Assembly (NCBI GenBank): GCA_020630435.1
Contig: JAHDBJ010000004.1
Location: 124,001-188,000, forward strand
From: Saprospiraceae bacterium
Lineage (GTDB): Bacteria > Bacteroidota > Bacteroidia > Chitinophagales > Saprospiraceae
Direction: 5' to 3'
DNA: 64,000 nucleotides
Positions 1 to 64,000 of this stretch are shown here, piece after piece. The first letter of the stretch is position 1. Every line of letters begins with the position of its first letter. The notes beneath the pieces were generated by a model, which ran no database searches, was not told where the DNA came from, and was given only the letters and a program-made list of their open reading frames with translations. The position numbers and the translations under genes are program-made.

Positions 1-2796
1 ACCTGTAATCTTATGTGTTTGTGCAAACGGCTGTTTTTTGAAACCTACTTTCCAATAATTCCAGGATAATCCTAGACCAAAACCATCATCTCTTGTGTAA
101 TTAAATGCTGGTAAGGTGATCCCATAATTTCGTTCAAAATGTGTGTAATCATAATCATTAAAATGACGGATTTTGGTTGTTTTATCTCTACCTTCTGTTC
201 CTAGAAATAAGGTATTGCCTGTTTCATAGTCATACACTCTCGTATGATTTTTAATCCCACTTACTCTAGATGCCTCAATAAATGTATCATGCCCTACCCC
301 ACCAACGGCTCTAATTAAAATACCTTTTTTCACATCTCCTGTAATTTCGAATTTATCTTTCCCTCCTAGACCGTATAAAATAATTTCTTTTGTTTCTTTG
401 GTATAAAAAACACGATCAAATTTCATTTCCTTTTTCTCCCCATCTTTCAAATGATAAACACGGATTCTTGTTTCATTATCATTGAGTCGTTCTACTTGAA
501 AATAATCGGCTTTTTGAGTTCCTGCTATATCTACTGATTGTTGTAATAATTCATAATGGCGTCTTGCGATTTGCATCATTTTATCTCGGCGGCTTTTTAT
601 TTTGGCAATAATCTCTTCCCCTCCATCTGCATAAACGGGTGGCGGGAAATTTTTGATAGCAGATTCAATAATATCATCACTTAAATTTTCTTGAATATAT
701 CGCACCTGATCTTGCCAGTCTTCCCATGTTGGTTCTGTTAAAAATACTCGATCAAAAATACGCCCGTAGTGGTTATACCATTTTGGACGTTGTACATCAT
801 ACTCAAAAGAATTATAAACTCTAACAAGAGGAACCGTTTTATTAATCAAATTCGGAAAAATACCATCAAACTTGGAAAAAGGCTGATCTCTATCTCTAGG
901 AATTGGTCGATAATACGTTCCTTCACCATCTTCATCTTCAAAGGAAGCCCAACGCCATTGGTCTGGATGCCTATCCCAATCACCAACCGTCATATCAAAT
1001 AACCTTGACTTCAAGGCAAAATTATGGTCAATACGGTGTTTATAGTTTTTCATCATCTTTTTAAAAACCTTAGGGCTGCTGACTATATCCGTAGAACGAC
1101 CAAAACTATAAACATCGGAACGATCTCCAGCGGGACGTTCTTCAAATAAGAATAGCCCCCCTCCAAATTTTTCATTATAATGACCTAATTCGGGTTGTTT
1201 TGGTAAATAAACTAGCTTTGGATTGGTATGATATATCCCTGCTGCATCTGCCATTGAGGGAAGTGTATAAGCGGCATAGGGGTGTGAAAATGTAAAGACA
1301 TCAACCATTAAATCAATGAGAAAAGTCCCCTTAAGTACGCCTCCCAAGATACGAGTCGCATCTTTTTCCATAGAGCGTAAGACATATTGTTTGCCTTCTG
1401 CATTTTCCAATCGTAAAGAGTTGGTTTGATTACCACCTCCTTTTTTAATAGGTTTAAGTCCGCCATGATGTTCATCCAAATAAAAAACAGGTACTTTCAC
1501 TTCTTTATAATATTGATCTCGATGCAATTCGCCCCACATCAACTTTTGAAAACCTGATGTTTTATTCTCATTGGTAGGATAAATAGAAGCAATAATAGAA
1601 TCGGGATGCTCTTCGTATATTGGAAATTCAAATTCTTTAACTTCTGTTGGTTTTTGAATCTGTACTCGATATAAAAGTTCTGGTATGGGATTTTCTTTTT
1701 TTGTACCATAAAAACTCAACCAGCTTTCTCCATTTTCATAAAAATCGATTTGAGAAAATCCGTATTCTCCGTAAGTAAACTTAGTTCCTGCTCCAACCTT
1801 AGCGGGTGATCGTTTTGAACCTGCTCCACTCACAATAAAATGATGCTCTTCTTCTTGGATATACTGCAAATTATGTTCGTGTCCGCCAACAAAAATCAGG
1901 TTATTGTATCCCTGCGCTTTCGACATAATCTCCCTTTTTAATTCTTGAAAAGGCGGATAATACAAATCTTGTCGAATACCTAAATTTTTTCTCAATGCAG
2001 ACGGAACTATAGGAAAAGGAATATATAAATTGGGGTTAAAATCTATAAATGGAAAGATGATTTGTTTCGCAGAAAACTGTCCTCCATGAGGACCACTCGT
2101 ATACAAAGGGTGATGCATCGCAAAGATGACTGTTTTTTCTTGATTTCCTTTAATAACGTCAAGAATATGTGTTTTGAATTCTGCCTTATTGAACGAATAA
2201 CAACCTTCATTAATTTTTGGTTCATTGTCCCAATCTTCCATCCACCATTGGGAATCTACAAAAATAATCACTACGTTATCGGATACTTCCACTTCGTCAG
2301 GTCCACCACAGCCTGCTTTGGGTACAAAGGCTTTATTATTATTTAAATGGGTTTCAATAAATTTTTCTTGTGCTTTCACTCCTTTTAATCCATTTTTCCA
2401 ATCGTGGTTTCCTGCTAAAAAAAAGGGCTTGCCTTTGAAGTCTTCTAAGGCATCTAATTGGGCTTTTAGGCTTGCTTCAGCTTGGGAACGACCTTCCTCG
2501 CCTTCTTGAGGCATACCACTAGGATAGATATTGTCTCCTAGGAAAATAACAGAACTATTTTCAGAAGCCTTATCGAGTTTTTGTTTTAATCCTTTAAGCG
2601 CAGGAGAGGTTTGTCCATTATTGTAGTAACCTGCATCGCCTATCAAAAAAACAGTATGTTCTATTGCTACATCCGTAGGAGGAGCTTGTTCTTTCCATTC
2701 CTTATGTTCTTTGTGAAGCGATAGTTTGTGGGTGGCACAGCTACTAGAAAGCAGAATTATAATGAAAAAGAGAAACTTCTTGGAGTGGAGGTACAT
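1..2796 (-). CDS. Calcineurin-like phosphoesterase fused to outer-membrane domain (partial, 3' end beyond window)
   Basis: My translation from the ATG at 2796 stays open for 932 codons to the left edge, so the C-terminus is missing. It starts with a hydrophobic signal segment and a possible lipobox Cys near residue 20. The metallophosphoesterase motifs follow in order: GDAG (about 53), GDN, GNHD, a lone His in AMHHP, and GHEHN. This is the layout of purple-acid-phosphatase-like enzymes that hydrolyse phosphate esters with two metals. A long middle region follows, then the last residues before the edge (GFGLGLSWNYWKVGF) look like the first strands of an outer-membrane barrel. I infer an envelope-anchored phosphatase, substrate unknown. 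It lies 116 bp beyond nrdA on the same strand, with a hairpin between them, so it is probably a separate unit. Confidence 0.8.
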   Translation of the reverse strand, partial: MYLHSKKFLFFIIILLSSSCATHKLSLHKEHKEWKEQAPPTDVAIEHTVFLIGDAGYYNNGQTSPALKGLKQKLDKASENSSVIFLGDNIYPSGMPQEGEEGRSQAEASLKAQLDALEDFKGKPFFLAGNHDWKNGLKGVKAQEKFIETHLNNNKAFVPKAGCGGPDEVEVSDNVVIIFVDSQWWMEDWDNEPKINEGCYSFNKAEFKTHILDVIKGNQEKTVIFAMHHPLYTSGPHGGQFSAKQIIFPFIDFNPNLYIPFPIVPSALRKNLGIRQDLYYPPFQELKREIMSKAQGYNNLIFVGGHEHNLQYIQEEEHHFIVSGAGSKRSPAKVGAGTKFTYGEYGFSQIDFYENGESWLSFYGTKKENPIPELLYRVQIQKPTEVKEFEFPIYEEHPDSIIASIYPTNENKTSGFQKLMWGELHRDQYYKEVKVPVFYLDEHHGGLKPIKKGGGNQTNSLRLENAEGKQYVLRSMEKDATRILGGVLKGTFLIDLMVDVFTFSHPYAAYTLPSMADAAGIYHTNPKLVYLPKQPELGHYNEKFGGGLFLFEERPAGDRSDVYSFGRSTDIVSSPKVFKKMMKNYKHRIDHNFALKSRLFDMTVGDWDRHPDQWRWASFEDEDGEGTYYRPIPRDRDQPFSKFDGIFPNLINKTVPLVRVYNSFEYDVQRPKWYNHYGRIFDRVFLTEPTWEDWQDQVRYIQENLSDDIIESAIKNFPPPVYADGGEEIIAKIKSRRDKMMQIARRHYELLQQSVDIAGTQKADYFQVERLNDNETRIRVYHLKDGEKKEMKFDRVFYTKETKEIILYGLGGKDKFEITGDVKKGILIRAVGGVGHDTFIEASRVSGIKNHTRVYDYETGNTLFLGTEGRDKTTKIRHFNDYDYTHFERNYGITLPAFNYTRDDGFGLGLSWNYWKVGFKKQPFAQTHKITG

Positions 2797-2851
2797 AGTT
2801 GTAATTTTTTGTATAAAAAGGGTAATTTAAAAAATCTCCGTTATAATTAAA

Positions 2852-2883
2852 ATTCCCATATCAGTATTAACTAATACGGGAAT
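2852..2883 (-). terminator. Imperfect hairpin after nrdA
   Basis: Reading leftwards, ATTCCC pairs with GGGAAT and an inner GTATTA pairs with TAATAC. One side carries a six-base bulge, and the run TTTAATT follows. It lies 30 bases after the nrdA stop, where an intrinsic terminator of the nrd operon is expected. Confidence 0.45.
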
Positions 2884-2912
2884 CCATAAATATAAAAATA
2901 TAAAGCCTATTT

Positions 2913-5270
2913 TTAACTACCACACATCAAACAGTCTGGATCATCTAGGTTACAAACCTGCCCTTCTTGAACGGTCGCTTCGGCTTTTTGTGCTTCAAAT
3001 TTGTTTTGATACTTTTGGCTCAATGTAAACTTGATTGGATCAACCGCAGCTTTACTTCTTAAATAATACATTCCTGTCTTCAAACCATTCTGCCATGCAT
3101 AAAAGTGCATTGAGGATAGTTTACTAAAATTCGGTTCTGTTACAAATAAGTTCATACTTTGGCTCTGACAGATAAATGCTCCCCTATCTGCGGCCATATC
3201 AATAATTACCTTTTGGCTTAACTCGTAGGCTGTTTTGTACAAATCTTTATATTCTTGAGGAATATTTGGAATATTTTGTATTGAACCATTGGATGCCATT
3301 AACTGCTCTTTCATATCATCATTCCAAAGTCCTAAACGATTCAAGTCTTTTAATAGATGTTTGTTAACGATGATATATTCCCCTGAAAGGGTTCTTCTAG
3401 TATAAATATTTGACGTATAAGGTTCAAAGCACTCATTGTTACCAAGTATCTGGGAAGTAGAAGCTGTTGGCATTGGTGCTAGTAATAAACTGTTTCTAAC
3501 ACCATGTTTCTTAATATCTGCTTTTAGTCCTTTCCAATCCCAACGATCGCTAGGTGTTACCCCCCACATATCGTATTGTAATTCTCCTTGACTAACTGGT
3601 GAGCCTTCATAACTTTCATAAGTCCCTTCTTTCGCTGCTATCGCACACGATTCTGTTAAGGAGGCGAAATATATGGTTTCAAAAATTTCTTTATTGAGTT
3701 TCCTTGCGTCTTGGCTATCAAAAGGATAACGCATTAATATAAACGCATCCGCCAAACCCTGTACTCCTATCCCAATAGGGCGATGACGCATATTGGAATT
3801 TCGTGCTTCTGGTATCGGGTAATAGTTTATATCAATGACTTTGTTTAAATTTCGAGTGACAACCCTCGTAATTTCATAGAGTTTTTGAAAATCAAATGCG
3901 CCATCTTCAACAAATTTTGCTAAAGAAATTGATGCCAAATTACAAACCGCTACTTCATCTGGTGAGGTGTATTCTACAATCTCTGTACATAAGTTACTGG
4001 AACGGATTGTTCCTAGATTTTTTTGGTTCGATTTTCGATTACAAGCATCTTTATACAACATATAAGGTGTGCCTGTCTCAATTTGAGATTCTAATATTTT
4101 AAACCATAATTCTTGCGCTTTTACGGTTTTCCTAGCTTTTCCTTCTTTTTCATATTGATGGTATAAGGCTTCAAATTCTCCACCATAGGTATCGTGTAGT
4201 CGTTTTGCTTCATTCGGGCAGAATAATGACCATTCTCCATCTTCTTTCACCCGCTGCATGAATAAGTCTGGTATCCACATCGCATAGAATAAATCTCTAG
4301 CTCTCAATTCTTCTTTACCATGATTCTTTTTTAATTCTAAAAATTCGAAAATATCTGCGTGCCAAGGCTCTAGATAAATCGCAAATGCGCCCTTCCGTTT
4401 TCCACCACCTTGATCGACATACCTTGCGGTATCGTTGTAAACTTTTAGCATCGGAATAATACCATTCGAGACGCCTCCTGTTCCTTTTATATAACTTCCT
4501 TTTGAGCGAATATTGTGAATACTCAAGCCTATCCCTCCTGCTGACTGAGAAATTTTAGCACAACGGGTTAAGGTTTCGAAGATTCCAGAAATACTATCTT
4601 CTGTCATCGATAGTAAGAAACAAGATGATAATTGGGGCTTCGGTGTCCCTGCATTAAATAAGGTAGGCGTAGCATGAATAAACCACTTTTCAGACATCAA
4701 GTTATACGTCTCTATGGCTGCTTCTATGTCTTCGCCATGTATCCCAACGGCTGCACGCATCAACATATGTTGGGGGCGTTCAACTACTTTCCCATCTCTT
4801 TTCAAAAGATAAGAACGTTCTAAGGTTTTAAATCCAAAATAATCAAAATTATAATCTCTATCATATATAATTGCTGAGTCTAATGTATCTGCATTTTCAG
4901 AAAAAATAGCATATATTTCCTCACTAATAAGCCCTGCTTTTTCGCCTGTTTTAGGATCGATGTATTCATACAATCCTTTCATGGTATTTGAGAAGGACTT
5001 ATCTGTATTTTTATGGAGGTTGGATACTGCGATCCTTGCTGCTAGTAAGGAATAATCTGGATGAATTGTTGCCATTGTTGCTGCTGTTTCGGCTGCTAGA
5101 TTATCCAACTCTGTTGTTGTTACGCCATCGTATAAACCTTGAATAACTTTCTTGGCAATCTCTATAGGTTCAACATATTTTCCTAGACCATAACATAACT
5201 TTTTAACTCTGGCAGTGATTTTATCAAAGCTAACGGCTTCTTTTTTACCACTTCTTTTGATTACTTGCAT
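2913..5270 (-). CDS. nrdA: Ribonucleoside-diphosphate reductase class I, alpha (large) subunit
   Basis: NrdA reduces ribonucleoside diphosphates to deoxyribonucleotides with the radical-bearing NrdB subunit. The 785 residues are full length for the family. An N-terminal ATP-cone (about residues 1-90) suggests allosteric activity control by ATP/dATP. Active-site features are visible: the redox Cys in PQLSSCF (about 217), the Asn-Cys-Glu triad in SNLCTE, the tyrosine pair in MYYLRS used for radical transfer, and the C-terminal CLMCGS cysteine pair that exchanges with thioredoxin or glutaredoxin. It is the last gene of a leftward cluster led by nrdB, but a Doc-like gene and a small unknown gene lie between the two subunits. 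Start ATG at 5270, 32 bases after the preceding stop. Confidence 0.97.
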
Positions 5271-5302
5271 TGTTCTCTTATTTTTTAATAATTTCTTGAA
5301 TC

Positions 5303-5644
5303 TTATTTCTTGGTTTTAAGTTTTGGGAGGTATTCGTTTCCGTTTTCTAGTGTTGTTTTAGTGTTATAATCCCATCCTTCATCCAATCCTATTAAAATCA
5401 ACTGTCTCACAACATAAGGTTCATTCAAGTTGATCGTCGATGGGCTAGAACACGTTAATACATTTCCTAAATGATAGTTGTCTTGCCCTTTAAACTGTAT
5501 TTCTAATCCTGTGTTTTTCAATCCCGACTTGAAGACCCTGAGTGCTGTTTTCCAAAAAGGATTTTCTTCTGTAACATATTGCTCTGAAATGAGGTATTTA
5601 TATTCTATTTCATTGATAACAATCGTTCGAAGTTTGGATTTCAT
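5303..5644 (-). CDS. Hypothetical protein, 113 aa, between Doc-like gene and nrdA
   Basis: I do not recognise a family. The protein is soluble, with no signal peptide or membrane segment. Its middle holds the sequence [21 protein letters not shown], and it ends in a lysine-rich tail. It is placed 32 bases upstream of nrdA and 78 bases downstream of the Doc-like gene on the same strand, so it is probably transcribed with them. It is not an obvious antitoxin: I see no DNA-binding N-terminus, and it lies downstream of the toxin-like gene rather than upstream. Confidence 0.6.
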
Positions 5645-5722
5645 TTCCTATTTATATTTTTAAATAAAGTCTTCATCACTCTTTTTCGTCACATAGTTAT
5701 TATTTTACATTTAAATCCTAAA

Positions 5723-6601
5723 TTATGTTTTTGATAACCTATAAATTATCTTCTTATAATTTTTAATCTCTTCATCTAGAAATGATTCATCATCATAAAA
5801 GCTGAGATTATCTACCCCATCACTGATTCTAAGATTAAAATCCTTTCTCAATTTTTTCAAAGTATTATTACTAACTTCTGTTATAGAATTACCAATCGTA
5901 TATTCTCGTTCATTTACTTTTTTTATACCTATTTTAATTCCTAAAAAATTACTTTCTCGTTCAGAATAAACTTTAATTTTTACTCCACTTTGTTCAATCT
6001 TTATACCTTTGACAACTAGAAGTTCCTTCAATTTACTAATTTTAACTTTATTCTTTATTTCACAATTTTTGGATATTGAATTAGATCTAATCCAATAACT
6101 TATGAAACTAATTTCTTGTTCTACAGTCAAAACCTTGACTTTTTGTAATTTTTCTCTTTTTACAAAGCTTTTATACTGTTTATATTTATTTATAAATTCC
6201 AAAAGTTTATTGTCTGCAATACATACTATGAATTTATATATTTCTTCACTTTTAATAGACGGCTGTAATACATATCCATTTATATATAAGTGTTTAATCA
6301 AAGACAAAAAACCTGTCCTTTTATTTCCATTATGAAAAGCATGATTTTTTATAATGCCATAAATCAAAGTTGCACAATTTGTACAGTATTTATCATATTT
6401 AAGCCAATTTGAGACTCCAACATATTGTCTACCTACTGCACTTTCTAATAAATTCATATTTTTGACACCTTTCGGTTCAACAGGATCCATATCTTGAAGT
6501 AACGTATAATTTTTAGATAATAAATCATGTAAATGAATAACTCCTTTTGATGTAAGTAAATTTAATTTTTTATTTTTTCTTAATGTAACCGTTTCTATCA
6601 T
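5723..6601 (-). CDS. Doc/Fic-family protein with long C-terminal extension
   Basis: Residues 87-96 read HAFHNGNKRT, matching the Doc (death-on-curing) form of the Fic motif, HxFx(N/D)xNKRT. Classical Doc phosphorylates EF-Tu, whereas Fic proteins with GNGR AMPylate their targets. The preceding LLESAVGRQ is also Doc-like. At 292 residues it is about twice the size of Doc, and the C-terminal half (about 130-292) is of unknown function and very rich in Lys, Ile and Ser. The start is fixed because a TAG immediately precedes the ATG at 6601. No complete antitoxin gene lies next to it. It sits between nrdB and nrdA on the same strand, an unusual place for a toxin-like gene, and its poly-A/T codon use suggests acquisition. 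The biochemical activity is not proven by the motif. Confidence 0.85.
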   Translation of the reverse strand: MIETVTLRKNKKLNLLTSKGVIHLHDLLSKNYTLLQDMDPVEPKGVKNMNLLESAVGRQYVGVSNWLKYDKYCTNCATLIYGIIKNHAFHNGNKRTGFLSLIKHLYINGYVLQPSIKSEEIYKFIVCIADNKLLEFINKYKQYKSFVKREKLQKVKVLTVEQEISFISYWIRSNSISKNCEIKNKVKISKLKELLVVKGIKIEQSGVKIKVYSERESNFLGIKIGIKKVNEREYTIGNSITEVSNNTLKKLRKDFNLRISDGVDNLSFYDDESFLDEEIKNYKKIIYRLSKT

Positions 6602-6685
6602 CTAATATCATTCTTAATTTTATTAGAGCTTCAATATCTGAAAACAATAAATCTTTTCCAGATTTAAATAGCCCTAGTTCTTTCT

Positions 6686-7663
6686 CTAAAAATCCTCATC
6701 TAAGGAAAAGACTTGTTTATCTCTATCGGACATAACACCTGCTTTTTGATAATCGCCCACACGTTTTTCAAAAAAGTTTGTTTTTCCTTGTAAGGAAATC
6801 ATCTCCATCCAAGGGAAAGGATTAGCTGTTCCAAAATATTTATCGTTTCCTAGTGAATTCAAGAGTCTATCTGCAACAAATTCGATGTACTCTGTCATTA
6901 AATCTGCATTCATTCCAATTAAAGATACAGGTAATGCATCTTGGACAAATTCTTTTTCATAAGCTACTGCCTCGACAATAATATCTTGGACAATGCTCTT
7001 ATCTAATTTATTTTGAAGCATTGAATACAATAGGCAAGCAAAATCGCAGTGCATTCCTTCGTCCCGACTAATCAATTCATTGGAAAAGGATAAACCAGGC
7101 ATCAAGCCTCTTTTTTTCAACCAAAAAATGGAACAAAAACTACCTGAAAAGAAAATACCTTCTACTGCAGCAAAAGCAATGAGTCGATGGGCAAAGCTAG
7201 GCGCATTTTCTATCCACTTAATTGCCCATTCTGCTTTTTTCTTTACACAATCTAGCGTTTCGATTGCATTCAATAAAGCCGCTTTCTCTTGGGGATCTTT
7301 TATATAAGTATCAATTAAGAGACTATAGGTTTCCGAATGAATATCCTCTATTTGAATCTGCGCTGAATAAAAAGAACGGGCTTCGGGAATTTGAATTTCT
7401 TCATACATATTGATACAAAGGTTTTCATTCACGATACCATCGCTTGCTGCAAAAAATGCTAAAACGTGTTTTATAAAATGGCGTTCATTATCGTTCAATT
7501 TTTCATTCCAATCTACCAAATCCTGTTCTAAATCGATTTCATCAGCTGTCCAAAAACAAGCAATCGCTTTTTTACGCATTTCCCATATTTTAGGGTATTG
7601 AATAGGAAACAACACATAACGATTGGGATTTTCTTTCAACATCGGTTCTATAACTTCTTGCAT
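6686..7663 (-). CDS. nrdB: Ribonucleoside-diphosphate reductase class I, beta (small) subunit
   Basis: NrdB is the di-metal, tyrosyl-radical subunit that starts catalysis in NrdA. The 325 residues are typical. Metal-ligand regions are visible in [17 protein letters not shown] (where the Tyr matches the radical tyrosine of class Ia enzymes), EGIFFSGSF and DEGMHCDFA. The C-terminus FSLDEDF is the kind of acidic-aromatic tail that docks into NrdA. It is the first gene of the nrd cluster, with the start ATG at 7663, and its long upstream gap contains a DnaA-box cluster. Its stop lies 84 bases before the Doc-like gene. Confidence 0.97.
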
Positions 7664-7837
7664 AATTCTTTATTAATTTTTGATTTATATTGAAATTATT
7701 TGTTTCTAATAGTACAAGACATATTTACCTACCTTTTCAATCTGTTTTCTAGAAAAGGCACGAGACAATTATACTTTTTTTTGCACTTATGCAAAAAAGT
7801 GAATAAATAAGTTTTGTATGTTGTTTAAAAAGAGTAG

Positions 7838-7867
7838 AAAACTGAAAGATTCAAATACTTCAGTTTT
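7838..7867 (-). terminator. Hairpin downstream of corA
   Basis: AAAACTGAA at 7838-7846 pairs perfectly with TTCAGTTTT at 7859-7867 around a 12-base loop. Read leftwards it is followed by CTACTCTTTTT, so it could end the corA transcript before the nrdB promoter. The weak T-run keeps confidence low. Confidence 0.3.
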
Positions 7868-7992
7868 TCTTACAGTATATTATATATGAATCAGGCATTC
7901 ATTAAATGTGTACAAATCAACATTTTTACGCCTTAACTCTTCAATTTCAACTAATGTTAGCACTAAATTAATACGAAAATGAGGTATTTGCC

Positions 7993-8099
7993 AAATAAGT
8001 TATCCACAAAATGTGGATAACTTTTGCAGGAAAATGATTATCAAACATTTAGGGGTGTTAAATAAGTTATCCACAATGTTGAGAACTGAATGTGGAAAA
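7993..8099. promoter_or_regulatory. DnaA-box cluster upstream of the nrd operon
   Basis: Three perfect TTATCCACA boxes lie within 76 bp: 8000-8008 (+), 8012-8020 (-) and 8067-8075 (+). The first two form a perfect 12-bp inverted repeat (7997-8008 and 8012-8023) with a 3-base spacer. A 17-base direct repeat (7993-8009 and 8060-8076) contains the two + strand boxes. A weaker TGTGGAAAA at 8091-8099 may be a fourth, degenerate site. The cluster is about 330-440 bp upstream of nrdB. DnaA is known to bind and regulate the nrdAB promoter in Escherichia coli. Clustered boxes are also the mark of replication origins, which cannot be excluded here. Confidence 0.75.
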
Positions 8100-8134
8100 A
8101 TAACTTTAATGTACGCAAAAAAATGACACTATTG

Positions 8135-9109
8135 TTAAAACATCTGTTTTCTGCGAAAAAACCAAGCTAATAGTAAACTAATTATCACAGAAAAGAGCAA
8201 AATAAAGCCTAGCGCTTTAGGATCATTTGCCAAGGGAAGTGGTACATTCATACCAAAAAAACTAGCAACTAAGGTTGGTACCATTAGGATAATCGTCACT
8301 AGTGTTAACCGTTGAATAACAATATTCAAATTATTGGAAATAATAGAAGCGAAAGCATCCATAGTACCACCTAAAATATTGGTATAGGTGTTTGCCATTT
8401 CAAGGGCTTGGGCATTGTCAATAATAATATCTTCAAACAAATCGGTTTTATCTTCATCTCCTCGAATTTTAAGAAAGTCTGTCCGTTTAATCTTCATTTT
8501 CAATAACTCATTTGCACTCAAAGACGTTACAAAATAGACTAAACTTTTTTCGATTCTAAGTAATTGTTTCAATTCCCGATTTCTACTAGAGTCATATAAC
8601 TCTCTTTCTATCACATTACGTTTGTGATTTAAACTTTTTAAGCAGCTCAAAAATCTGTATACATTTTGTTCCATTACTTGTAAAACAAAATGAGCATTGT
8701 CTTTAGGATCAAAGTTTCGAACTTTATTTTGGAGAAATTGCTCTAATACAGGATTGTCAAATGCTGTAATTGTCAAGATATGATCAGGTGTAAGGATTAT
8801 ACCAATCGGAACGGTAATATATACGGCTTCATTATCTTCTTCTTTTTCATTAAGAATCGGTGTATTAATGACAATTAGTTTTACTTCATCCTCGTGCTCG
8901 TGGCGAGAACGCTCATCTATGTCCAAAGAATCTGTCAAGAAATCTAAGGGAATGTCTAATTGTTGAGCAATTTGCTCTAATTCTTCTTGGTTGAAAGGAG
9001 GAGAGATATTGATCCAGCAGTCATATTCTAAGGCTTCCAGCTCTACCAACTTTCGGCTCACTTTTTTATAATATCTAATCATTGCTGCCTGGATTTTAAC
9101 GTACGACAA
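8135..9109 (-). CDS. corA: CorA-family magnesium/divalent-metal transporter
   Basis: The 324-residue protein has the CorA plan: a large soluble N-terminal domain (about 1-255) and two C-terminal membrane helices. The hallmark GMN motif occurs in FFGMNVPLP at the end of the first helix, and a basic WFFRRKQMF tail is predicted in the cytoplasm. CorA channels are pentamers that take up Mg2+ through the inner membrane, and some members handle Co2+ or Ni2+ or export Zn2+. It is a single gene on the minus strand, and its stop is close to the DnaA-box cluster. Start ATG at 9109. Confidence 0.93.
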   Translation of the reverse strand: MSYVKIQAAMIRYYKKVSRKLVELEALEYDCWINISPPFNQEELEQIAQQLDIPLDFLTDSLDIDERSRHEHEDEVKLIVINTPILNEKEEDNEAVYITVPIGIILTPDHILTITAFDNPVLEQFLQNKVRNFDPKDNAHFVLQVMEQNVYRFLSCLKSLNHKRNVIERELYDSSRNRELKQLLRIEKSLVYFVTSLSANELLKMKIKRTDFLKIRGDEDKTDLFEDIIIDNAQALEMANTYTNILGGTMDAFASIISNNLNIVIQRLTLVTIILMVPTLVASFFGMNVPLPLANDPKALGFILLFSVIISLLLAWFFRRKQMF

Positions 9110-9231
9110 TATTGTACTCTCTCTTTCTAAACTACTCTAACATCAATAATGTTGCAAGCGTTTCTATCATTTGCAGCAAACTTACAATTATCTTTTTTAT
9201 TTCACCCTTAAGAAACGATTAAATTTTATTT

Positions 9232-9840
9232 CTACTTCAGTAAAAATCCGATTCCTACACCTCCTGAGGTATATAGTTCTGAAAACCCTTCTTCTATATC
9301 ATTATCGAATAGGATATTTCCTCCGATAACAAAAAAGAAATTTAAAACTATCCTATCTTTCAAAATAAATCGTTCGCCCATCCCCCAGCCAAACTCTACA
9401 TAAGAGCCTTTAGTATCGATCTGCTCGTCAAGTCCTTCTAATTTAATATTCGCAAGACCATACTTTAAATCAATAATATTATATATCCCAACAGGAGCAA
9501 GTGATCCTCTATTGGAATTAGCATATAAATTCAGTCGTAACCCTAATGCAATATTATCCTCTTTGAATTTATAGCTTTCTCTAAAAAATACATCATAGAT
9601 ACCTGCAAAGTTTGCATTATTATATTCAAATAATAGTCCCAAAGAAGCGTTTCTAGATAATACATAATGAATACTAATCGCTTGCATATGATACAGATCT
9701 ATATTATTTGTCAACAGGGCAATTGAAGGATTGTATTCAACCCAAAGTTTTTTTCCTTGATAACCTGGTACATTTTGACTATATAAATGCTGTATAGTTA
9801 AAAAGCTTAATACTAACAGTATGATAATCTTGTTTTTCAT
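9232..9840 (-). CDS. Small predicted outer-membrane beta-barrel protein
   Basis: The 202-residue protein starts with a clear signal peptide (MKNKIIILLVLSFLTIQHL, cleavage near YSQ). It continues with alternating hydrophobic/polar strands and ends GGVGIGFLLK, which resembles the closing strand of a barrel. No enzymatic motif is visible. It starts only 4 bases after the stop of the M48 peptidase gene, so the two are almost certainly co-transcribed and may act together in the envelope. Function unknown. Confidence 0.75.
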   Translation of the reverse strand: MKNKIIILLVLSFLTIQHLYSQNVPGYQGKKLWVEYNPSIALLTNNIDLYHMQAISIHYVLSRNASLGLLFEYNNANFAGIYDVFFRESYKFKEDNIALGLRLNLYANSNRGSLAPVGIYNIIDLKYGLANIKLEGLDEQIDTKGSYVEFGWGMGERFILKDRIVLNFFFVIGGNILFDNDIEEGFSELYTSGGVGIGFLLK

Positions 9841-9844
9841 ATCT

Positions 9845-11962
9845 TTATTTTTTTCGTTTTATTTGGGTAAATGTATCGTAAATATGTGCATTAATTATGC
9901 TCTTTGAAGGAAGTGTTTTAACAACATTCATTTTCATCATTTCAATTTTCCCTGTATTGGCATTTATCAACATTGCATAGAATAGATTCGATCGATTGGG
10001 TTTAATGGCATTATATACTCCTAAAAAAGGAGAGATATAAAATGTAACTATATCAGATAATAAAGAAACTTTCCTTTTGTCGGTAGCCATCCCTATAAAT
10101 AGAAAATGCTCTGTACCATATTTTTCGATTAGCTGATTCATCTCGTCTTGACGGTATCCCTCAAATTTGACATCTCCTAAAGCCATTTTATAGGATACCC
10201 AATCATTTACTAGTGCTAAATCATTTACGGCGTCTACCTTCGTTTTGGATAGTTTTTCTTTATCCAAAATTTTCACTTTCACTTTGGCTATCTTAGCATT
10301 ATCTCGTATTAAATTATAAAATAATTCTTGCCGCTTTTCTGTTTCTAAAGAAGTGTTTTTCCTTCCTCTATTAATAACATGATGCTGAGGATTAATGACA
10401 ACTACTTTCTTAGCCCCCACATTAAAGCCACCTTTAGTGGCCATTTTTTCAAACGCCTTTATTCTTTTCCGCTTTGTCCTTTCCGTTTCGTTCTCTTTTT
10501 TCTTTCTCTCTTTTAGTGCATTGGCAAAAGCTGTTGTAAATTGTTTAGTATTTTTATGCCCATCCAAAGCAGTCCTTAAATATTCCGTGACTCTTTGGCT
10601 ACTTAACTCTTCTCTATCTTCTATATGCTTTACCACTAAGGTCTCTACTACCCCATCTGCTAGTAGTTTTAGTTCATTATCATCGGGATATTTTTTTTGT
10701 AAATCCCAAATATATTTGGTAGCAAAGACTGTAATGTCTACTAGATCCATCTGATTCAAGAGATAGAAAAGTGGCTGAGAACCACCTTCTATATTTTGAT
10801 GTCCCCGCATTACCAAATCATTATACCCATAACTTTGCATTTGAGCAAAACCATATAGTGCATGGGCAATAATCCGTTCAAAATATTGCTTATTACTCGG
10901 CTCTTGTTCTTGTTGAAGCAGTAAATAGGCATAATAAATTGCCATATAATAGTTATGATTAGATAGCGCATAATTAGGCAATTCATATTTTGCTAATTTT
11001 TGGACTTCTTTAAATGTCGATTCAGAAACTATAAAATCCTGCTTTTCGCCTTTTGGTTCTAACTGGATCAAACTATCAAGAGTCATTTTTCTTTTTTTCA
11101 AGCTAGGATGCGTGCTATTTGAATCATCTGCTGCGTCATCTAATCCTACAATTGCCTTAATGGTATCGAGCTGTAGGGAATCGGGGAATGTAAGGTATTT
11201 ATCTTCAAAAAAAGATATATCGAATTTCGTGTTTTTATATGGTAAGCCTGAAAACTTTAAGACATCAAAAACTGTTTTTGCCCCTTCTAGCGAATAATTT
11301 GATTTTGAAAACAACTCAAAACCATGAATATCCGCTTCTACCTCCAACTCTTTTGAATATTTATTTTTTTCTAGCATCCGTTCCTCATAACTGCTTGCTT
11401 TAAATAAAGTATTTCTATTCGCATCAATCTTAGCTTCTTCTAAGAAGAAATCAATAATGTGTTTTTCTTCGTAATGCGAGATTTCATGTGCTAAAATAAA
11501 AGCGAGTTCCGCCTCATTTTTTACTTGAGCCACTAATCCCATATTCACAAATATTATCCCTTGATCTGTTGTAAATGCATTTACAATGGAGGATTTTGTT
11601 GTATAGAAGCGAAGTTTAGAGCGGAGCTTAGGATCGTCTTTTAGTAATTCATCTGCTATCAAATTAATATAATTACTAACTGGATCATTGAATAAGACAT
11701 TCCCACTTTTTAATAGCTCATCTATAGCAAAATTACTTTCTAAATAAAACTTCTTTTTCTTTTTAAGCGTAGAATTATCTTTAGCATTCTTGAGCCTATT
11801 AACCGCTCGTTCATACTTTTTAGAAGATTTGGTTGTAAAGTCTCTAGGAACGATCCCCTCTGATTGGATCAATTGAAATTGAATAGAGTCTTGGTCACTT
11901 TGTCCTTGAACGCAAAATGCCATTAAAAGTAGGGTCAAACACCCTAGTATTTGTTTTTTCAT
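9845..11962 (-). CDS. Periplasmic M48-family zinc metallopeptidase, 705 aa
   Basis: After a signal peptide (MKKQILGCLTLLLMAFCVQG) comes the peptidase domain with HEISH at 159-163. The third ligand region lies in EVEADIHGFELF, which has the ExxxD arrangement of M48 enzymes such as BepA and LoiP. These proteases cut or chaperone misassembled outer-membrane proteins. The remaining roughly 400 residues are helical, with a charged KERKKKENETERTKRKR stretch near the middle, and have no domain I can name. The protein is longer than BepA. The four-base spacing to the small barrel gene downstream suggests a functional pair. No lipobox is seen, so it is probably periplasmic. Confidence 0.88.
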   Translation of the reverse strand: MKKQILGCLTLLLMAFCVQGQSDQDSIQFQLIQSEGIVPRDFTTKSSKKYERAVNRLKNAKDNSTLKKKKKFYLESNFAIDELLKSGNVLFNDPVSNYINLIADELLKDDPKLRSKLRFYTTKSSIVNAFTTDQGIIFVNMGLVAQVKNEAELAFILAHEISHYEEKHIIDFFLEEAKIDANRNTLFKASSYEERMLEKNKYSKELEVEADIHGFELFSKSNYSLEGAKTVFDVLKFSGLPYKNTKFDISFFEDKYLTFPDSLQLDTIKAIVGLDDAADDSNSTHPSLKKRKMTLDSLIQLEPKGEKQDFIVSESTFKEVQKLAKYELPNYALSNHNYYMAIYYAYLLLQQEQEPSNKQYFERIIAHALYGFAQMQSYGYNDLVMRGHQNIEGGSQPLFYLLNQMDLVDITVFATKYIWDLQKKYPDDNELKLLADGVVETLVVKHIEDREELSSQRVTEYLRTALDGHKNTKQFTTAFANALKERKKKENETERTKRKRIKAFEKMATKGGFNVGAKKVVVINPQHHVINRGRKNTSLETEKRQELFYNLIRDNAKIAKVKVKILDKEKLSKTKVDAVNDLALVNDWVSYKMALGDVKFEGYRQDEMNQLIEKYGTEHFLFIGMATDKRKVSLLSDIVTFYISPFLGVYNAIKPNRSNLFYAMLINANTGKIEMMKMNVVKTLPSKSIINAHIYDTFTQIKRKK

Positions 11963-12007
11963 GTTTATTGGATATAATACTATTTTAAAAAAATAACCAT
12001 TTAAATA

Positions 12008-12418
12008 TTAATATCGATGTTGTTCTATTGCTGTTATTTTCCATCCTCTCCCCCATCCTCCGCCAAGGGAATAAATGATTTTTTCAGTTTCACTTACACA
12101 GGATATTTGAAAATTATCTGAACTAAAAATTTTTGATACAAAATACTCTGTTCTCTTATTCTGGCTGCTTTTTTCAACTAAACGTTGAATTTCATAAATA
12201 GATAAAGAATCCTTAAGACCATAGGCTATTAATTCATAAACCTTAGAAGAATTATTATTCCTTAGATCTTCTATAAGTGTATTGGATACTTTTATGTAAT
12301 TACTTGTCTTATCATAATAAGCAATTGCAAACCAAAAAGTGTAGCAGATTATTGTTAAAATAATAAAAGAACATGAAGTTTTGACTACCTTTCTATAAAA
12401 ACATTCATAAAATTCCAT
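12008..12418 (-). CDS. Hypothetical protein, 136 aa, single N-terminal membrane helix
   Basis: Residues 14-35 (TSCSFIILTIICYTFWFAIAYY) form one membrane segment, probably a signal anchor. A small soluble domain follows that ends in GGGWGRGWKITAIEQHRY. I recognise no family. The gene lies 45 bases upstream of the M48 peptidase gene on the same strand and could be the first gene of that unit. A possible TATTTTTG -7 element lies on the minus strand at 12448-12455, without a good -33 partner. Confidence 0.6.
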   Translation of the reverse strand: MEFYECFYRKVVKTSCSFIILTIICYTFWFAIAYYDKTSNYIKVSNTLIEDLRNNNSSKVYELIAYGLKDSLSIYEIQRLVEKSSQNKRTEYFVSKIFSSDNFQISCVSETEKIIYSLGGGWGRGWKITAIEQHRY

Positions 12419-12693
12419 AGATTTTCACCCCATACTAGATAGAATAGCAAAAATAGCAATTCATATTCAAAAACGTATATTTTTTGTTAAAAATAAAATC
12501 AATCCATGCCTTTCCCCTTTTTTTATAAATTTGATTGTCACATTTTATAACAACTTTATATATTTCATTTTAAAAATTAAATTAGCTTATAGACAATATT
12601 TATATCTCACTAAACCTTTTATTATTTAAGCTGCCCCAAAATAGATTCTTTAACATTTTTAACCATATTTACTAACAAACCTAAATAAGAAAA

Positions 12694-13227
12694 ATGAAAA
12701 AATTACTTTTTGGAATAAGTTCTTTATTACTTTTTTTAATTATACATCCAAATAAAATAAATGCCCAAGAAAATGTTGTCAAAATTAATGTAACAGAACT
12801 GATTTTTACGGATATTGATATTGCCTATGAAAGAGTGATTCGTGAAAATCAAAGTTTTCAAGTTGGTGCATATCTTGGGAAAGCAGTGGGTAGTCATATT
12901 GATCATAACAATATTGGCTTGTCTGCTTCTTATAGGATGTATTTCGATATACTCAAAATAGAATCCGATATACCTCATGGACTTTATGGAGGTCCTTTTA
13001 TACGATATAGGAGGTCTAAAACAGACACAGGAGATCTTTCATTTATCAATCTTGGAGGATTGGCAGGTTACCAATATTTATTAAACGACCGTTTTTCGTT
13101 TGAAGGTTTTCTCGGATATTACTATAATTTAAAATTATCAGAGAGTGGTGAATTAAATACGGATGCCGCAAAATACAATGGTAAGACTAGTTTTACTGTT
13201 GGTGCAACAGTAGGAATTGCGTTTTAA
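12694..13227 (+). CDS. Small outer-membrane beta-barrel-like protein, 177 aa
   Basis: A signal peptide (MKKLLFGISSLLLFLIIHPNKINAQ) precedes about 150 residues of alternating strands. They end in GKTSFTVGATVGIAF, with a terminal Phe as in outer-membrane barrels. Stretches such as GPFIRYRR and GGLAGYQYLLNDRFSFEGFLGYYYN are typical of DUF3575-like small barrels. Function unknown. It stands alone on the plus strand, divergent from the 12008-12418 gene, and is followed by a strong hairpin. Confidence 0.75.
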   Translation: MKKLLFGISSLLLFLIIHPNKINAQENVVKINVTELIFTDIDIAYERVIRENQSFQVGAYLGKAVGSHIDHNNIGLSASYRMYFDILKIESDIPHGLYGGPFIRYRRSKTDTGDLSFINLGGLAGYQYLLNDRFSFEGFLGYYYNLKLSESGELNTDAAKYNGKTSFTVGATVGIAF

Positions 13228-13289
13228 AATATTTTAAACCATATAAGGATTTCTCTCTCTCTAGAATTAACAAAAGATTGTTTCTCATA

Positions 13290-13326
13290 AAACAGCTTAG
13301 TTCAACTCCAACAAACTAAGCTGTTT
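13290..13326. terminator. Bidirectional intrinsic terminator
   Basis: A perfect 13-bp stem (13290-13302 with 13314-13326) encloses an 11-base loop and is followed on the plus strand by CTTTTCTTTTTT. It lies between two convergent genes, the small barrel gene on the plus strand and the helicase gene on the minus strand, and probably ends both. Confidence 0.85.
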
Positions 13327-13361
13327 CTTTTCTTTTTTAGAACCAAAAAAATTTACCTTAT

Positions 13362-14702
13362 CTACTTCTTTTTCTTCTTTTTTGCCCCTCTTTTAATTGG
13401 TTTTTTATATTTCGCTTTCATTTTTTCAGTTCTACTAACTCTACGATTTACTTTTTTATTCTTCTCTTTTTTTTCATGAAAAGCTGCTCCAGAAGGAACA
13501 TGGTGCTTCATCTTATGTGGATTATAATGAATACGCTCATCAGGCATTTCTAAAGGAATTAATTCCTCAGATAGTACTAGGCTTTCAGGAAGTGATTTTT
13601 TTTCTATTTCTAAGGACATTAAGTCTTCGATCTGTTCCTTATATATTTTTTCTTTTTCCGATACAAATGAAATCGCAATACCTTTCTCTTTTGCTCGACC
13701 TGTCCGCCCAATTCGATGAATATATTTTTCAGCCGCATCAGGTAAATCGAAATTGATAATATGTGTCACTAAAGATACGTCAAGTCCTCTAGCAATAATG
13801 TCCGTTGCGATCACAAAACGATATATTCCCTCTTGAAACTTATCTACCGTATTGAAACGATAGTTTTGTGATTTAGAGGAATGTATGACTCCAACTTCCT
13901 CTTCAAAAGCTTCAAGCATTCGTTCATATAACGCATCAGCCATCTTCTTAGTACTGACAAAAACCAAGACTTTAGACATCTTAGGGTTTTCCATTAATAA
14001 TAAACTTAGTAAATTGGCTTTACTATTAAAATTAGGCACTTCGTAGGCTAATTGCTCAATATTTTCTAAAGGAGCACCTGATGGTGCTGCTTCAATTTTA
14101 CTATAAAATGCACTAAACTCATCAATAACCAACTCAACATCTTCGGTCATTGTCGCAGAAAACATTAGATTTTGACGTCTCTCAGGTAAGAATTCTAATA
14201 TATTTCGAAGCTGAATTCTAAATCCTAGATTCAACATTTCGTCTACCTCATCAATGATGAGCCTATTTATTTTTTTTGTTTTGAGTACACCATCTGTCAT
14301 AATATCGACTAGGCGGCCTGGTGTTCCTACTACTACATCTGTTCCTTGATGAACCTCTGCTTTTTGCACTCTAATATTCGCACCTCCATATACTCCAACC
14401 ACTCTGAAGCTCATGTATGTTGTGAGTTTCTCTATTTCCCCTACTACTTGTTGCACCAACTCTCTAGTGGGTACTACAATGATAATCTGGGGCATAGGAG
14501 ACTTTGTAAATTTCCATAAGCGCAAAACAGGCAATAGATAAGCCAATGTTTTTCCTGTACCTGTTTGTGCAATACCAACGATATCGTTCCCTGCCATTAT
14601 CGGCGAAAATGTTTTTGCTTGGATTGCTGTAGGTGTTTTCAATCCTAAATCCTCCAAGGCATTTAGTATCGGTTTGTTTAAATTTAAGTCTTGAAATGTC
14701 AT
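13362..14702 (-). CDS. DEAD/DEAH-box ATP-dependent RNA helicase
   Basis: An RhlE/DeaD-type helicase that remodels RNA duplexes. Motifs are present in order: Q-motif region (LKTPTAIQAKTF), Walker A AQTGTGKT, PTRELVQQ, TPGRLV, motif II written DEVD instead of DEAD, SAT, and HRIGRTGR. The C-terminal tail (about 400-445) is strongly basic (KKPIKRGAKKKKKK), as in ribosome- or cold-shock-associated helicases. I chose the internal ATG at 14702 (MTFQDLNLNKPIL) because homologs start there, while the open frame to 14732 adds an unlikely MFLCVLQLEK. Single gene on the minus strand. Confidence 0.92.
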   Translation of the reverse strand: MTFQDLNLNKPILNALEDLGLKTPTAIQAKTFSPIMAGNDIVGIAQTGTGKTLAYLLPVLRLWKFTKSPMPQIIIVVPTRELVQQVVGEIEKLTTYMSFRVVGVYGGANIRVQKAEVHQGTDVVVGTPGRLVDIMTDGVLKTKKINRLIIDEVDEMLNLGFRIQLRNILEFLPERRQNLMFSATMTEDVELVIDEFSAFYSKIEAAPSGAPLENIEQLAYEVPNFNSKANLLSLLLMENPKMSKVLVFVSTKKMADALYERMLEAFEEEVGVIHSSKSQNYRFNTVDKFQEGIYRFVIATDIIARGLDVSLVTHIINFDLPDAAEKYIHRIGRTGRAKEKGIAISFVSEKEKIYKEQIEDLMSLEIEKKSLPESLVLSEELIPLEMPDERIHYNPHKMKHHVPSGAAFHEKKEKNKKVNRRVSRTEKMKAKYKKPIKRGAKKKKKK

Positions 14703-15013
14703 TTTTTCTAATTGTAGAACACAAAGAAACAAAGATTCAATTAGTAATTTTTCAAACCTCCTATTTTTTTCATCTAAATACTAACTGAGTAAGACTAAGA
14801 GAATAAATTCTCTGATTTTTTCACTATTACGTAAGAGCATATTTAAATTGGATTGACACTAATTCAAAAGATAAATATCTTAGTCCTCCAATAAGTAAAT
14901 TCATTCGACTTAAATTGAAAAAAGGTATATTTGTTCCTAACTAAAAACAAGTCTTCTTTTTTATTCGTTATTATAAGGTCTCCCTATAAACCATCTACAG
15001 TTATAATTTCAAT
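14703..15013. other. 311-bp divergent intergenic region
   Basis: The region separates the helicase gene (minus) from the large outer-membrane protein gene (plus). Apart from the -7 element at 14926-14933 I see no gene, repeat or structured RNA. It is AT-rich throughout. Confidence 0.5.
14926..14933 (+). promoter_or_regulatory. Bacteroidota -7 element (TATATTTG)
   Basis: TATATTTG matches TAnnTTTG and lies about 80 bases before the start of the large outer-membrane protein gene. There is no clear TTTG at the -33 position, so confidence is moderate. Confidence 0.4.
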
Positions 15014-18000
15014 TTGAAACATCGTGTAATTGGCATATTGTTTTTACTATTTTGGGGATTGAATGTATCCGCTCAACAAGATTCCCTACGTCAAATACTA
15101 ACCAATTGGCGGTATAAAACGATCCCTGTTCAGACAAAAAGTTTTGTCATAGACAGTTTTACAATTATTGAATCTTCTGTTGAAATATTAAATCCTTCCA
15201 CCGCTGAAATTATTCCAAATCGATTTTATACCATACAAAATCAAAATTTAAATTGGCAAAAACCACCCTCGATAGACTCTGTTGCTATACGATATAGAGT
15301 ACTACCGTATAATCTGGAAGTTGCACAAAATCGTCTAGATACGGCCTGGATCAAACTGGATGGTAGTGGATTTAGTGGTTATAATTATGATCCTTATGAT
15401 GTCCAATCACAGGAAAAAGACGTTATCGATTTTCAGGGTTTAGATTATCAAGGGAGTTTTGAGCGAGGTATTGCTTTTGGAAATAATCAAAGTCTGGTAC
15501 TCAACTCTGCTTTCAACCTTCAAATGGCTGGTAATATTGGAGATGAAATTGAAATTCTAGCGGCTATCTCTGATCAAAATATCCCTTTACAGCCCGAAGG
15601 TAACACTCAGCAGTTACAAGAGTTTGACCGTATTTTCATGCAGCTCAAAAGACGTAAAAGTTCTCTTATCGCAGGGGACTATGAGCTTGCTCGACCGAAT
15701 AGTTATTTTATGAATTATTTTAAAAAACTACAAGGAGCAACGGCTAGTACAGAAATAAACGTTTTAAAAAATGCCAGTTGGAAAAACCAAGCCAGTTTTG
15801 CCATCGCTAGAGGAAAGTTTGCTAGAAATCTATTACCTACTCAGGAAGGAAATCAAGGTCCTTACCGATTGTTTGGAGCAAATGGTGAACGTTTTGTCAT
15901 TATTCTCTCTGGCACCGAAAAAGTCTATCTTGATGGTTTATTGTTGGTAAGAGGAGAAACCAATGATTATGTGATAGATTACAATCGGGGTGAAATCTCT
16001 TTCACCAACAATCGTCTCATTACCAAAGATTCTAGAATCATCGTAGAGTTTGAATATTCTGATCAAAACTTCCTACGCTCTTTATATGCTTACAATACCG
16101 AATTAAACCATAAAAACTGGGGCGTTCGATTTAATCTTTATTCTGAACAAGATTCTAAAAATTCCTCAATACAACAAGAACTCAGTTCGGAGGAAAAAAT
16201 TGCTTTATCTCTAGCTGGCGATGATATACAAAATGCTTTTGCTACCGGTATTGATACCCTAATTGTTGATGACACTCGTGTTCCCTATAAACTTGTAGAT
16301 ACTATATATCAAGTCAATGGTATTGTATTTCAAGACACTGTTTTGGTATATTCTACCGACCCTGATTCTGCTGTTTATACGGCTCGATTTTCATCTGTTG
16401 GTCAAGGGAATGGTAATTATATTCCTTTACGTTCTTCTGCTAACGGTCGAGTCTATGCTTGGGTTGCTCCTGATCCATTAACTGGTCAGCCTACTGGAGA
16501 ATTTGAACCTGTTGTTAAACTGGTTGCTCCCGAACAATTACAGATGTACACACTAGGAGGGCATTATAATATTGGTAAAAATGGAAAACTAGATGCCGAA
16601 GTCGCATTGAGTAATAAAGATCTCAATCGCTTTTCTGATATAGACAGCGAAGACAATCAAGGCATTGCGTTTCAAGCAGGTTACCAACATCTCCTTGATT
16701 TAAACCGACAAAAAAAGAAAGATCTGACCTTGAGTTTAAAAGGGCGCTATGAATTTAAACAAGAAGATTTTAATGCTTTAAATCCGTATCGAGTCGCAGA
16801 ATTTACTAGAGACTGGAATTTTAATAATACTGTAAAAAGAGATGAGCATCTTGCCAATGTAGGTTTTCAACTCAATAAAAATAAATGGGGAAAATTAGGA
16901 TATGAATTGGGTCTTTTTAATCGAGATTCTATCTATCAAGGTACAATGCACCGTTTTATAGCAGGATTTGACCGCAATGGTTATGTCCTTAATTTTTCAG
17001 GCAGCTTCTTAGATAGTGAAAGCGATACAGAGGCTAGTCAATTTTTTAGACCTAAAATTGATATTTATAAAACAATTGAAAAATGGAATAATGTTAAAAT
17101 TGGTGTTTATGGAGAACGAGAAAAAAATAGTCTTAAACGCTTGCAAGTAGATAGTTTAGATAATAAGAGTTTCTATTACGATCTTTACCGAGTATATATG
17201 GAAATTCCAGGCAGTCAAAAATTTAATTTTAATATCAATTACACTCAACGATATGATTTTGCACCTGTAGGAAATGATTTTATTAATAATACCATCGCCA
17301 ATGAAGTGAATCTCAATGGCGCATGGAGAGAAAAACAAAAATCTATTCTTACTTGGAATCTTACCTATCGAGATCTTCAAATCAAAGCTGCCAATCTAAC
17401 GACACAAGATCCGCAATCAACCTATTTAGGACGGGTAGACCACAGCCTTAATATTTGGAAAGGGATGGTACGTATGAATACGGGTTATGAAATAGGTTCG
17501 GGACAAGAACCCCAACGTGAATTTTCCTACGAACAGGTCAATCCTGGTCAGGGTGTTTATCAATGGTTGGATTATAATAATGATGGCATTGAACAACTCA
17601 ACGAATTTGAAATCGCAGCTTTTCAGGACTCTGCTACTTATGTAAGAGTTGCACTATTCAACAACGAATTTATTCGAACCAATAAAATTGCCTATAATCA
17701 AAGTCTCCGTATAACACCTAGAAGAATGATTGGTGAAGATGCGACAGGGTTTAAAAAATTTGTCCGTCGATTTTCTACTCAATCTACATTTAAAATCCAG
17801 CGTAAAACACAAGAATCTCAAGATATATTGCCTTGGAATCCTTTTCAACTCAATGTAGCCGATTCCTCCTTAGTTTCTGTCTCTTCAAATATTCGAAACA
17901 TTCTCTTTTTTAATAAAACAAATGTAAAATTCAATGCCCAAATCGGTGCTTATGATTCTAGAAATCGAGTGATCCTTACTACGGGCTATGAAAGCCGTCG

Positions 18001-18526
18001 TCGAACAGAAAATTTCTTTCAGACCCGTTGGAATATTACCAGTAGCTTAAACAAACAATTTAAATTGACATTAGGACAACGATTCAATGATTCTGAAGCC
18101 TTTTCGAATCGAGATTATGATATTGATTTTTTTGAAATTGAGCCTAGAATTACCTATCAGTTTTCTAAATCCCTTCGCAGTATTTTAAGTTATCGATTTA
18201 ATAAATTAAAAAATACCATAGGTACTGAAGGGGAAAATGCAACAAATAATGAAATTGAATTTGAAGGAACGTACAACCAAACGTCTAATACTTCTCTTCG
18301 CCTTAATTTTTCCTTTGTAAAAGTTAATTATAAAGGCGCAACCAATACCCCTGTAGCATTTGCCATACTTGAAGGACTGCAAAATGGTCAAAACTTCCTA
18401 TGGAATCTAACATTAGATCGTAGACTCGCTCAGAATATTTTATTAAGTATTGGTTATGATGGAAGAAAGACAGGCAGTAATAATGTGATTCATACAGGAC
18501 GGGTATCCGTAAGAGCAACTTTTTAA
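15014..18526 (+). CDS. Large outer-membrane protein of unknown function, 1170 aa, TTG start
   Basis: The frame starts with TTG at 15014, giving a good signal peptide (KHRVIGILFLLFWGLNVSA then QQ). No ATG gives a better one. Residues about 115-260 contain GSFERGIAFGNNQSL, AAISDQNIPLQPEGNTQQL and AGDYELARPNSYFMNYFKK, a block I remember as conserved in large Bacteroidota surface proteins. The rest is rich in alternating aromatic strands and Arg/Asn turns, ending RVSVRATF, consistent with a large barrel. It is much shorter than SprA, although its strand-rich style resembles SprA-like proteins. It is monocistronic, and no enzyme motif is visible. Confidence 0.75.
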   Translation: MKHRVIGILFLLFWGLNVSAQQDSLRQILTNWRYKTIPVQTKSFVIDSFTIIESSVEILNPSTAEIIPNRFYTIQNQNLNWQKPPSIDSVAIRYRVLPYNLEVAQNRLDTAWIKLDGSGFSGYNYDPYDVQSQEKDVIDFQGLDYQGSFERGIAFGNNQSLVLNSAFNLQMAGNIGDEIEILAAISDQNIPLQPEGNTQQLQEFDRIFMQLKRRKSSLIAGDYELARPNSYFMNYFKKLQGATASTEINVLKNASWKNQASFAIARGKFARNLLPTQEGNQGPYRLFGANGERFVIILSGTEKVYLDGLLLVRGETNDYVIDYNRGEISFTNNRLITKDSRIIVEFEYSDQNFLRSLYAYNTELNHKNWGVRFNLYSEQDSKNSSIQQELSSEEKIALSLAGDDIQNAFATGIDTLIVDDTRVPYKLVDTIYQVNGIVFQDTVLVYSTDPDSAVYTARFSSVGQGNGNYIPLRSSANGRVYAWVAPDPLTGQPTGEFEPVVKLVAPEQLQMYTLGGHYNIGKNGKLDAEVALSNKDLNRFSDIDSEDNQGIAFQAGYQHLLDLNRQKKKDLTLSLKGRYEFKQEDFNALNPYRVAEFTRDWNFNNTVKRDEHLANVGFQLNKNKWGKLGYELGLFNRDSIYQGTMHRFIAGFDRNGYVLNFSGSFLDSESDTEASQFFRPKIDIYKTIEKWNNVKIGVYGEREKNSLKRLQVDSLDNKSFYYDLYRVYMEIPGSQKFNFNINYTQRYDFAPVGNDFINNTIANEVNLNGAWREKQKSILTWNLTYRDLQIKAANLTTQDPQSTYLGRVDHSLNIWKGMVRMNTGYEIGSGQEPQREFSYEQVNPGQGVYQWLDYNNDGIEQLNEFEIAAFQDSATYVRVALFNNEFIRTNKIAYNQSLRITPRRMIGEDATGFKKFVRRFSTQSTFKIQRKTQESQDILPWNPFQLNVADSSLVSVSSNIRNILFFNKTNVKFNAQIGAYDSRNRVILTTGYESRRRTENFFQTRWNITSSLNKQFKLTLGQRFNDSEAFSNRDYDIDFFEIEPRITYQFSKSLRSILSYRFNKLKNTIGTEGENATNNEIEFEGTYNQTSNTSLRLNFSFVKVNYKGATNTPVAFAILEGLQNGQNFLWNLTLDRRLAQNILLSIGYDGRKTGSNNVIHTGRVSVRATF

Positions 18527-18533
18527 TAAAAAA

Positions 18534-18561
18534 CTTCCGAAGCCATAACAAACTTCGGAAG
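18534..18561 (-). terminator. Intrinsic terminator of the lipase-like gene
   Basis: CTTCCGAAG at 18534-18542 pairs perfectly with CTTCGGAAG at 18553-18561 around a 10-base loop. Read on the minus strand the stem is followed by TTTTTTATT, so it mainly serves the leftward lipase gene that ends at 18616. It may also block the convergent plus-strand gene. Confidence 0.75.
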
Positions 18562-18615
18562 CATTAAACCTAAAACTCTATTTAATTTCAATTTGGTTTT
18601 GTTTGGGAAAAAACC

Positions 18616-20451
18616 CTATATTTTTATCAACTTAGAAGTCGCTTTTTGTTGTCCATTGGTAGCTTCTAAGATATAGATACCTGTATCTAATTGGTTTAAG
18701 TTTACAGTTGTATCAAACTGTCCTAAGTCAGCATCAAATACTTCTTCATAAATTACTTGACCAATAGCATCAAAAATCCTGATAGTTGTTGCATTTTCTT
18801 CTACAACATTCAAGCGAATAGTTGTATTATCCATTACTGGATTAGGGAAGTTGCTCAATTGAATCTCATTGGCTAATACTGTATCAATCTCTTTACTCGT
18901 TCTTTGATTCACAACAAAACCTGAAACAACGTGTCTCGTAAAATCACGACCTTTTGCCTCAATCATTATATTATAAATACCTGCTTCAAGATTGGCTTTA
19001 TTTAAAATGAATTCTTCACCATTATATTCAAAATCTAATTCCATATTATTAGCATTATTAACCGCTTTACCATCTAATGTTGAGGTCATGCGAACATATG
19101 CTTTAACAATTGCTTGCTCCATATTTACATTATCAATTCTAGCAGAAAAGATTACTGACTCTCCTTCTGTATATGCTCTCTTAGTATCTAAACCATTTGA
19201 CACATTTAAAACAGCACCTTCTTCATATGCTAAAATTCCCATAAAACGACCACCATCTGATTCCAATGTATGTCTACCTTTATCCGCAGAAGACTCAAAA
19301 CTCAATTCTGTTACAAAACCTTTAATCGCATCTTCTGACTCATAAGTAGAAGTCAATACTCTTTGATTCGGTACAGAGAAGTTCGCATCTCCATCTTCAT
19401 GCATCAATTGTAAAGCAACTTTACCAGCATCTCCTTCTATAGTGAATGTTGCTGAGCCATTTTCTCCATTCAATAATTGGTAGTTACTTGTCAATGTTTT
19501 GTGAGCGAATTCAGGTGTTTCGGTTACGGCTAATCTTGTATCTGCTCCAGGTGCATTACTAATTAAAGGCTCTACATCATCCCATACTTTGTAATCCATT
19601 GCAATGTCAATGTGATCAATGTAAGGTACATTATAACCACTCCAGTAAGTTGTTCCACCAGGGCGAGTTGAACTATAATAAGGAGTTACACCGTCATTTG
19701 AACCACCTCCTGCATATTTGATATAGTATCCACCAACAGCCATTACTGGAGCCGTAATCGTAGAACCATTTTTATACCCTTTTCCACCTAAATTGATGAA
19801 TTTAGAAGGATCATTATCAGGATCATTATCTAAAATAGGACGAGCATATCCATCCATATAGTAAGTTGTAGAAGTTGTTGTTCCACCTCCAAGACCGATG
19901 AAGTCCACTAACCAGTTAAACCAAAACGTCTCTGCTAAGTCTGCTAATTGAGTTCCTCTAAATGGTGTCCCCAAAGAGATTACTCTCGATACTAAATCGT
20001 ATTTATTGTGGTGAAACATCGCTACTTCTGATGCTTTCCCTCCATTACTATGTGCTACTATAACTACATTATCAACGCCATAATGAGCTGTAATATCTTC
20101 TAACATATTTGCTAATAAAGCACCATTTGCCCACATTCCTTCACCTCTAGTCATTGCTACCCAAGCAGTTCTATATCCTGCATCATATGCTTCATCATAA
20201 ATATCATTCCCTGGTAAAAACCAAAGATTTGCTAAATCTACAAACCCATGAACAAAAACAACAACAGGCTTACTGTCACTTCCTGCTGGAGTTGCTCCAT
20301 AATAAATATTACTTTGTGCAATAGAACCAATAAATAATGGAGAAAGATTTTGAGGTGTTGGTAATTGGTGAGAATTATACGATTGTGCGTTTAAAGTGAA
20401 TGTTGTTATTACTAAGAAAAAAATAGTAGTTAGTTGTAATAGAGTTTTCAT
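18616..20451 (-). CDS. Secreted lipase/esterase-like alpha/beta hydrolase with T9SS tail
   Basis: The protein has a signal peptide (to NAQ, about residue 23), then an alpha/beta-hydrolase domain. The oxyanion-loop HGF is near 68-70, and the nucleophile elbow AHSNGG puts Ser at about 135. The later IDHID region may supply the acid/His. Its length and the GTPFRGTQLADLA segment resemble extracellular triacylglycerol lipases. Residues about 300-500 are a beta-rich region, and about 530-611 is a T9SS sorting domain (LSNFPNPVMDNTTIRLN ... GIYILEATNGQQKATSKLIKI). I infer export through the outer membrane and a role in degrading external lipids or polyesters. Promoter elements and an overlapping inverted repeat lie upstream. 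Confidence 0.88.
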   Translation of the reverse strand: MKTLLQLTTIFFLVITTFTLNAQSYNSHQLPTPQNLSPLFIGSIAQSNIYYGATPAGSDSKPVVVFVHGFVDLANLWFLPGNDIYDEAYDAGYRTAWVAMTRGEGMWANGALLANMLEDITAHYGVDNVVIVAHSNGGKASEVAMFHHNKYDLVSRVISLGTPFRGTQLADLAETFWFNWLVDFIGLGGGTTTSTTYYMDGYARPILDNDPDNDPSKFINLGGKGYKNGSTITAPVMAVGGYYIKYAGGGSNDGVTPYYSSTRPGGTTYWSGYNVPYIDHIDIAMDYKVWDDVEPLISNAPGADTRLAVTETPEFAHKTLTSNYQLLNGENGSATFTIEGDAGKVALQLMHEDGDANFSVPNQRVLTSTYESEDAIKGFVTELSFESSADKGRHTLESDGGRFMGILAYEEGAVLNVSNGLDTKRAYTEGESVIFSARIDNVNMEQAIVKAYVRMTSTLDGKAVNNANNMELDFEYNGEEFILNKANLEAGIYNIMIEAKGRDFTRHVVSGFVVNQRTSKEIDTVLANEIQLSNFPNPVMDNTTIRLNVVEENATTIRIFDAIGQVIYEEVFDADLGQFDTTVNLNQLDTGIYILEATNGQQKATSKLIKI

Positions 20452-20509
20452 AAGGCTGTATTTTTATAATTGTAAATAAATAAAGTTCGTATTAATTATA
20501 TTGATAATA

Positions 20510-20540
20510 CAAATTTAGCGAAAATTCGCTATTCTGCAAA
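20510..20540 (-). promoter_or_regulatory. Promoter of the lipase-like gene
   Basis: On the minus strand TTTG (20540-20537) and TAAATTTG (20517-20510) are separated by 19 bases, which fits the Bacteroidota TTTG-N19-21-TAnnTTTG promoter. The -7 element is about 60 bases upstream of the ATG at 20451 and overlaps an inverted repeat. Confidence 0.7.
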
Positions 20541-20575
20541 CTTTTTCATCATTTTTTTTGCGAATTTTCGCTAAA
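20514..20575. repeat. 16-bp perfect inverted repeat overlapping the lipase promoter
   Basis: TTTAGCGAAAATTCGC at 20514-20529 is the exact reverse complement of the sequence at 20560-20575, with a 30-base spacer. Each arm also contains a smaller dyad, GCGAA-N2-TTCGC. The left arm covers the -7 element and spacer of the minus-strand promoter, and the right arm lies upstream of its -33 element. The arrangement looks like a two-site operator for a dimeric or tetrameric regulator, not a terminator. Confidence 0.7.
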
Positions 20576-20644
20576 AATTCACAATGAATTGATTTACAAC
20601 TCCTTAAAAAATATATTTTTTCATTTAAACTTCAGCATTTTAAA

Positions 20645-21175
20645 ATGGAATATTCTAAAATCCATAAAATCATCATAACAGGACCAGAATCTTGTGGTAA
20701 AACTACCCTATGTAGGGCATTATCTGATGCCTTACAGTTACCCTATGCTCCTGAATATGCTAGAAAGTACCTAGAAACATTAGAACGACCATACCAATAT
20801 TCAGATTTACAGCTTATCGCCAGACAACAATACCAAGAAAGGGCAATTGTTTTAGAAAAAGAAAAATCCTTAGTATGTGATACTAGCTTTTTAGTCTTAA
20901 AAATATGGTCTGAGTATAAATATCAAACTTGCGCACCATATATATTAGAGCAATTAGAAAACTTAGGAAATGTGGTTTTCATTTTATGTCGCACTGATAT
21001 TCCTTGGGAAGCCGATCCACTAAGAGAACATCCCCAACAAAGGCATATACTATATAATATATATAAGAAAGAATTACAACAGCTCCCCTATCCTTTTATT
21101 GAAGTAAGTGGTAGCCCCTCAAAACGATTAGAACAAAGTTTATTTTTTATAAAAAATATAGAATCTAAAAAATAA
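20645..21175 (+). CDS. NadR-like AAA-family kinase/ATPase
   Basis: The 176 residues contain a Walker A P-loop (GPESCGKTTL, 13-22), followed by LPYAPEYARKYLE and the CDTSFLVLKIWSEYKY segment, typical of the nicotinamide-riboside-kinase domain of NadR. The adenylyltransferase half of NadR is absent. In Bacteroidota such stand-alone proteins are, as I remember, often encoded next to vitamin transport genes. Here it lies just upstream of a TPP riboswitch and a TonB receptor. It may phosphorylate a salvaged nucleoside-like vitamin, but the substrate (ribosylnicotinamide or a thiamine-related compound) is not decided by the sequence. It precedes the riboswitch, so it is not itself under that control. 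Confidence 0.8.
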   Translation: MEYSKIHKIIITGPESCGKTTLCRALSDALQLPYAPEYARKYLETLERPYQYSDLQLIARQQYQERAIVLEKEKSLVCDTSFLVLKIWSEYKYQTCAPYILEQLENLGNVVFILCRTDIPWEADPLREHPQQRHILYNIYKKELQQLPYPFIEVSGSPSKRLEQSLFFIKNIESKK

Positions 21176-21181
21176 ACTAAT

Positions 21182-21189
21182 TACCTTTG
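21182..21189 (+). promoter_or_regulatory. Bacteroidota -7 element (TACCTTTG) of the TPP riboswitch transcript
   Basis: TACCTTTG fits TAnnTTTG and lies about 10 bases before the riboswitch core, so transcription would start at its 5' edge. No good -33 TTTG is visible upstream. Confidence 0.5.
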
Positions 21190-21197
21190 CCACATCT

Positions 21198-21330
21198 TAT
21201 TGGGGTGCCTACTTTTCATCTACTGAAAATGGCTGAGATTATACCCATTGAACCTGCTCGGATAATACCGGGAAGGGAAGCCTTACACTAAAATCGAAAA
21301 TCTATTTTTCGATACATCTAGTGTATTTTC
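21198..21330 (+). promoter_or_regulatory. TPP riboswitch with terminator-type expression platform
   Basis: The Thi-box core is clear: GGGGTGCC near 21202, then GGCTGAGATTATACCC, GAACCTGCTCGGATAATACC and GGAAGGGAA, ending near 21280. It is followed by a hairpin at 21285-21324: an outer stem ACACTA/TAGTGT and an inner stem ATCGAAAA/TTTTCGAT, then ATTTTCTCCTTTTT. This gives the expected picture that thiamine pyrophosphate binding leads to termination before the TonB receptor gene, whose start is about 80 bases on. Confidence 0.95.
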
Positions 21331-21413
21331 TCCTTTTTCAATTGGGTTTTATATTTCATCCTACATTAACCCCTATTGTAGGAAACTAAAACATTTTTAA
21401 AATCAAATTGAAA

Positions 21414-23810
21414 ATGAACAAACAACTCTTCAATTTATTTGCTTTTTTAATCTTTTCATTTACGCTTCAAGCCCAGTATAAAATCTCAGGAAAAGTTACT
21501 ACCGATGGTGAGCCACTAATTGGGGCGAATGTCCTAATAAAAGGAACAACAAAAGGAGTAGTCACCAATTTTGATGGTGATTATGTATTATATAATTTAG
21601 ACAATGGTAAGTATACGCTTTTATTTTCTTATGGTGGTACGCCAAGCGAAACCCAAGTTAATATTAATGGCAAAGATGTCATACTCAATCATGATATCTC
21701 ATTTACGCTCAACACTATCACCGTCAATGCCATTACCGCAAAGGATGACACCCCTGCCACCTTTACCAACTTAGACAAGGAAAAAATCGAAGCTAATAAC
21801 CTAGGACAAGATGTTCCTTTTTTATTAAAATGGACACCTTCTACTGTCGTAACTTCTGATGCAGGAGCTGGTATTGGTTATACAGGCATACGAATTCGTG
21901 GCTCCGATCCTAGTCGTACCAATGTTACCATCAATGGTATTCCTTTAAACGATGCCGAAAGTCAAGGTGTTTTTTGGGTGGATTTACCTGACTTTGCCAG
22001 TTCTACCGATGTCATCCAAATTCAAAGAGGCGTAGGAACATCGACCAATGGTGCGGGGGCTTTTGGGGCAAGTATCAATCTACAAACCAACCAAACCAAA
22101 AGCGATCCCTATGCTAAAATTGGTACAACACTAGGTTCTTTCAATACTCGAAAAGCGAATGTAAATGTAGGTTCGGGATTGATTAAAGATAAGTTTACCT
22201 TTGATGCTCGACTGTCTAAAATTGATTCGGATGGTTATATTGATCGTGCTTCATCAGATTTGAGCTCTTACTTCGTTTCTGGTGCTTATGTAGGTGATAA
22301 AACGAGTCTTCGGCTTAATCTCTTTTCAGGGCATGAAATCACTTACCAAGCATGGTATGGCATCGATGCCCTAACACTAGAGGAAGATAGAACCAATAAC
22401 CCAGCAGGTATTCGTGCCGATGGGACTTACCACGATAATCAAGTAGATAATTATAAACAGACGCACTACCAAGCACTTTTTAATCAAGTTATTAATGCTA
22501 GTACTAATCTTGACCTTGCCCTACACTATACCAAAGGAAAAGGCTTTTTCGAAGAATACGAAATTGACGATGACTTAGCCGATTACAATATCCCTGATGT
22601 TGAAGTAGGTGGCACAGTTGTTACAACTTCTGACCTTATTCGTCGTCGTTGGTTGGATAATGATTTCTATGGTTTAACCTACGCTCTAAACTATGGAAAA
22701 GGGAATTTAGAAACGACCTTAGGCGGAGCATACAATATCTATCAAGGACTCCATTTTGGAGAAATCAAATGGGCAAGATTTGCATCATCTGTTGAACAAA
22801 ATCATCGCTATTATGATAATGATGCGACCAAAAATGATTTTAATATCTTTTTAAAAACAAATTATCGTTTTACAAATCGTTTGAATGCTTATCTAGATTT
22901 ACAATTTAGAACCGTAAACTATGAGTTTCTAGGTTTTGATAATGATGGTACGAACGTTACTCAAAATGCTTCCCTCAATTTTTTCAATCCTAAAGTTGGT
23001 TTATTCTATGATGCAGGATTTGGACAATTATATGGATATTTTGGTATCGCTAATCGTGAACCGAACCGTAGTGATTATACAGAGTCAACGCCTAATAGTC
23101 GTCCTAAACCTGAACGATTATTAAATACAGAAATTGGCTATAAAAAGAACTGGAATAGAGGAGCATTGAGTGTTAATTTCTATCATATGTTTTATAAGGA
23201 TCAACTCGCTGTTACTGGACAAATAAATGATGTAGGAGAATATTCTCGTCGTAACCTAGATAAAAGTACTCGTATGGGAATTGAAATCGAAGGAGGATAC
23301 GAGCTAATTTCAGGATTAACCCTTAGTGGAAATGCTACATTCAGTTCTAATAAAGTAGCAGCATGGACAGAATACATTGACAATTGGGATACCTGGGAGC
23401 AAGATCCTGTAGAACATAAAGATACCGATTTGGCTTTTTCGCCTTCTATTATTACAGGCATTGATTTGTCCTATGATGCCCTTAAAAATACTAGCCTATC
23501 AAATCAGCACAGCCTTACTTTTTCATTATCGAATAAATATGTCGGCAAGCAATTTATTGACAATACTTCTAATGAGGAAGCTGCATTGGATGCCTATTCA
23601 TACAGTGATTTCAAAATTGCTTATCGTGTACAAACCAATTTTTTAAAGGCAATTGAGTTAAAATTGATGGCGAGAAACATTTTTGATAGCTTGTATGAAA
23701 ATAATGCTTGGTCTTATCATTATTCCTCTGGTGGTTCAAATGCTTATTTGATTGGTTATTATCCGCAAGCTGGAAGAAACTTCCTTGCGGGTTTAAGTAT
23801 TGAATTTTAG
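21414..23810 (+). CDS. TonB-dependent receptor, probably for thiamine or a precursor
   Basis: After the signal peptide comes a carboxypeptidase-regulatory-like beta-sandwich (about 20-105; GKVTTDGEPLIGANVLIKG). The plug follows (RIRGSDPSRTNVTINGIPL, VIQIQRGVGTSTNGAGAFGASI), then a 22-strand-type barrel ending in LAGLSIEF with terminal Phe. It imports a large or scarce substrate across the outer membrane with energy from TonB-ExbBD. The TPP riboswitch directly upstream argues that the substrate is thiamine, thiamine phosphate or a pyrimidine/thiazole precursor. I prefer the ATG at 21414 over the TTG two codons earlier. No inner-membrane transporter (PnuT-like) or thiamine kinase follows. Confidence 0.93.
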   Translation: MNKQLFNLFAFLIFSFTLQAQYKISGKVTTDGEPLIGANVLIKGTTKGVVTNFDGDYVLYNLDNGKYTLLFSYGGTPSETQVNINGKDVILNHDISFTLNTITVNAITAKDDTPATFTNLDKEKIEANNLGQDVPFLLKWTPSTVVTSDAGAGIGYTGIRIRGSDPSRTNVTINGIPLNDAESQGVFWVDLPDFASSTDVIQIQRGVGTSTNGAGAFGASINLQTNQTKSDPYAKIGTTLGSFNTRKANVNVGSGLIKDKFTFDARLSKIDSDGYIDRASSDLSSYFVSGAYVGDKTSLRLNLFSGHEITYQAWYGIDALTLEEDRTNNPAGIRADGTYHDNQVDNYKQTHYQALFNQVINASTNLDLALHYTKGKGFFEEYEIDDDLADYNIPDVEVGGTVVTTSDLIRRRWLDNDFYGLTYALNYGKGNLETTLGGAYNIYQGLHFGEIKWARFASSVEQNHRYYDNDATKNDFNIFLKTNYRFTNRLNAYLDLQFRTVNYEFLGFDNDGTNVTQNASLNFFNPKVGLFYDAGFGQLYGYFGIANREPNRSDYTESTPNSRPKPERLLNTEIGYKKNWNRGALSVNFYHMFYKDQLAVTGQINDVGEYSRRNLDKSTRMGIEIEGGYELISGLTLSGNATFSSNKVAAWTEYIDNWDTWEQDPVEHKDTDLAFSPSIITGIDLSYDALKNTSLSNQHSLTFSLSNKYVGKQFIDNTSNEEAALDAYSYSDFKIAYRVQTNFLKAIELKLMARNIFDSLYENNAWSYHYSSGGSNAYLIGYYPQAGRNFLAGLSIEF

Positions 23811-23823
23811 GATAATTATTATA

Positions 23824-23863
23824 AAAATAGACTACTCAATCTTAACTTTGGGTAGTCTATTTT
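23824..23863 (+). terminator. Intrinsic terminator after the TonB receptor
   Basis: A perfect 12-bp stem (23824-23835 with 23852-23863) carries a 16-base loop. The right arm ends in TTTT and is followed by AAATACT. It lies 13 bases after the receptor stop and just before the MBL-fold gene. Confidence 0.75.
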
Positions 23864-23876
23864 AAATACTCGATAT

Positions 23877-24923
23877 ATGCCTTCTAAATTATTACAGCAA
23901 TTTGGTGGAAAGATAACACCACAAGATAAAGCCCGATACGAACGTTCGCCCAACTGGAAAGATGGTCAATTTCAAAATTTGGAACCCACCAGTTTAAACA
24001 CCAGTTTATTCAAACTTCCATCCATTATTTACAAACAACTGACTCAAAAAGAAGGTAAAGAACCTACACAACCGCTTCCTATCTTACCTTTTGATAAAGC
24101 GGCATTCTTAGCACCTAATGATCAAGCAACATTTATCTGGTATGGCCATTCTGCTGTCCTTCTGCGGATAGACCGTAAAACTATACTCATCGATCCTATG
24201 TTAGGATCGAACACAACGCCCATTGCCCCCATGCCTACCAAACGTTTTTCAGAAAACACCTTAGCTTTAATTGATGACTTCCCCGAGATTGATTTAATCC
24301 TCTTAACACACGACCATTATGATCATTTAGATTATGATAGTATTCAAAAATTAAAACCTAAAACTAAACAATATCTCGTCGCACTAGGTGTAAAACGACA
24401 CCTCGTAAGTTGGGGCATAGAGGAAGATATGATTACTGAAATGGATTGGTGGAACGATATTCGTTTGGATAATTTACAAATTACATTCACACCTACTCGT
24501 CATTTTTCGGGGCGAGGGGTCACGGATAGATTAAAATCGTTTTGGGGCGGTTGGGCATTCAAAACGCCAAGTGAAAATATATGGTTTAGTGGCGATGGCG
24601 GCTATGGCGAACACTTCAAAACAATCGGTCAGAAACTAGGTCCGTTCGACTTTGCCTTTATGGAATGTGGTCAATACAACGATGATTGGAAACCTATACA
24701 TATGTTCCCCGACGAGGCTGTTCAAGCGGCTCAAGATGCAAGGGCGAAAAAAGCGATGCCCGTCCATTGGGCAGGTTTTTCCTTATCTTATCAGCATACT
24801 TGGTATGAACCCGCCGAATCCTTTGTCAAAGCAGCAAAAGAACAAGAATTTACCTATACACTACCACCTTTGGGCAAACTATTTCAAATAAATGATACAT
24901 TTCTAAAAAAATGGTGGCTGTAA
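23877..24923 (+). CDS. MBL-fold metal-dependent hydrolase (NAPE-PLD/UlaG-like)
   Basis: The 348-residue protein contains the metallo-beta-lactamase-fold signature THDHYDHLD (HxHxDH). A later single His lies in FTPTRHFSG, an Asp in WFSGDGGYGEHF, and a C-terminal MPVHWAGF His completes the metal site. The N-terminal segment (FIWYGHSAVLLRIDRKTILIDPM) is typical of the NAPE-PLD/RomA-like subgroup, which hydrolyses phosphodiester or lactone bonds. It has no signal peptide, so it is cytoplasmic. The start ATG follows the receptor terminator by 13 bases and no promoter is obvious. The sensor kinase gene starts 52 bases downstream. Confidence 0.88.
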   Translation: MPSKLLQQFGGKITPQDKARYERSPNWKDGQFQNLEPTSLNTSLFKLPSIIYKQLTQKEGKEPTQPLPILPFDKAAFLAPNDQATFIWYGHSAVLLRIDRKTILIDPMLGSNTTPIAPMPTKRFSENTLALIDDFPEIDLILLTHDHYDHLDYDSIQKLKPKTKQYLVALGVKRHLVSWGIEEDMITEMDWWNDIRLDNLQITFTPTRHFSGRGVTDRLKSFWGGWAFKTPSENIWFSGDGGYGEHFKTIGQKLGPFDFAFMECGQYNDDWKPIHMFPDEAVQAAQDARAKKAMPVHWAGFSLSYQHTWYEPAESFVKAAKEQEFTYTLPPLGKLFQINDTFLKKWWL

Positions 24924-24975
24924 ATAGCTAAAAAGCCTATATTAGAGGCCGTATATGTTCTAAAGCAACTACCCC

Positions 24976-26847
24976 ATGAAGTCATATATCTCTTCTATAT
25001 TCCCGACGGGAATCGTCATTACGCTTATGATGATACTAGTTGTGTTGTGTGCTTTTGCTCAATCACCTATTTCTATCCTTCCTAATACCGATATTATTGA
25101 TGTTCCTCATAAATATTTGTTACAGGATACCTCTATGGAACTAGGGCTAGAAGATGTTCTTAAACATCCTGATTTTAAAAAGCTAACAGGCAGGCTTTCC
25201 GTTCCTGACGGAGCAACTTATTGGCTTAACTTTTCGATTAAGAATGAAACAGATACCGATTTCAGCCGAATTCTACATTTTGATTCGCAGGATTTTTTTG
25301 AAATACGTCTATATCAACTTTCGCAAGAAAATAAAATTATCCAAGCGGATACAACGGGTACATTTTTCCCTTTTGATTATCGCCCCATCAAAAGCATGGG
25401 CTTTAAATTTCCTATCAACCTAAGAGCGAATGAAACTAGAAACATCTATTTATATTTAGATAGAAGATTTCAGCCGATTCGAGCAGACTTTAGGCTTTTG
25501 ACTCCTCGTAAAAGTTTAGAGAATGAATATAAAAATAGGGTTGAATCTGGTATACCTTTAGGTATTAGCTTTGTCTATCTGTTTTTTTCTATTGTACTTT
25601 TATTATTTTTTAGAAAAAAAATTCAGTTCTTCTTTTTTATATATGTTTTAGGAAATGTTGTTTATATCTTTTATATACAGGGCTACGGATTTTCCCATTT
25701 GTGGTCAAACTATCCTTTCAATTATTTTGAAGATTGCTCACCTTATGTGGCTTCTACTTGTATTTTACTAGGGTTTACAGGCATTTTTCAAAACTTTTTC
25801 CCTATCAAAAATTACTTTCCAAAGGTCTATACTTATTTCAATATCATTATTATCATTTCTACTTTCTTAATCATTGGTTTTATTTTCTGGTATCCATTCT
25901 GTCAAGTTTTGCCTAGTATTTATAAAGTACTTTTCATGGTGGAAGGGATACTTTTCATTCTTGTGTTAGGGACTTCTTTAATACTAGGAACAATCATTTA
26001 TCGAAAAACGCAAAATATAGAATATTTTTGGTTCTTAACGGTATTCATCTTTGTTATGGTGCTTGCCCTGATATTACTTAGTACAGAACTAAAACTTTTT
26101 GCGCCTATTCCTTTTATTTCGACTCAGCTCCCCTCTATCGCCATCCTCTATGAAACCATTGTACTGTCGGTATTGCTAATTCGTAAAATTTATACCGATA
26201 AAATCGAACAATATCAAGCCATTTTAAAGGAACGAGAATTGGTGGCGATGGACTTACACAGCGGCGTAATATCGGAGATTAGCGGGGTGAAAAGTCTGAT
26301 TGAATTCAGCTTAAAAAAAGATAAACCCAACATTTTTAAAAAAATAAATACGACACTAGACGAAGCGATTGAAGATGTACGAGATATGATATGGCTCTCT
26401 AGGAACGAATACAAATTGCTCAATAATCTAAACGCTAAAATCCGCCAAAAAATCAGCACCCGCTTTGAACATACGCCTACTCAAATACACTTAGACATTC
26501 CTGAAACGGCTAGCCCTGTAGTCCTCCCCTACGCCGTGAGGCGGCATTTGTATTTTTTCATAAAAGAAGTCGTCAATAATGCTGAAAAATATGCTCAAGC
26601 ACAAAACTTCTGGGCAAAGCTACATTATCAAGATAATCAAATCATCATAGCAATAAAAGACGATGGAAAAGGCTTTAATATGAATGTCGAGCGCAAACAA
26701 ATTGAAAGCGGTGGACATGGACTTCTAGAACTAAAAAATAGAGCAACACACATGAATGCTCAATATGAAATCCAAAGTAGTCTAGGCAATGGCACACAGA
26801 TTAAATTGACGATTCCGATTATTGAAAAAGTGGAGGTTATTGTTTAA
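24976..26847 (+). CDS. Sensor histidine kinase, 7TMR-DISM type with HisKA_3
   Basis: Domain order: an N-terminal hydrophobic segment (about 15-28), an extracellular 7TMR-DISMED2-like domain (about 40-165), seven membrane helices (about 185-400), then a short coil and HisKA_3. The phosphoacceptor His lies in ERELVAMDLHSGVISEI (DLHSG where most have DLHDG). The HATPase has N-box VVNNAEKYAQ, G1 DDGKGFN and G2 GGHGLLELKNRA. It should phosphorylate a NarL/LuxR-type response regulator. The natural partner is the gene at 30614-31291, 3.8 kb away on the same strand and separated from it by a restriction-modification cassette. The stop is only 6 bases from the convergent endonuclease stop. Confidence 0.9.
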   Translation: MKSYISSIFPTGIVITLMMILVVLCAFAQSPISILPNTDIIDVPHKYLLQDTSMELGLEDVLKHPDFKKLTGRLSVPDGATYWLNFSIKNETDTDFSRILHFDSQDFFEIRLYQLSQENKIIQADTTGTFFPFDYRPIKSMGFKFPINLRANETRNIYLYLDRRFQPIRADFRLLTPRKSLENEYKNRVESGIPLGISFVYLFFSIVLLLFFRKKIQFFFFIYVLGNVVYIFYIQGYGFSHLWSNYPFNYFEDCSPYVASTCILLGFTGIFQNFFPIKNYFPKVYTYFNIIIIISTFLIIGFIFWYPFCQVLPSIYKVLFMVEGILFILVLGTSLILGTIIYRKTQNIEYFWFLTVFIFVMVLALILLSTELKLFAPIPFISTQLPSIAILYETIVLSVLLIRKIYTDKIEQYQAILKERELVAMDLHSGVISEISGVKSLIEFSLKKDKPNIFKKINTTLDEAIEDVRDMIWLSRNEYKLLNNLNAKIRQKISTRFEHTPTQIHLDIPETASPVVLPYAVRRHLYFFIKEVVNNAEKYAQAQNFWAKLHYQDNQIIIAIKDDGKGFNMNVERKQIESGGHGLLELKNRATHMNAQYEIQSSLGNGTQIKLTIPIIEKVEVIV

Positions 26848-26853
26848 ACTTTT

Positions 26854-28011
26854 TTAGAATGAGAATTCTTTTGTTAAAATTTCAGTAATTCTTGCCCAAT
26901 TAAATTCTATTCCACGACCAACTTTAAAATACCTACTTCCTCTCGTTTTTAAAAGCCCAAGTTTATTCCATAACTTTAGTTCGTCTCTAATATAGCTCTC
27001 TTTATTCCCAGTTGTAGTTCGACCTTCTTTTCTTTGTCCAATAGAATTATTTTCATCTAAATAAGTTTCAAAATCTTTTCTAAATTGAGTACTATTAGAG
27101 AGACTTATCGCTTTAGCCTTAGTTTTATAATTTTCTAAATCCTGTATAAGTGTTAGGTGTTTACCTTCAATCAAAACAAGTTTTGTAAGATAATCCATAT
27201 ATAAGCTGCTTTCTATTCCAAAAATCTTACCAATAGATATTAATTTGTAACCCTTTGCTGTTAATCTCCCTTCTGAAGGTTCTATTAATCCTAATTGAAA
27301 AAGCGGAATTTTATAGTTCTGTTTCTCACTTTTATAGTTAGTATTATTGTCAGTTTTTATCCTACCAATTCCTTCCCAAGTTCTAGTTTTACGACTAATC
27401 ATTAATTGCCAAAACTCTGGCCAAGCATAATGAGTATATATATCTCCAAGTTGATTAGCAAATTTATCCAGTAAGTTTAATAAAGTAAAAATTTCATAAT
27501 GACTTATATCTCTCCACCAACACCAATACGTTTGATTTATATGCTCAGAAACTATTTCTCCTGTTCTTTCATGTTCAATTGGTTTAAATAACTGAATTGA
27601 GTTTAAAGGATCTGATTCTAAAGTCTTTTCATCATAACCAATTACCGCAATATAATGTCTTGAAAAAACGTCAAGTGATAATATATTTGTTAAATGTTGG
27701 GCTATATAGTAACCTTCAACAATAGTTGGTAAAATTATACCCGAATAATGATGCTTTTCCAGATAGGATAAAGTTTGCCCTAAACCCGTTAAATATTCCC
27801 GTTTAGCATGATTTGGTGGCTTAAATTCAAAGGCTATACTTTGGTCTAAATCATAATCAAAACATACATAATCAGGTCTAGGCCAACTAAAATCTCCTGC
27901 CTTACTTAAATTATCAGAAAAAACTTGTCCCCAATTATCAAAACGAGCAACAATCTTTGAAATAATTGCTCTTCCAGCTTTATCTGCTAATAAGTCGTGA
28001 TTTGCACCCAT
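26854..28011 (-). CDS. Predicted type II restriction endonuclease (PD-(D/E)XK)
   Basis: Near the N-terminus the sequence reads RPDYVCFDYDLDQSIAFEFK, placing PD at 46-47 and E-x-K at 62-64, the PD-(D/E)XK nuclease arrangement. I do not recognise the rest of the 385 residues, and the C-terminal half looks helical and may carry the DNA-recognition part. The context is the main support: the gene overlaps the upstream m5C methyltransferase by 25 bases and is last in an R-M operon with a controller protein. The cut site cannot be read from the sequence. With two methyltransferases, an asymmetric recognition site is likely. Confidence 0.8.
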   Translation of the reverse strand: MGANHDLLADKAGRAIISKIVARFDNWGQVFSDNLSKAGDFSWPRPDYVCFDYDLDQSIAFEFKPPNHAKREYLTGLGQTLSYLEKHHYSGIILPTIVEGYYIAQHLTNILSLDVFSRHYIAVIGYDEKTLESDPLNSIQLFKPIEHERTGEIVSEHINQTYWCWWRDISHYEIFTLLNLLDKFANQLGDIYTHYAWPEFWQLMISRKTRTWEGIGRIKTDNNTNYKSEKQNYKIPLFQLGLIEPSEGRLTAKGYKLISIGKIFGIESSLYMDYLTKLVLIEGKHLTLIQDLENYKTKAKAISLSNSTQFRKDFETYLDENNSIGQRKEGRTTTGNKESYIRDELKLWNKLGLLKTRGSRYFKVGRGIEFNWARITEILTKEFSF

Positions 28012-29030
28012 TGGTCTATAATTATTTGTTTTAAGTGTTCCGCAAACACATTAGATAATTTTACAGGAACTGCATTGCCTACCTGAATACATTGCTCTTG
28101 TCTTGTTCCTTCAAATATTACATCATCAGGAAAAGTCTGAATTCTAGCAGCTTCTCGAACAGTCAAACTTCTATCCTCTGTAGGATGTAATGGAAAAGCA
28201 TTGTGACCTGGAACCATAGTAGTAGCTGGTTTATCTCTATGAAGTCTTTTATATACGTGACTAAAATTTTTTAGCTTATTATTTTTAAAGTCACTTCTCG
28301 AACCTTTTAAAAGACGCTCAGGTATATCTGGGTGAATCCCCCCTCCTTCAAAGATATAACTAATTCGTTCTTTTACAATTGGATTGTGTTTCATAGGGAT
28401 ATGATTAGGTAAATTATTCTCTTGACCAACCAAATCCATTATATGATTTCTTAGTATTTCAGGTTTTTCTTTAGTAAACTCCTTTGGATACTCTAACTCT
28501 TGACCATTTTTTGACCCCATAAAAAACACCCTATATCTTTTTTGTGGAACACCATAATCTGCTGCACAAATTATTTTACATTTAGTGTTTTTATATCCTA
28601 TTTCCTTGAATTTTTCAAGTAAAATATCTCTAAAATATCCTTTCTTTGAAGAAACTAAGCCTCTTACATTCTCCATTATAAAATAATCGGGTTTAAGTAC
28701 ATTTACAACCCGTAGAAATTCGAGTATTAGGTTATTTCTTTCATCATCTGGATTTCTATTTCCTATAGTAGAAAATCCTTGACAAGGCGGTCCTCCCACA
28801 ACTACATTGACTTTTTCGTCATTTGTATTTTTGATAAATTCTTCGTCAGTAATTTCTCTAATATCTTTAGGTAACAACAGAATATTTGGATAATTTGTCT
28901 TATGTGTTGCTATCGCTGGCTTCCAATTCTCTACTGAAAATAATGGATGATAGCCTGCATCCATGAAACCTCTTAAAAATCCTCCTGCACCAGAGAACAA
29001 ATCGACAAATGTTAGCTTCTCACTATTCAT
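27987..29030 (-). CDS. DNA (cytosine-5-)-methyltransferase, second of a tandem pair
   Basis: All main m5C methyltransferase motifs are present: motif I DLFSGAGGF (10-18) for S-adenosylmethionine, motif IV GGPPCQGFS with catalytic Cys83, motif VI ENVRG (120-124), motif VIII QKRYRVFF, and motifs IX-X TVREAARIQTFPD and QVGNAVP. It protects host DNA from the adjacent endonuclease. It overlaps the upstream methyltransferase by 8 bases and the endonuclease by 25. It is clearly paralogous to its neighbour, and the shared blocks near the C-terminus are similar at the DNA level too. The target-recognition regions (about 190-260) differ, so the two may modify different strands of one site. Confidence 0.95.
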   Translation of the reverse strand: MNSEKLTFVDLFSGAGGFLRGFMDAGYHPLFSVENWKPAIATHKTNYPNILLLPKDIREITDEEFIKNTNDEKVNVVVGGPPCQGFSTIGNRNPDDERNNLILEFLRVVNVLKPDYFIMENVRGLVSSKKGYFRDILLEKFKEIGYKNTKCKIICAADYGVPQKRYRVFFMGSKNGQELEYPKEFTKEKPEILRNHIMDLVGQENNLPNHIPMKHNPIVKERISYIFEGGGIHPDIPERLLKGSRSDFKNNKLKNFSHVYKRLHRDKPATTMVPGHNAFPLHPTEDRSLTVREAARIQTFPDDVIFEGTRQEQCIQVGNAVPVKLSNVFAEHLKQIIIDQWVQITTY

Positions 29031-30060
29031 ATTTATCTAAAATTTTTAATACATGGTTCGCCCACTTTTCTGCCATTACTGGTGGCACAGCATTGCCAAC
29101 TTGAATACACTGTGCCTGTCTATTTCCTGTAAAAATATAATTATCAGGAAAGGTTTGAATTCTAGCCGCTTCTCGAACAGTTAAGCTCCTATTTTCTGTT
29201 GGATGTATAGGAAAAGCATTATGACCAGGTACCATTGTTAACGATGGTTTTTCTCGATGTAATCTTTTAAATGTATTACCAAAATTTTTTCGGTATAATT
29301 CAGGAGGTAATTTATCTTCAGGCATTCTCTCTCCTTCTGGAATTAATTTATATCTAGCAATATTTTTTTCTCCATGTTTTAAAGGTATATGGTTTGGAAT
29401 TTCATTCTCTTTTCCTATCAAATCATTTATTGCCTGACCAACAGTCTTGTATTTATGTCCATTTATACCATCCTCAAAATGAGTTGGTTCTGGAAAAGGA
29501 TTTTTATCTAATTCAGTCCTATGACCATAGACAAATGTTCTATACCTAATTTGAGGAACACCATAATCCGCTGCATTTAAAATTTTATACGATATTCTAT
29601 AACCAGAAATAGAATTGAATTCTTCCATAACATCTTCGAAAAAATCACCTTTTCGATATGTAGTAAGCCCACGTACATTTTCCATGATGAAATATTTTGG
29701 TTCTAATACTCTAACATGATTTATAAAGTGACCAATTAAATTATTTCTAATATCATATTTTTCTCGTTTTTGTGAGTTGGAAGAAGCTCTATTTCCTATC
29801 GTAGAAAATCCTTGACAAGGTGGTCCTCCGATTAATACATCAACATCCTTAACCCCTCTATTGAACCAAAATTCTTGCTCATTTATTTGTGATAGGTCAA
29901 TTTTTTCAAAAGGTAATTCGGGGTGATTTTTTCTATGAAAAGATTCACAGTCCTTGTTAAAATCTGTCGCAAGTAACAATTCAAACCTTCCAGTACTCAA
30001 AAAACCACTATGAAATCCACCAATTCCAGAAAATACATCAATTAAAGTGTATTTTTTCAT
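29023..30060 (-). CDS. DNA (cytosine-5-)-methyltransferase, first of a tandem pair
   Basis: Motif I reads IDVFSGIGGFHSGF, motif IV GGPPCQGFS with catalytic Cys82, motif VI ENVRG (127-131), motif VIII QIRYRTFVYG, and motifs IX-X TVREAARIQTFPD and QVGNAVPP. The 345 residues are a full-length enzyme. The start ATG overlaps the stop of the controller gene by one base (TAATG), indicating translational coupling. The target-recognition region, about 190-260, is longer in polar residues than in the neighbour (EDGINGHKYKTVGQAINDLI). It acts with the second methyltransferase and the endonuclease as one R-M system. Confidence 0.95.
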   Translation of the reverse strand: MKKYTLIDVFSGIGGFHSGFLSTGRFELLLATDFNKDCESFHRKNHPELPFEKIDLSQINEQEFWFNRGVKDVDVLIGGPPCQGFSTIGNRASSNSQKREKYDIRNNLIGHFINHVRVLEPKYFIMENVRGLTTYRKGDFFEDVMEEFNSISGYRISYKILNAADYGVPQIRYRTFVYGHRTELDKNPFPEPTHFEDGINGHKYKTVGQAINDLIGKENEIPNHIPLKHGEKNIARYKLIPEGERMPEDKLPPELYRKNFGNTFKRLHREKPSLTMVPGHNAFPIHPTENRSLTVREAARIQTFPDNYIFTGNRQAQCIQVGNAVPPVMAEKWANHVLKILDKYE

Positions 30061-30383
30061 TAAAATTCTAATTTTCCTTGTTTAGCATTTTTGTTTCTTA
30101 TATAACTAGCAGCTTTCTCTGCAACTGAAAAAATTGTATCTGAACAGTGGTATTTATAAGCTTCTCTTGCAAACTTATCAGCAAAAAATAAGTCAATTAC
30201 TTTTTGCTTATCTACACCAAAAAGCTCAGAAAGCAACTCAAGTTTATTTTTGCTAAAAGTTTGGCTACCATTTTCAATTCTACTAACTGCACTAGAATTC
30301 ACTCCAATTTTAGCACCTAAATCCGTTTGAGTCCACTCTCTTTTTTCTCGTTCAACTTTTATAAAATCACCAAAACTTGCCAT
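30060..30383 (-). CDS. XRE-family controller protein of the R-M operon
   Basis: The 107 residues carry an N-terminal helix-turn-helix of the Cro/C1 type (EWTQTDLGAKIGVNSSAVSRIENG, about 17-40) and a short C-terminal helical part. Size, position as the first gene, and overlap with the first methyltransferase are those of R-M control (C) proteins, which delay endonuclease expression until the host DNA is methylated. Two inverted repeats lie at the presumed promoter immediately upstream, as expected for autoregulation. An alternative is a general XRE repressor with no C-protein kinetics. Confidence 0.85.
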   Translation of the reverse strand: MASFGDFIKVEREKREWTQTDLGAKIGVNSSAVSRIENGSQTFSKNKLELLSELFGVDKQKVIDLFFADKFAREAYKYHCSDTIFSVAEKAASYIRNKNAKQGKLEF

Positions 30384-30397
30384 TTTCAGGTATTTAC

Positions 30398-30456
30398 ATC
30401 AAAAGATTTGATAGTTATTTAGCAAATGTAAAAACATTTTGTGATTTTATCATCAA
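30398..30456 (-). promoter_or_regulatory. Promoter/operator region of the R-M operon
   Basis: On the minus strand TACATTTG (30430-30423) fits the TAnnTTTG element, with TTG at 30456-30454 as a distant -33 candidate (23-base spacing). AAATGT-AAAA-ACATTT (30424-30439) is an inverted repeat that overlaps the -7 element. ATCAAA-AGA-TTTGAT (30398-30412) is a second perfect repeat near the expected start of transcription. The pair resembles a double operator for the XRE controller encoded 15 bases downstream. Confidence 0.5.
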
Positions 30457-30613
30457 GTTCTAATAATTTTATTTTTAATTTTTCAAAGAAAATGATGAAC
30501 TTTCTAGCTCAAAAGTATGGAGAATTGAAAAAACTGTGGCAAATTATACTCCCTACCATAAAAAAGGTATATCATTTATATTGTAGAGTCCGTATCTTTA
30601 TAGAAAAAACACC

Positions 30614-31291
30614 ATGCCCATAAACGTAATGATCTTTGAAGATAATGCCGATTATCGAAAGCCCCTTGTTCAGTTAATTGAGGCGCACCCTGAATTGAAA
30701 CTTGCGGGAGCCTATGCTGCCTGTTGGGGCGTCCTACAAAAAATAGAACAAAATCGCCCTGACATTATTCTCATGGACATCGAGTTGCCTGGTGATACGC
30801 CGAATAAAGATGCAGGCATAGATGCTACCCGAAAGGTCTATGAAACCCATAAAAACGAGATAGATGTCATCATGCTTACCGCTCTCAATGACGATCAAAA
30901 GATTTTTGAATCCATCTGTGCTGGAGCGAATGGTTATCTAGTGAAGGGAATTAGCAATGAAGATATTGTCCGAACGATAAAAACGACTTACGATGGTGGC
31001 TCAAATGCATCGCCAGAAGTGGCTCGAAGAATTTTAGAGTTTCTACGAAATCCTGTCAATAAGCGCAAAGCCGCGCTCCTTAGTCCTAGAGAATTTGACG
31101 TCTTAAATGCTATTCGAATGGGTTTAAGTGTCAAAATGATTGCCCAAGAGCTCAATTTAGCTACAGGAACCGTCCAGACACATACCAAAAATATTTATAA
31201 AAAATTAAAAGTCAACAATAAGGTTGAAGCGGTAAATACCGTCTTTTTTAATCCTCAAAAAATAATGAGCCGATTTAAAAACTTATTTTAG
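30614..31291 (+). CDS. NarL/FixJ-family response regulator
   Basis: The receiver domain (1-125) has acidic residues in IFEDN, the phosphoacceptor Asp55 in ILMDIELPG, a Thr in MLTALND and a Lys in GYLVKGIS. The C-terminal LuxR-type HTH (about 160-215) reads LSPREFDVLNAIRMGLSVKMIAQELNL and VQTHTKNIYKKL. It matches the HisKA_3 kinase encoded at 24976-26847 and is probably its partner, but the R-M cassette now separates them. TATCTTTA at 30593-30600 is a near match to a -7 element. The 3' end overlaps the convergent HAD gene by 9 bases. Confidence 0.93.
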   Translation: MPINVMIFEDNADYRKPLVQLIEAHPELKLAGAYAACWGVLQKIEQNRPDIILMDIELPGDTPNKDAGIDATRKVYETHKNEIDVIMLTALNDDQKIFESICAGANGYLVKGISNEDIVRTIKTTYDGGSNASPEVARRILEFLRNPVNKRKAALLSPREFDVLNAIRMGLSVKMIAQELNLATGTVQTHTKNIYKKLKVNNKVEAVNTVFFNPQKIMSRFKNLF

Positions 31292-31954
31292 TTCTAGTAC
31301 CTTTTCTGCTTTTTCAAGGTCAAAATCGTTCCAATTTTCGATGTATATTTTAATATTTTCCTTTTCGAAATCGGCGTAGTTTTTTGAGCCAATGCCGATA
31401 AAGTGAAGGTTTAAATTTCGAGCAGTTTTCAAATCCCAGATGCCATCGCCTACCGCAATGATATTTTCAAAAGACTTTTTGTTGTAGTATAATTTTGCTT
31501 TTTCAATTGCATGAGTTACAATCTGTTCTCGCTCAAACAATCTATTCGAACCAAGTAATAGGTTTTCTGTATGCCAAATGTTCGCATGTTGAAGTTTGAT
31601 TAATGCGGGTTGCAATAAAGAGCCTGTTGCAAATGCCATCGCATAATCTTCTCTTGTGTTCAAATAGTTTATGATTTTCCCAGCCCCTTCAATTTCAACA
31701 GTCTCATCAAGTTCAAGTATATTTTTAGTCATTTCCTTTTCAAACCCTTCAATAAACTCAAATTCGAAAGGGATTTTTAGATTATGCTCGTAATTTTCTT
31801 TTAAAATATAACTATCGGTGTGATGTGTATACGATTTCCAGTTTTGGTTGATATTGGTTATCCCAAATGTTTTCATGGCATCGACATACGCACGTTGGTG
31901 TTGGTATTCGCTTCGTGTTAAGGTATCGTCTATGTCAAATACGATTAAATTCAT
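31283..31954 (-). CDS. HAD-superfamily phosphatase
   Basis: Motif I is FDIDDTLT at the N-terminus, motif II FATGS, the motif III Lys lies in the KKSFENI region, and motif IV is GDGIWD. A helical cap sits between motifs I and II, as in phosphoglycolate-phosphatase/beta-phosphoglucomutase-like enzymes. The substrate is unknown. I chose the ATG at 31954 (MNLIVFDIDD) because it starts directly before motif I. The upstream extension to 31996 adds a weak leader inside the neighbouring gene. With this start it overlaps the pyrophosphatase-like gene by 20 bases, so translation is probably coupled. Confidence 0.88.
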   Translation of the reverse strand: MNLIVFDIDDTLTRSEYQHQRAYVDAMKTFGITNINQNWKSYTHHTDSYILKENYEHNLKIPFEFEFIEGFEKEMTKNILELDETVEIEGAGKIINYLNTREDYAMAFATGSLLQPALIKLQHANIWHTENLLLGSNRLFEREQIVTHAIEKAKLYYNKKSFENIIAVGDGIWDLKTARNLNLHFIGIGSKNYADFEKENIKIYIENWNDFDLEKAEKVLELK

Positions 31955-32333
31955 CTTTTCTATTTTTATCGTCCCATAATAGTACTTCAATATCAAAATA
32001 TTGCTCTTGAAAATGGGTTTGATTAATAATAGTCTCTTTTGTTAGATTAAAAGCTCGTGGCGTAACAATTAATTTGTTTTCGTCATCATCTTTTCTGATA
32101 ATGATGGCTTTGACAATTCCTTCAAAAGATTCTAGTTTTTCATCAACACCAATAACATATACATCTTGTTCCTTCCCGTCTCCTGCTTTAGTATTAGGTA
32201 TATAACCATAATTCAATTCGTAAACAAATCCGAATTTTGGATGTTTCGAGTGTATTGGTCTATCTATTTTTATAAAGACTATTTTACCTAAAAATTTTGA
32301 ACCTTCAATATGCTCTTGATTTTCTGGCGGCAT
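31935..32333 (-). CDS. Inorganic-pyrophosphatase-like protein
   Basis: The 132 residues contain ELNYGYIPNTKAGDGKEQDVYVIG. This resembles the metal-binding core of family I inorganic pyrophosphatases (the E-x7-Y-x3-K and D-x-D-x4-D surroundings), in a shorter protein than the 170-200 residues of housekeeping enzymes. It may cleave pyrophosphate or a related small phosphoanhydride. It is 4 bases downstream of the membrane-protein gene and overlaps the HAD phosphatase gene, so the three form an operon. Cytoplasmic, no signal peptide. Confidence 0.75.
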   Translation of the reverse strand: MPPENQEHIEGSKFLGKIVFIKIDRPIHSKHPKFGFVYELNYGYIPNTKAGDGKEQDVYVIGVDEKLESFEGIVKAIIIRKDDDENKLIVTPRAFNLTKETIINQTHFQEQYFDIEVLLWDDKNRKDEFNRI

Positions 32334-32337
32334 CTAT

Positions 32338-32709
32338 TTATGATTTATTAGCTGTTTGAATTTCAATTATAGCGATTATTACAATGATAATAACTTCTAT
32401 TACAAAATAAGCGACTCCTAGTGCTGTTAAAGCAGCATAATAATGAATCGTTAAACCAATCGTCAAACAACAATACAATAGATTACAGACGGCTACAATT
32501 TTCATAAAAAGTTGCCAATTCTTAGGTGTAAATTTGAAACATACAAAAGAATAAACACAAAATAAACAAGCTATAAACGATAAGAGGTATAAGGTAGGAT
32601 AAGGCATCCCTATAATAGGATTGTATGCTACTAAAACTAGTCCTAACATGAATGCAGAAAGTCCGCCTCCTAAACTATCTATTAAAAAGAGCTTTTTATG
32701 ATTAATCAT
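32338..32709 (-). CDS. Small four-helix membrane protein, 123 aa
   Basis: Four hydrophobic segments cover nearly the whole protein (about 10-30, 38-58, 68-90 and 95-118). The pattern, with LIDSLGGGLSAFMLGLVLV near the start, is shared by small unnamed Bacteroidota membrane proteins as I remember them. No function can be given. It is the first gene of a three-gene operon with the pyrophosphatase-like and HAD genes. Confidence 0.7.
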   Translation of the reverse strand: MINHKKLFLIDSLGGGLSAFMLGLVLVAYNPIIGMPYPTLYLLSFIACLFCVYSFVCFKFTPKNWQLFMKIVAVCNLLYCCLTIGLTIHYYAALTALGVAYFVIEVIIIVIIAIIEIQTANKS

Positions 32710-32804
32710 AGTTTTTCGTCTTATTAGACATTATTCTACAGGATTTAATAGGATTAAAATTAGTCTTTTATTTTTTCTCTTCGGCTTGTACTCGCCTTAA
32801 TCCC

Positions 32805-33431
32805 TTAGGGGATTTTTTCATTTATTCTATTTTTAAAAAAGGGATAGCCTTCATAATATAAGCCTCTTGTTTTATAAGAATATTCAAATGCTTCGAGCCA
32901 ATAGGTTATTTTATAACCAAGTGCATTATTCTTGATAATTAATGACTTTTTTGAAAAAGCCGATAACCTTAAATTCTCTTCATCATACTGAAAGATGATA
33001 TCTTCTTTATTTTCAATCACACACTCTTCTGCAAAGTCAGAATAGCCTATAAAAAGTTTCGTAAAGTCAACTCCAAACTTTTCCCATTGTTTTTCCTTAT
33101 CCCCGTAAACGGTAACAGCATTTAATTCAACTACATTCGATTCTAAGGAAATATTCAATAAGGAATCTTGGAATGTCGTAATATGGATAACTTCAGTTTT
33201 ATATCCTATGGCAGAAATATTGAGGTAGAAAGGCAATTCCAATGTTTCGGAGAGTATAAAATCTCCATTTAAATCTGTTGCCACCCCATAAGATGTATTA
33301 CTAATATAAACGGATGCTCCAACAATAGGCTCGCCTGTTTCACTTGAAATTACACTTCCTTTGATGCCTTGTTGGGCAAAAAGTAAGGTATTGAAACCTA
33401 CTACTAGAATAAATAAAAGTCTAACTTCCAT
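32805..33431 (-). CDS. Secreted carboxypeptidase-regulatory-like domain protein, 208 aa
   Basis: A signal peptide (to AQQ, about residue 21) is followed by a CarboxypepD_reg-like beta-sandwich (about 22-105; GSVISSETGEPIVGASVYISNTSYG). This is the domain usually found at the N-terminus of TonB receptors, but here no plug or barrel follows. Residues about 110-208 are an unassigned domain with conserved aromatic residues (YKITYWLEAFEYSYKTRGLYYEGYPFF). The gene is 6 bases downstream of the molybdopterin oxidoreductase gene on the same strand. A link between the two is only positional. Confidence 0.75.
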   Translation of the reverse strand: MEVRLLFILVVGFNTLLFAQQGIKGSVISSETGEPIVGASVYISNTSYGVATDLNGDFILSETLELPFYLNISAIGYKTEVIHITTFQDSLLNISLESNVVELNAVTVYGDKEKQWEKFGVDFTKLFIGYSDFAEECVIENKEDIIFQYDEENLRLSAFSKKSLIIKNNALGYKITYWLEAFEYSYKTRGLYYEGYPFFKNRINEKIP

Positions 33432-33437
33432 CTATTT

Positions 33438-35717
33438 TTAATTATAAATTTTCTCAATTTGTACTCTAACGTTTTTATGATAAGGCGTTTTGGCCAAGGG
33501 ATCACATTCAGATAATGCCGTTAGTTTATTTACTAATGCTCCTGTTGTTTCCTCTGTATGATTAGGATAGTCAAAACCATAACCGTGTGGCATAGATAAC
33601 ATTCCTTTTGGTACTTCATCAGTAATCCATATTTTAATTTTAACGTGTCCTGTGCTAGAATAACATTTTACCCAATCGCCATTTTCAATTTCGTACGCTT
33701 GGGCATCTTGTGGATTGATTTTCAAAACGCCTTCTACATCTTTTTTACGCCATTCAGGATTACGAAACAAGGCATTGGCATTATAAGAACGTCTTTCTCC
33801 TGCTAGTAAGTTGAAAGGATATTTTCTCGCCTTCTTTTTCTCTTTCTCAACTTTATTTGAAAGCTCATCCAACCAATTAAGCAGTTCCTTAATTTCCAAA
33901 TGTATCTTTTTATCTTTGTGTCTAATTAGTTCCCAACTTTCCTCATATGTATGCTCACTAATTAATGTACCAGATTTACTATTCAATATTTTATTAAAAA
34001 GTGCTTCTCCTAAGGCATAACCTTTTTCCTTATAACCAAGTCGGCGAACTTGTTTTTCATATTTTTTCACATACATATGTGCTGCTACCCATATAAAGGC
34101 TGCGACTTTAGCGTATTTATAAGGTAGTGCCTTTCCTAGGGTTTCTTTTAAAATGAGTAGCTGATATTTTTTCCATTGGGGTTTAAAAAAGGTCGTTATT
34201 TGAAGGGCGATTGGTAATAATTTTAAAGTAGGAAAACGTCTATCTACTTTAGCAATTTGAGCTAATAAAGGAAACGATTTAGGAAGTTCTCCCATAGCTG
34301 TTACAATACGATGATGGATTTCAGGTTCGTCTAATGTATTTTCTAGAGGTGTACAGATTGGATGTCGAAGGTGGAAGAAATTTTTAGGAAATTCTAGATT
34401 AAAAAACGTGGATTCCATTTTTTCAAACTGTGTTTGAGCTGGTAAAACATACATTGCTACTTTTGCCGTTTCTGTCATTGCGACATCAATTACCACAGAA
34501 AGCTCTAGTTTTTCAATCGCTTTTCGTTGAGCAGCTGTATCAGCATAAGTTGCTACAGGGTTGGCGCTGTCTACGATTAATGCTCTCAATCTTTTAGGAT
34601 GATCCGTGTCAATTTCTAAGGGAAGAATATTTGGCGGAAAAAGTTTTCCAATCCCTTTCATTTTCGTTACTTGAGTCACCACTCCTCCTTCTTCAGGTTC
34701 TTTAGAATGACCTATTAAAGGAAAAAGTGCAGTGTGTAAGCAATTTGTTCCTTCTCTCCCAAAATGCCCTGTAACTAGAAAAAGTAAACGAGCCAGATAG
34801 GCATTAAGTGTACTGTTATGAGATTGTTCGATCCCTAAGTCTGAACGAAGTGCGAAAGTTTTAGCTTGCACAATTCCTTGAGCAACTTCTTTTATCGTAT
34901 TTAAATCTATACCACAAATTGTCGCATATTTTTCTATTGGTATTTTTAAAAAATGAGGCTTTATTTGTTCGAAGCCAACCGTTCGCTTTTCAATAAATGA
35001 CTTATTCTCTAGGTTATTTTGGATAATATGCCCTAACAATGCTGCCAGTAGATAAGCATCTTTGCCTGGTTTAACTTGCATAAAGATATCGGCTTTCTTC
35101 GCTGTCTCGGAACGACGAGGATCTACAACAACTAAGGTTTTATTGGGATTTCTAGCCACTTCATTAACCGTTGGTCTTGCCTTTGGAAAACCATGTGACT
35201 GAATAGGATTAGCCCCCATTATCATCACATATTCTGCTTCTCCTACTGCTTCACAATAATTGGTATTTTGTCGTCCAAATAAAAAGCCATTCACCCAAAA
35301 ATTACCTGTTTTTTCTTGTGCTAATGCTGCATAAATATATGGTGTATCACAAGCAGCTCTCAATGCCGATCCGAAAACCCCACACATATGATTGCCCTGT
35401 CCACCACCGCCAGCGTAAGCAATACTTGTACCGCCATAAGTATCTCGAATATGTACCAATTTATCCGCTATTTCTTGTATGGCGATTTCCCAAGAGATTT
35501 CTTCAAATGTACCATCACTTTTTTTACGAAGTGGTGAAGTAAGTCGTATTTGATCCTGATAATACTGAAGTCTAGTCGCTTTTTGGCAGATATAGCCCTC
35601 AGAAATGGGATGTTCTTTATCCCCAATTATTTTATTAAAATTCTCTTTTTCATCTTGTCCTATCAGAATTCCACAATTTTGATTGCACAAGATACAAGCG
35701 GTTTTATTTTTAGGCAT
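33438..35717 (-). CDS. Molybdopterin-dependent oxidoreductase (formate dehydrogenase/nitrate reductase-like)
   Basis: The N-terminus holds a 4Fe-4S site: Cys8, Cys11, Cys15 (CILCNQNC) and Cys44 (GYICQK). Next come the Mo-bisMGD domains (YAGGGGQGNH, MIMGANPIQSHGF, VVVDPRRSETAKKADIF, SAN PVATY region). The C-terminal dinucleotide-binding barrel begins near FNLLAGERRSYN. The 759 residues fit the BisC/FdhF superfamily. No twin-arginine signal is present, so it should be cytoplasmic. The substrate is open: formate dehydrogenase-like alpha subunits and xenobiotic reductases share this form. No NADH-binding partner, FdhD or Mo-cofactor gene is nearby. Confidence 0.88.
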   Translation of the reverse strand: MPKNKTACILCNQNCGILIGQDEKENFNKIIGDKEHPISEGYICQKATRLQYYQDQIRLTSPLRKKSDGTFEEISWEIAIQEIADKLVHIRDTYGGTSIAYAGGGGQGNHMCGVFGSALRAACDTPYIYAALAQEKTGNFWVNGFLFGRQNTNYCEAVGEAEYVMIMGANPIQSHGFPKARPTVNEVARNPNKTLVVVDPRRSETAKKADIFMQVKPGKDAYLLAALLGHIIQNNLENKSFIEKRTVGFEQIKPHFLKIPIEKYATICGIDLNTIKEVAQGIVQAKTFALRSDLGIEQSHNSTLNAYLARLLFLVTGHFGREGTNCLHTALFPLIGHSKEPEEGGVVTQVTKMKGIGKLFPPNILPLEIDTDHPKRLRALIVDSANPVATYADTAAQRKAIEKLELSVVIDVAMTETAKVAMYVLPAQTQFEKMESTFFNLEFPKNFFHLRHPICTPLENTLDEPEIHHRIVTAMGELPKSFPLLAQIAKVDRRFPTLKLLPIALQITTFFKPQWKKYQLLILKETLGKALPYKYAKVAAFIWVAAHMYVKKYEKQVRRLGYKEKGYALGEALFNKILNSKSGTLISEHTYEESWELIRHKDKKIHLEIKELLNWLDELSNKVEKEKKKARKYPFNLLAGERRSYNANALFRNPEWRKKDVEGVLKINPQDAQAYEIENGDWVKCYSSTGHVKIKIWITDEVPKGMLSMPHGYGFDYPNHTEETTGALVNKLTALSECDPLAKTPYHKNVRVQIEKIYN

Positions 35718-35873
35718 TTTTGGTTTTATTTAGTCCGATAAATTCCAAAATAACTCTAGCAAGATACGATTTCAAAACTGTAAAACTATATTTTCTTCTA
35801 TAGACCTTTTAAATTGGTATAAAAGTCCATTTTCTTATTCTCAAAATCTATTTTTGATTTCCACAATAAGTAA

Positions 35874-35904
35874 TTGGTCACTAATATTAAATATCTTACC
35901 TTTG
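35874..35904 (+). promoter_or_regulatory. Promoter of the bioB operon
   Basis: TTG at 35874-35876 and TACCTTTG at 35897-35904 are separated by 20 bases, a good match to the Bacteroidota -33/-7 promoter. The bioB ATG is 60 bases downstream of the -7 element. No BirA-type operator was recognised. Confidence 0.7.
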
Positions 35905-35964
35905 GATTTCGTTATCGAGATTCGATTTTTTAACAAGTATACTTTTTATAATATAATTTTATAA

Positions 35965-37044
35965 ATGAAAGACTGGACAACTGAAGAAATCTTAAAATTG
36001 TACCATACTCCTATTATGGATTTGGTCTATCAAGCGGCTACTGTACATCGAGAATATCATAACCCTAATGAGGTACAAATCAGTACATTGCTTTCCATTA
36101 AAACAGGAGGTTGCCCAGAGGACTGTGCCTATTGTCCTCAAGCCGCAAGATATCATACGGATATTGAAACCAATGATTTGATGACGGTTCAACAAGTTGA
36201 GACGGCTGCTATGCGTGCAAAAGCCATTGGTTCTTCTAGGCTTTGTATGGGTGCTGCTTGGAGAAATGTAAAAGACGATGCTGACTTCGATCATGTTTTG
36301 GAACTTGTAAAGACTGTAAACAAACTAGATATGGAAGTTTGTTGTACACTTGGGATGGTCACCGAAAATCAGGCTCAGAAACTAGCAGATGCAGGGCTTT
36401 ATGCCTATAATCATAATCTAGATACCTCTGAAGAATATTATAAAGAAATCATTTCTACTAGAGGCTATGAAGATCGGCTTAAAACGATTGATAATGTTCG
36501 GAAAGCAAACCTTACGGTTTGTTCGGGTGGTATTGTTGGGATGGGCGAATCGGTAGAAGATCGATGTAATATGTTGAAGGTTTTAGCTTCTCTACGTCCA
36601 CAACCTGAGTCTGTTCCTATTAACGCTTTAGTTGCCGTAGAGGGTACGCCTTTAGAAGAGCAACAACCTGTATCAATATGGGAAATGGTTCGAATGGTTG
36701 CTACCACTCGAATTGTAATGCCTAAGACTTCTGTTCGGCTTTCGGCAGGAAGAAGAAATATGAGTCAAGAAGGGCAAGCGATGTGCTTTTTAGCAGGTGC
36801 AAATTCTATTTTTGCGGGAGATAAATTACTGACAACTCCTAACCCTGAAGTCTTTGATGATTTGGATATGTTTGAGCAGCTTGGGCTTAAGCCTTTGCCT
36901 GCGTATGCTAAACATCAAAAGCCTGAAGTTAAAGATTCTGCTATTTTTGACAAAGAAAAACAGATCAAATGGAGTCGTCCAGGTCATAAAATCAACAAGA
37001 ATGTAGCGTATGCTGAGAAAGCAAAAGAAATCAGAAAAAAATAA
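35965..37044 (+). CDS. bioB: Biotin synthase
   Basis: A radical-SAM enzyme that inserts sulfur into dethiobiotin in the last step of biotin synthesis. The CxxxCxxC motif lies in GGCPEDCAYCPQA (about residue 50). Further BioB blocks are RLCMGAAWRN, CCTLGMV, YNHNLDTSEEYY, CSGGIVGMGE, and the SAGRRNMS block with the Arg that binds the 2Fe-2S cluster. The 359 residues include a short lysine-rich C-terminal extension. No other bio genes lie in the window. bioB heads an operon of ion channel, miaA and ygjP-like genes with gaps of 39, 10 and 6 bases. Confidence 0.97.
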   Translation: MKDWTTEEILKLYHTPIMDLVYQAATVHREYHNPNEVQISTLLSIKTGGCPEDCAYCPQAARYHTDIETNDLMTVQQVETAAMRAKAIGSSRLCMGAAWRNVKDDADFDHVLELVKTVNKLDMEVCCTLGMVTENQAQKLADAGLYAYNHNLDTSEEYYKEIISTRGYEDRLKTIDNVRKANLTVCSGGIVGMGESVEDRCNMLKVLASLRPQPESVPINALVAVEGTPLEEQQPVSIWEMVRMVATTRIVMPKTSVRLSAGRRNMSQEGQAMCFLAGANSIFAGDKLLTTPNPEVFDDLDMFEQLGLKPLPAYAKHQKPEVKDSAIFDKEKQIKWSRPGHKINKNVAYAEKAKEIRKK

Positions 37045-37083
37045 ACGTAAATAACTTCAGCAAATTTAAACTTAAAGGCAATC

Positions 37084-37863
37084 ATGTTAAAGCGGATTTT
37101 CTTTTCAGATACCGTCATATTCTCAGCCATTGTAATCAATACAATCGTTATTTTTTTAATGGCATTTCCTGATTGGAGTGCTGAACCGATATTGCTTAAC
37201 CTTGATTATTATTTCATTATTTTCTTTTTAATAGAGGCACTTGTCAAACTTTTCTATCTAAAACCTAAAGGTTATTTTAAAGATGGTTGGAATCGTTTTG
37301 ATTTTTTTCTAGTCATTGTAAGTTTGCCCTCGCTTCTAGAAGGCTTTTTTAATTTTCCTGATACTTCGCTGGTTTTATTATTCCGCCTCTTAAGATTGTT
37401 GCGCCTCGTTCGTTTATTCCGATTTATTCCTAACCTAAACCACATCATAACAGGATTAGGCAGAGCGTTGAAAGCCTCTGTTTTTGTCTTGATAGCACTA
37501 TTATTTTTAAACTTTTTCCTTGCTCTTTTTACTTGCTATATCTATGGAGGAGTTGTTCCTGAATATTTTGGAGATCCTATGATTTCTCTATATACAATAT
37601 TCCAAATGTTTACTGTAGAAGGTTGGTATGAAATCCCTTCATTAATTGCTGAAAAAGCCGATAGCAAGTGGGCAGGTGGTTTTGCAAGGCTTTATTTTGT
37701 ATTAGTCGTCCTAATGGGTGGTATTTTTGGAATGTCTCTAGCCAATGCTGTCTTTGTAGACGAAATGACCATGGATAATAATAAAGAGCTAGAAAATAAA
37801 ATCGATGACCTACAAGTAAAAATCAATCAGTTGCAAAATACACTTGAAAAAATGAATAAGTAA
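37084..37863 (+). CDS. Voltage-gated cation channel, NaChBac/CavMr-like
   Basis: The 259 residues form one six-helix channel subunit of the homotetrameric prokaryotic family. S1-S3 cover about 10-85. S4 has Arg at 101, 104, 107, 110 and 113, the regular three-residue spacing of a voltage sensor. The pore carries the filter TVEGW at 177-181, followed by YEI. S6 ends near 228, and a C-terminal coiled coil (about 230-257; LENKIDDLQVKINQLQNTLEKM) follows, as in NaChBac. The Gly after the filter Glu differs from the Ser of Na+-selective channels, and Ca2+ permeability is possible. Inner membrane. It lies 10 bases before miaA, in an operon with bioB. Confidence 0.9.
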   Translation: MLKRIFFSDTVIFSAIVINTIVIFLMAFPDWSAEPILLNLDYYFIIFFLIEALVKLFYLKPKGYFKDGWNRFDFFLVIVSLPSLLEGFFNFPDTSLVLLFRLLRLLRLVRLFRFIPNLNHIITGLGRALKASVFVLIALLFLNFFLALFTCYIYGGVVPEYFGDPMISLYTIFQMFTVEGWYEIPSLIAEKADSKWAGGFARLYFVLVVLMGGIFGMSLANAVFVDEMTMDNNKELENKIDDLQVKINQLQNTLEKMNK

Positions 37864-37873
37864 ACGCTGTATA

Positions 37874-38794
37874 ATGGACTTTACACGTCAGAAATACTTG
37901 GTCGTTATTGCAGGGGCAACTGCCTCAGGAAAAACAAGCGTTGGAATACAACTGGCCCGACATTTCAAAACGTCGATTCTATCTTGCGACAGTCGTCAAT
38001 TTTATAAAGAAATGACGATAGGGACAGCTAAACCAAGCTCAGAAGAATTACAGGCTGTCAAGCATTATTTTATAGACAATTTGAGCATACATGATTCCGA
38101 GTACACGGTAGGCAATTATGAGGCCGACACCCTAGATTTATTAAAAAAATTATATCAAACACAGGATGTTGTTTTTATGGTTGGTGGTTCAGGATTATTT
38201 ATAAAAGCTGTATGCGAAGGCTTAGACCAATTCCCTGAAATTCCTAAATCTATTCGTAATGAACTAGAACAACAACTGGAACAAAACGGTATTAAATCCC
38301 TTCAAGAGCAACTAAAGCAACTCGATCCTACGACCTATCAGTTTATAGATTTACAAAATCCAAGAAGGCTAATTCGTGCTTTGGAAGTCTGTATAGGTAG
38401 TGGTCATCCCTATTCAAGTTTTAAAAACACGACTATCACACAGCGTTTTTTCAACCCAATTTATTTGCAATTAGAATGGGAAAGAGAGATACTTTACCAG
38501 CGTATTAATCAAAGAGTTGATATGATGTTAAAAAATGGACTCTTGGAAGAAGCTCAATCGCTGTATCCTTTCAAAAATCTCAATTGTTTGAGGACGGTTG
38601 GTTATCAGGAGTTATTTGATTTTTTTGATCAAAAAATAACCCTAGAGAAAGCGGTTGAACTTATCAAACGGAATTCACGTCGATATGCGAAACGACAACT
38701 GACTTGGTTTAGAAAACTGGACGATATACAATCTTTTTCTAATGATAATTTAGAAGCTATGCTACAATATATTGAAGAAAAAATGGTACATTGA
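37874..38794 (+). CDS. miaA: tRNA dimethylallyltransferase
   Basis: MiaA transfers a dimethylallyl group to A37 of tRNAs that read UNN codons. The 306 residues show the P-loop GATASGKTS (13-21), the DSRQFYKEMTIGTAKPS block with the catalytic Asp, VGGSGLFIKA, the NPRRLIRALE block that contacts the tRNA, and LRTVGYQEL near the C-terminus. It is full length for the bacterial enzyme. It starts 10 bases after the ion-channel gene and ends 6 bases before the YgjP-like peptidase gene. Confidence 0.96.
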   Translation: MDFTRQKYLVVIAGATASGKTSVGIQLARHFKTSILSCDSRQFYKEMTIGTAKPSSEELQAVKHYFIDNLSIHDSEYTVGNYEADTLDLLKKLYQTQDVVFMVGGSGLFIKAVCEGLDQFPEIPKSIRNELEQQLEQNGIKSLQEQLKQLDPTTYQFIDLQNPRRLIRALEVCIGSGHPYSSFKNTTITQRFFNPIYLQLEWEREILYQRINQRVDMMLKNGLLEEAQSLYPFKNLNCLRTVGYQELFDFFDQKITLEKAVELIKRNSRRYAKRQLTWFRKLDDIQSFSNDNLEAMLQYIEEKMVH

Positions 38795-38800
38795 TAAGCG

Positions 38801-39553
38801 ATGAAAAAATTTCTTAAATCAAGCGTTCAAAAAACTTCGTTGGATATAGAAGGGAAAGCTGTTCCTGTAAAAATTTATCGTGAATATCGAACATCTGTGC
38901 GAGCTTCCATTGGTAAGACCGCAGCCATTTTAAGAATCCCTATTTTAATTACTAAATTCGAAGAAGAAAAGCATCTAAAATGGTTTAAACAATGGGTTAC
39001 ACAACAAGTCGATAAGCATCCCTATCTCCAAGAACATTTTTTTGGAAAAGGATATAAAACAGGCGATAAACTCAATGTAGGTAGACGACAATATCTCCTA
39101 GCCTTTGACTATGGTGATAGAAAAAGTCATCATGCGAAATTAGAAAATGGGACTATTTATTTCACCTTAAGTCAGCATGATAATCCTGCACATTTGCAAA
39201 AAGCCATTAAGCAACTGTTGAGTAAAATTATTGGAAACGATTTTCTACCTGAAATCATACATCGTGTACGTGAGCTAAATCATAAATATTTTAAAAAAGA
39301 CATTAAAAATATTAAACTCAAGTATAATAAAACAAACTGGGGAAGTTGTTCTACTAATAAAAATATCAACCTATCCACTCGTTTACTTTTTGCACCTGAT
39401 GAAGTGATAGATTACGTTATTATACACGAGCTTGCCCATCTAGTAGAGATGAACCATTCTGCTCGGTTTTGGAAGCTCGTATCCGATGTGATGCCAAACT
39501 ATAAGCTACAAGAAAAATGGCTTAAAGACAATTGGAAAATTTGTGATTTTTAA
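38801..39553 (+). CDS. YgjP-like zinc metallopeptidase
   Basis: The C-terminal HELAHLVEMNHSARFWK gives the HExxH zinc motif with a third His, the signature of the YgjP/WLM (M48-like) family. The KYNKTNWGSCSTNKNINLSTRL segment before it is also characteristic. The 250 residues have no signal peptide, so the protein is cytoplasmic. Members are thought to act in protein quality control or DNA-protein crosslink processing, but the substrate is unknown. It is the last gene of the bioB operon and ends 2 bases from the convergent CotH gene, with no terminator between them. Confidence 0.9.
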   Translation: MKKFLKSSVQKTSLDIEGKAVPVKIYREYRTSVRASIGKTAAILRIPILITKFEEEKHLKWFKQWVTQQVDKHPYLQEHFFGKGYKTGDKLNVGRRQYLLAFDYGDRKSHHAKLENGTIYFTLSQHDNPAHLQKAIKQLLSKIIGNDFLPEIIHRVRELNHKYFKKDIKNIKLKYNKTNWGSCSTNKNINLSTRLLFAPDEVIDYVIIHELAHLVEMNHSARFWKLVSDVMPNYKLQEKWLKDNWKICDF

Positions 39554-39555
39554 AC

Positions 39556-41841
39556 CTATTCCTTGACTATTTTTTGTACGATTGTTTTCCCTTCTACTTC
39601 TATCGTTAAAAAATAAATCCCATTCGCTACCCCATCAGGAAAGTCAAGATAAGTATTTGTCCTTGATGATTGTTCTAGCATTAATTTCCCTAGCATCGTA
39701 TGTAGCTGAATATTAAAAACGCTTCCTCCAAGATGATTGGCTTGGATTTGGACACCATTTGTAGTAGGATTGGGGTAGATTTCAAACTCTATGGTTTTGT
39801 TTTTCAATTCTATGATAGGTGTAGATTGATTCGAACGATTTGGGGTCGGTTCACTAGTAACAACAAAATCGCCTGTTCCATCTGCATCTCTTGCATAGGA
39901 TAGATCATCGTCTAACTCCCCAAAAGTAACGCCGTCTAGAAGGTTACCGTCTTCATCAAAAATCCCCACTTCTTCACCAGATTTACTCAGTTTAAAATTG
40001 GTATGGTATTCGTTTTGTACCCCATCATCATTGTCTGCCCAAAAAAGTACAAATTCCCCTGCTTCAATCGAGATATCAGGCATTTTCCATTTATTTTTAT
40101 CGTTAAAATTATCTGTCAAATATTTGTCTCCTAGAAAAATAGGTGCGTCGCTACCATTATAGAGTTCAATCCAGTCTTCAAACTCTCCTGCCTCATCACT
40201 GATGGTTTCGTCATTTCCAGCCATTAGTTCATTAATGTAAAGTCCGATGTCATTTTTAGTAAGGTTTAAATGATAGGTTTCGCAGATGGGATCTTTTGTT
40301 TCTTGTCCAAGGTTATCTCTAGCAATTATGTAATAGTCTATTGTCCCAGAATTGGGGATACCGTTAAAAACACCCGTATAAATACCATCTCCTGCTGTTT
40401 CATCTTCTCCACTTCCATCATCTAAAATCACGATGCTTTCATAATCTTCTGTATTATAACGATAAAATAATTTCACTTCGGCGGGTGGCATTTCATCTTC
40501 TACCTTTGCTTGAACAATAACTTGTTGAGCTACTACAGGATTATTATCTCGTACATTAGAAACAATTGGTGCAATCTCGTTAATATCTAATTGACCATTA
40601 GCTGCATTTGTACGTACAGTAATGAATGGTTTAAGTCCAGCTTTTACGTGTTGCCCCAAAGAAGCCGTATACGAATTATCAAAATCAGCAATGTTGAAAC
40701 CATAGTCAAGTGTACGATAATTATCCAATACTGCTGATGGGCGAATCATTTCTTTTAAGGCATCAATTCTAGGGTTTAAATTTGTAGAATTATAATATTT
40801 AGTAAGTATCTCATTCATATAAAAAGAGAAGCGATCTTTATACATCGGTACGGCCAATATTTTCGTATAAATAGGTCTAGCTTCACCTGTAAATGCCCAA
40901 TTGTATATATTCCGAATCGCCCAATCTATTCCAAACCAATCGATCCCAAACGTGTTATCTAAGTCAAATGGAATATATTCAAACTGCCCTGTATCTTCAT
41001 TTTTATATAAATAAAAATTATTTTTATTATAGATAGGACCATCCCAATTTCCTGTAAGAATATCGAATGCGATTGCTTTTAGATAGCTGTCGACGTTAAA
41101 AACTTTTTCTAGTTCACAAGGTAAATCTTGAACTGCTGTGGTATTGAGAATACGAGTCAATTCAACCAAATCACTAAAATCATCTTCTTCTTCATTGATT
41201 TTTAATTCATAGCCTGCTCCTTTGTATAAATCTTGATTTTCGCCAAGATATTCGAGCGTCGAGGGGTAAAGGCATTTGTATAAATTTCCATCATTATTTC
41301 CAAAACGAGTATCAATAAATTCCTCATCAATATGCTCTACATTAATGTAAAGCCCTTTGTATGCTCCATTGACATACATTTCTACATGATTTGCTCTAGG
41401 AGCTGGAATACCAATATCTCGAAGTAAATCCCAGCAAATCTTTGAACGGATAATAGAGGGATCATTATGTTCTCCATTGATGTTTAGTTTTTCTACACCA
41501 TGATATTTTCGTCCAGATTCAAACTTATTGAAGGATACTTTAAATGATTTTTTAGCAGAATAGCGAGAGGTATTTCCTCGAAGTCTAAAACCCACATTTT
41601 CAATCGTATCAAGTACTGAGCCATTATTAAAAATAAATCTCGCTGGAAAATAGGTATCGCTTTCAGCATTTTGTGGCTCTAAAATAAAATCTAAATCCGC
41701 TTGAGCTACGGTAATGTCAATTCTTGGTACAACATCATCTTTGTAAATTTCTCCTAGTTTAGGAATGTGATTTTGAGCTAAGGAGAACGTAATATTTCCT
41801 AGAAAGGAAATGAATATGAAGAGGATATGTTTGGTTTGCAT
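39556..41841 (-). CDS. Secreted CotH-kinase-like protein with lamin-tail domain and T9SS tail
   Basis: The protein has a signal peptide (to LAQ, about residue 22), then a CotH-type domain (about 40-400): GFRLRGNTSRYSAKKSFK, MYVNGAYKGLYINVEHID and PFDLDNTFG. CotH proteins are atypical kinases that phosphorylate spore-coat proteins in Bacillus. Secreted bacterial homologs often accompany cell-surface or cellulosome proteins. A choice-of-anchor-like region (about 405-510) follows, then a lamin-tail domain (about 520-640; INELMAGNDETISDEAGEFEDWIELYNGS), and a T9SS sorting domain (about 680-761; IYPNPTTNGVQI). I infer an exported protein that modifies or binds surface material. Confidence 0.87.
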   Translation of the reverse strand: MQTKHILFIFISFLGNITFSLAQNHIPKLGEIYKDDVVPRIDITVAQADLDFILEPQNAESDTYFPARFIFNNGSVLDTIENVGFRLRGNTSRYSAKKSFKVSFNKFESGRKYHGVEKLNINGEHNDPSIIRSKICWDLLRDIGIPAPRANHVEMYVNGAYKGLYINVEHIDEEFIDTRFGNNDGNLYKCLYPSTLEYLGENQDLYKGAGYELKINEEEDDFSDLVELTRILNTTAVQDLPCELEKVFNVDSYLKAIAFDILTGNWDGPIYNKNNFYLYKNEDTGQFEYIPFDLDNTFGIDWFGIDWAIRNIYNWAFTGEARPIYTKILAVPMYKDRFSFYMNEILTKYYNSTNLNPRIDALKEMIRPSAVLDNYRTLDYGFNIADFDNSYTASLGQHVKAGLKPFITVRTNAANGQLDINEIAPIVSNVRDNNPVVAQQVIVQAKVEDEMPPAEVKLFYRYNTEDYESIVILDDGSGEDETAGDGIYTGVFNGIPNSGTIDYYIIARDNLGQETKDPICETYHLNLTKNDIGLYINELMAGNDETISDEAGEFEDWIELYNGSDAPIFLGDKYLTDNFNDKNKWKMPDISIEAGEFVLFWADNDDGVQNEYHTNFKLSKSGEEVGIFDEDGNLLDGVTFGELDDDLSYARDADGTGDFVVTSEPTPNRSNQSTPIIELKNKTIEFEIYPNPTTNGVQIQANHLGGSVFNIQLHTMLGKLMLEQSSRTNTYLDFPDGVANGIYFLTIEVEGKTIVQKIVKE

Positions 41842-42208
41842 AATGAAATGATTTTAGTTTTTCCAAATCTACGTAAATACGATAACATCATAATAGTCTA
41901 TACATATTACAATTCTCTCACAAAAGCAGTCACTTTAAGTGATACCCGACATTATCTAATAATTTGAACGTAATTCTTTAGATACTAGGATAGAAGTCGT
42001 CATGAAAAATAGGGCAAAATAGATTTTTTGGAAACTAAAACACACCCTAAAAGCACATAATTAATTAGTTTTCAACATTTTATATTTAATTTTTTCATCA
42101 AACTGTAAAACTTTTAGAATTTTTTGTCTTTTTATACTACAAGTGTATAACGTATCTTTGAGGTATAATTTTTCTACTAAAAAAATAACTATTTAAATCC
42201 AGTGTATT
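41842..42208. other. 367-bp divergent intergenic region
   Basis: No gene is seen. TAGATTTG on the minus strand (41871-41864) is a -7 candidate for the CotH gene. TCACTT-T-AAGTGA (41930-41942) is a short dyad that could be an operator. TATCTTTG (42153-42160) is a -7 candidate for the plus-strand gene. The rest is AT-rich sequence without visible structure. Confidence 0.5.
42153..42160 (+). promoter_or_regulatory. Bacteroidota -7 element (TATCTTTG)
   Basis: TATCTTTG fits TAnnTTTG and lies 48 bases before the ATG at 42209. The nearest TTTG is 26 bases upstream, longer than usual. Confidence 0.45.
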
Positions 42209-43105
42209 ATGAAAACAACAATTACTTTTATCCTATTATTTTTTACTTATTTTAATGTATTTGGGCAGAGTAGTTCTGCGTATAATGGTACAAATACTTT
42301 TCCAGTAGAAGGTGTATTAATTTCAGATTGTACAAGCAATACCATAGAATATGATTTTTATCTTCATACTTCTAGAGAAATAATAAAGCAAGAAAAAATT
42401 GATTCCGTAAAAATCACTTTTCAATTATATGAAACCAATGACAGAACAATATATGGAATTGAATTTGACAATGAGTATATACAAGTTGTACCAAACAAAG
42501 TAATCCCTAATCAATATGAACTATTCATAAAAAATAATGATGCTTTAGAATATGACTCCATAAACAATCACTATTATGTAAATCCAAACCCAGGACTTTC
42601 ACCAGATATAACTCCAAATGGTCAAGAAACAGAAGAATCAAGTGACACCCTCGTTCTTGATCCTCCAGTAATAGAGGGCGTAACTACCGATATGTTAGTA
42701 ATGATAGGAGGTAAAGATCCTTCTGGATTATCTTTTACAATGAAACTTGATGTTATTGATGTTGAAGTGATTTATAGTGGGAGTGATGTTTCCAGTCTAT
42801 TTAATCCCTTAAATGGTGAACTATCATGTAATTCTTCAAGTGAAGGAGCTAGAATAATCAGCAATACATCAGATTATGAACTTTCTATTTTTCCTAATCC
42901 CGTAACAGATATATTAAATTTATCCCTAGAACCTACTATAGAGATCAAGAATATCCAGCTTATAGATGCTTCAGGGAAAATGCAACGTAATCTAATTACA
43001 CTAGATAAAAAACAAATCATGGTTCACGATCTTCCAAAAGGTTTATATTTTCTAAGTATCCAAACAACTGAGCAAATCTATACCAAGAAATTCATTAAGT
43101 ATTAG
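42209..43105 (+). CDS. T9SS-secreted protein of unknown function, 298 aa
   Basis: A signal peptide (MKTTITFILLFFTYFNVFGQ) leads to an unassigned beta-rich domain (about 22-205) with no catalytic motif I can see. The last 80 residues are a T9SS sorting domain (LSIFPNPVTDILNLSLE ... LPKGLYFLSIQTTEQIYTKKFIKY). It is therefore probably exported and anchored or released at the cell surface. The last 11 bases overlap the 3' end of the convergent gene at 43095. Confidence 0.8.
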   Translation: MKTTITFILLFFTYFNVFGQSSSAYNGTNTFPVEGVLISDCTSNTIEYDFYLHTSREIIKQEKIDSVKITFQLYETNDRTIYGIEFDNEYIQVVPNKVIPNQYELFIKNNDALEYDSINNHYYVNPNPGLSPDITPNGQETEESSDTLVLDPPVIEGVTTDMLVMIGGKDPSGLSFTMKLDVIDVEVIYSGSDVSSLFNPLNGELSCNSSSEGARIISNTSDYELSIFPNPVTDILNLSLEPTIEIKNIQLIDASGKMQRNLITLDKKQIMVHDLPKGLYFLSIQTTEQIYTKKFIKY

Positions 43106-44537
43106 GAAGTTCGCTAACTTTTTGATTTAACCAAGTTCTAAAATATATGTTTTCTTCGTTTGACAGGCTTTCAATTAAATCTGTTTTATTGAATTTTGAA
43201 TGGTAAGGAAACTTTAGTAATTTATTTACAAATTGTAAATAATTTTGTAAACGTTCTTTGATATAAGGCGACATTTGGGTATGACGGCGCACAAAAGCAT
43301 AAAAAGAATCCAAATAGCTCTGTAAGACATCATGCTCTTCAAGCTCATAGTAGCATCTGATTGTTAGGGTTTTAATAATTAAATCGAAGTAATAATTTTT
43401 CTTGTAATCAACATCTCGAAGATAAATAAGTGTATCTTCATAATCACCTTTACTACAAGATAAATGTGCTTTTGAAACTAATTTTATATTATCTTTAAAA
43501 TCAGGTGCTACTAAATTTATATTGTTTTCTATAAATTGTGAAGCCCAATCCGTTTTGTTTAACTCACAAGCGACTTGAATTAAATTAAAAAATATAAAAG
43601 GCATGATAAAATTATCTTCGTATAAGATTTTATGCTCTACCCCAAACTTACAAATTATAAATTGCTCTTCTAAAAAGCCCTCTTCTTCTCTATTGTATAA
43701 TTTTAGAGCATATTGATGTAATAATATGATTATATTACGTTGTTCTCTCTTTGGAAAAGAAAAAATATTGTCAAATATAAGCTGTTTGATAGATTGGTAT
43801 TCTTTCTTTTCATAATATTTATCATCTGATAAACAATTAATAAAAAAATTATAAATCCTTAATATTGGGACTTTGCTTATTGCGTTATCCTTTTTTAAAT
43901 GCTTTTGAATTTCGTCGACAAAAGCAAGGTCAACTTGCTCTTCTTTAACGATCAAGCCTCGATTGAGCAAAATCACCTGTTCTCTTAAACGAGTACTACA
44001 ATAGAATAAATCTAATGAATCCGCTTGAGTTTTTAATGAATCGGTCGTTGTAGCTAGTTTTTGCATTCTTGAATGCCGATAGATTATTTGATTTAATAAA
44101 AAACTATTAAGATAATAGTTGGAGTCATCTTCTTGATTATGCTCTAAATCATCTTTGACTTCTTCTACTTTTTTTAAAAAAAACTTATTTAGATTTCTTT
44201 GTTGAAAGGTTTTCAACATAAGCATATCTCTATCATGACTAGAGTTTTGTATGGTTTTCCAAAGCATAAAATCTTCAATTGCCCTAGTCAGTTTAAACAT
44301 AGGCTGTTTAAGTTGTTGGACAGTAATTTTTTTGCCTTTTTTAGACAACAGATTTGCTATTCTTTGTTTTTCAATTCTAGAGGCTTTAAATTCAGGATAG
44401 TATTTTTTTAGATGGGTATATATACTCAATGCTGTTCCATCTTTTAAATGGAATTTGCTCTCTAGAAATAGACCAAGTTCATTTAACTCTTTTTTATTAA
44501 GTGTTTTTAATAGAGTAACCAATTTACTCTTTTCCAT
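43095..44537 (-). CDS. Helical hypothetical protein, 480 aa
   Basis: The protein is predicted to be largely alpha-helical, with many Leu, Lys and Glu residues and TPR-like pairs of helices. It has no signal peptide or membrane segment. The N-terminal block ELNELGLFLESKFHLKDGTALSIYTHLKKYYPEF is of a type I remember from unnamed Bacteroidota proteins, often in several copies per genome. No catalytic motif is visible, and a scaffold or regulatory role is possible. It is a single gene on the minus strand, and its 3' end overlaps the convergent T9SS gene by 11 bases. Confidence 0.7.
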   Translation of the reverse strand: MEKSKLVTLLKTLNKKELNELGLFLESKFHLKDGTALSIYTHLKKYYPEFKASRIEKQRIANLLSKKGKKITVQQLKQPMFKLTRAIEDFMLWKTIQNSSHDRDMLMLKTFQQRNLNKFFLKKVEEVKDDLEHNQEDDSNYYLNSFLLNQIIYRHSRMQKLATTTDSLKTQADSLDLFYCSTRLREQVILLNRGLIVKEEQVDLAFVDEIQKHLKKDNAISKVPILRIYNFFINCLSDDKYYEKKEYQSIKQLIFDNIFSFPKREQRNIIILLHQYALKLYNREEEGFLEEQFIICKFGVEHKILYEDNFIMPFIFFNLIQVACELNKTDWASQFIENNINLVAPDFKDNIKLVSKAHLSCSKGDYEDTLIYLRDVDYKKNYYFDLIIKTLTIRCYYELEEHDVLQSYLDSFYAFVRRHTQMSPYIKERLQNYLQFVNKLLKFPYHSKFNKTDLIESLSNEENIYFRTWLNQKVSELPNT

Positions 44538-44651
44538 AATAATAGCCTTGTTTTATTTACTCAAAAGGTAAGGACAAGTAAATCTAACAAAAAAAATTCA
44601 AAATCTAATATTTGATTTTATATTGTTTAATTTTAAATCGTTATTCCCTTT

Positions 44652-46445
44652 TTATACCAAACAACTATCGTCTAAATCGACGGTCAATTTATCATTATTC
44701 ATTAAGCGTGTATGCAAACCTCTTGTTTTAGGCAATTCATATTCGAAGAAATACTGTAATGCCTTTAATTTTCCTTGATAAAATAGGGCTTCATCTCCTT
44801 GAGCATTTACTAGCGCTTTTTCCGCTACTTCTCCTTGTTTTAGCCATTGCCAAGCTATCGTTACAATACCAAAATATTCTAAGTAAAGCGTAGCATCTGC
44901 TAGAAAAACTTCGGGTTTATCTTGCATAGCCACACCTCCTAGATACATCGTAACCTCTTGGAGTTTTTGAAGTGTTTGTTCTAATTTTGTAGCATAGGAC
45001 TTCAGTAATTCGGATGTCTGTCGTTGTGTAACTGACAGGATTTCTTTGAAAAACACTTTTGCGCCTTCTCCCCCATTCATAATAATTTTCCTTCCTAGCA
45101 AATCCATTCCTTGTATACCCGTTGTACCTTCATAGATTGCATTGATACGAATATCTCTGTAGAGTTGTTCTAATGGAAAATCTTTACAATATCCTGCACC
45201 TCCTAAACATTGCATTCCTGCACTAGTCGATTGGATTCCCATTTCAGATGGATAAGTTTTTACAATTGGAGTCAATAACTCCAATAGAATTGCGGCTTTG
45301 TCTTTTTCTTCTCCTTCTCCATGATGTTGCAAATCGGAGTATAAACTACATTGTAGTAAGAGCGCAATACTTCCTTCTACGATTGCTTTTTGGAATAACA
45401 ACATCCGACGGACATCAGCGTGTTCTATAATTAGTACAGGAGGTGTAGTCAAATCTTTATTTGATGGATGGCGACCTTGAGAGCGTTCTCTAGCATATTT
45501 TAATGAAGCATAATATGCAGCAGAAGCATTTCCAGCAGCCAATAAGCCCGTAGCAATTCTAGCTTCGTTCATCATCTGAAACATATACGATAAGCCCTTA
45601 TTGGGTTGCCCCACTAGCCAGCCCCTACAATCATCACTTTCTCCTAACATTAGTTGTGCTGCTACATAGCCTTTGCTTCCCATTTTATCAAATAATCCAG
45701 CCGTTGTCACATCATTAAAAACCATTTCGCCATTTTCATTTCGATATTTAGGAACGACAAACAAAGAGATTCCTTTTGTACCTGCTGGCGCCCCTTTAAT
45801 CCGAGCTAATAAAAGATGTACCACATTATCCACAGCATTATGATCTCCACCAGAAATGTATATTTTTTGTCCTTTTATTTTGTAATATCCCTCGTCTGTC
45901 AGTTCTGCACTCGTAATCAAGTCCGATAAGGAACTACCTGCTTGAGGTTCTGTTAGTGCCATTGTCCCTTGCCAATCACCACTGTGCATTTTTGGGATAT
46001 AATAATCTTTGAGTTCACTAGAACCAAAACTTCGAATTAAGTTGGCTGCTCCCTGAGTTAAAAAACAGTATGTGCTGACTACATTTGCGGCATAGAAGAT
46101 AAATGTTCCTGCACTCAATAAACAATGGGGCATTTGTTGTCCCCCTTCTTCATAACTAGTATGCGCTCCTATCCATCCACCTTCTGCAATTTGCTCAATT
46201 ATCGTTTTAAGTTGTGGATGTACTTTTACTTCTCCATTTTCTAAGACAGGCACTTTCTTATCCATTTCCGAAAGGAAAGGAAAAATATGGGTATCTGATA
46301 GCGATTTCGCCGCATCTAATGCCATATTAAATGTTTCCTCATTATAGTCTTGATAATAATCTAATGCACTGAGTGTTTGCGGTGCTTTTAAAACTTCGTG
46401 TAAAATGAATTTTAAGTTACGTGAGCTTACATACTGTTCAGCCAT
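44652..46445 (-). CDS. Acyl-CoA dehydrogenase, long form (about 600 aa)
   Basis: A flavoprotein of the FadE5/AidB-like group. An extra N-terminal helical part (about 1-75) is followed by the ACAD core: MALTEPQAGSSLSD for FAD binding, YKIKGQKIYISGGDHN, and TKGISLFVVPKYR. The catalytic region reads RINAIYEGTTGIQGMDLLGRK. A C-terminal domain (about 465-590) is typical of the long forms. It dehydrogenates acyl-CoA in fatty-acid or amino-acid breakdown, but the chain-length preference is not readable. Cytoplasmic. It stands alone, without thiolase or ETF genes nearby. Confidence 0.94.
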   Translation of the reverse strand: MAEQYVSSRNLKFILHEVLKAPQTLSALDYYQDYNEETFNMALDAAKSLSDTHIFPFLSEMDKKVPVLENGEVKVHPQLKTIIEQIAEGGWIGAHTSYEEGGQQMPHCLLSAGTFIFYAANVVSTYCFLTQGAANLIRSFGSSELKDYYIPKMHSGDWQGTMALTEPQAGSSLSDLITSAELTDEGYYKIKGQKIYISGGDHNAVDNVVHLLLARIKGAPAGTKGISLFVVPKYRNENGEMVFNDVTTAGLFDKMGSKGYVAAQLMLGESDDCRGWLVGQPNKGLSYMFQMMNEARIATGLLAAGNASAAYYASLKYARERSQGRHPSNKDLTTPPVLIIEHADVRRMLLFQKAIVEGSIALLLQCSLYSDLQHHGEGEEKDKAAILLELLTPIVKTYPSEMGIQSTSAGMQCLGGAGYCKDFPLEQLYRDIRINAIYEGTTGIQGMDLLGRKIIMNGGEGAKVFFKEILSVTQRQTSELLKSYATKLEQTLQKLQEVTMYLGGVAMQDKPEVFLADATLYLEYFGIVTIAWQWLKQGEVAEKALVNAQGDEALFYQGKLKALQYFFEYELPKTRGLHTRLMNNDKLTVDLDDSCLV

Positions 46446-46602
46446 AATATTTTAGAATCTTTGGTTAGGATGATTTTATTTAAAGGCTCTAATATCTATG
46501 ATTTTTAAGGAGATTCCTAATTATTATTGTGGAAATAATTGCTAGCCCTTGAAGGAGAACATCCAAAAAATAAAACTTGTAAGCCACATTCTAAACACAA
46601 CG

Positions 46603-47427
46603 TTAATTAAACAACTCTATAAATGGCGTAATGAACTTTTCGTCTTTCGAGTAAATAGCGAATATTATTTTTTTAAATTGATTCTTATACTTCCCTGTTA
46701 GATATTCGTAAAATATTTGCGCTATTGTATTGGGATCGTTCCTAAAAACACCACAGCCCCATGCTCCTAGTACCAATGTATCGTATTCATGGTATTTACA
46801 GATTGCAAGAACCCTATCAATACGTCTTTTCATATAAGGCTCAATCTTATGAACATTTTGAGGTTCATTCCTTTGAACAGCACCTGAATTGACTGCGGGG
46901 GCTGTAAGCACACTACAATAGCTAAAATTTTCCAACAACACTCCTTTTTCATCCTTCAAAATAGGAACAGAGGGCGTATAAATCATATGCTCCGTATACA
47001 AACAAGAAGTGAAGGCTCGATTTTTCGTATAATATGCTTCCGCTTTCAATTGACAAGGATACAAGCCCGTTGCTCTAGCAATACTTTCTTCTTGTGCTTG
47101 GCTTCCATTTAAAAAACCGCCTCCAGGATTCCTAGCAGAGGCAAAATTTAAACAAATAATATTCCCATCATCTTTAAACACTTTCCTTACAGCATCCAAT
47201 GTTGTCAAGTCGTTGACCTCAAATGTAGTGGTATAGTCTGTATCCTCTAAAAGGAGCTTATTGACTAGAGTATTAAGTGCTTCGGGTGTATATAAAATAG
47301 TGCCTTCTTCAGCGTATTGTTGGATGGCTGTAATATCGACCTTTTTTCCTTTTGAATTGGTATAGTATCCTTGCTCTAAAATCTGTAAAGTATCTCTAGC
47401 AATTTCTCTTCTGGTGCTTCGTTTCAT
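46603..47427 (-). CDS. Microbial PARG-like macrodomain protein (TIGR02452 type)
   Basis: Residues 96-115 (ASARNPGGGFLNGSQAQEES) contain the PARG signature, GGG followed by QEE (102-104 and 112-114). The N-terminal RREIARDTLQILEQGYYTNSKGKKVDI is the conserved lead of this family, and GAWGCGVFRNDP closes the macrodomain. Microbial PARGs remove ADP-ribose from proteins or nucleic acids by hydrolysing ribose-ribose bonds. The two Glu of QEE are the expected catalytic residues and both are present. It is transcribed 74 bases after the nucleotidyltransferase-like gene and may belong to the same operon. A defence or toxin-antidote role is possible but not shown. Confidence 0.9.
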   Translation of the reverse strand: MKRSTRREIARDTLQILEQGYYTNSKGKKVDITAIQQYAEEGTILYTPEALNTLVNKLLLEDTDYTTTFEVNDLTTLDAVRKVFKDDGNIICLNFASARNPGGGFLNGSQAQEESIARATGLYPCQLKAEAYYTKNRAFTSCLYTEHMIYTPSVPILKDEKGVLLENFSYCSVLTAPAVNSGAVQRNEPQNVHKIEPYMKRRIDRVLAICKYHEYDTLVLGAWGCGVFRNDPNTIAQIFYEYLTGKYKNQFKKIIFAIYSKDEKFITPFIELFN

Positions 47428-47501
47428 TTTAATTCTTTTCCAGTAATAACAGCACAGCGACTGAATCCGTTCCGCTAGGTTTATTTTTAAATATATAGAG
47501 A

Positions 47502-48986
47502 CTAATCTTTCAATGCTTGTTCTAATCCTATTTCTCTTAATTTACATTCAAACGCATAGATTAAATCTTGCATTGACTCGTATGTCACTTCTTCTACCCT
47601 AAATAGATTCAGATCCTTTAAATCAAAGCCATTTAAAAAATCAAATCCAAATCCTGTTCTAAAGGGATGAAACATCCGCCAACTCTCTTGAATTTCAGCT
47701 TCCATTAAACCATATAAATTTGATACTTCTCCATTGAGATAATGAAAGAGCCGTTTAAAATGAATGCCATCTTTTCTACATTCTTTTTTATAGTGTTTGG
47801 CTATTTTTTTCACTACTTCTTCATGTAATGGATTATGTTCAATCAAGAGAATAATATCTAAGAGATCTTTCGTTCGAGGTCTTACAATACATTGATGCAA
47901 TTTCCAAGAAATCTGTAAGGATAAGGGAATGGTGTTTTCAAGGATGAAACCATCTCCATTAACGGGTTTATAAAAGATTTCGGTTGGTGCTTCACCAAGT
48001 GGTAAATTCCATGTTAGATCTAAAGAAATAACATCCAGTTTTTGTCCTAGAACGGTACAACATAAGTCTGTATTGGTCGTCGGAAAATCGTCCGCCATTG
48101 CATAATCTAAATCTCTCCAAAATTCGTTTTCTTTAAAACTCACGAATTGAATGCCATCATCCAATTGTGTTTCTGTAATCTTAGTAACCCAATCGGTAAA
48201 AATAGAAGCGGCTTCTTGTTTATCATTAATTGGATATTTATAAATAAAATCTAGATCTCCAACCTCTCTTGATTCTTTATTTAAAAAATATTGCCTTGTC
48301 AAAAGACTTCCTTTGAGGATAAAATCATTATTATGTAAACTTGCTCTCCTTAGAAAACCTTCATATGCTAATAAGTGTAAATACTGCATATCTGTAATTT
48401 CTGGTGTATCGCACCAACCTTTATCCAATGATTTGTTAGAATCATATGCACAATATTCGTACTCTTCTTTTATAAAATTATACTTATACGATTTTAGATT
48501 TTGTTTTAGTCGTTTGACGGTATTCTTAAATGCTTTTTTAGTCCCGTAAGTTCTTACTGTAAGAAAACGTGTATTGTGTTCTCCTTTCAGGCTGTTATTG
48601 CTTAAATGTGCCTGATTAATACTTGCTAAGTGTTTTAATTCTTGAAGATCGGTATAGGTTACTTTTCCATGCCATTCATAATATCTTCCTTTATAATCAG
48701 GAAAACAAGCCTCTCCTTCGTCTATATATTTTAATGGAACTTCTACTTTAACCCTTGTAACTGAGTAATTAGCAGCTTTAAAGGTATCCACCAAAAGGTT
48801 TATTTCTTGTTGAAATTCTTCATTCGATATATCCTTATATACCTTGCTCATCATTGGTTGTTGTCGGTTCTTGCCTTCTTCCAACTCAATGATAATAGGT
48901 TTTGCATGGATAGATTCACAAAAACTTTCAAACGCTGGTATTGCCTTATCTTCAAGTGTATTAACGGTAATATGAACTTCAAACAT
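47502..48986 (-). CDS. Fusion of an unassigned N-terminal domain with an AbiEii-like nucleotidyltransferase
   Basis: Residues 200-494 look like an AbiEii/AbiGii-type nucleotidyltransferase. NDFILKGSLLTRQYF (KGS at 225-227) leads to REVGDLDF, with Asp244 and Asp246 as the metal ligands. A third Asp is likely in LDVISLDL, and KLHQCIVRPRTKDLLDIILL matches the helix after the core. Such enzymes add nucleotides to tRNA or other acceptors and act as toxins in AbiE systems. Residues 1-195 are a separate domain I cannot name. It contains EVHITV at its start and YEWHGKVT near 103, which might suggest a 2H-phosphoesterase-like fold, but this is weak. No AbiEi antitoxin lies beside it. Confidence 0.75.
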   Translation of the reverse strand: MFEVHITVNTLEDKAIPAFESFCESIHAKPIIIELEEGKNRQQPMMSKVYKDISNEEFQQEINLLVDTFKAANYSVTRVKVEVPLKYIDEGEACFPDYKGRYYEWHGKVTYTDLQELKHLASINQAHLSNNSLKGEHNTRFLTVRTYGTKKAFKNTVKRLKQNLKSYKYNFIKEEYEYCAYDSNKSLDKGWCDTPEITDMQYLHLLAYEGFLRRASLHNNDFILKGSLLTRQYFLNKESREVGDLDFIYKYPINDKQEAASIFTDWVTKITETQLDDGIQFVSFKENEFWRDLDYAMADDFPTTNTDLCCTVLGQKLDVISLDLTWNLPLGEAPTEIFYKPVNGDGFILENTIPLSLQISWKLHQCIVRPRTKDLLDIILLIEHNPLHEEVVKKIAKHYKKECRKDGIHFKRLFHYLNGEVSNLYGLMEAEIQESWRMFHPFRTGFGFDFLNGFDLKDLNLFRVEEVTYESMQDLIYAFECKLREIGLEQALKD

Positions 48987-49056
48987 TGTAGTAATAATCT
49001 AAGGAGTTTTTATAAAAAATGTACTTCATCCTATATCAATGTGTTTCTACTTTAAT

Positions 49057-49668
49057 TTAATTCACCAAATCTAAAAACATCGGTTCTTTATACTTATCTG
49101 TTTTATAATATTTCGGTCGAGTGTCCATACGTATATGCAGCCAAATCACGCCTAAACCCGCTGTGTTTAACCAAATTGGCGCTCTATTTTCAATCTCCTT
49201 TTCGATTATTTTTCCAAGTCTTTTAAAAACGTTCAATATTTGCGTCTCTTCTGCATGACGGATAAATTTGCCCAGATGATTATAAATGTCTTTTGTAGAT
49301 TGCTTGGTAGGAATTACCAGTCTAGCATCTTTTCCAATATTCATAAAATCCTCAACGCTTGTATCTTTAAAAATATAATCACTAAATGCTCGTTCATTAG
49401 CCGATAAAGTTTCAAGCGGTCGACTTTTTTGAATGATACACTCATAGTCTTTTGTTAAGTAAGCTTTTGTCAGGGCGGGATGCTCCCAATAAAATGCTTG
49501 ATGGTTTATCTCAATCAATTCTTTTACATAAAACTTAATAAAATTTTCGTCTTCGCTCCATCGTTTAAATACTTGTTGGAAGCTAAGGCATTGATTATTG
49601 TGTTGAATTTTAAACCTTATTGTATCCTCGCTTTGCTCTAATATTTCAATCTCGTATGCTTGTTTCAT
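49057..49668 (-). CDS. Unknown conserved protein, 203 aa (possibly DUF6940-like)
   Basis: The protein is soluble with no signal. It has an N-terminal part with FQQVFKRWSEDENFIKFYVKEL and a C-terminal block ending NTAGLGVIWLHIRMDTRPKYYK, which I remember from an uncharacterised family similar to DUF6940. No catalytic motif is certain. It lies 6 bases downstream of the lipoprotein gene and 70 bases upstream of the nucleotidyltransferase fusion gene, on the same strand. Confidence 0.65.
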   Translation of the reverse strand: MKQAYEIEILEQSEDTIRFKIQHNNQCLSFQQVFKRWSEDENFIKFYVKELIEINHQAFYWEHPALTKAYLTKDYECIIQKSRPLETLSANERAFSDYIFKDTSVEDFMNIGKDARLVIPTKQSTKDIYNHLGKFIRHAEETQILNVFKRLGKIIEKEIENRAPIWLNTAGLGVIWLHIRMDTRPKYYKTDKYKEPMFLDLVN

Positions 49669-49674
49669 ATTTTT

Positions 49675-50523
49675 TCAGTTCGTGATTAGTAAATTCTTAG
49701 CAGCTTTTAGGCTGCATTTTTGATATTTTGCATAGGCTTGCGCTCCTCTCAATCGGATTTGATCATTCGATTCCTTATTTATGTATCCTATTAAAGCATC
49801 ATGTATTGTATAGGCTTCTGGTGCCATCAATCCCGTTGTCCACAACAACCCATTGGTGTTCGCTTTTTCTAAGTGAGGTTTAAAAAAATCTCTACTATAG
49901 CAGGCTAAAATAATTAAATCTCTTTTGACCCCATCTTCATTTATAAATTTTTCCTGTAATGTAAAATCCATTAATCCATCATGTCCAATATATCCTAGTA
50001 ATTTAGCATTTCCTTCAATCCCGATGTTATCTTTTTCTAGGGGCAACACTTTTTTGGTTAGTCCCGCACTACTCCTCAAGAAAATTTCTGTTGCTTCTTT
50101 GATCCGCCTACCGTCATAGGCATCGGCAACTAAGTAAAAATCGCTTTTTTTATGTTTCAAAACAATTCTTTCTAAAATGGTATCATTTACCTCAACCGAA
50201 TGAATAAATGTCCAATCTTTACTCTTTTTAAAATACGATTTCATCCCATATAATGCCCCCCAGTAGAGATTATTTTTAGGGTCTTGTCCATTTCCAATTT
50301 TCTCTGGAACAGGCACGATACCCTGATTTTTATTATCACAAAGAGCGACTATTATATGTATCGTTTTTGTTGTTGTATCAAAAACCATTTCAGGTACAGT
50401 GTCTTTGGCAAAAACATCCATCCTTGTTTTTGATGATGGTTCAATAACACTATCCTGTTTAGTCATTGGTTTGCAACTCAACAGGGTTAGCATAGATACA
50501 AATAATATTAATATTCTTTTCAT
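49675..50523 (-). CDS. Probable lipoprotein, 282 aa, with weak clan-CD protease-like features
   Basis: MKRILILFVSMLTLLSC is a lipoprotein signal with Cys17. The mature domain has strands such as IHIIVALCDN and DLIILACYSRDFF. LGYIGHDGLMDF precedes the latter. An H(x)G motif after one strand and an A-C after the next resembles the layout of clan CD cysteine proteases (caspase, legumain, gingipain). Here the first motif is HDG instead of HG, so activity is uncertain. It is first in a leftward run with the 203-aa unknown, the nucleotidyltransferase fusion and the PARG-like gene. A TATCTTTG -7 element lies on the minus strand at 50618-50625. Confidence 0.65.
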   Translation of the reverse strand: MKRILILFVSMLTLLSCKPMTKQDSVIEPSSKTRMDVFAKDTVPEMVFDTTTKTIHIIVALCDNKNQGIVPVPEKIGNGQDPKNNLYWGALYGMKSYFKKSKDWTFIHSVEVNDTILERIVLKHKKSDFYLVADAYDGRRIKEATEIFLRSSAGLTKKVLPLEKDNIGIEGNAKLLGYIGHDGLMDFTLQEKFINEDGVKRDLIILACYSRDFFKPHLEKANTNGLLWTTGLMAPEAYTIHDALIGYINKESNDQIRLRGAQAYAKYQKCSLKAAKNLLITN

Positions 50524-50608
50524 GTTTTATCTACAGCACTATTTTTTTATAACATAATAAGTCATTACAAGTTCGCCTATCTATATTTTTATAAAGATGC
50601 CAATAGTA

Positions 50609-50625
50609 TAACTTTGTCAAAGATA
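50609..50625. promoter_or_regulatory. Back-to-back divergent -7 elements
   Basis: TAACTTTG on the plus strand (50609-50616) and TATCTTTG on the minus strand (50625-50618) are separated by one base. Together they contain the palindrome CTTTG-T-CAAAG (50612-50622). They may serve the SRPBCC gene and the lipoprotein operon respectively. Matching -33 elements are not clear on either side. Confidence 0.4.
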
Positions 50626-50742
50626 GTTCAATAATTTAACCTTATAACTAGAACAAAATCTACAATATTTCTATCAATTTTATTATTTTCACATTATCAA
50701 AAACAGCTATCCTATTTTTTCACACCAAAACGTATTTCAATT

Positions 50743-51291
50743 ATGAGAGTATTAAAATTTCTATTCGGTCTTTTAGCATTTCTTTTGATTGCGTATTTAA
50801 TTCTTTGTTTAATTGGCCCTAAACAAAGCAGTATTGATGTAGAAAGAAACACTACCATTGATGCCCCTGTTGCTACTGTTTTTAATAATGTGAATGATTT
50901 TAGTCAATGGAAAAAATGGTCTTACTGGCACGGTCTTGATCCTGAGATGAAAATCGAATATGGGGACATCAAAACAGGTACAGGTGCATGGTATAAATGG
51001 GAAAGTGGCGATATGAATGTGGGCAAAGGGCGCATGGAAACGGTAGAATATATTCCGAATGAATTTATTAAAAATAAAATGGAATTTGACGATACTGCTC
51101 CATCTTATCCTAGCTTTAAATTCGAAGCCATTGACGATAGTTCTACTAAAGTAAGTTGGGATATGAAAACAGATTTTGAAGTACCTTTTATGCAAAGAGG
51201 TATGATGAAATTTATGGATATGAACCAAATGATTGGCACGGCTTACGAGAAAAGTCTAGCCAACTTAAAAAATCTTAGTGAAGGAAACTAA
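50743..51291 (+). CDS. SRPBCC-family (START-like) protein with N-terminal membrane anchor
   Basis: The first hydrophobic stretch (about 5-25; FLFGLLAFLLIAYLILCLI) is a membrane anchor. Residues 35-180 are a helix-grip SRPBCC/polyketide-cyclase-like domain: DAPVATVFNNVNDFSQWKKW, then GTGAWYKWESG, and the long C-terminal helix. The domain usually binds a hydrophobic ligand or stabilises lipids, and no catalytic residue is implied. It stands alone on the plus strand, divergent from the lipoprotein operon. Confidence 0.85.
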   Translation: MRVLKFLFGLLAFLLIAYLILCLIGPKQSSIDVERNTTIDAPVATVFNNVNDFSQWKKWSYWHGLDPEMKIEYGDIKTGTGAWYKWESGDMNVGKGRMETVEYIPNEFIKNKMEFDDTAPSYPSFKFEAIDDSSTKVSWDMKTDFEVPFMQRGMMKFMDMNQMIGTAYEKSLANLKNLSEGN

Positions 51292-51438
51292 ACTATTGAT
51301 GTATTTTGAAAAGTCCTTTCAAGTTAAGTAAGTTTACCTAATTAATCGAAAAATTCATGACGGAAAAATTAAGTTAACCTGCTTACTTAGATGAAATTTT
51401 TCATTTCAATATTTTTTATATAACCCTATAAAATCGTA

Positions 51439-52506
51439 ATGATGCAATTATTAAAGCTTAACGCATCGGGTAGTACGGTTCTAAAATTACAACACTACCT
51501 CACGCTCGCTGGTTTTCCCACTATTGAGACTGGTGTTTTTGACGAACAAACTAAAGTAGCTGTAGAGGCTTTCCAAGAACAGAAACAACTTGGTGTTGAC
51601 GGTATAGTGGGTAAAAATACTTGGGGCGCTATCTTTAAAACGGTTTATACTGATGATTTCTTTTCTGCAAAAATCACGAATAAATTCTTACAGCATGAAG
51701 AAGTTTATCATCGCATCTATCCAAAAAATGCTATTTATTTACACCATACCGCAGGACATTATAATCCTTTAAGTACCATACGATGGTGGGAAACAGGAAG
51801 CTCGGCAACTAATAATCTTAGTCATATAGCTACTGCGTTTGTGATTGGTCGTAAATCATCTCTCTTCAATAAAGAGGATGAACAATTTGACGGCAAGACC
51901 TATCGTTGTTTTAATGAAATTAAATGGGCGCATCATCTCGGTAAAAAAGGAGTCAATTACGAATTGGACAAATCTACTATAGGACTAGAGATTTGTAGTT
52001 TTGGTTGGTTGTATAACGATGAAAAAGGTTTTTATTATCAAGCCAATAAAAAAAAGAATTCAAAAAAAGTCTATCTTCGTGAAGAAGAAGTTTGTCAGTT
52101 TGAACGTCCTTGGCGAGGACAACGTTTTTTTGAAAAATATACAGCAAAACAAATCCAAGAGACGGAACGACTCGTACTTACCTTAGCTTATCTATTTGAT
52201 ATTCAGTTGCCCAATAGAGCCTATGACGAAAGTTGGTTTGAGTTACAAGATGAAGCCTTAAAAGGTGGAGGTGGCCTTTGGACACACGTAAATGTTCGAA
52301 AAGATAAAACAGACTGTTTCCCACAAACTGAATTGATTGAAATGCTCAACACTTTACATAACAAACAGCAAGATTTTAAACCTATTTTAAAAGAAGTAAT
52401 TGAGACTGATTCTTTAGAATCCGAAGAAGCTGTCTTAATAGAAAAATCTGTTGATTTAGATTTTCGTTTAAATGATTTTTTTAGAAGCAATGATTTAGAA
52501 GAATAA
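51439..52506 (+). CDS. N-acetylmuramoyl-L-alanine amidase with peptidoglycan-binding domain
   Basis: Residues 3-70 form a PG_binding_1 domain (LKLQHYLTLAGFPTIETGVFD ... VDGIVGKNTW). An Amidase_2 domain (about 90-330) follows: IYLHHTAG supplies the first zinc His, IGLEICSFGW the conserved Glu region, and THVNVRKDKTDCFPQ the second His and Cys ligands. It cleaves the amide between muramic acid and the stem peptide. No signal peptide is seen, which is unusual for a cell-wall enzyme and points to an endolysin-like or toxin-like route. A run KKKNSKKVYLREEEV interrupts the domain. The gene is 34 bases upstream of an unknown gene of the same strand. Confidence 0.9.
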   Translation: MMQLLKLNASGSTVLKLQHYLTLAGFPTIETGVFDEQTKVAVEAFQEQKQLGVDGIVGKNTWGAIFKTVYTDDFFSAKITNKFLQHEEVYHRIYPKNAIYLHHTAGHYNPLSTIRWWETGSSATNNLSHIATAFVIGRKSSLFNKEDEQFDGKTYRCFNEIKWAHHLGKKGVNYELDKSTIGLEICSFGWLYNDEKGFYYQANKKKNSKKVYLREEEVCQFERPWRGQRFFEKYTAKQIQETERLVLTLAYLFDIQLPNRAYDESWFELQDEALKGGGGLWTHVNVRKDKTDCFPQTELIEMLNTLHNKQQDFKPILKEVIETDSLESEEAVLIEKSVDLDFRLNDFFRSNDLEE

Positions 52507-52540
52507 TCCTATTTTTAAAACCAAAAAAAAACAAAACATT

Positions 52541-53629
52541 ATGGCTGTATTACATTTTTATAATAATAAATTCCACAAGAACGAGGAAGAAGATAATGGT
52601 TTAATCGCCAAAAATCTAGAAAGTGAAATCGTTGAATATTCTGAAATTGGTCTAGGCAAACCGTTATGTGTGCAAATTGTCAATATCTATATTGGGGATG
52701 CTCCTAGTGGTTTTATGAGTAGTAAAAAAGATTTATTGGTGGTTTCGGGTATAAAAACACCTGCAACGTTTGATGCTTCACAAAAAGCGATTAATCTACT
52801 CGCCAAAAATGTCAAAAATCGAACATATCTAGAGCCTGATGATGCCTTTAGTAAAGGGACTTCTATCGTATATTATACCCCTGCACTTGAAGCGAGTCAA
52901 ATGACCTTTTCTTTTGAGTTAGTAACGGAGTCGTTTAACGATAAACTAGCGACACAAATCGAAGGTCTATTTAATCGTGCTGCACAGATGCCTTTATTTG
53001 TGACGTCTGCAACAACCTTAGTGGCAGGAACGGGCATTTTAAATATTGTCAAAAGATTAGGGAAAGCTATCTTTGAAAGCAAGCCATTTATGAACGACTC
53101 TATCACTGCCCGTATTGATATTGGGGGTTTCACACAGTTTAAGGCGGGGCAAAAACTTATTTGTGAGAATGGGAAAGAGTCTTTTTTTCAAAATAATTGT
53201 GAAATCAAGTCTGTTGTTACCTTCAATGGAAATCAGAATTATTATTTAGTAGATAGAAATACAGGACAACGATATAATGGAGATATACCCTATATTATCC
53301 TTAATGTTGATGGTCGTGAACGAAGAGAATTGGCTTCTTTCCAACCGAAGATGGCTTCAGCAGCTATGATTTCTCGTTTTTATGGTTCTGACACACAGGA
53401 TATAGGGTTCAAGATGTTGGAAACAGGGATGCAATTGCACAGCGATTTGACCTATATCAAAAAGATTAAAGGGCTGAAAAAAGAACTGAAAGGTCTAGGA
53501 GAAGAAGATGTTGAAAAAATTGACAAATTAAATGTTCTTATCGACGCTTATAAAAAGAATATACAGAGCGAAGATTTAAATCAAATGCTGAAATTACAAG
53601 AAGGTGCTGAAATTCTAGATGAAGATTAG
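52541..53629 (+). CDS. Unknown protein, 362 aa, paired with amidase gene
   Basis: No family is recognised. The N-terminal half (about 1-130) is beta-rich, with NGLIAKNLESEIVEYSEIGLGKPLCVQIVNIYIGDAPSGF and VVSGIKTPATFDASQKAINLLAKN. A hydrophobic FVTSATTLVAGTGILNIVKRLG at about 165-186 could insert in a membrane. The C-terminal 80 residues are helical and charged. No signal peptide is present. It starts 34 bases after the amidase gene and is followed by an intrinsic terminator, so the two form a bicistronic unit. A role as immunity, carrier or secreted partner protein of the amidase is possible but only positional. Confidence 0.7.
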   Translation: MAVLHFYNNKFHKNEEEDNGLIAKNLESEIVEYSEIGLGKPLCVQIVNIYIGDAPSGFMSSKKDLLVVSGIKTPATFDASQKAINLLAKNVKNRTYLEPDDAFSKGTSIVYYTPALEASQMTFSFELVTESFNDKLATQIEGLFNRAAQMPLFVTSATTLVAGTGILNIVKRLGKAIFESKPFMNDSITARIDIGGFTQFKAGQKLICENGKESFFQNNCEIKSVVTFNGNQNYYLVDRNTGQRYNGDIPYIILNVDGRERRELASFQPKMASAAMISRFYGSDTQDIGFKMLETGMQLHSDLTYIKKIKGLKKELKGLGEEDVEKIDKLNVLIDAYKKNIQSEDLNQMLKLQEGAEILDED

Positions 53630-53636
53630 TAATTTT

Positions 53637-53677
53637 GGGCGGTTTTAAAAATCTCCATTCTTAAGACCGTCTTTTTT
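53637..53677 (+). terminator. Intrinsic terminator of the amidase pair
   Basis: The arm 53637-53648 pairs with 53661-53672 over 12 positions, with G-U wobbles, around a 12-base loop. TTTTT follows, and the hairpin begins 8 bases after the 362-aa gene stop. Confidence 0.75.
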
Positions 53678-53701
53678 AAAAATTACAACTTCAATATTTC
53701 C

Positions 53702-54901
53702 ATGAGTAAAGATAAAATAGGTTTTGGTTCTCTTTGTGTCCACGAAATTAAAAGCAAGCAAGCTGTCCGACCACATCAACTGCCCATTTTTGCAACTTCC
53801 TCTTTTGAATTTGATACTATTCATCAAGGGATAGATATATTCACAGGAAAAGAACAAGGACACGTTTATAGTCGTTATGGCAATCCCACGATGGAATTAG
53901 TGGCTGAGAAAATTGCTCGTATGGAATCCTATGGATTGGAGACTGAAGCAAAAGCAATCTTAGTCAGTTCAGGGATGTCTGCTATTAGTACGGTCTTACT
54001 TGCCCTTTTACAACAGGGAGATAAAATTTTGACGCAAGGAAATCTTTATGGCGGTACGAGCGAATTGATGCTTAAGGTATTTTCCCCCTTTGGTATTGAG
54101 CCTATTATGATAGACCTTCAAGATCTTAACCTTGTAGAAGAGACCCTCCGTCAACATCCAGCTATTAAGGTATTGTATTTTGAAACGCCTGCTAACCCTA
54201 CGATGGCTTGTGTAGATATGGAAGCACTTTCAAAACTCGCTCAAGCGTATGGTGTAAAAACAATCTGTGATAATACGTTTTGCACGCCTTATCTTCAACA
54301 GCCTTTTCGATTTGGTGTAGATTATGTGATTCATTCTACTACAAAATTTTTAAATGGTCATGGTAATTCTATCGCTGGAGTGATTGTAGGTACGGATATT
54401 GATTTTATGGAGCAGAAGGTTTGGACGGTTATGAAATTAGCTGGTACAAATTGTAATCCTTTTGATGCTTGGATGATCAATAATGGAATGAAGACTTTAG
54501 AAATCCGCATGGATCGGCATTCCCAAAATGCGATGGCTGTAGCAGAATTTTTAGCACAGCACCCTAAAGTTGAACGAGTTAATTACAATGGTTTGGTTTC
54601 CCATCCAGACCATGAATTAGCCAAGAAGCAAATGAGGGATTTTGGAGGAATGTTGAGTTTTGAATTAGAAGGTGGGTTAGAAGCAGGGAAAGCATTTATG
54701 AATAAGATACAATTTTGTACGCTTGCTCCTACACTTGGCGATGTAGATACGCTTATCCTTCATCCTGCTTCGATGTCGCATCTGAAAATCCCTAGGGAAA
54801 TTCGTTTGAGAAATGGTATTACGGATGGTCTAATCCGTTTATCTGTCGGAATTGAAACGATTGGCGATTTGATTGGAGATTTAGAGCAGGCAATTGGATA
54901 A
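53702..54901 (+). CDS. PLP-dependent methionine gamma-lyase/cystathionine gamma-lyase-like enzyme
   Basis: The Cys/Met-metabolism PLP family is evident: YSRYGNPTMELVAEKIARME near the N-terminus, SSGMSAISTVLLALLQQGD, and the Schiff-base Lys in DYVIHSTTKFLNGHG (about 215). The C-terminal block reads PASMSHLKIPREIRLRNGITDGLIRLSVGIE. The 399 residues and the Met-gamma-lyase-like N-terminus suggest methionine gamma-lyase, which splits methionine to methanethiol, ammonia and 2-oxobutanoate. Cystathionine gamma-lyase or synthase cannot be excluded. The beta-lactamase-like gene follows 27 bases later on the same strand. Confidence 0.9.
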   Translation: MSKDKIGFGSLCVHEIKSKQAVRPHQLPIFATSSFEFDTIHQGIDIFTGKEQGHVYSRYGNPTMELVAEKIARMESYGLETEAKAILVSSGMSAISTVLLALLQQGDKILTQGNLYGGTSELMLKVFSPFGIEPIMIDLQDLNLVEETLRQHPAIKVLYFETPANPTMACVDMEALSKLAQAYGVKTICDNTFCTPYLQQPFRFGVDYVIHSTTKFLNGHGNSIAGVIVGTDIDFMEQKVWTVMKLAGTNCNPFDAWMINNGMKTLEIRMDRHSQNAMAVAEFLAQHPKVERVNYNGLVSHPDHELAKKQMRDFGGMLSFELEGGLEAGKAFMNKIQFCTLAPTLGDVDTLILHPASMSHLKIPREIRLRNGITDGLIRLSVGIETIGDLIGDLEQAIG

Positions 54902-54928
54902 AATATTTCTTTTATCCAGAAAACAAGC

Positions 54929-55939
54929 ATGAAAAATATAGAAAATAAAGTTCAACATTTTCTTAGCAACTTCTATCCTAACACGGAAATAGCCTTAGGA
55001 TATATCGTTTCAGGTAAGGTCTATTTTAAAGGATTCCTTAAGACAGATAGATCGATTAAAATAATTAAAAATTCGACTCGTTTATTTGAAATCGGTTCAA
55101 TTACTAAGGTTTTTACTAGCAACATTTTAGCACAGCTCCTAATAGAAGGGAAGACAACAAAAGATACTTTTATTGCTGATATTTTATCTATAAAAAGCCT
55201 AAAACGCAGCAAAATCACTCTCGAACAATTAGCCAATCATACTTCAGGTCTTCCCAGACTACCCGACAACTTTTATACCATCAAAAATTATGATAAACAT
55301 AATCCTTATAAAAGTTATGATGAGACAGCTTTAATCGATTTTTTTCAAAATCATCTAGTCCAACCCCCCATAGAGAATAGAGCCTTTTTATATTCAAATT
55401 TGGGTTCAGGAATACTTGGATATGTACTTTCTAAGATAGAAAATAAATCCTTTCACCAAGTCGTCCATCAAAGAATCTTTGAGCCACTTAAGATGAATGA
55501 TTCATATTTTGGAATGAACACTAAGAAAAATAGTGTTATTGGTCTCAATAAAGATGGTCAAGTAGCTGATAATTGGGAAGGTGGTATTTTAAGTGGTGGT
55601 ATCGGTATTACGTCTTCCGTAAAAGATATGAGTAAGTTTATGATTCATATTTTGGATAAAAAGAATAAGGTTTCAACTCTCCAATTAGCTAAAACTTACC
55701 CTATTGAAGAAAATCATTCTATTGGATTGGGTTGGGGTATCAGAGATTTACCAGATGGTACAAAGTCTTATAATCATGGAGGTGGAAGCGATGGATATAG
55801 TTGTTATATGAAGTTGCATAGAGCCTCTCAAAGTGGAGTTATCTTACTTTCGAATATTTCTGCTTTTCATAAATGTGCTTCGCAAGTTAATGACCTAGTG
55901 AGTCAATTGAGAGAAGGTATACGAAAACACCATAATTAA
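54929..55939 (+). CDS. Serine beta-lactamase-like hydrolase (class C/esterase fold)
   Basis: The three active-site motifs of penicillin-recognising enzymes are present: S-x-x-K in GSITK (Ser57, Lys60), Y-S-N in FLYSNLGSG (about 153), and HGGG near 283 in place of KTG. The HGG version is frequent in esterases and D-aminopeptidases of this family as well as class C beta-lactamases. No signal peptide is visible, so it may act in the cytoplasm or be a surface protein exported another way. The preceding gene is the PLP lyase. A 277-bp AT-rich gap without visible features follows before the GH16 gene. Confidence 0.88.
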   Translation: MKNIENKVQHFLSNFYPNTEIALGYIVSGKVYFKGFLKTDRSIKIIKNSTRLFEIGSITKVFTSNILAQLLIEGKTTKDTFIADILSIKSLKRSKITLEQLANHTSGLPRLPDNFYTIKNYDKHNPYKSYDETALIDFFQNHLVQPPIENRAFLYSNLGSGILGYVLSKIENKSFHQVVHQRIFEPLKMNDSYFGMNTKKNSVIGLNKDGQVADNWEGGILSGGIGITSSVKDMSKFMIHILDKKNKVSTLQLAKTYPIEENHSIGLGWGIRDLPDGTKSYNHGGGSDGYSCYMKLHRASQSGVILLSNISAFHKCASQVNDLVSQLREGIRKHHN

Positions 55940-56228
55940 TTACACATTTAATTTATACTCTAAGAATAAATATTAAGCAATATTACATTGACTAATATAG
56001 TAAAACAGATAGTATTAAGTGATAAAATAAAAGCTTTTTAATACTATAATTTACTGTTAATAACATATCTATACATATAAATTAGAATTTCTTTTAGCGA
56101 CCAGAAGGGAAAAAAGTTTTTTAGTTTTTTCATTTACTGCATTAATTTCAAGCATTGATATTAAAAGTACTCTCACTCAAGAGACTTCGTATCAACCTAA
56201 GTTCAATAACTTAATAATGAATAATATA

Positions 56229-58418
56229 ATGAAAAATGTTACTTTAATTTCACTTCTTTTATGCTCTATATTCCTATTTGGACAATCTAAACTTGATTAC
56301 AATCCTTCTGATTGGAGTTATCATTTTGTTGATGATTTTGACACCTATAATAATAATATAGATAATCTAATTATTTCCGATCGATATAGTACTCGATCTT
56401 CTAGTTGTAAAGAACCAGAAAAAGGCTTTCTTCGTGGTTATGAAAATATTTCTATTGATCCTACTAATAATTATTTGGTTATGTCTGTTACTCCCGAACA
56501 ATCGCCTCCTGATTGTGGTGCTGCAAATTATAAAGGATCTAGGCTTTTTTCAAATATAAAAGTATCTCCCAGTCCATGTCATTGGATAGATGACGGTTTA
56601 CAATATGGGATTTTTGAAATACGAGCAAAACTTCCATCAAAGAATGGTACAATCTCTGCTTGGTGGACATATAATGCAATTGAAGAACTTGATATTTTTG
56701 AGTTTATTAAAAGGGATGGACCAACAAGTGATTATTTCCAAACTAATTTCCATGATTGGACTGGTGGTATAGAAAATTTCGATAATGATGGATATATCCC
56801 AATAGCTGATCATCAAGGCATTCATTATAACTGTCCTAGGAAGCATACATTTACTAGAAATTTAAGTAATGAATTTCATACTTATACTATGGTTTGGACA
56901 CCAAGTCAGATTTCATACTTCATAGATGGTCGTGAATTAAGAACTGAAACAAGGCTTCCTGTTTGGATATGTCCAACTGAATTTGTACTTAGTCATCGAA
57001 AGGTCCAATCTACTTCGAGTTTAACTTATTCTGAATTTATTATTGATTATATCAGAATTGGTCATCAAACTTCTTTGGATGCTCAATATATGTATGACTA
57101 TGATAATAAGATTCTTTCAGAAGAACATGATGTTTTTTGCCAAGTTAATGCCCTTGATGCTGATAGTTTTGGAGACAATGTATTCTTCAGAAATAGGTCT
57201 ACAAATTGGATGGAACATTATTACAACCCTGGTAATGGTTGGGTACATGGTCCTTTGCCCAAAAACAATATCAACTGGAAGGTAAATGGCGATTTGGCTG
57301 TAGTAGATGAAGGGAATCAAGTGTTTTATCGAGGACAAGATGGTCGTCTTCAAAACTACTGGTATAATGGTAAATGGCATCATGATTATATAGATGACAA
57401 TTGGAGAACCAGTAGGTTTAAAGTTTCAAGTAATTGTGGTGCTTTGGACATTGGGAAAAACCGAATCTTTTATAGAGGTACAGATAACATCATGAAGTAT
57501 TTTGAATGGAATGGTAATGATTGGATTTCTAATGAAATGCCGATTTCAGATTTTAAGTGGTTAGTCGATGGTGATATAGCCGTTTCACCAGAAGGAAATC
57601 AGGTATTTTATAGAGGACAAGATGGTCGTCTTCAAAACTACTGGTATAATGGCGAATGGCATCATGGCTATATAGACTTTCCATGGTATCCCTTAAATCA
57701 AAAGGTATCAAGTGCTTGTGGATCAATAGCTTTAGGGAACGGTCGTGTCTTTTATCGGGGTCAAAATGACAAAATGCATCTATATACCTATACCGCTTCT
57801 GGATGGGAACATTCTATTTTACCCTTAGAATTAGAAATTGAAAAAGTAACAGGAGATATTGATATTGCCCCCGATGGAAAAGTATTTTACAGAGGAGCAG
57901 ATTTTAAAATCCAAATGTATTACGAAGAGAAAGGTCATTGGTATCATATGTGGGTCAATGAAACAGAAACAACTAGCAAAGAGTTGATTAATGACTGTTC
58001 ACCAATTATAATAAAAAACAATAATGTGCTTTTTTACAGTAATTCATTATCAGCTCCTTATACATATAATAAAAAAGCATCTTCAGGTCAAATTATTGAT
58101 CCTGAATGTACTGTAGATGTCTCTACCAATCTTCATAGACATATAGAATTTGAAAAGAAGGATCGATACATAGAAACGGATATTCATATTTCACCTAATC
58201 CAGTTACTGATCAGTTTACTATAAAATGGGAAAATATGCTAAACAATTCGGATATGGAATTTACGATATTCGATGCAACAGGGAAATCAATTAAATCACG
58301 AACAACAAAAGGATGTTATCAAACTGAATTTGACCTATCAGGATTTCCAAATGGAATTTATTTATTACAAATTAAAAATGAACAAAAACTAGAAATTATA
58401 AAACTAATTAAACTATAG
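56229..58418 (+). CDS. Secreted GH16-like glycoside hydrolase with lectin-like propeller and T9SS tail
   Basis: I chose the second ATG (56229, MKNVTLISLLLCSIFLFG) because it gives a standard signal peptide, while the frame also allows 56217. Numbering from 56217, the GH16 domain spans about 30-290, with the catalytic ELDIFE at 157-162 (ExDxxE form) and later YTMVWTPSQISYFIDG. GH16 enzymes cut beta-1,3/1,4-glucans, agar, porphyran or carrageenan. Residues about 300-630 are seven repeats of the VFYRGQDGRLQNYW type, resembling the seven-bladed PLL/tectonin-like lectin fold. The end (about 655-733) is a T9SS domain (ISPNPVTDQFTIKW). It is probably exported to digest and bind polysaccharide. Confidence 0.87.
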   Translation: MKNVTLISLLLCSIFLFGQSKLDYNPSDWSYHFVDDFDTYNNNIDNLIISDRYSTRSSSCKEPEKGFLRGYENISIDPTNNYLVMSVTPEQSPPDCGAANYKGSRLFSNIKVSPSPCHWIDDGLQYGIFEIRAKLPSKNGTISAWWTYNAIEELDIFEFIKRDGPTSDYFQTNFHDWTGGIENFDNDGYIPIADHQGIHYNCPRKHTFTRNLSNEFHTYTMVWTPSQISYFIDGRELRTETRLPVWICPTEFVLSHRKVQSTSSLTYSEFIIDYIRIGHQTSLDAQYMYDYDNKILSEEHDVFCQVNALDADSFGDNVFFRNRSTNWMEHYYNPGNGWVHGPLPKNNINWKVNGDLAVVDEGNQVFYRGQDGRLQNYWYNGKWHHDYIDDNWRTSRFKVSSNCGALDIGKNRIFYRGTDNIMKYFEWNGNDWISNEMPISDFKWLVDGDIAVSPEGNQVFYRGQDGRLQNYWYNGEWHHGYIDFPWYPLNQKVSSACGSIALGNGRVFYRGQNDKMHLYTYTASGWEHSILPLELEIEKVTGDIDIAPDGKVFYRGADFKIQMYYEEKGHWYHMWVNETETTSKELINDCSPIIIKNNNVLFYSNSLSAPYTYNKKASSGQIIDPECTVDVSTNLHRHIEFEKKDRYIETDIHISPNPVTDQFTIKWENMLNNSDMEFTIFDATGKSIKSRTTKGCYQTEFDLSGFPNGIYLLQIKNEQKLEIIKLIKL
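57331..57652 (+). repeat. Identical 40-bp copies inside the propeller repeats
   Basis: The 40 bases at 57331-57370 recur unchanged at 57613-57652, offset 282 bases (94 codons, two propeller blades). Other blades are related only at the protein level, so these two blades are a recent duplication or have been kept alike by gene conversion. Confidence 0.8.
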
Positions 58419-58430
58419 TTTCAATCACTA

Positions 58431-58464
58431 ACTAAGAACTCTAATGCCCATTAGAGTTCTTAGT
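58431..58464. terminator. Bidirectional hairpin terminator
   Basis: A perfect 15-bp stem (58431-58445 with 58450-58464) has a GCCC loop. It lies between the convergent GH16 gene and the sensor-kinase gene. T-runs are weak on both sides. Confidence 0.75.
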
Positions 58465-58506
58465 TTAGTTAGTCGGTATAATTATGATGGAGTACTCTTA
58501 CTTTAT

Positions 58507-61488
58507 TTATAAAACTACCTCTTTCATCGTTTCTTTTATTCGAAATGGAGGCATTGAAATTACAATTTTAGTTCCTTGTGCAACACCATTTTCAAATTTA
58601 TCTATGATCTCTAATTTCATTTTTGTTTTATGGATCGAGTTTAATAGATTAATTCTATCTTTTGAGTTTTGTACTCCAGTAGATTTGTGTTTTTTACGTC
58701 GTCTCTTCTGATTTAGTTCAGCTGCTTTCTTTCTTCCAACTCCATTATCTTCAATAATACAATCCATTTGACTGTCTTTTTTCAGAAATTCTATTGTGAT
58801 AGAGCCATCTTTTTTACGATGTCGTACACCGTGTAAAACTGCATTTTCTACAAATGGTTGGATAAGACTTGGAGGAATCAACCATTCATATTTATTGATT
58901 TCTGCAGAAACTTTTATTTCATATTCAAAAAGGTCACTAAATCTTAATTTTTCTAATTTTAGATACGTATTTAATGTTTCTAACTCGTCGTGAAGTGGTA
59001 TGAATTCTCTCTTAGAATTTTCTAAAATATTTCGCATCAAAGAAGAGAATAAGGCGAGGTATATTGCTGCATTTTTTTTATCATTAACTGTAATAAAATA
59101 CTGAATGCTATTCATAGCATTGTACATAAAATGAGGATTCATCTGTCTTCTAAGTCCCTTCAATTCAGCATCTAATGTCCTCCTTGCTACAGCTTCTCTT
59201 TTTTGTTGCCGTCTCAAAAAATATTTAAACAAAAAATAAAAAATAAATATGAGGAATATGAGACATAATATACGAAAATATAGTTTCTCTGTAAAATGTT
59301 GTTGGATTGTAAAATTAAACTCTTGGGGTGCATGATTCCATATATTGTCTTTATTTTTGGAGAGTAATTTAAATGTATAATCTCCATAAGGTAAATTAGT
59401 ATACTGAACAGATTTATTTATTGTCTCTACCCATTCTTGGTCTAATCCTTCTAACTTATAGCGATATATAATATTTTGAGTTGTATTAAAATAAGTACTT
59501 TTATAGTCGATAGAGATAGAGTTTTGATTTGAACTTAAACTTACGCCATTCGTCTGGATAAGAGAATCTTTCCCTTGTAATCGTAGTCCCTTTATTTCCA
59601 CGATTGGTGTAATGGAGTCTAAGGATACTGCTGTAGATGGAAAGTAAACGACTCCATTATCTGTAGCTAGCCAAATTTTCCCCATTGCCTTTTTTATATC
59701 ATTTATTGCTTCAGAGGGCAAGCCATGATCTGTTGTAATTCCCGTAATAGATCTTATAATTAACTGTTCATCAATATATTCATAAATAATTTTATTTAAA
59801 CCTTTATTTGAACCTACCCATAAGGTAGAATCGTTTTCGATATATACTTTTTTGACTTGATTACTATTCAATCCATCTTCTTTTGTAATCTGTCTTATTC
59901 TATTCTTTTTCCATACCAGAATCCCCTCTCCTTTTATAGAAAAAAAGAGTAAATTATTTTTTTCATCTTCCGATATACTAGTAACACGTGAACCAAAAAG
60001 AGGATCTAAATTTGATAAAGATTCTATATTATCATCTCTATATCTAAAAATACCATTAAGTGTTCCCACCCAAATATCCCCCTTATTATCTTCATGAAGG
60101 CTAAAGACCCGCTTAAATCGATTATCTTTAATTGTTTTGTATACGTCTCCTTTTTTTGAATCAAAGAAAGACAAACCATTACTAAGACCAAGGAGGATAT
60201 CGGAGTTTCTGAGTTTTAATAGTGCTTTAGCGCCTAGTGTTATAGCATAAAATTTATTTGTATTTCGCTTAAAATCATAAACATACCCCATAGAAAGATA
60301 GGCTTTGCCATCTCCCATATACGCTATATTATATATTTCTACATTTCTTGGACTTCTTACCCTATTTGTAAGTTTTAATGTACTACTATCAATACTAAAC
60401 AACTTTCCTGTTGAAGTACCACATAAAAGTACTCTGTCACTCCCTGCTATACACATTATTTTAGAAGTTTCATTTTCTTTCTCTTTAAAATAACGAATTT
60501 CTGCATTTGGCACCATATAGACTCCGTTATCTAAAGTAGCTATCCAAACATGGTTTTCTCTATCTTGAATAACATCTGTAGTAGATAAATTATCTAATAT
60601 TTTTATAGGTGTTTGTGTAAAATCTCCTTCAGGATAAAAAAGAATACCACCACCATTCAACAAGCCCAACCAAATATTACCAGCCCTATCTTCCAAAATT
60701 GAATGAATAGCAGTACTATATTCTTTGACTAGAATAATTTCCTTTCCGTCGGCTTTATAAAGTTTTCCTTTATAGATTATTAATTTTGTTCCATCTTTTT
60801 TCACATAATATCTTATTCTAATGCTCTTTATTTTACCTGTATAGGTTAAAGGCAATTTTTTTTTGACATTTTGAATAAAAAACTTAAGTTCTTTTTCTGA
60901 CGCTTGTATTCTCCCATTTATATTTTCAAAAAATACTTTTTCTGTAATTATACTAGCGTCTAAAATAAGTATAGTAGAACTGTCCAACCTTATTTCTCCA
61001 TTTGTATTGGTATCAGGCTCCCCTTTATAAATTCTATCTCCTTGATAAGATACATAGTATATGCCTTCATTTTTACGAAAACCTAGGTTAATACTAACTT
61101 CTTGTCTAAAAAAAGAATCAATGTGTGGCGTTGGTTTTATAGTATAAAACTGATTATTTTCATAATAATTAATTCCATTATAAAATGTATTAAACCACAA
61201 TCGACCATCATAATCTTCATAGATTCTGAATAGTGTATTACTGCATAATCCGTCTTTGGTAGAATAAGTTCTAAACTCATTTCCATCATAAGTACTAATA
61301 CCATTATCTGTTGCAAACCAAATATTTCCTCGTTTATCTTGGTGCATATCGTATACCTGCGAACTAAATAATCCTTCTTTAGTCGTAAAGTTTTTATAGA
61401 CAACATTCTGCGCTTTTATAGCTAAACTAGATATAAAAACAAAAACAAAGACGAATCCTTGTAATAAGATAAATCGAATTCTAGACAT
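58507..61488 (-). CDS. Propeller-sensor histidine kinase (Reg_prop, Y_Y_Y, LytS-type kinase)
   Basis: The ATG at 61488 (MSRIRFILLQGFVFVFVFIS) gives a proper signal peptide, and the longer frame starts at 61509. The periplasmic part holds many two-component-regulator propeller repeats (GNIWFATDNGISTYDG, GDIWVGTLNGIFRY, STLWVGSNKGLNKI, GKIWLATDNGVVYF). A Y_Y_Y domain (YRYKLEGLDQEWVE) and one membrane helix (FRILCLIFLIFIFYFLFKYFL) follow. The cytoplasmic kinase is of the His_kinase/LytS type, with the phosphoacceptor in RQMNPHFMYNAMNSIQ and an HATPase with DNGVGRKKA. It probably senses polysaccharide breakdown or envelope signals. No LytTR response regulator is adjacent. Confidence 0.93.
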   Translation of the reverse strand: MSRIRFILLQGFVFVFVFISSLAIKAQNVVYKNFTTKEGLFSSQVYDMHQDKRGNIWFATDNGISTYDGNEFRTYSTKDGLCSNTLFRIYEDYDGRLWFNTFYNGINYYENNQFYTIKPTPHIDSFFRQEVSINLGFRKNEGIYYVSYQGDRIYKGEPDTNTNGEIRLDSSTILILDASIITEKVFFENINGRIQASEKELKFFIQNVKKKLPLTYTGKIKSIRIRYYVKKDGTKLIIYKGKLYKADGKEIILVKEYSTAIHSILEDRAGNIWLGLLNGGGILFYPEGDFTQTPIKILDNLSTTDVIQDRENHVWIATLDNGVYMVPNAEIRYFKEKENETSKIMCIAGSDRVLLCGTSTGKLFSIDSSTLKLTNRVRSPRNVEIYNIAYMGDGKAYLSMGYVYDFKRNTNKFYAITLGAKALLKLRNSDILLGLSNGLSFFDSKKGDVYKTIKDNRFKRVFSLHEDNKGDIWVGTLNGIFRYRDDNIESLSNLDPLFGSRVTSISEDEKNNLLFFSIKGEGILVWKKNRIRQITKEDGLNSNQVKKVYIENDSTLWVGSNKGLNKIIYEYIDEQLIIRSITGITTDHGLPSEAINDIKKAMGKIWLATDNGVVYFPSTAVSLDSITPIVEIKGLRLQGKDSLIQTNGVSLSSNQNSISIDYKSTYFNTTQNIIYRYKLEGLDQEWVETINKSVQYTNLPYGDYTFKLLSKNKDNIWNHAPQEFNFTIQQHFTEKLYFRILCLIFLIFIFYFLFKYFLRRQQKREAVARRTLDAELKGLRRQMNPHFMYNAMNSIQYFITVNDKKNAAIYLALFSSLMRNILENSKREFIPLHDELETLNTYLKLEKLRFSDLFEYEIKVSAEINKYEWLIPPSLIQPFVENAVLHGVRHRKKDGSITIEFLKKDSQMDCIIEDNGVGRKKAAELNQKRRRKKHKSTGVQNSKDRINLLNSIHKTKMKLEIIDKFENGVAQGTKIVISMPPFRIKETMKEVVL

Positions 61489-61613
61489 ATGATTTTCACT
61501 AAATTCCATATATACACTATATTGTACTAAAACGAAGTTAAATCATTTTATATTAGTTTACTATTTTAAGCAACGAATGTTTCAAGACTTAAAAGTCGAT
61601 TGAATGTATTATT

Positions 61614-61645
61614 TAAAAAGAGCCATATCAAAATGATACAGCTCT
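61614..61645 (-). terminator. Intrinsic terminator of the PKD/T9SS gene
   Basis: AGAGC and TATCA pair with TGATA and GCTCT around a 2-by-2 internal loop at 61619-61645. The T-run (five bases, minus strand) lies at 61618-61614. It is about 37 bases after the stop of the PKD gene. Confidence 0.7.
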
Positions 61646-61681
61646 CAATCTATAACCCAATAATTAATATACTTCTAACAT

Positions 61682-63520
61682 CTACTGTATTATCAATTTT
61701 TTGACTTCTTCAAAACCATTAGAAGTCGAAATATTTACAAAATAAATTCCTCCAGAAAGATGTGTTGTATCAAATGTTTTTGTTGATAAATCTTCGCCTG
61801 ATGAGATTAAATCATGGTAGACTATCTGACCATTTACATTAAATACTTTTATCGTTACATTTTCTGTATATTGTTCTACCCCTGATAACTTCCAACTTCC
61901 AACTGACGGATTCGGAAATATTATTAAATCTGTATTTCCAAATCTTTTAGTAGATTTTTTGGATATGATAGTATTGACGTTTTCACAGTACGTCGTTTCA
62001 CATTTATTTCCATCAGCATCAATAGCAAAAACCCGAAGGCATACTTTATATATTCCTCCTTCTTTATATTCATGACTAGGGTTAAATTCTTTAGAATAAT
62101 TTCCATCTCCAAAACTCCAAACTACATAGTATACGGATGTTCCTGAACCTGTTTCAATATTACTAGAAAAAGAGCCTTCGGTATTCGTATACCCTTGATA
62201 GCCTATATCAACAGAGATAATCTCACAAGGACAGTCTTTTTCAATTGCGATATTTTTCTTAGAAGTGGCTTTCCCACATCCATTCAAAACGACTAATTGA
62301 GTAAAGAATGATGTTTCCTCATCAGGAAGCAAAAACTCGACACAAACTGAAGGCGAGTTTAGGTCTCCTTCTACAATTTGCCAATCAATATCCTGATCTA
62401 AAGTCCAATAGAAATCCCCTATTACACCTTCTGGTGCGTCTAAGCATAAGTATACTTTTTCACCTTCTTTACAAATATCACCTCCTAGTGTGTAAGTATA
62501 ATCTGCTGTAGGACAAGCGATGTAGACCCATTCAATAAATGTTGTTTCATCTGTAGTACCATTACAAGAATTACTTAAAGCGATCATCACTTTATACCAT
62601 TTACCACATTCTATGGCCATTAATTCATTCATATTTAAAACAGATATTTCATTAAATGTTTCCAAATATTGCGCCCCCGAAGAAAACATACCTGCTGATT
62701 CACCCTCTCCCTCGACTTCCTTTACAAACACAAGCATATTGTCATATCCTGAACTTCCTGTTGCGTCAATAACAAACTCCTTTGGCGAACAATAAGATGG
62801 TTTAATCGGTGCTATGTCAATTACTAGATCTTCACAAGCAATAAGCTCAAACTTATCTAACAAGGTAAAGCTACTAACGATTGGTTCATCTAAGCATGGG
62901 CTGCTAAGAGAAGACGAATTTCTAAGCCAAAGTTGTTTAAAATCCTTTTCTGGTGTAAATGTTAATGTCTCATAATTCCATTGATTTGCCCCTGATGGAT
63001 TCGTATATGTCATTAATACCTGATCCCCTCCTGTAATTTCAGGCGTATCAGAGGTAGGGTCTGATGCACAATTGCTAATTTCAGAATATTGATTGACTCT
63101 ATCGTTTGAAAGCACCCATTCTACTTTATATAAGTCACAGCCTATATTAAACCGCTCCCAACGCATAGCATATTTTATTTTATACGTTTTTCCTATTTCA
63201 AAATCATATTCAAGTGCAATTCCCTCAGAAGCATTGTTGAATCCACAACCAAGAGAGTTATGTATCTGCGAGTACATTTGTACGAATCGATTCCCTTGAT
63301 AAGCCGTACCTAGCTCTAGACCATCAGCCTCCCATGATGTCAAAGTCGAAGCACTTCCATTGATATTGATCCAATTGTTGAAACAACCATCATAAAATGA
63401 TTTTTCATCATCACAACTTGAACCATGTTCAAAATCTTCTGTCAATATTACTTGTGCTGTAATTGTAGTTAAGCTAATCATACTAATTAGCATTACGAAT
63501 ATATATGTTTTATAATTCAT
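61682..63520 (-). CDS. Secreted PKD-domain protein with T9SS tail, 612 aa
   Basis: A signal peptide (to ITAQ, about residue 22) is followed by a beta-sandwich domain (about 24-230) with many Cys, possibly disulfide-bonded or carbohydrate-binding. A middle beta-rich part comes next, then a PKD domain (WSFGDGNYSKEFNPSHEYKE, about 450-520), then a T9SS sorting domain (IFPNPSVGSWKLSG ... GGIYFVNISTSNG). No catalytic motif is seen, so it is probably an adhesion or ligand-binding surface protein. It is transcribed leftwards towards the propeller sensor kinase gene, with a terminator between. Confidence 0.82.
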   Translation of the reverse strand: MNYKTYIFVMLISMISLTTITAQVILTEDFEHGSSCDDEKSFYDGCFNNWININGSASTLTSWEADGLELGTAYQGNRFVQMYSQIHNSLGCGFNNASEGIALEYDFEIGKTYKIKYAMRWERFNIGCDLYKVEWVLSNDRVNQYSEISNCASDPTSDTPEITGGDQVLMTYTNPSGANQWNYETLTFTPEKDFKQLWLRNSSSLSSPCLDEPIVSSFTLLDKFELIACEDLVIDIAPIKPSYCSPKEFVIDATGSSGYDNMLVFVKEVEGEGESAGMFSSGAQYLETFNEISVLNMNELMAIECGKWYKVMIALSNSCNGTTDETTFIEWVYIACPTADYTYTLGGDICKEGEKVYLCLDAPEGVIGDFYWTLDQDIDWQIVEGDLNSPSVCVEFLLPDEETSFFTQLVVLNGCGKATSKKNIAIEKDCPCEIISVDIGYQGYTNTEGSFSSNIETGSGTSVYYVVWSFGDGNYSKEFNPSHEYKEGGIYKVCLRVFAIDADGNKCETTYCENVNTIISKKSTKRFGNTDLIIFPNPSVGSWKLSGVEQYTENVTIKVFNVNGQIVYHDLISSGEDLSTKTFDTTHLSGGIYFVNISTSNGFEEVKKLIIQ

Positions 63521-63650
63521 TTCGAATGAGTTTAAAAGTTATAAAATTCCCTTAGAATAGGATTGGTCTTTTTCGTCATAGTCGGCATTTTATGACTTTG
63601 GAGGGATTTAATGAGAGCAATTAAAGTAGAGTGATTTTATTTTGTTTTTT

Positions 63651-63701
63651 GAATATTTTCCAAAACCAATTCTATTATAGAACTGGTTTTGGAAAATATT
63701 C
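63651..63701. terminator. 23-bp hairpin just after the stop of the edge gene
   Basis: The arm 63651-63673 pairs with 63679-63701 along 23 positions with one mismatch (G-U in one orientation) and a 5-base loop ATTAT. It begins 16 bases after the stop of the minus-strand gene at the right edge. Read in that direction, the stem is followed by AAAAAACAAAA rather than a T-run, so it may be a 3'-end stabiliser or attenuator rather than a standard intrinsic terminator. Confidence 0.6.
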
Positions 63702-63717
63702 AACTATAATTTTTTAA

Positions 63718-64000
63718 TTATGGATTAAGAAGACCTGGAATTGTATTCGGAGGAAGTTCTTTAAATACATTTGCATTATAATAATTAAGTAAAGGGTTTT
63801 GATTTGCACATGAAAACAGACTACAACCGTGTATACTTTCTAAAGTATTAATAGCAGCATCAAAGCCATTACTTCCCAAAGTATGTATATAGAAGCCCCT
63901 AAAATTACCATCTTGATCCTGATCCTGATATATACCAAATTGATACTTGAGATTTGTTTTAATACTACTAGCTCCTTTGACTACACTTGATTTTGACTCT
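63718..64000 (-). CDS. Unknown protein, C-terminal 94 codons only (5' end beyond window)
   Basis: My translation of the minus strand from the right edge runs ESKSSVVKGASSIKTNLKY and ends in PPNTIPGLLNP at a stop at 63718-63720. A segment QFGIYQDQDQDGNFRGF contains a QDQDQDG stretch that might bind Ca2+. SIHGCSLFSCANQNPLLNYY contains two Cys. The start and main part are outside the window, so neither size nor family can be stated. It is followed by a 23-bp hairpin. Confidence 0.55.
   Translation of the reverse strand, partial: ESKSSVVKGASSIKTNLKYQFGIYQDQDQDGNFRGFYIHTLGSNGFDAAINTLESIHGCSLFSCANQNPLLNYYNANVFKELPPNTIPGLLNP

What the first reader, a model, noticed from the sequence alone, without database searches (positions are those of the whole stretch)
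24976..31291. R-M cassette splits a two-component pair
A HisKA_3 sensor kinase (24976-26847) and a NarL/FixJ response regulator (30614-31291) lie on the same strand with a four-gene minus-strand R-M operon exactly between them, beginning 6 bases after the kinase stop. The regulator is now cut off from kinase transcription. This pins an insertion site precisely and raises the question of how the regulator is now transcribed.
Basis: partly seen in the sequence, partly recalled or inferred. Interest (0 to 1): 0.6.

Follow-up and report, generated by a model that had tools for sequence, protein, structure and literature searches.

The report
Restriction cassette inserted between signalling genes
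A four-gene DNA-cutting defence cassette, nearly the same as ones in two other bacterial genera, sits exactly between a sensor gene and its likely partner regulator; this is a neat, well-bounded but ordinary case of a mobile defence unit landing between neighbouring genes.

Summary
The layout is real: sensor kinase 24976-26847 (+), four-gene minus-strand R-M operon 26854-30383, NarL-type regulator 30614-31291 (+). The R-M unit is foreign: copies lie in Winogradskyella aurantia (nuclease 90% identical) and Euzebyella saccharophila (84%), against 60% and 71% for two housekeeping-type proteins compared with Winogradskyella. Both DNA alignments end at the same window bases, 26853 and 30473: 1-6 nt after the kinase stop, 140 nt before the regulator. 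The nuclease is a relative of the type IIS enzyme PaqCI; two m5C methyltransferases and a small HTH gene complete it. That an adjacent pair was split is likely but not shown: no uninterrupted orthologous locus was found. Both proteins fall in one kinase/regulator clade, where 30 of 38 other loci are kinase-then-regulator; but 7 of 29 near regulators have no kinase recognised within 700 nt. No duplication or terminal repeat stands out at the junctions, and no promoter for the regulator was recognised. In the two flavobacteria the cassette lies beside integron-like attC hairpins (at least 49 in W. aurantia), not found at the window copy. New member of a known kind.

The parts
24976..26847 (+). 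7TMR-DISM sensor histidine kinase (623 aa), complete
26848..26853 (.). 6-nt gap (ACTTTT) that holds the left junction; no terminator-like hairpin listed between 26546 and 28942 on either strand
26853..30473 (-). R-M cassette as bounded by the DNA alignments with Winogradskyella aurantia (80.7%) and Euzebyella saccharophila (77.3%); both main alignments end at these same two bases
   Evidence: ends shown
26854..28011 (-). PaqCI-like restriction endonuclease (385 aa), P46-D47...E62-x-K64
27987..29030 (-). m5C DNA methyltransferase 2 (46% identical to methyltransferase 1)
29023..30060 (-). m5C DNA methyltransferase 1
30060..30383 (-). small HTH (XRE) protein, probable controller of the R-M operon
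   Evidence: role inferred
30398..30412 (.). inverted repeat ATCAAA-N3-TTTGAT before the HTH gene, 5 of 6 pairs kept in each of the two relatives (by eye); candidate operator
   Evidence: function inferred
30423..30430 (-). TACATTTG, fits the Bacteroidota -7 element TAnnTTTG (consensus recalled), with CTTG 23 nt upstream; TATATTTG in both relatives; likely R-M promoter
   Evidence: function inferred
30474..30613 (+). 140 nt outside the cassette, upstream of the regulator; must hold or adjoin its present promoter
   Evidence: no TTTG/TAnnTTTG match on the + strand
30614..31291 (+). NarL/FixJ-type response regulator (225 aa), complete

Best explanation
A compact R-M cassette (HTH controller, two m5C methyltransferases, PaqCI-like nuclease; about 3.6 kb) was acquired from another lineage (donor not shown) and inserted between the stop codon of a 7TMR-DISM histidine kinase and the regulator that most likely was its adjacent partner. 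The kinase and the nuclease now converge tail to tail across 6 nt, while the R-M operon and the regulator diverge from a 230-nt region. Both signalling genes stayed intact. The regulator must now start from a promoter of its own, most simply in the 140 non-cassette bases upstream of it. Shown: gene content, foreign origin, the two ends. Inferred: previous adjacency, promoter, that the pair still signals, and an insertion route by end joining or short-homology recombination.
For: Cassette DNA aligns with L087 and L090 from window 26853 to 30473 in both and not beyond (ends). Nuclease 90% and 84% identical to those flavobacteria, against 60% for a GcvT-like and 71% for a YebC-like protein (names by eye) between Winogradskyella and the window genome. 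Nuclease homologue in 1 of 119 relatives and 1 of 395 class genomes, the window genome itself each time. Kinase and regulator each complete. Kinase-domain and regulator trees each hold the window row in a clade of identical membership: 32 of 49 rows (compared by hand) and 39 of 57 rows (supports 0.99 and 0.998); in the latter 30 of 38 other loci are kinase->regulator, 6 regulator->kinase, 1 convergent, 1 divergent. The two best-scoring kinase matches, L057 and L058, are followed by such a regulator, 88 and 51 nt between the matched domains.
Against: No uninterrupted orthologous locus found: the two best-scoring kinase matches are 22% and 25% identical, the two best regulators 40% and 43%. The only other genome of the genus held is 64% complete, has no kinase match and a regulator match of only 1.6e-7. 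The trees do not single these two out as partners: the window kinase's distance profile fits 26 of 56 other regulators better than its own neighbour. Of 29 near regulators 7 have no kinase recognised within 700 nt; of 49 kinase loci 10 have no regulator and 1 gave no kinase hit, some only because the stretch held is short. Loci were chosen by likeness to the window proteins, so the clade test is not independent of the choice. Loss of intervening genes during insertion cannot be excluded.
Confidence: 0.68

Rival explanations
1. The cassette landed beside the kinase with loss of other DNA, or the regulator arrived separately; kinase and regulator were never an adjacent operon and need not be partners.
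For: No orthologous intact locus; 7 of 29 near regulators have no kinase recognised within 700 nt and 6 precede their kinase; partner choice is not resolved inside the clade.
Against: Both proteins fall in the same co-inherited clade. Same strand and commonest order; without the cassette about 145 nt would remain between kinase stop and regulator ATG. In fetched kinase->regulator pairs the gap between matched domains is 35-254 nt (14 regulator-fetched) and 6-592 nt (25 kinase-fetched); these are domain gaps, so the comparison is rough.
Confidence: 0.25
2. The cassette entered as an integron(-like) gene cassette by attC recombination at a secondary site, as its relatives in Winogradskyella and Euzebyella suggest, and later lost its attC.
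For: In L090 and L087 the same four genes lie beside attC-like hairpins; the model finds 49 such sites in W. aurantia and 7 in Euzebyella.
Against: The window copy ends at the nuclease stop without any hairpin. The model's only window matches up to E 1 are weak and far away (7997-8090, 19.0 bits, E 0.011; 53257-53318, 12.2 bits), and it finds none in the window genome at E <= 0.01, with 150 of 1526 first-look candidates scored.
Confidence: 0.1
3. The R-M operon is ancestral at this place and the arrangement is vertical inheritance in this lineage.
For: Low but unremarkable G+C: 31.4%, with 15% of 302 same-size stretches of the window as low or lower.
Against: Nuclease absent from 118 of 119 relatives; cassette present at 77-81% DNA identity in two flavobacteria.
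Confidence: 0.02

Closest known systems
PaqCI (type IIS restriction endonuclease, PDB 8em1/8epx)
   Same: Only PDB sequence-profile match up to E 1 (6.6e-13) and the best structure matches (Foldseek E 2.9e-11); N-terminal PD-(D/E)xK domain as described for PaqCI (passages of PMC10201449)
   Different: 385 aa against 510; 16-17% identity in the structure alignments; target sequence unknown; model confidence low (mean pLDDT 59.3)
Methyltransferase + nuclease units on four Acinetobacter plasmids (pBspH11 and three others)
   Same: Nuclease homologue, 23-24% identical over 99% of the query; on pBspH11, the one looked at, it follows a cytosine methyltransferase gene
   Different: One 2.2-kb methyltransferase gene, long enough for two domains (not tested); two hypothetical genes upstream of it (not tested for HTH)
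R-M cassettes of Winogradskyella aurantia and Euzebyella saccharophila
   Same: Same four genes in the same order, 77-81% DNA identity
   Different: There beside attC-like hairpins and, in Winogradskyella, behind a tyrosine recombinase; at the window copy no such parts
Mobile type II R-M units inserted in genomes and operons
   Same: R-M genes are reported on integrons and in operons (Introduction of PMC3031569), and to insert with short or long target duplications (passages of PMC3874152)
   Different: No target duplication or terminal inverted repeat stands out here

Membership tests
PaqCI-like type IIS R-M system | N-terminal PD-(D/E)xK endonuclease domain | tested here: met
   P46, D47, E62, K64 invariant in 5 homologues; profile positions 42-170 match PaqCI 49-186
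PaqCI-like type IIS R-M system | C-terminal target recognition domain like PaqCI | tested here: inconclusive
   second stretch 214-377 matches PaqCI 329-504 with 20.1 bits, i-Evalue 0.0023
PaqCI-like type IIS R-M system | asymmetric target cut at a fixed distance | not testable with these tools
   needs biochemistry; two different m5C methyltransferases (46% identical) would suit an asymmetric site (inference)
Controller (C-protein) R-M systems | small HTH gene at the head of the operon with its own operator | tested here: inconclusive
   HTH_3 gene first in the operon; conserved inverted repeat before it (by eye); PADLOC best HTH_VI 1.4e-09, Control_protein 6.9e-05
HisKA_3 / NarL two-component pair | kinase with HisKA_3 and HATPase_c | tested here: inconclusive
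   HATPase_c and His428 present; HisKA_3 not reported by Pfam at 0.01; NarQ/NarX/LiaS-type matches below cut-off
HisKA_3 / NarL two-component pair | receiver plus GerE output domain | tested here: met
HisKA_3 / NarL two-component pair | specific phosphotransfer between the two | not testable with these tools
   clade-level agreement only
Integron gene cassette | attC at the cassette's 3' end | tested here: not met
   window copy: no R1 match near it, none in its genome at E <= 0.01. In L090 a site follows the cassette at 9250-9393; in L087 only the site before it is matched
Transposon-like R-M unit | terminal inverted repeats and target duplication | tested here: not met
   longest shared junction word 6 nt, reached or passed by 595 of 2000 random pairs; longest terminal inverted word 7 nt, out of register

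The most novel reading that the evidence does not exclude
The same compact R-M unit exists in two transport forms: as a multi-gene cassette of a flavobacterial integron-like array, and as a naked unit that joined chromosomal DNA within a few bases of a gene's stop codon. Here it also rewires a signalling pair: convergent transcription with no terminator between kinase and nuclease makes each an antisense of the other, and the HTH controller's promoter region now borders the regulator, so phage defence and signal transduction become transcriptionally coupled.
Probability: 0.12. Interest if true: 0.55.

Novelty: new member of a known kind. Interest (0 to 1): 0.33.

Why it matters
It is a clean example of a defence cassette inserted between two probably co-functioning genes without breaking either, with both ends fixed by two relatives. 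It offers a natural test of whether a two-component pair survives the loss of co-transcription, and of how R-M cassettes leave integron-like arrays. It does not change the picture of R-M mobility.

Tried and rejected
Close relative with the empty site: sought with the kinase in 60, 398 and 395 genomes (overlapping sets), the regulator in 119, and with the whole 8.5-kb stretch as DNA in the one congener, where only a 60-nt match inside methyltransferase 2 (window 28113-28172) came up; not found.

Target duplication and terminal repeats: longest shared junction word 6 nt (TTTTTA), reached or passed by 595 of 2000 random pairs; rejected. Regulator promoter: no TTTG/TAnnTTTG match (up to 1 mismatch in each box, spacing 17-23) on the + strand of the 140 nt; 0.41 expected in shuffles. 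The same scan found an exact match on the minus strand at 30543-30510, outside the cassette, so such matches are weak evidence. Sigma-70-type hits in 24700-31400 number 28 against 28.4 by chance; none was used.

R-M copies in viral contigs and phages: no confirmed match. Rfam on three loci: nothing reached a gathering score. Nuclease structure: mean pLDDT 59.3, so the Foldseek match to PaqCI is used only beside the sequence match. Paper searches: (R-M, 'operon insertion', two-component) found none. No claim of absence from print is made.

The first count of pairs (48 loci) used flanks of up to 1.5 kb and missed regulators standing before long kinases. Wider stretches were then fetched for 15 of the 29 regulator loci and 5 of the 49 kinase loci, giving the counts; five partnerless kinase loci (L012, L022, L075, L079, L080) kept the short flanks. 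In two partnerless regulator loci a kinase lies farther off (L102, L107), and in L099 a long unrecognised ORF is next to the regulator. The regulator tree was the quick one, as the careful one did not finish; its agreement with the kinase tree was compared by hand.
Full report
What is there. The window is G000:C18:124001-188000 of a 5.12-Mb genome. Between a 623-aa kinase (24976-26847, +) and a 225-aa regulator (30614-31291, +) lie four overlapping minus-strand ORFs, 26854-30383. Pfam gives 7TMR-DISMED2, 7TMR-DISM_7TM and HATPase_c for the kinase, Response_reg and GerE for the regulator, DNA_methylase for two ORFs, HTH_3 for the small one, nothing for the 385-aa one. Kinase His428 and boxes, and receiver Asp55, Thr89, Lys111, are present (motif words recalled), so neither gene looks broken.

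The nuclease. Five homologues share P46-D47...E62-x-K64. A profile of them matches PaqCI, a type IIS enzyme, as the only PDB hit up to E 1 (6.6e-13), in two stretches, one in each half (the second is weak). A low-confidence model (mean pLDDT 59.3) also finds PaqCI first. PaqCI has an N-terminal PD-(D/E)xK domain, recognises CACCTGC and cuts 4 and 8 bases downstream (passages of PMC10201449). The target of the window enzyme is unknown. The two methyltransferases are 46% identical; two different m5C enzymes would fit an asymmetric site (inference).

Foreign origin and exact ends. A scan of contigs of 84,980 species gave 23 pattern matches and 4 relatives: Euzebyella saccharophila (84%), Winogradskyella aurantia (90%), and two Bacteroidales MAGs (39% and 41%); the first two are Flavobacteriaceae. 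None was confirmed in viral contigs or found in phages; four Acinetobacter plasmids match at 23-24%. Among whole genomes: 1 of 119 relatives and 1 of 395 of the class, each time the window genome itself, and 3 of 397 of the family of W. aurantia, one of them only 30-34% identical. Yardsticks between W. aurantia and the window genome are 60% (GcvT-like) and 71% (YebC-like; names by eye), below the nuclease's 90%. The main DNA alignments to both flavobacteria run from 26853 to 30473 and stop there, at 80.7% and 77.3% identity (ends). So the left end lies 1-6 nt after the kinase stop and the right end 90 nt before the HTH gene, leaving 140 nt to the regulator. These are limits of similarity, not a sequenced empty site.

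Was a pair split? No orthologous locus without the cassette was found, so I tested whether the two proteins are of partner kinds. From loci fetched by likeness to the kinase (49) or the regulator (29), neighbours within 700 nt were tallied. Regulator loci: 14 kinase->regulator, 6 regulator->kinase, 1 divergent, 1 convergent, 7 without a recognised kinase. Kinase loci: 25 kinase->regulator, 8 convergent, 5 regulator->kinase, 10 without a recognised regulator, 1 without a kinase hit. Some places occur in both sets. With duplicates removed, 56 pairs plus the window gave two trees in which the window rows sit in a clade of the same 39 rows (supports 0.99 and 0.998); of the 38 others 30 are kinase->regulator. 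An earlier set of 48 pairs showed the same kind of agreement (32 rows). The two best-scoring kinase matches (L057, L058) are each followed by such a regulator. Against this: inside the clade the partner is not resolved (26 of 56 other regulators fit the window kinase's profile better), loci were chosen by similarity, and regulators without a recognised kinase neighbour exist. I put former adjacency at about 0.7.

Consequences. The kinase and the nuclease now converge across 6 nt with no terminator-like hairpin between them, so read-through would make antisense RNA on both sides (inference). The R-M promoter is probably the TACATTTG at 30430-30423, kept as TATATTTG in both relatives, with an inverted repeat 30398-30412 as candidate operator (by eye). 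No promoter for the regulator could be recognised, so how it is transcribed stays open.

How it got in. No target duplication or terminal repeats stand out. In Winogradskyella and Euzebyella the same genes lie beside attC-like hairpins: eight sites share a stem of 14 pairs, 8 of them with changes on both sides, 0 of 500 shuffles reaching this (the sites were picked from repeats and by eye). A model of them finds 49 sites in the W. aurantia genome and 7 in Euzebyella, and none in the window genome at E <= 0.01; 150 first-look candidates were scored in each. The eight sites it was built from match by construction. Its best match in the window is weak and far from the cassette (7997-8090, E 0.011). 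In W. aurantia a tyrosine recombinase stands just upstream, passing NF040815 (222.4 against 220) but not the integron-integrase model TIGR02249 (200.7 against 265). So the cassette seems to travel in integron-like arrays elsewhere, but arrived or persists here without them.

Comparison with the known. R-M genes on integrons and in operons are in print (Introduction of PMC3031569; its abstract, reports movement linked to insertion sequences or to crossing-over at 1-3 bp of identity), as are R-M insertions with short or long target duplications (passages of PMC3874152). Integrons in Bacteroidota are also in print (passages of PMC8618304). This is therefore a new member of a known kind.

Noticed in passing
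L090:4142-16788 (Winogradskyella aurantia): Integron-like array: tyrosine recombinase, then the R-M cassette, then 7 attC-like hairpins starting 0.8-2.3 kb apart; 49 such sites found in the genome, several near the first bases of contigs.
   Followed up: partly
L087:215-348 and about 4200-4240 (Euzebyella): attC-like site before the R-M cassette; the one after it is not matched by the model and looks shortened (the shortening read by eye).
   Followed up: partly
L090 and L087, both ends of the R-M cassette: Besides attC-like sites, a palindromic repeat with AAGCACATT...AAAGAGCTTTC stands at both ends of the cassette in Winogradskyella, with similar stretches in Euzebyella; not seen in the window copy (by eye).
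   Followed up: no
L090:11609-11908, 12947-13246, 15706-16005: Three copies of a 300-nt repeat (96-97% identical to the first) inside the array.
   Followed up: no
G000:C34:40656-41780 (L093, L116): The window genome has a homologue of that recombinase (37% identical); the stretch held around it (L116, which runs to the contig end) has no attC-like match up to E 1.
   Followed up: partly
window 27987-30060: The two methyltransferase genes share stretches of 73-89% DNA identity about 1.0 kb apart (families D1-D3 and D5), as an old tandem duplication or gene conversion would leave.
   Followed up: no
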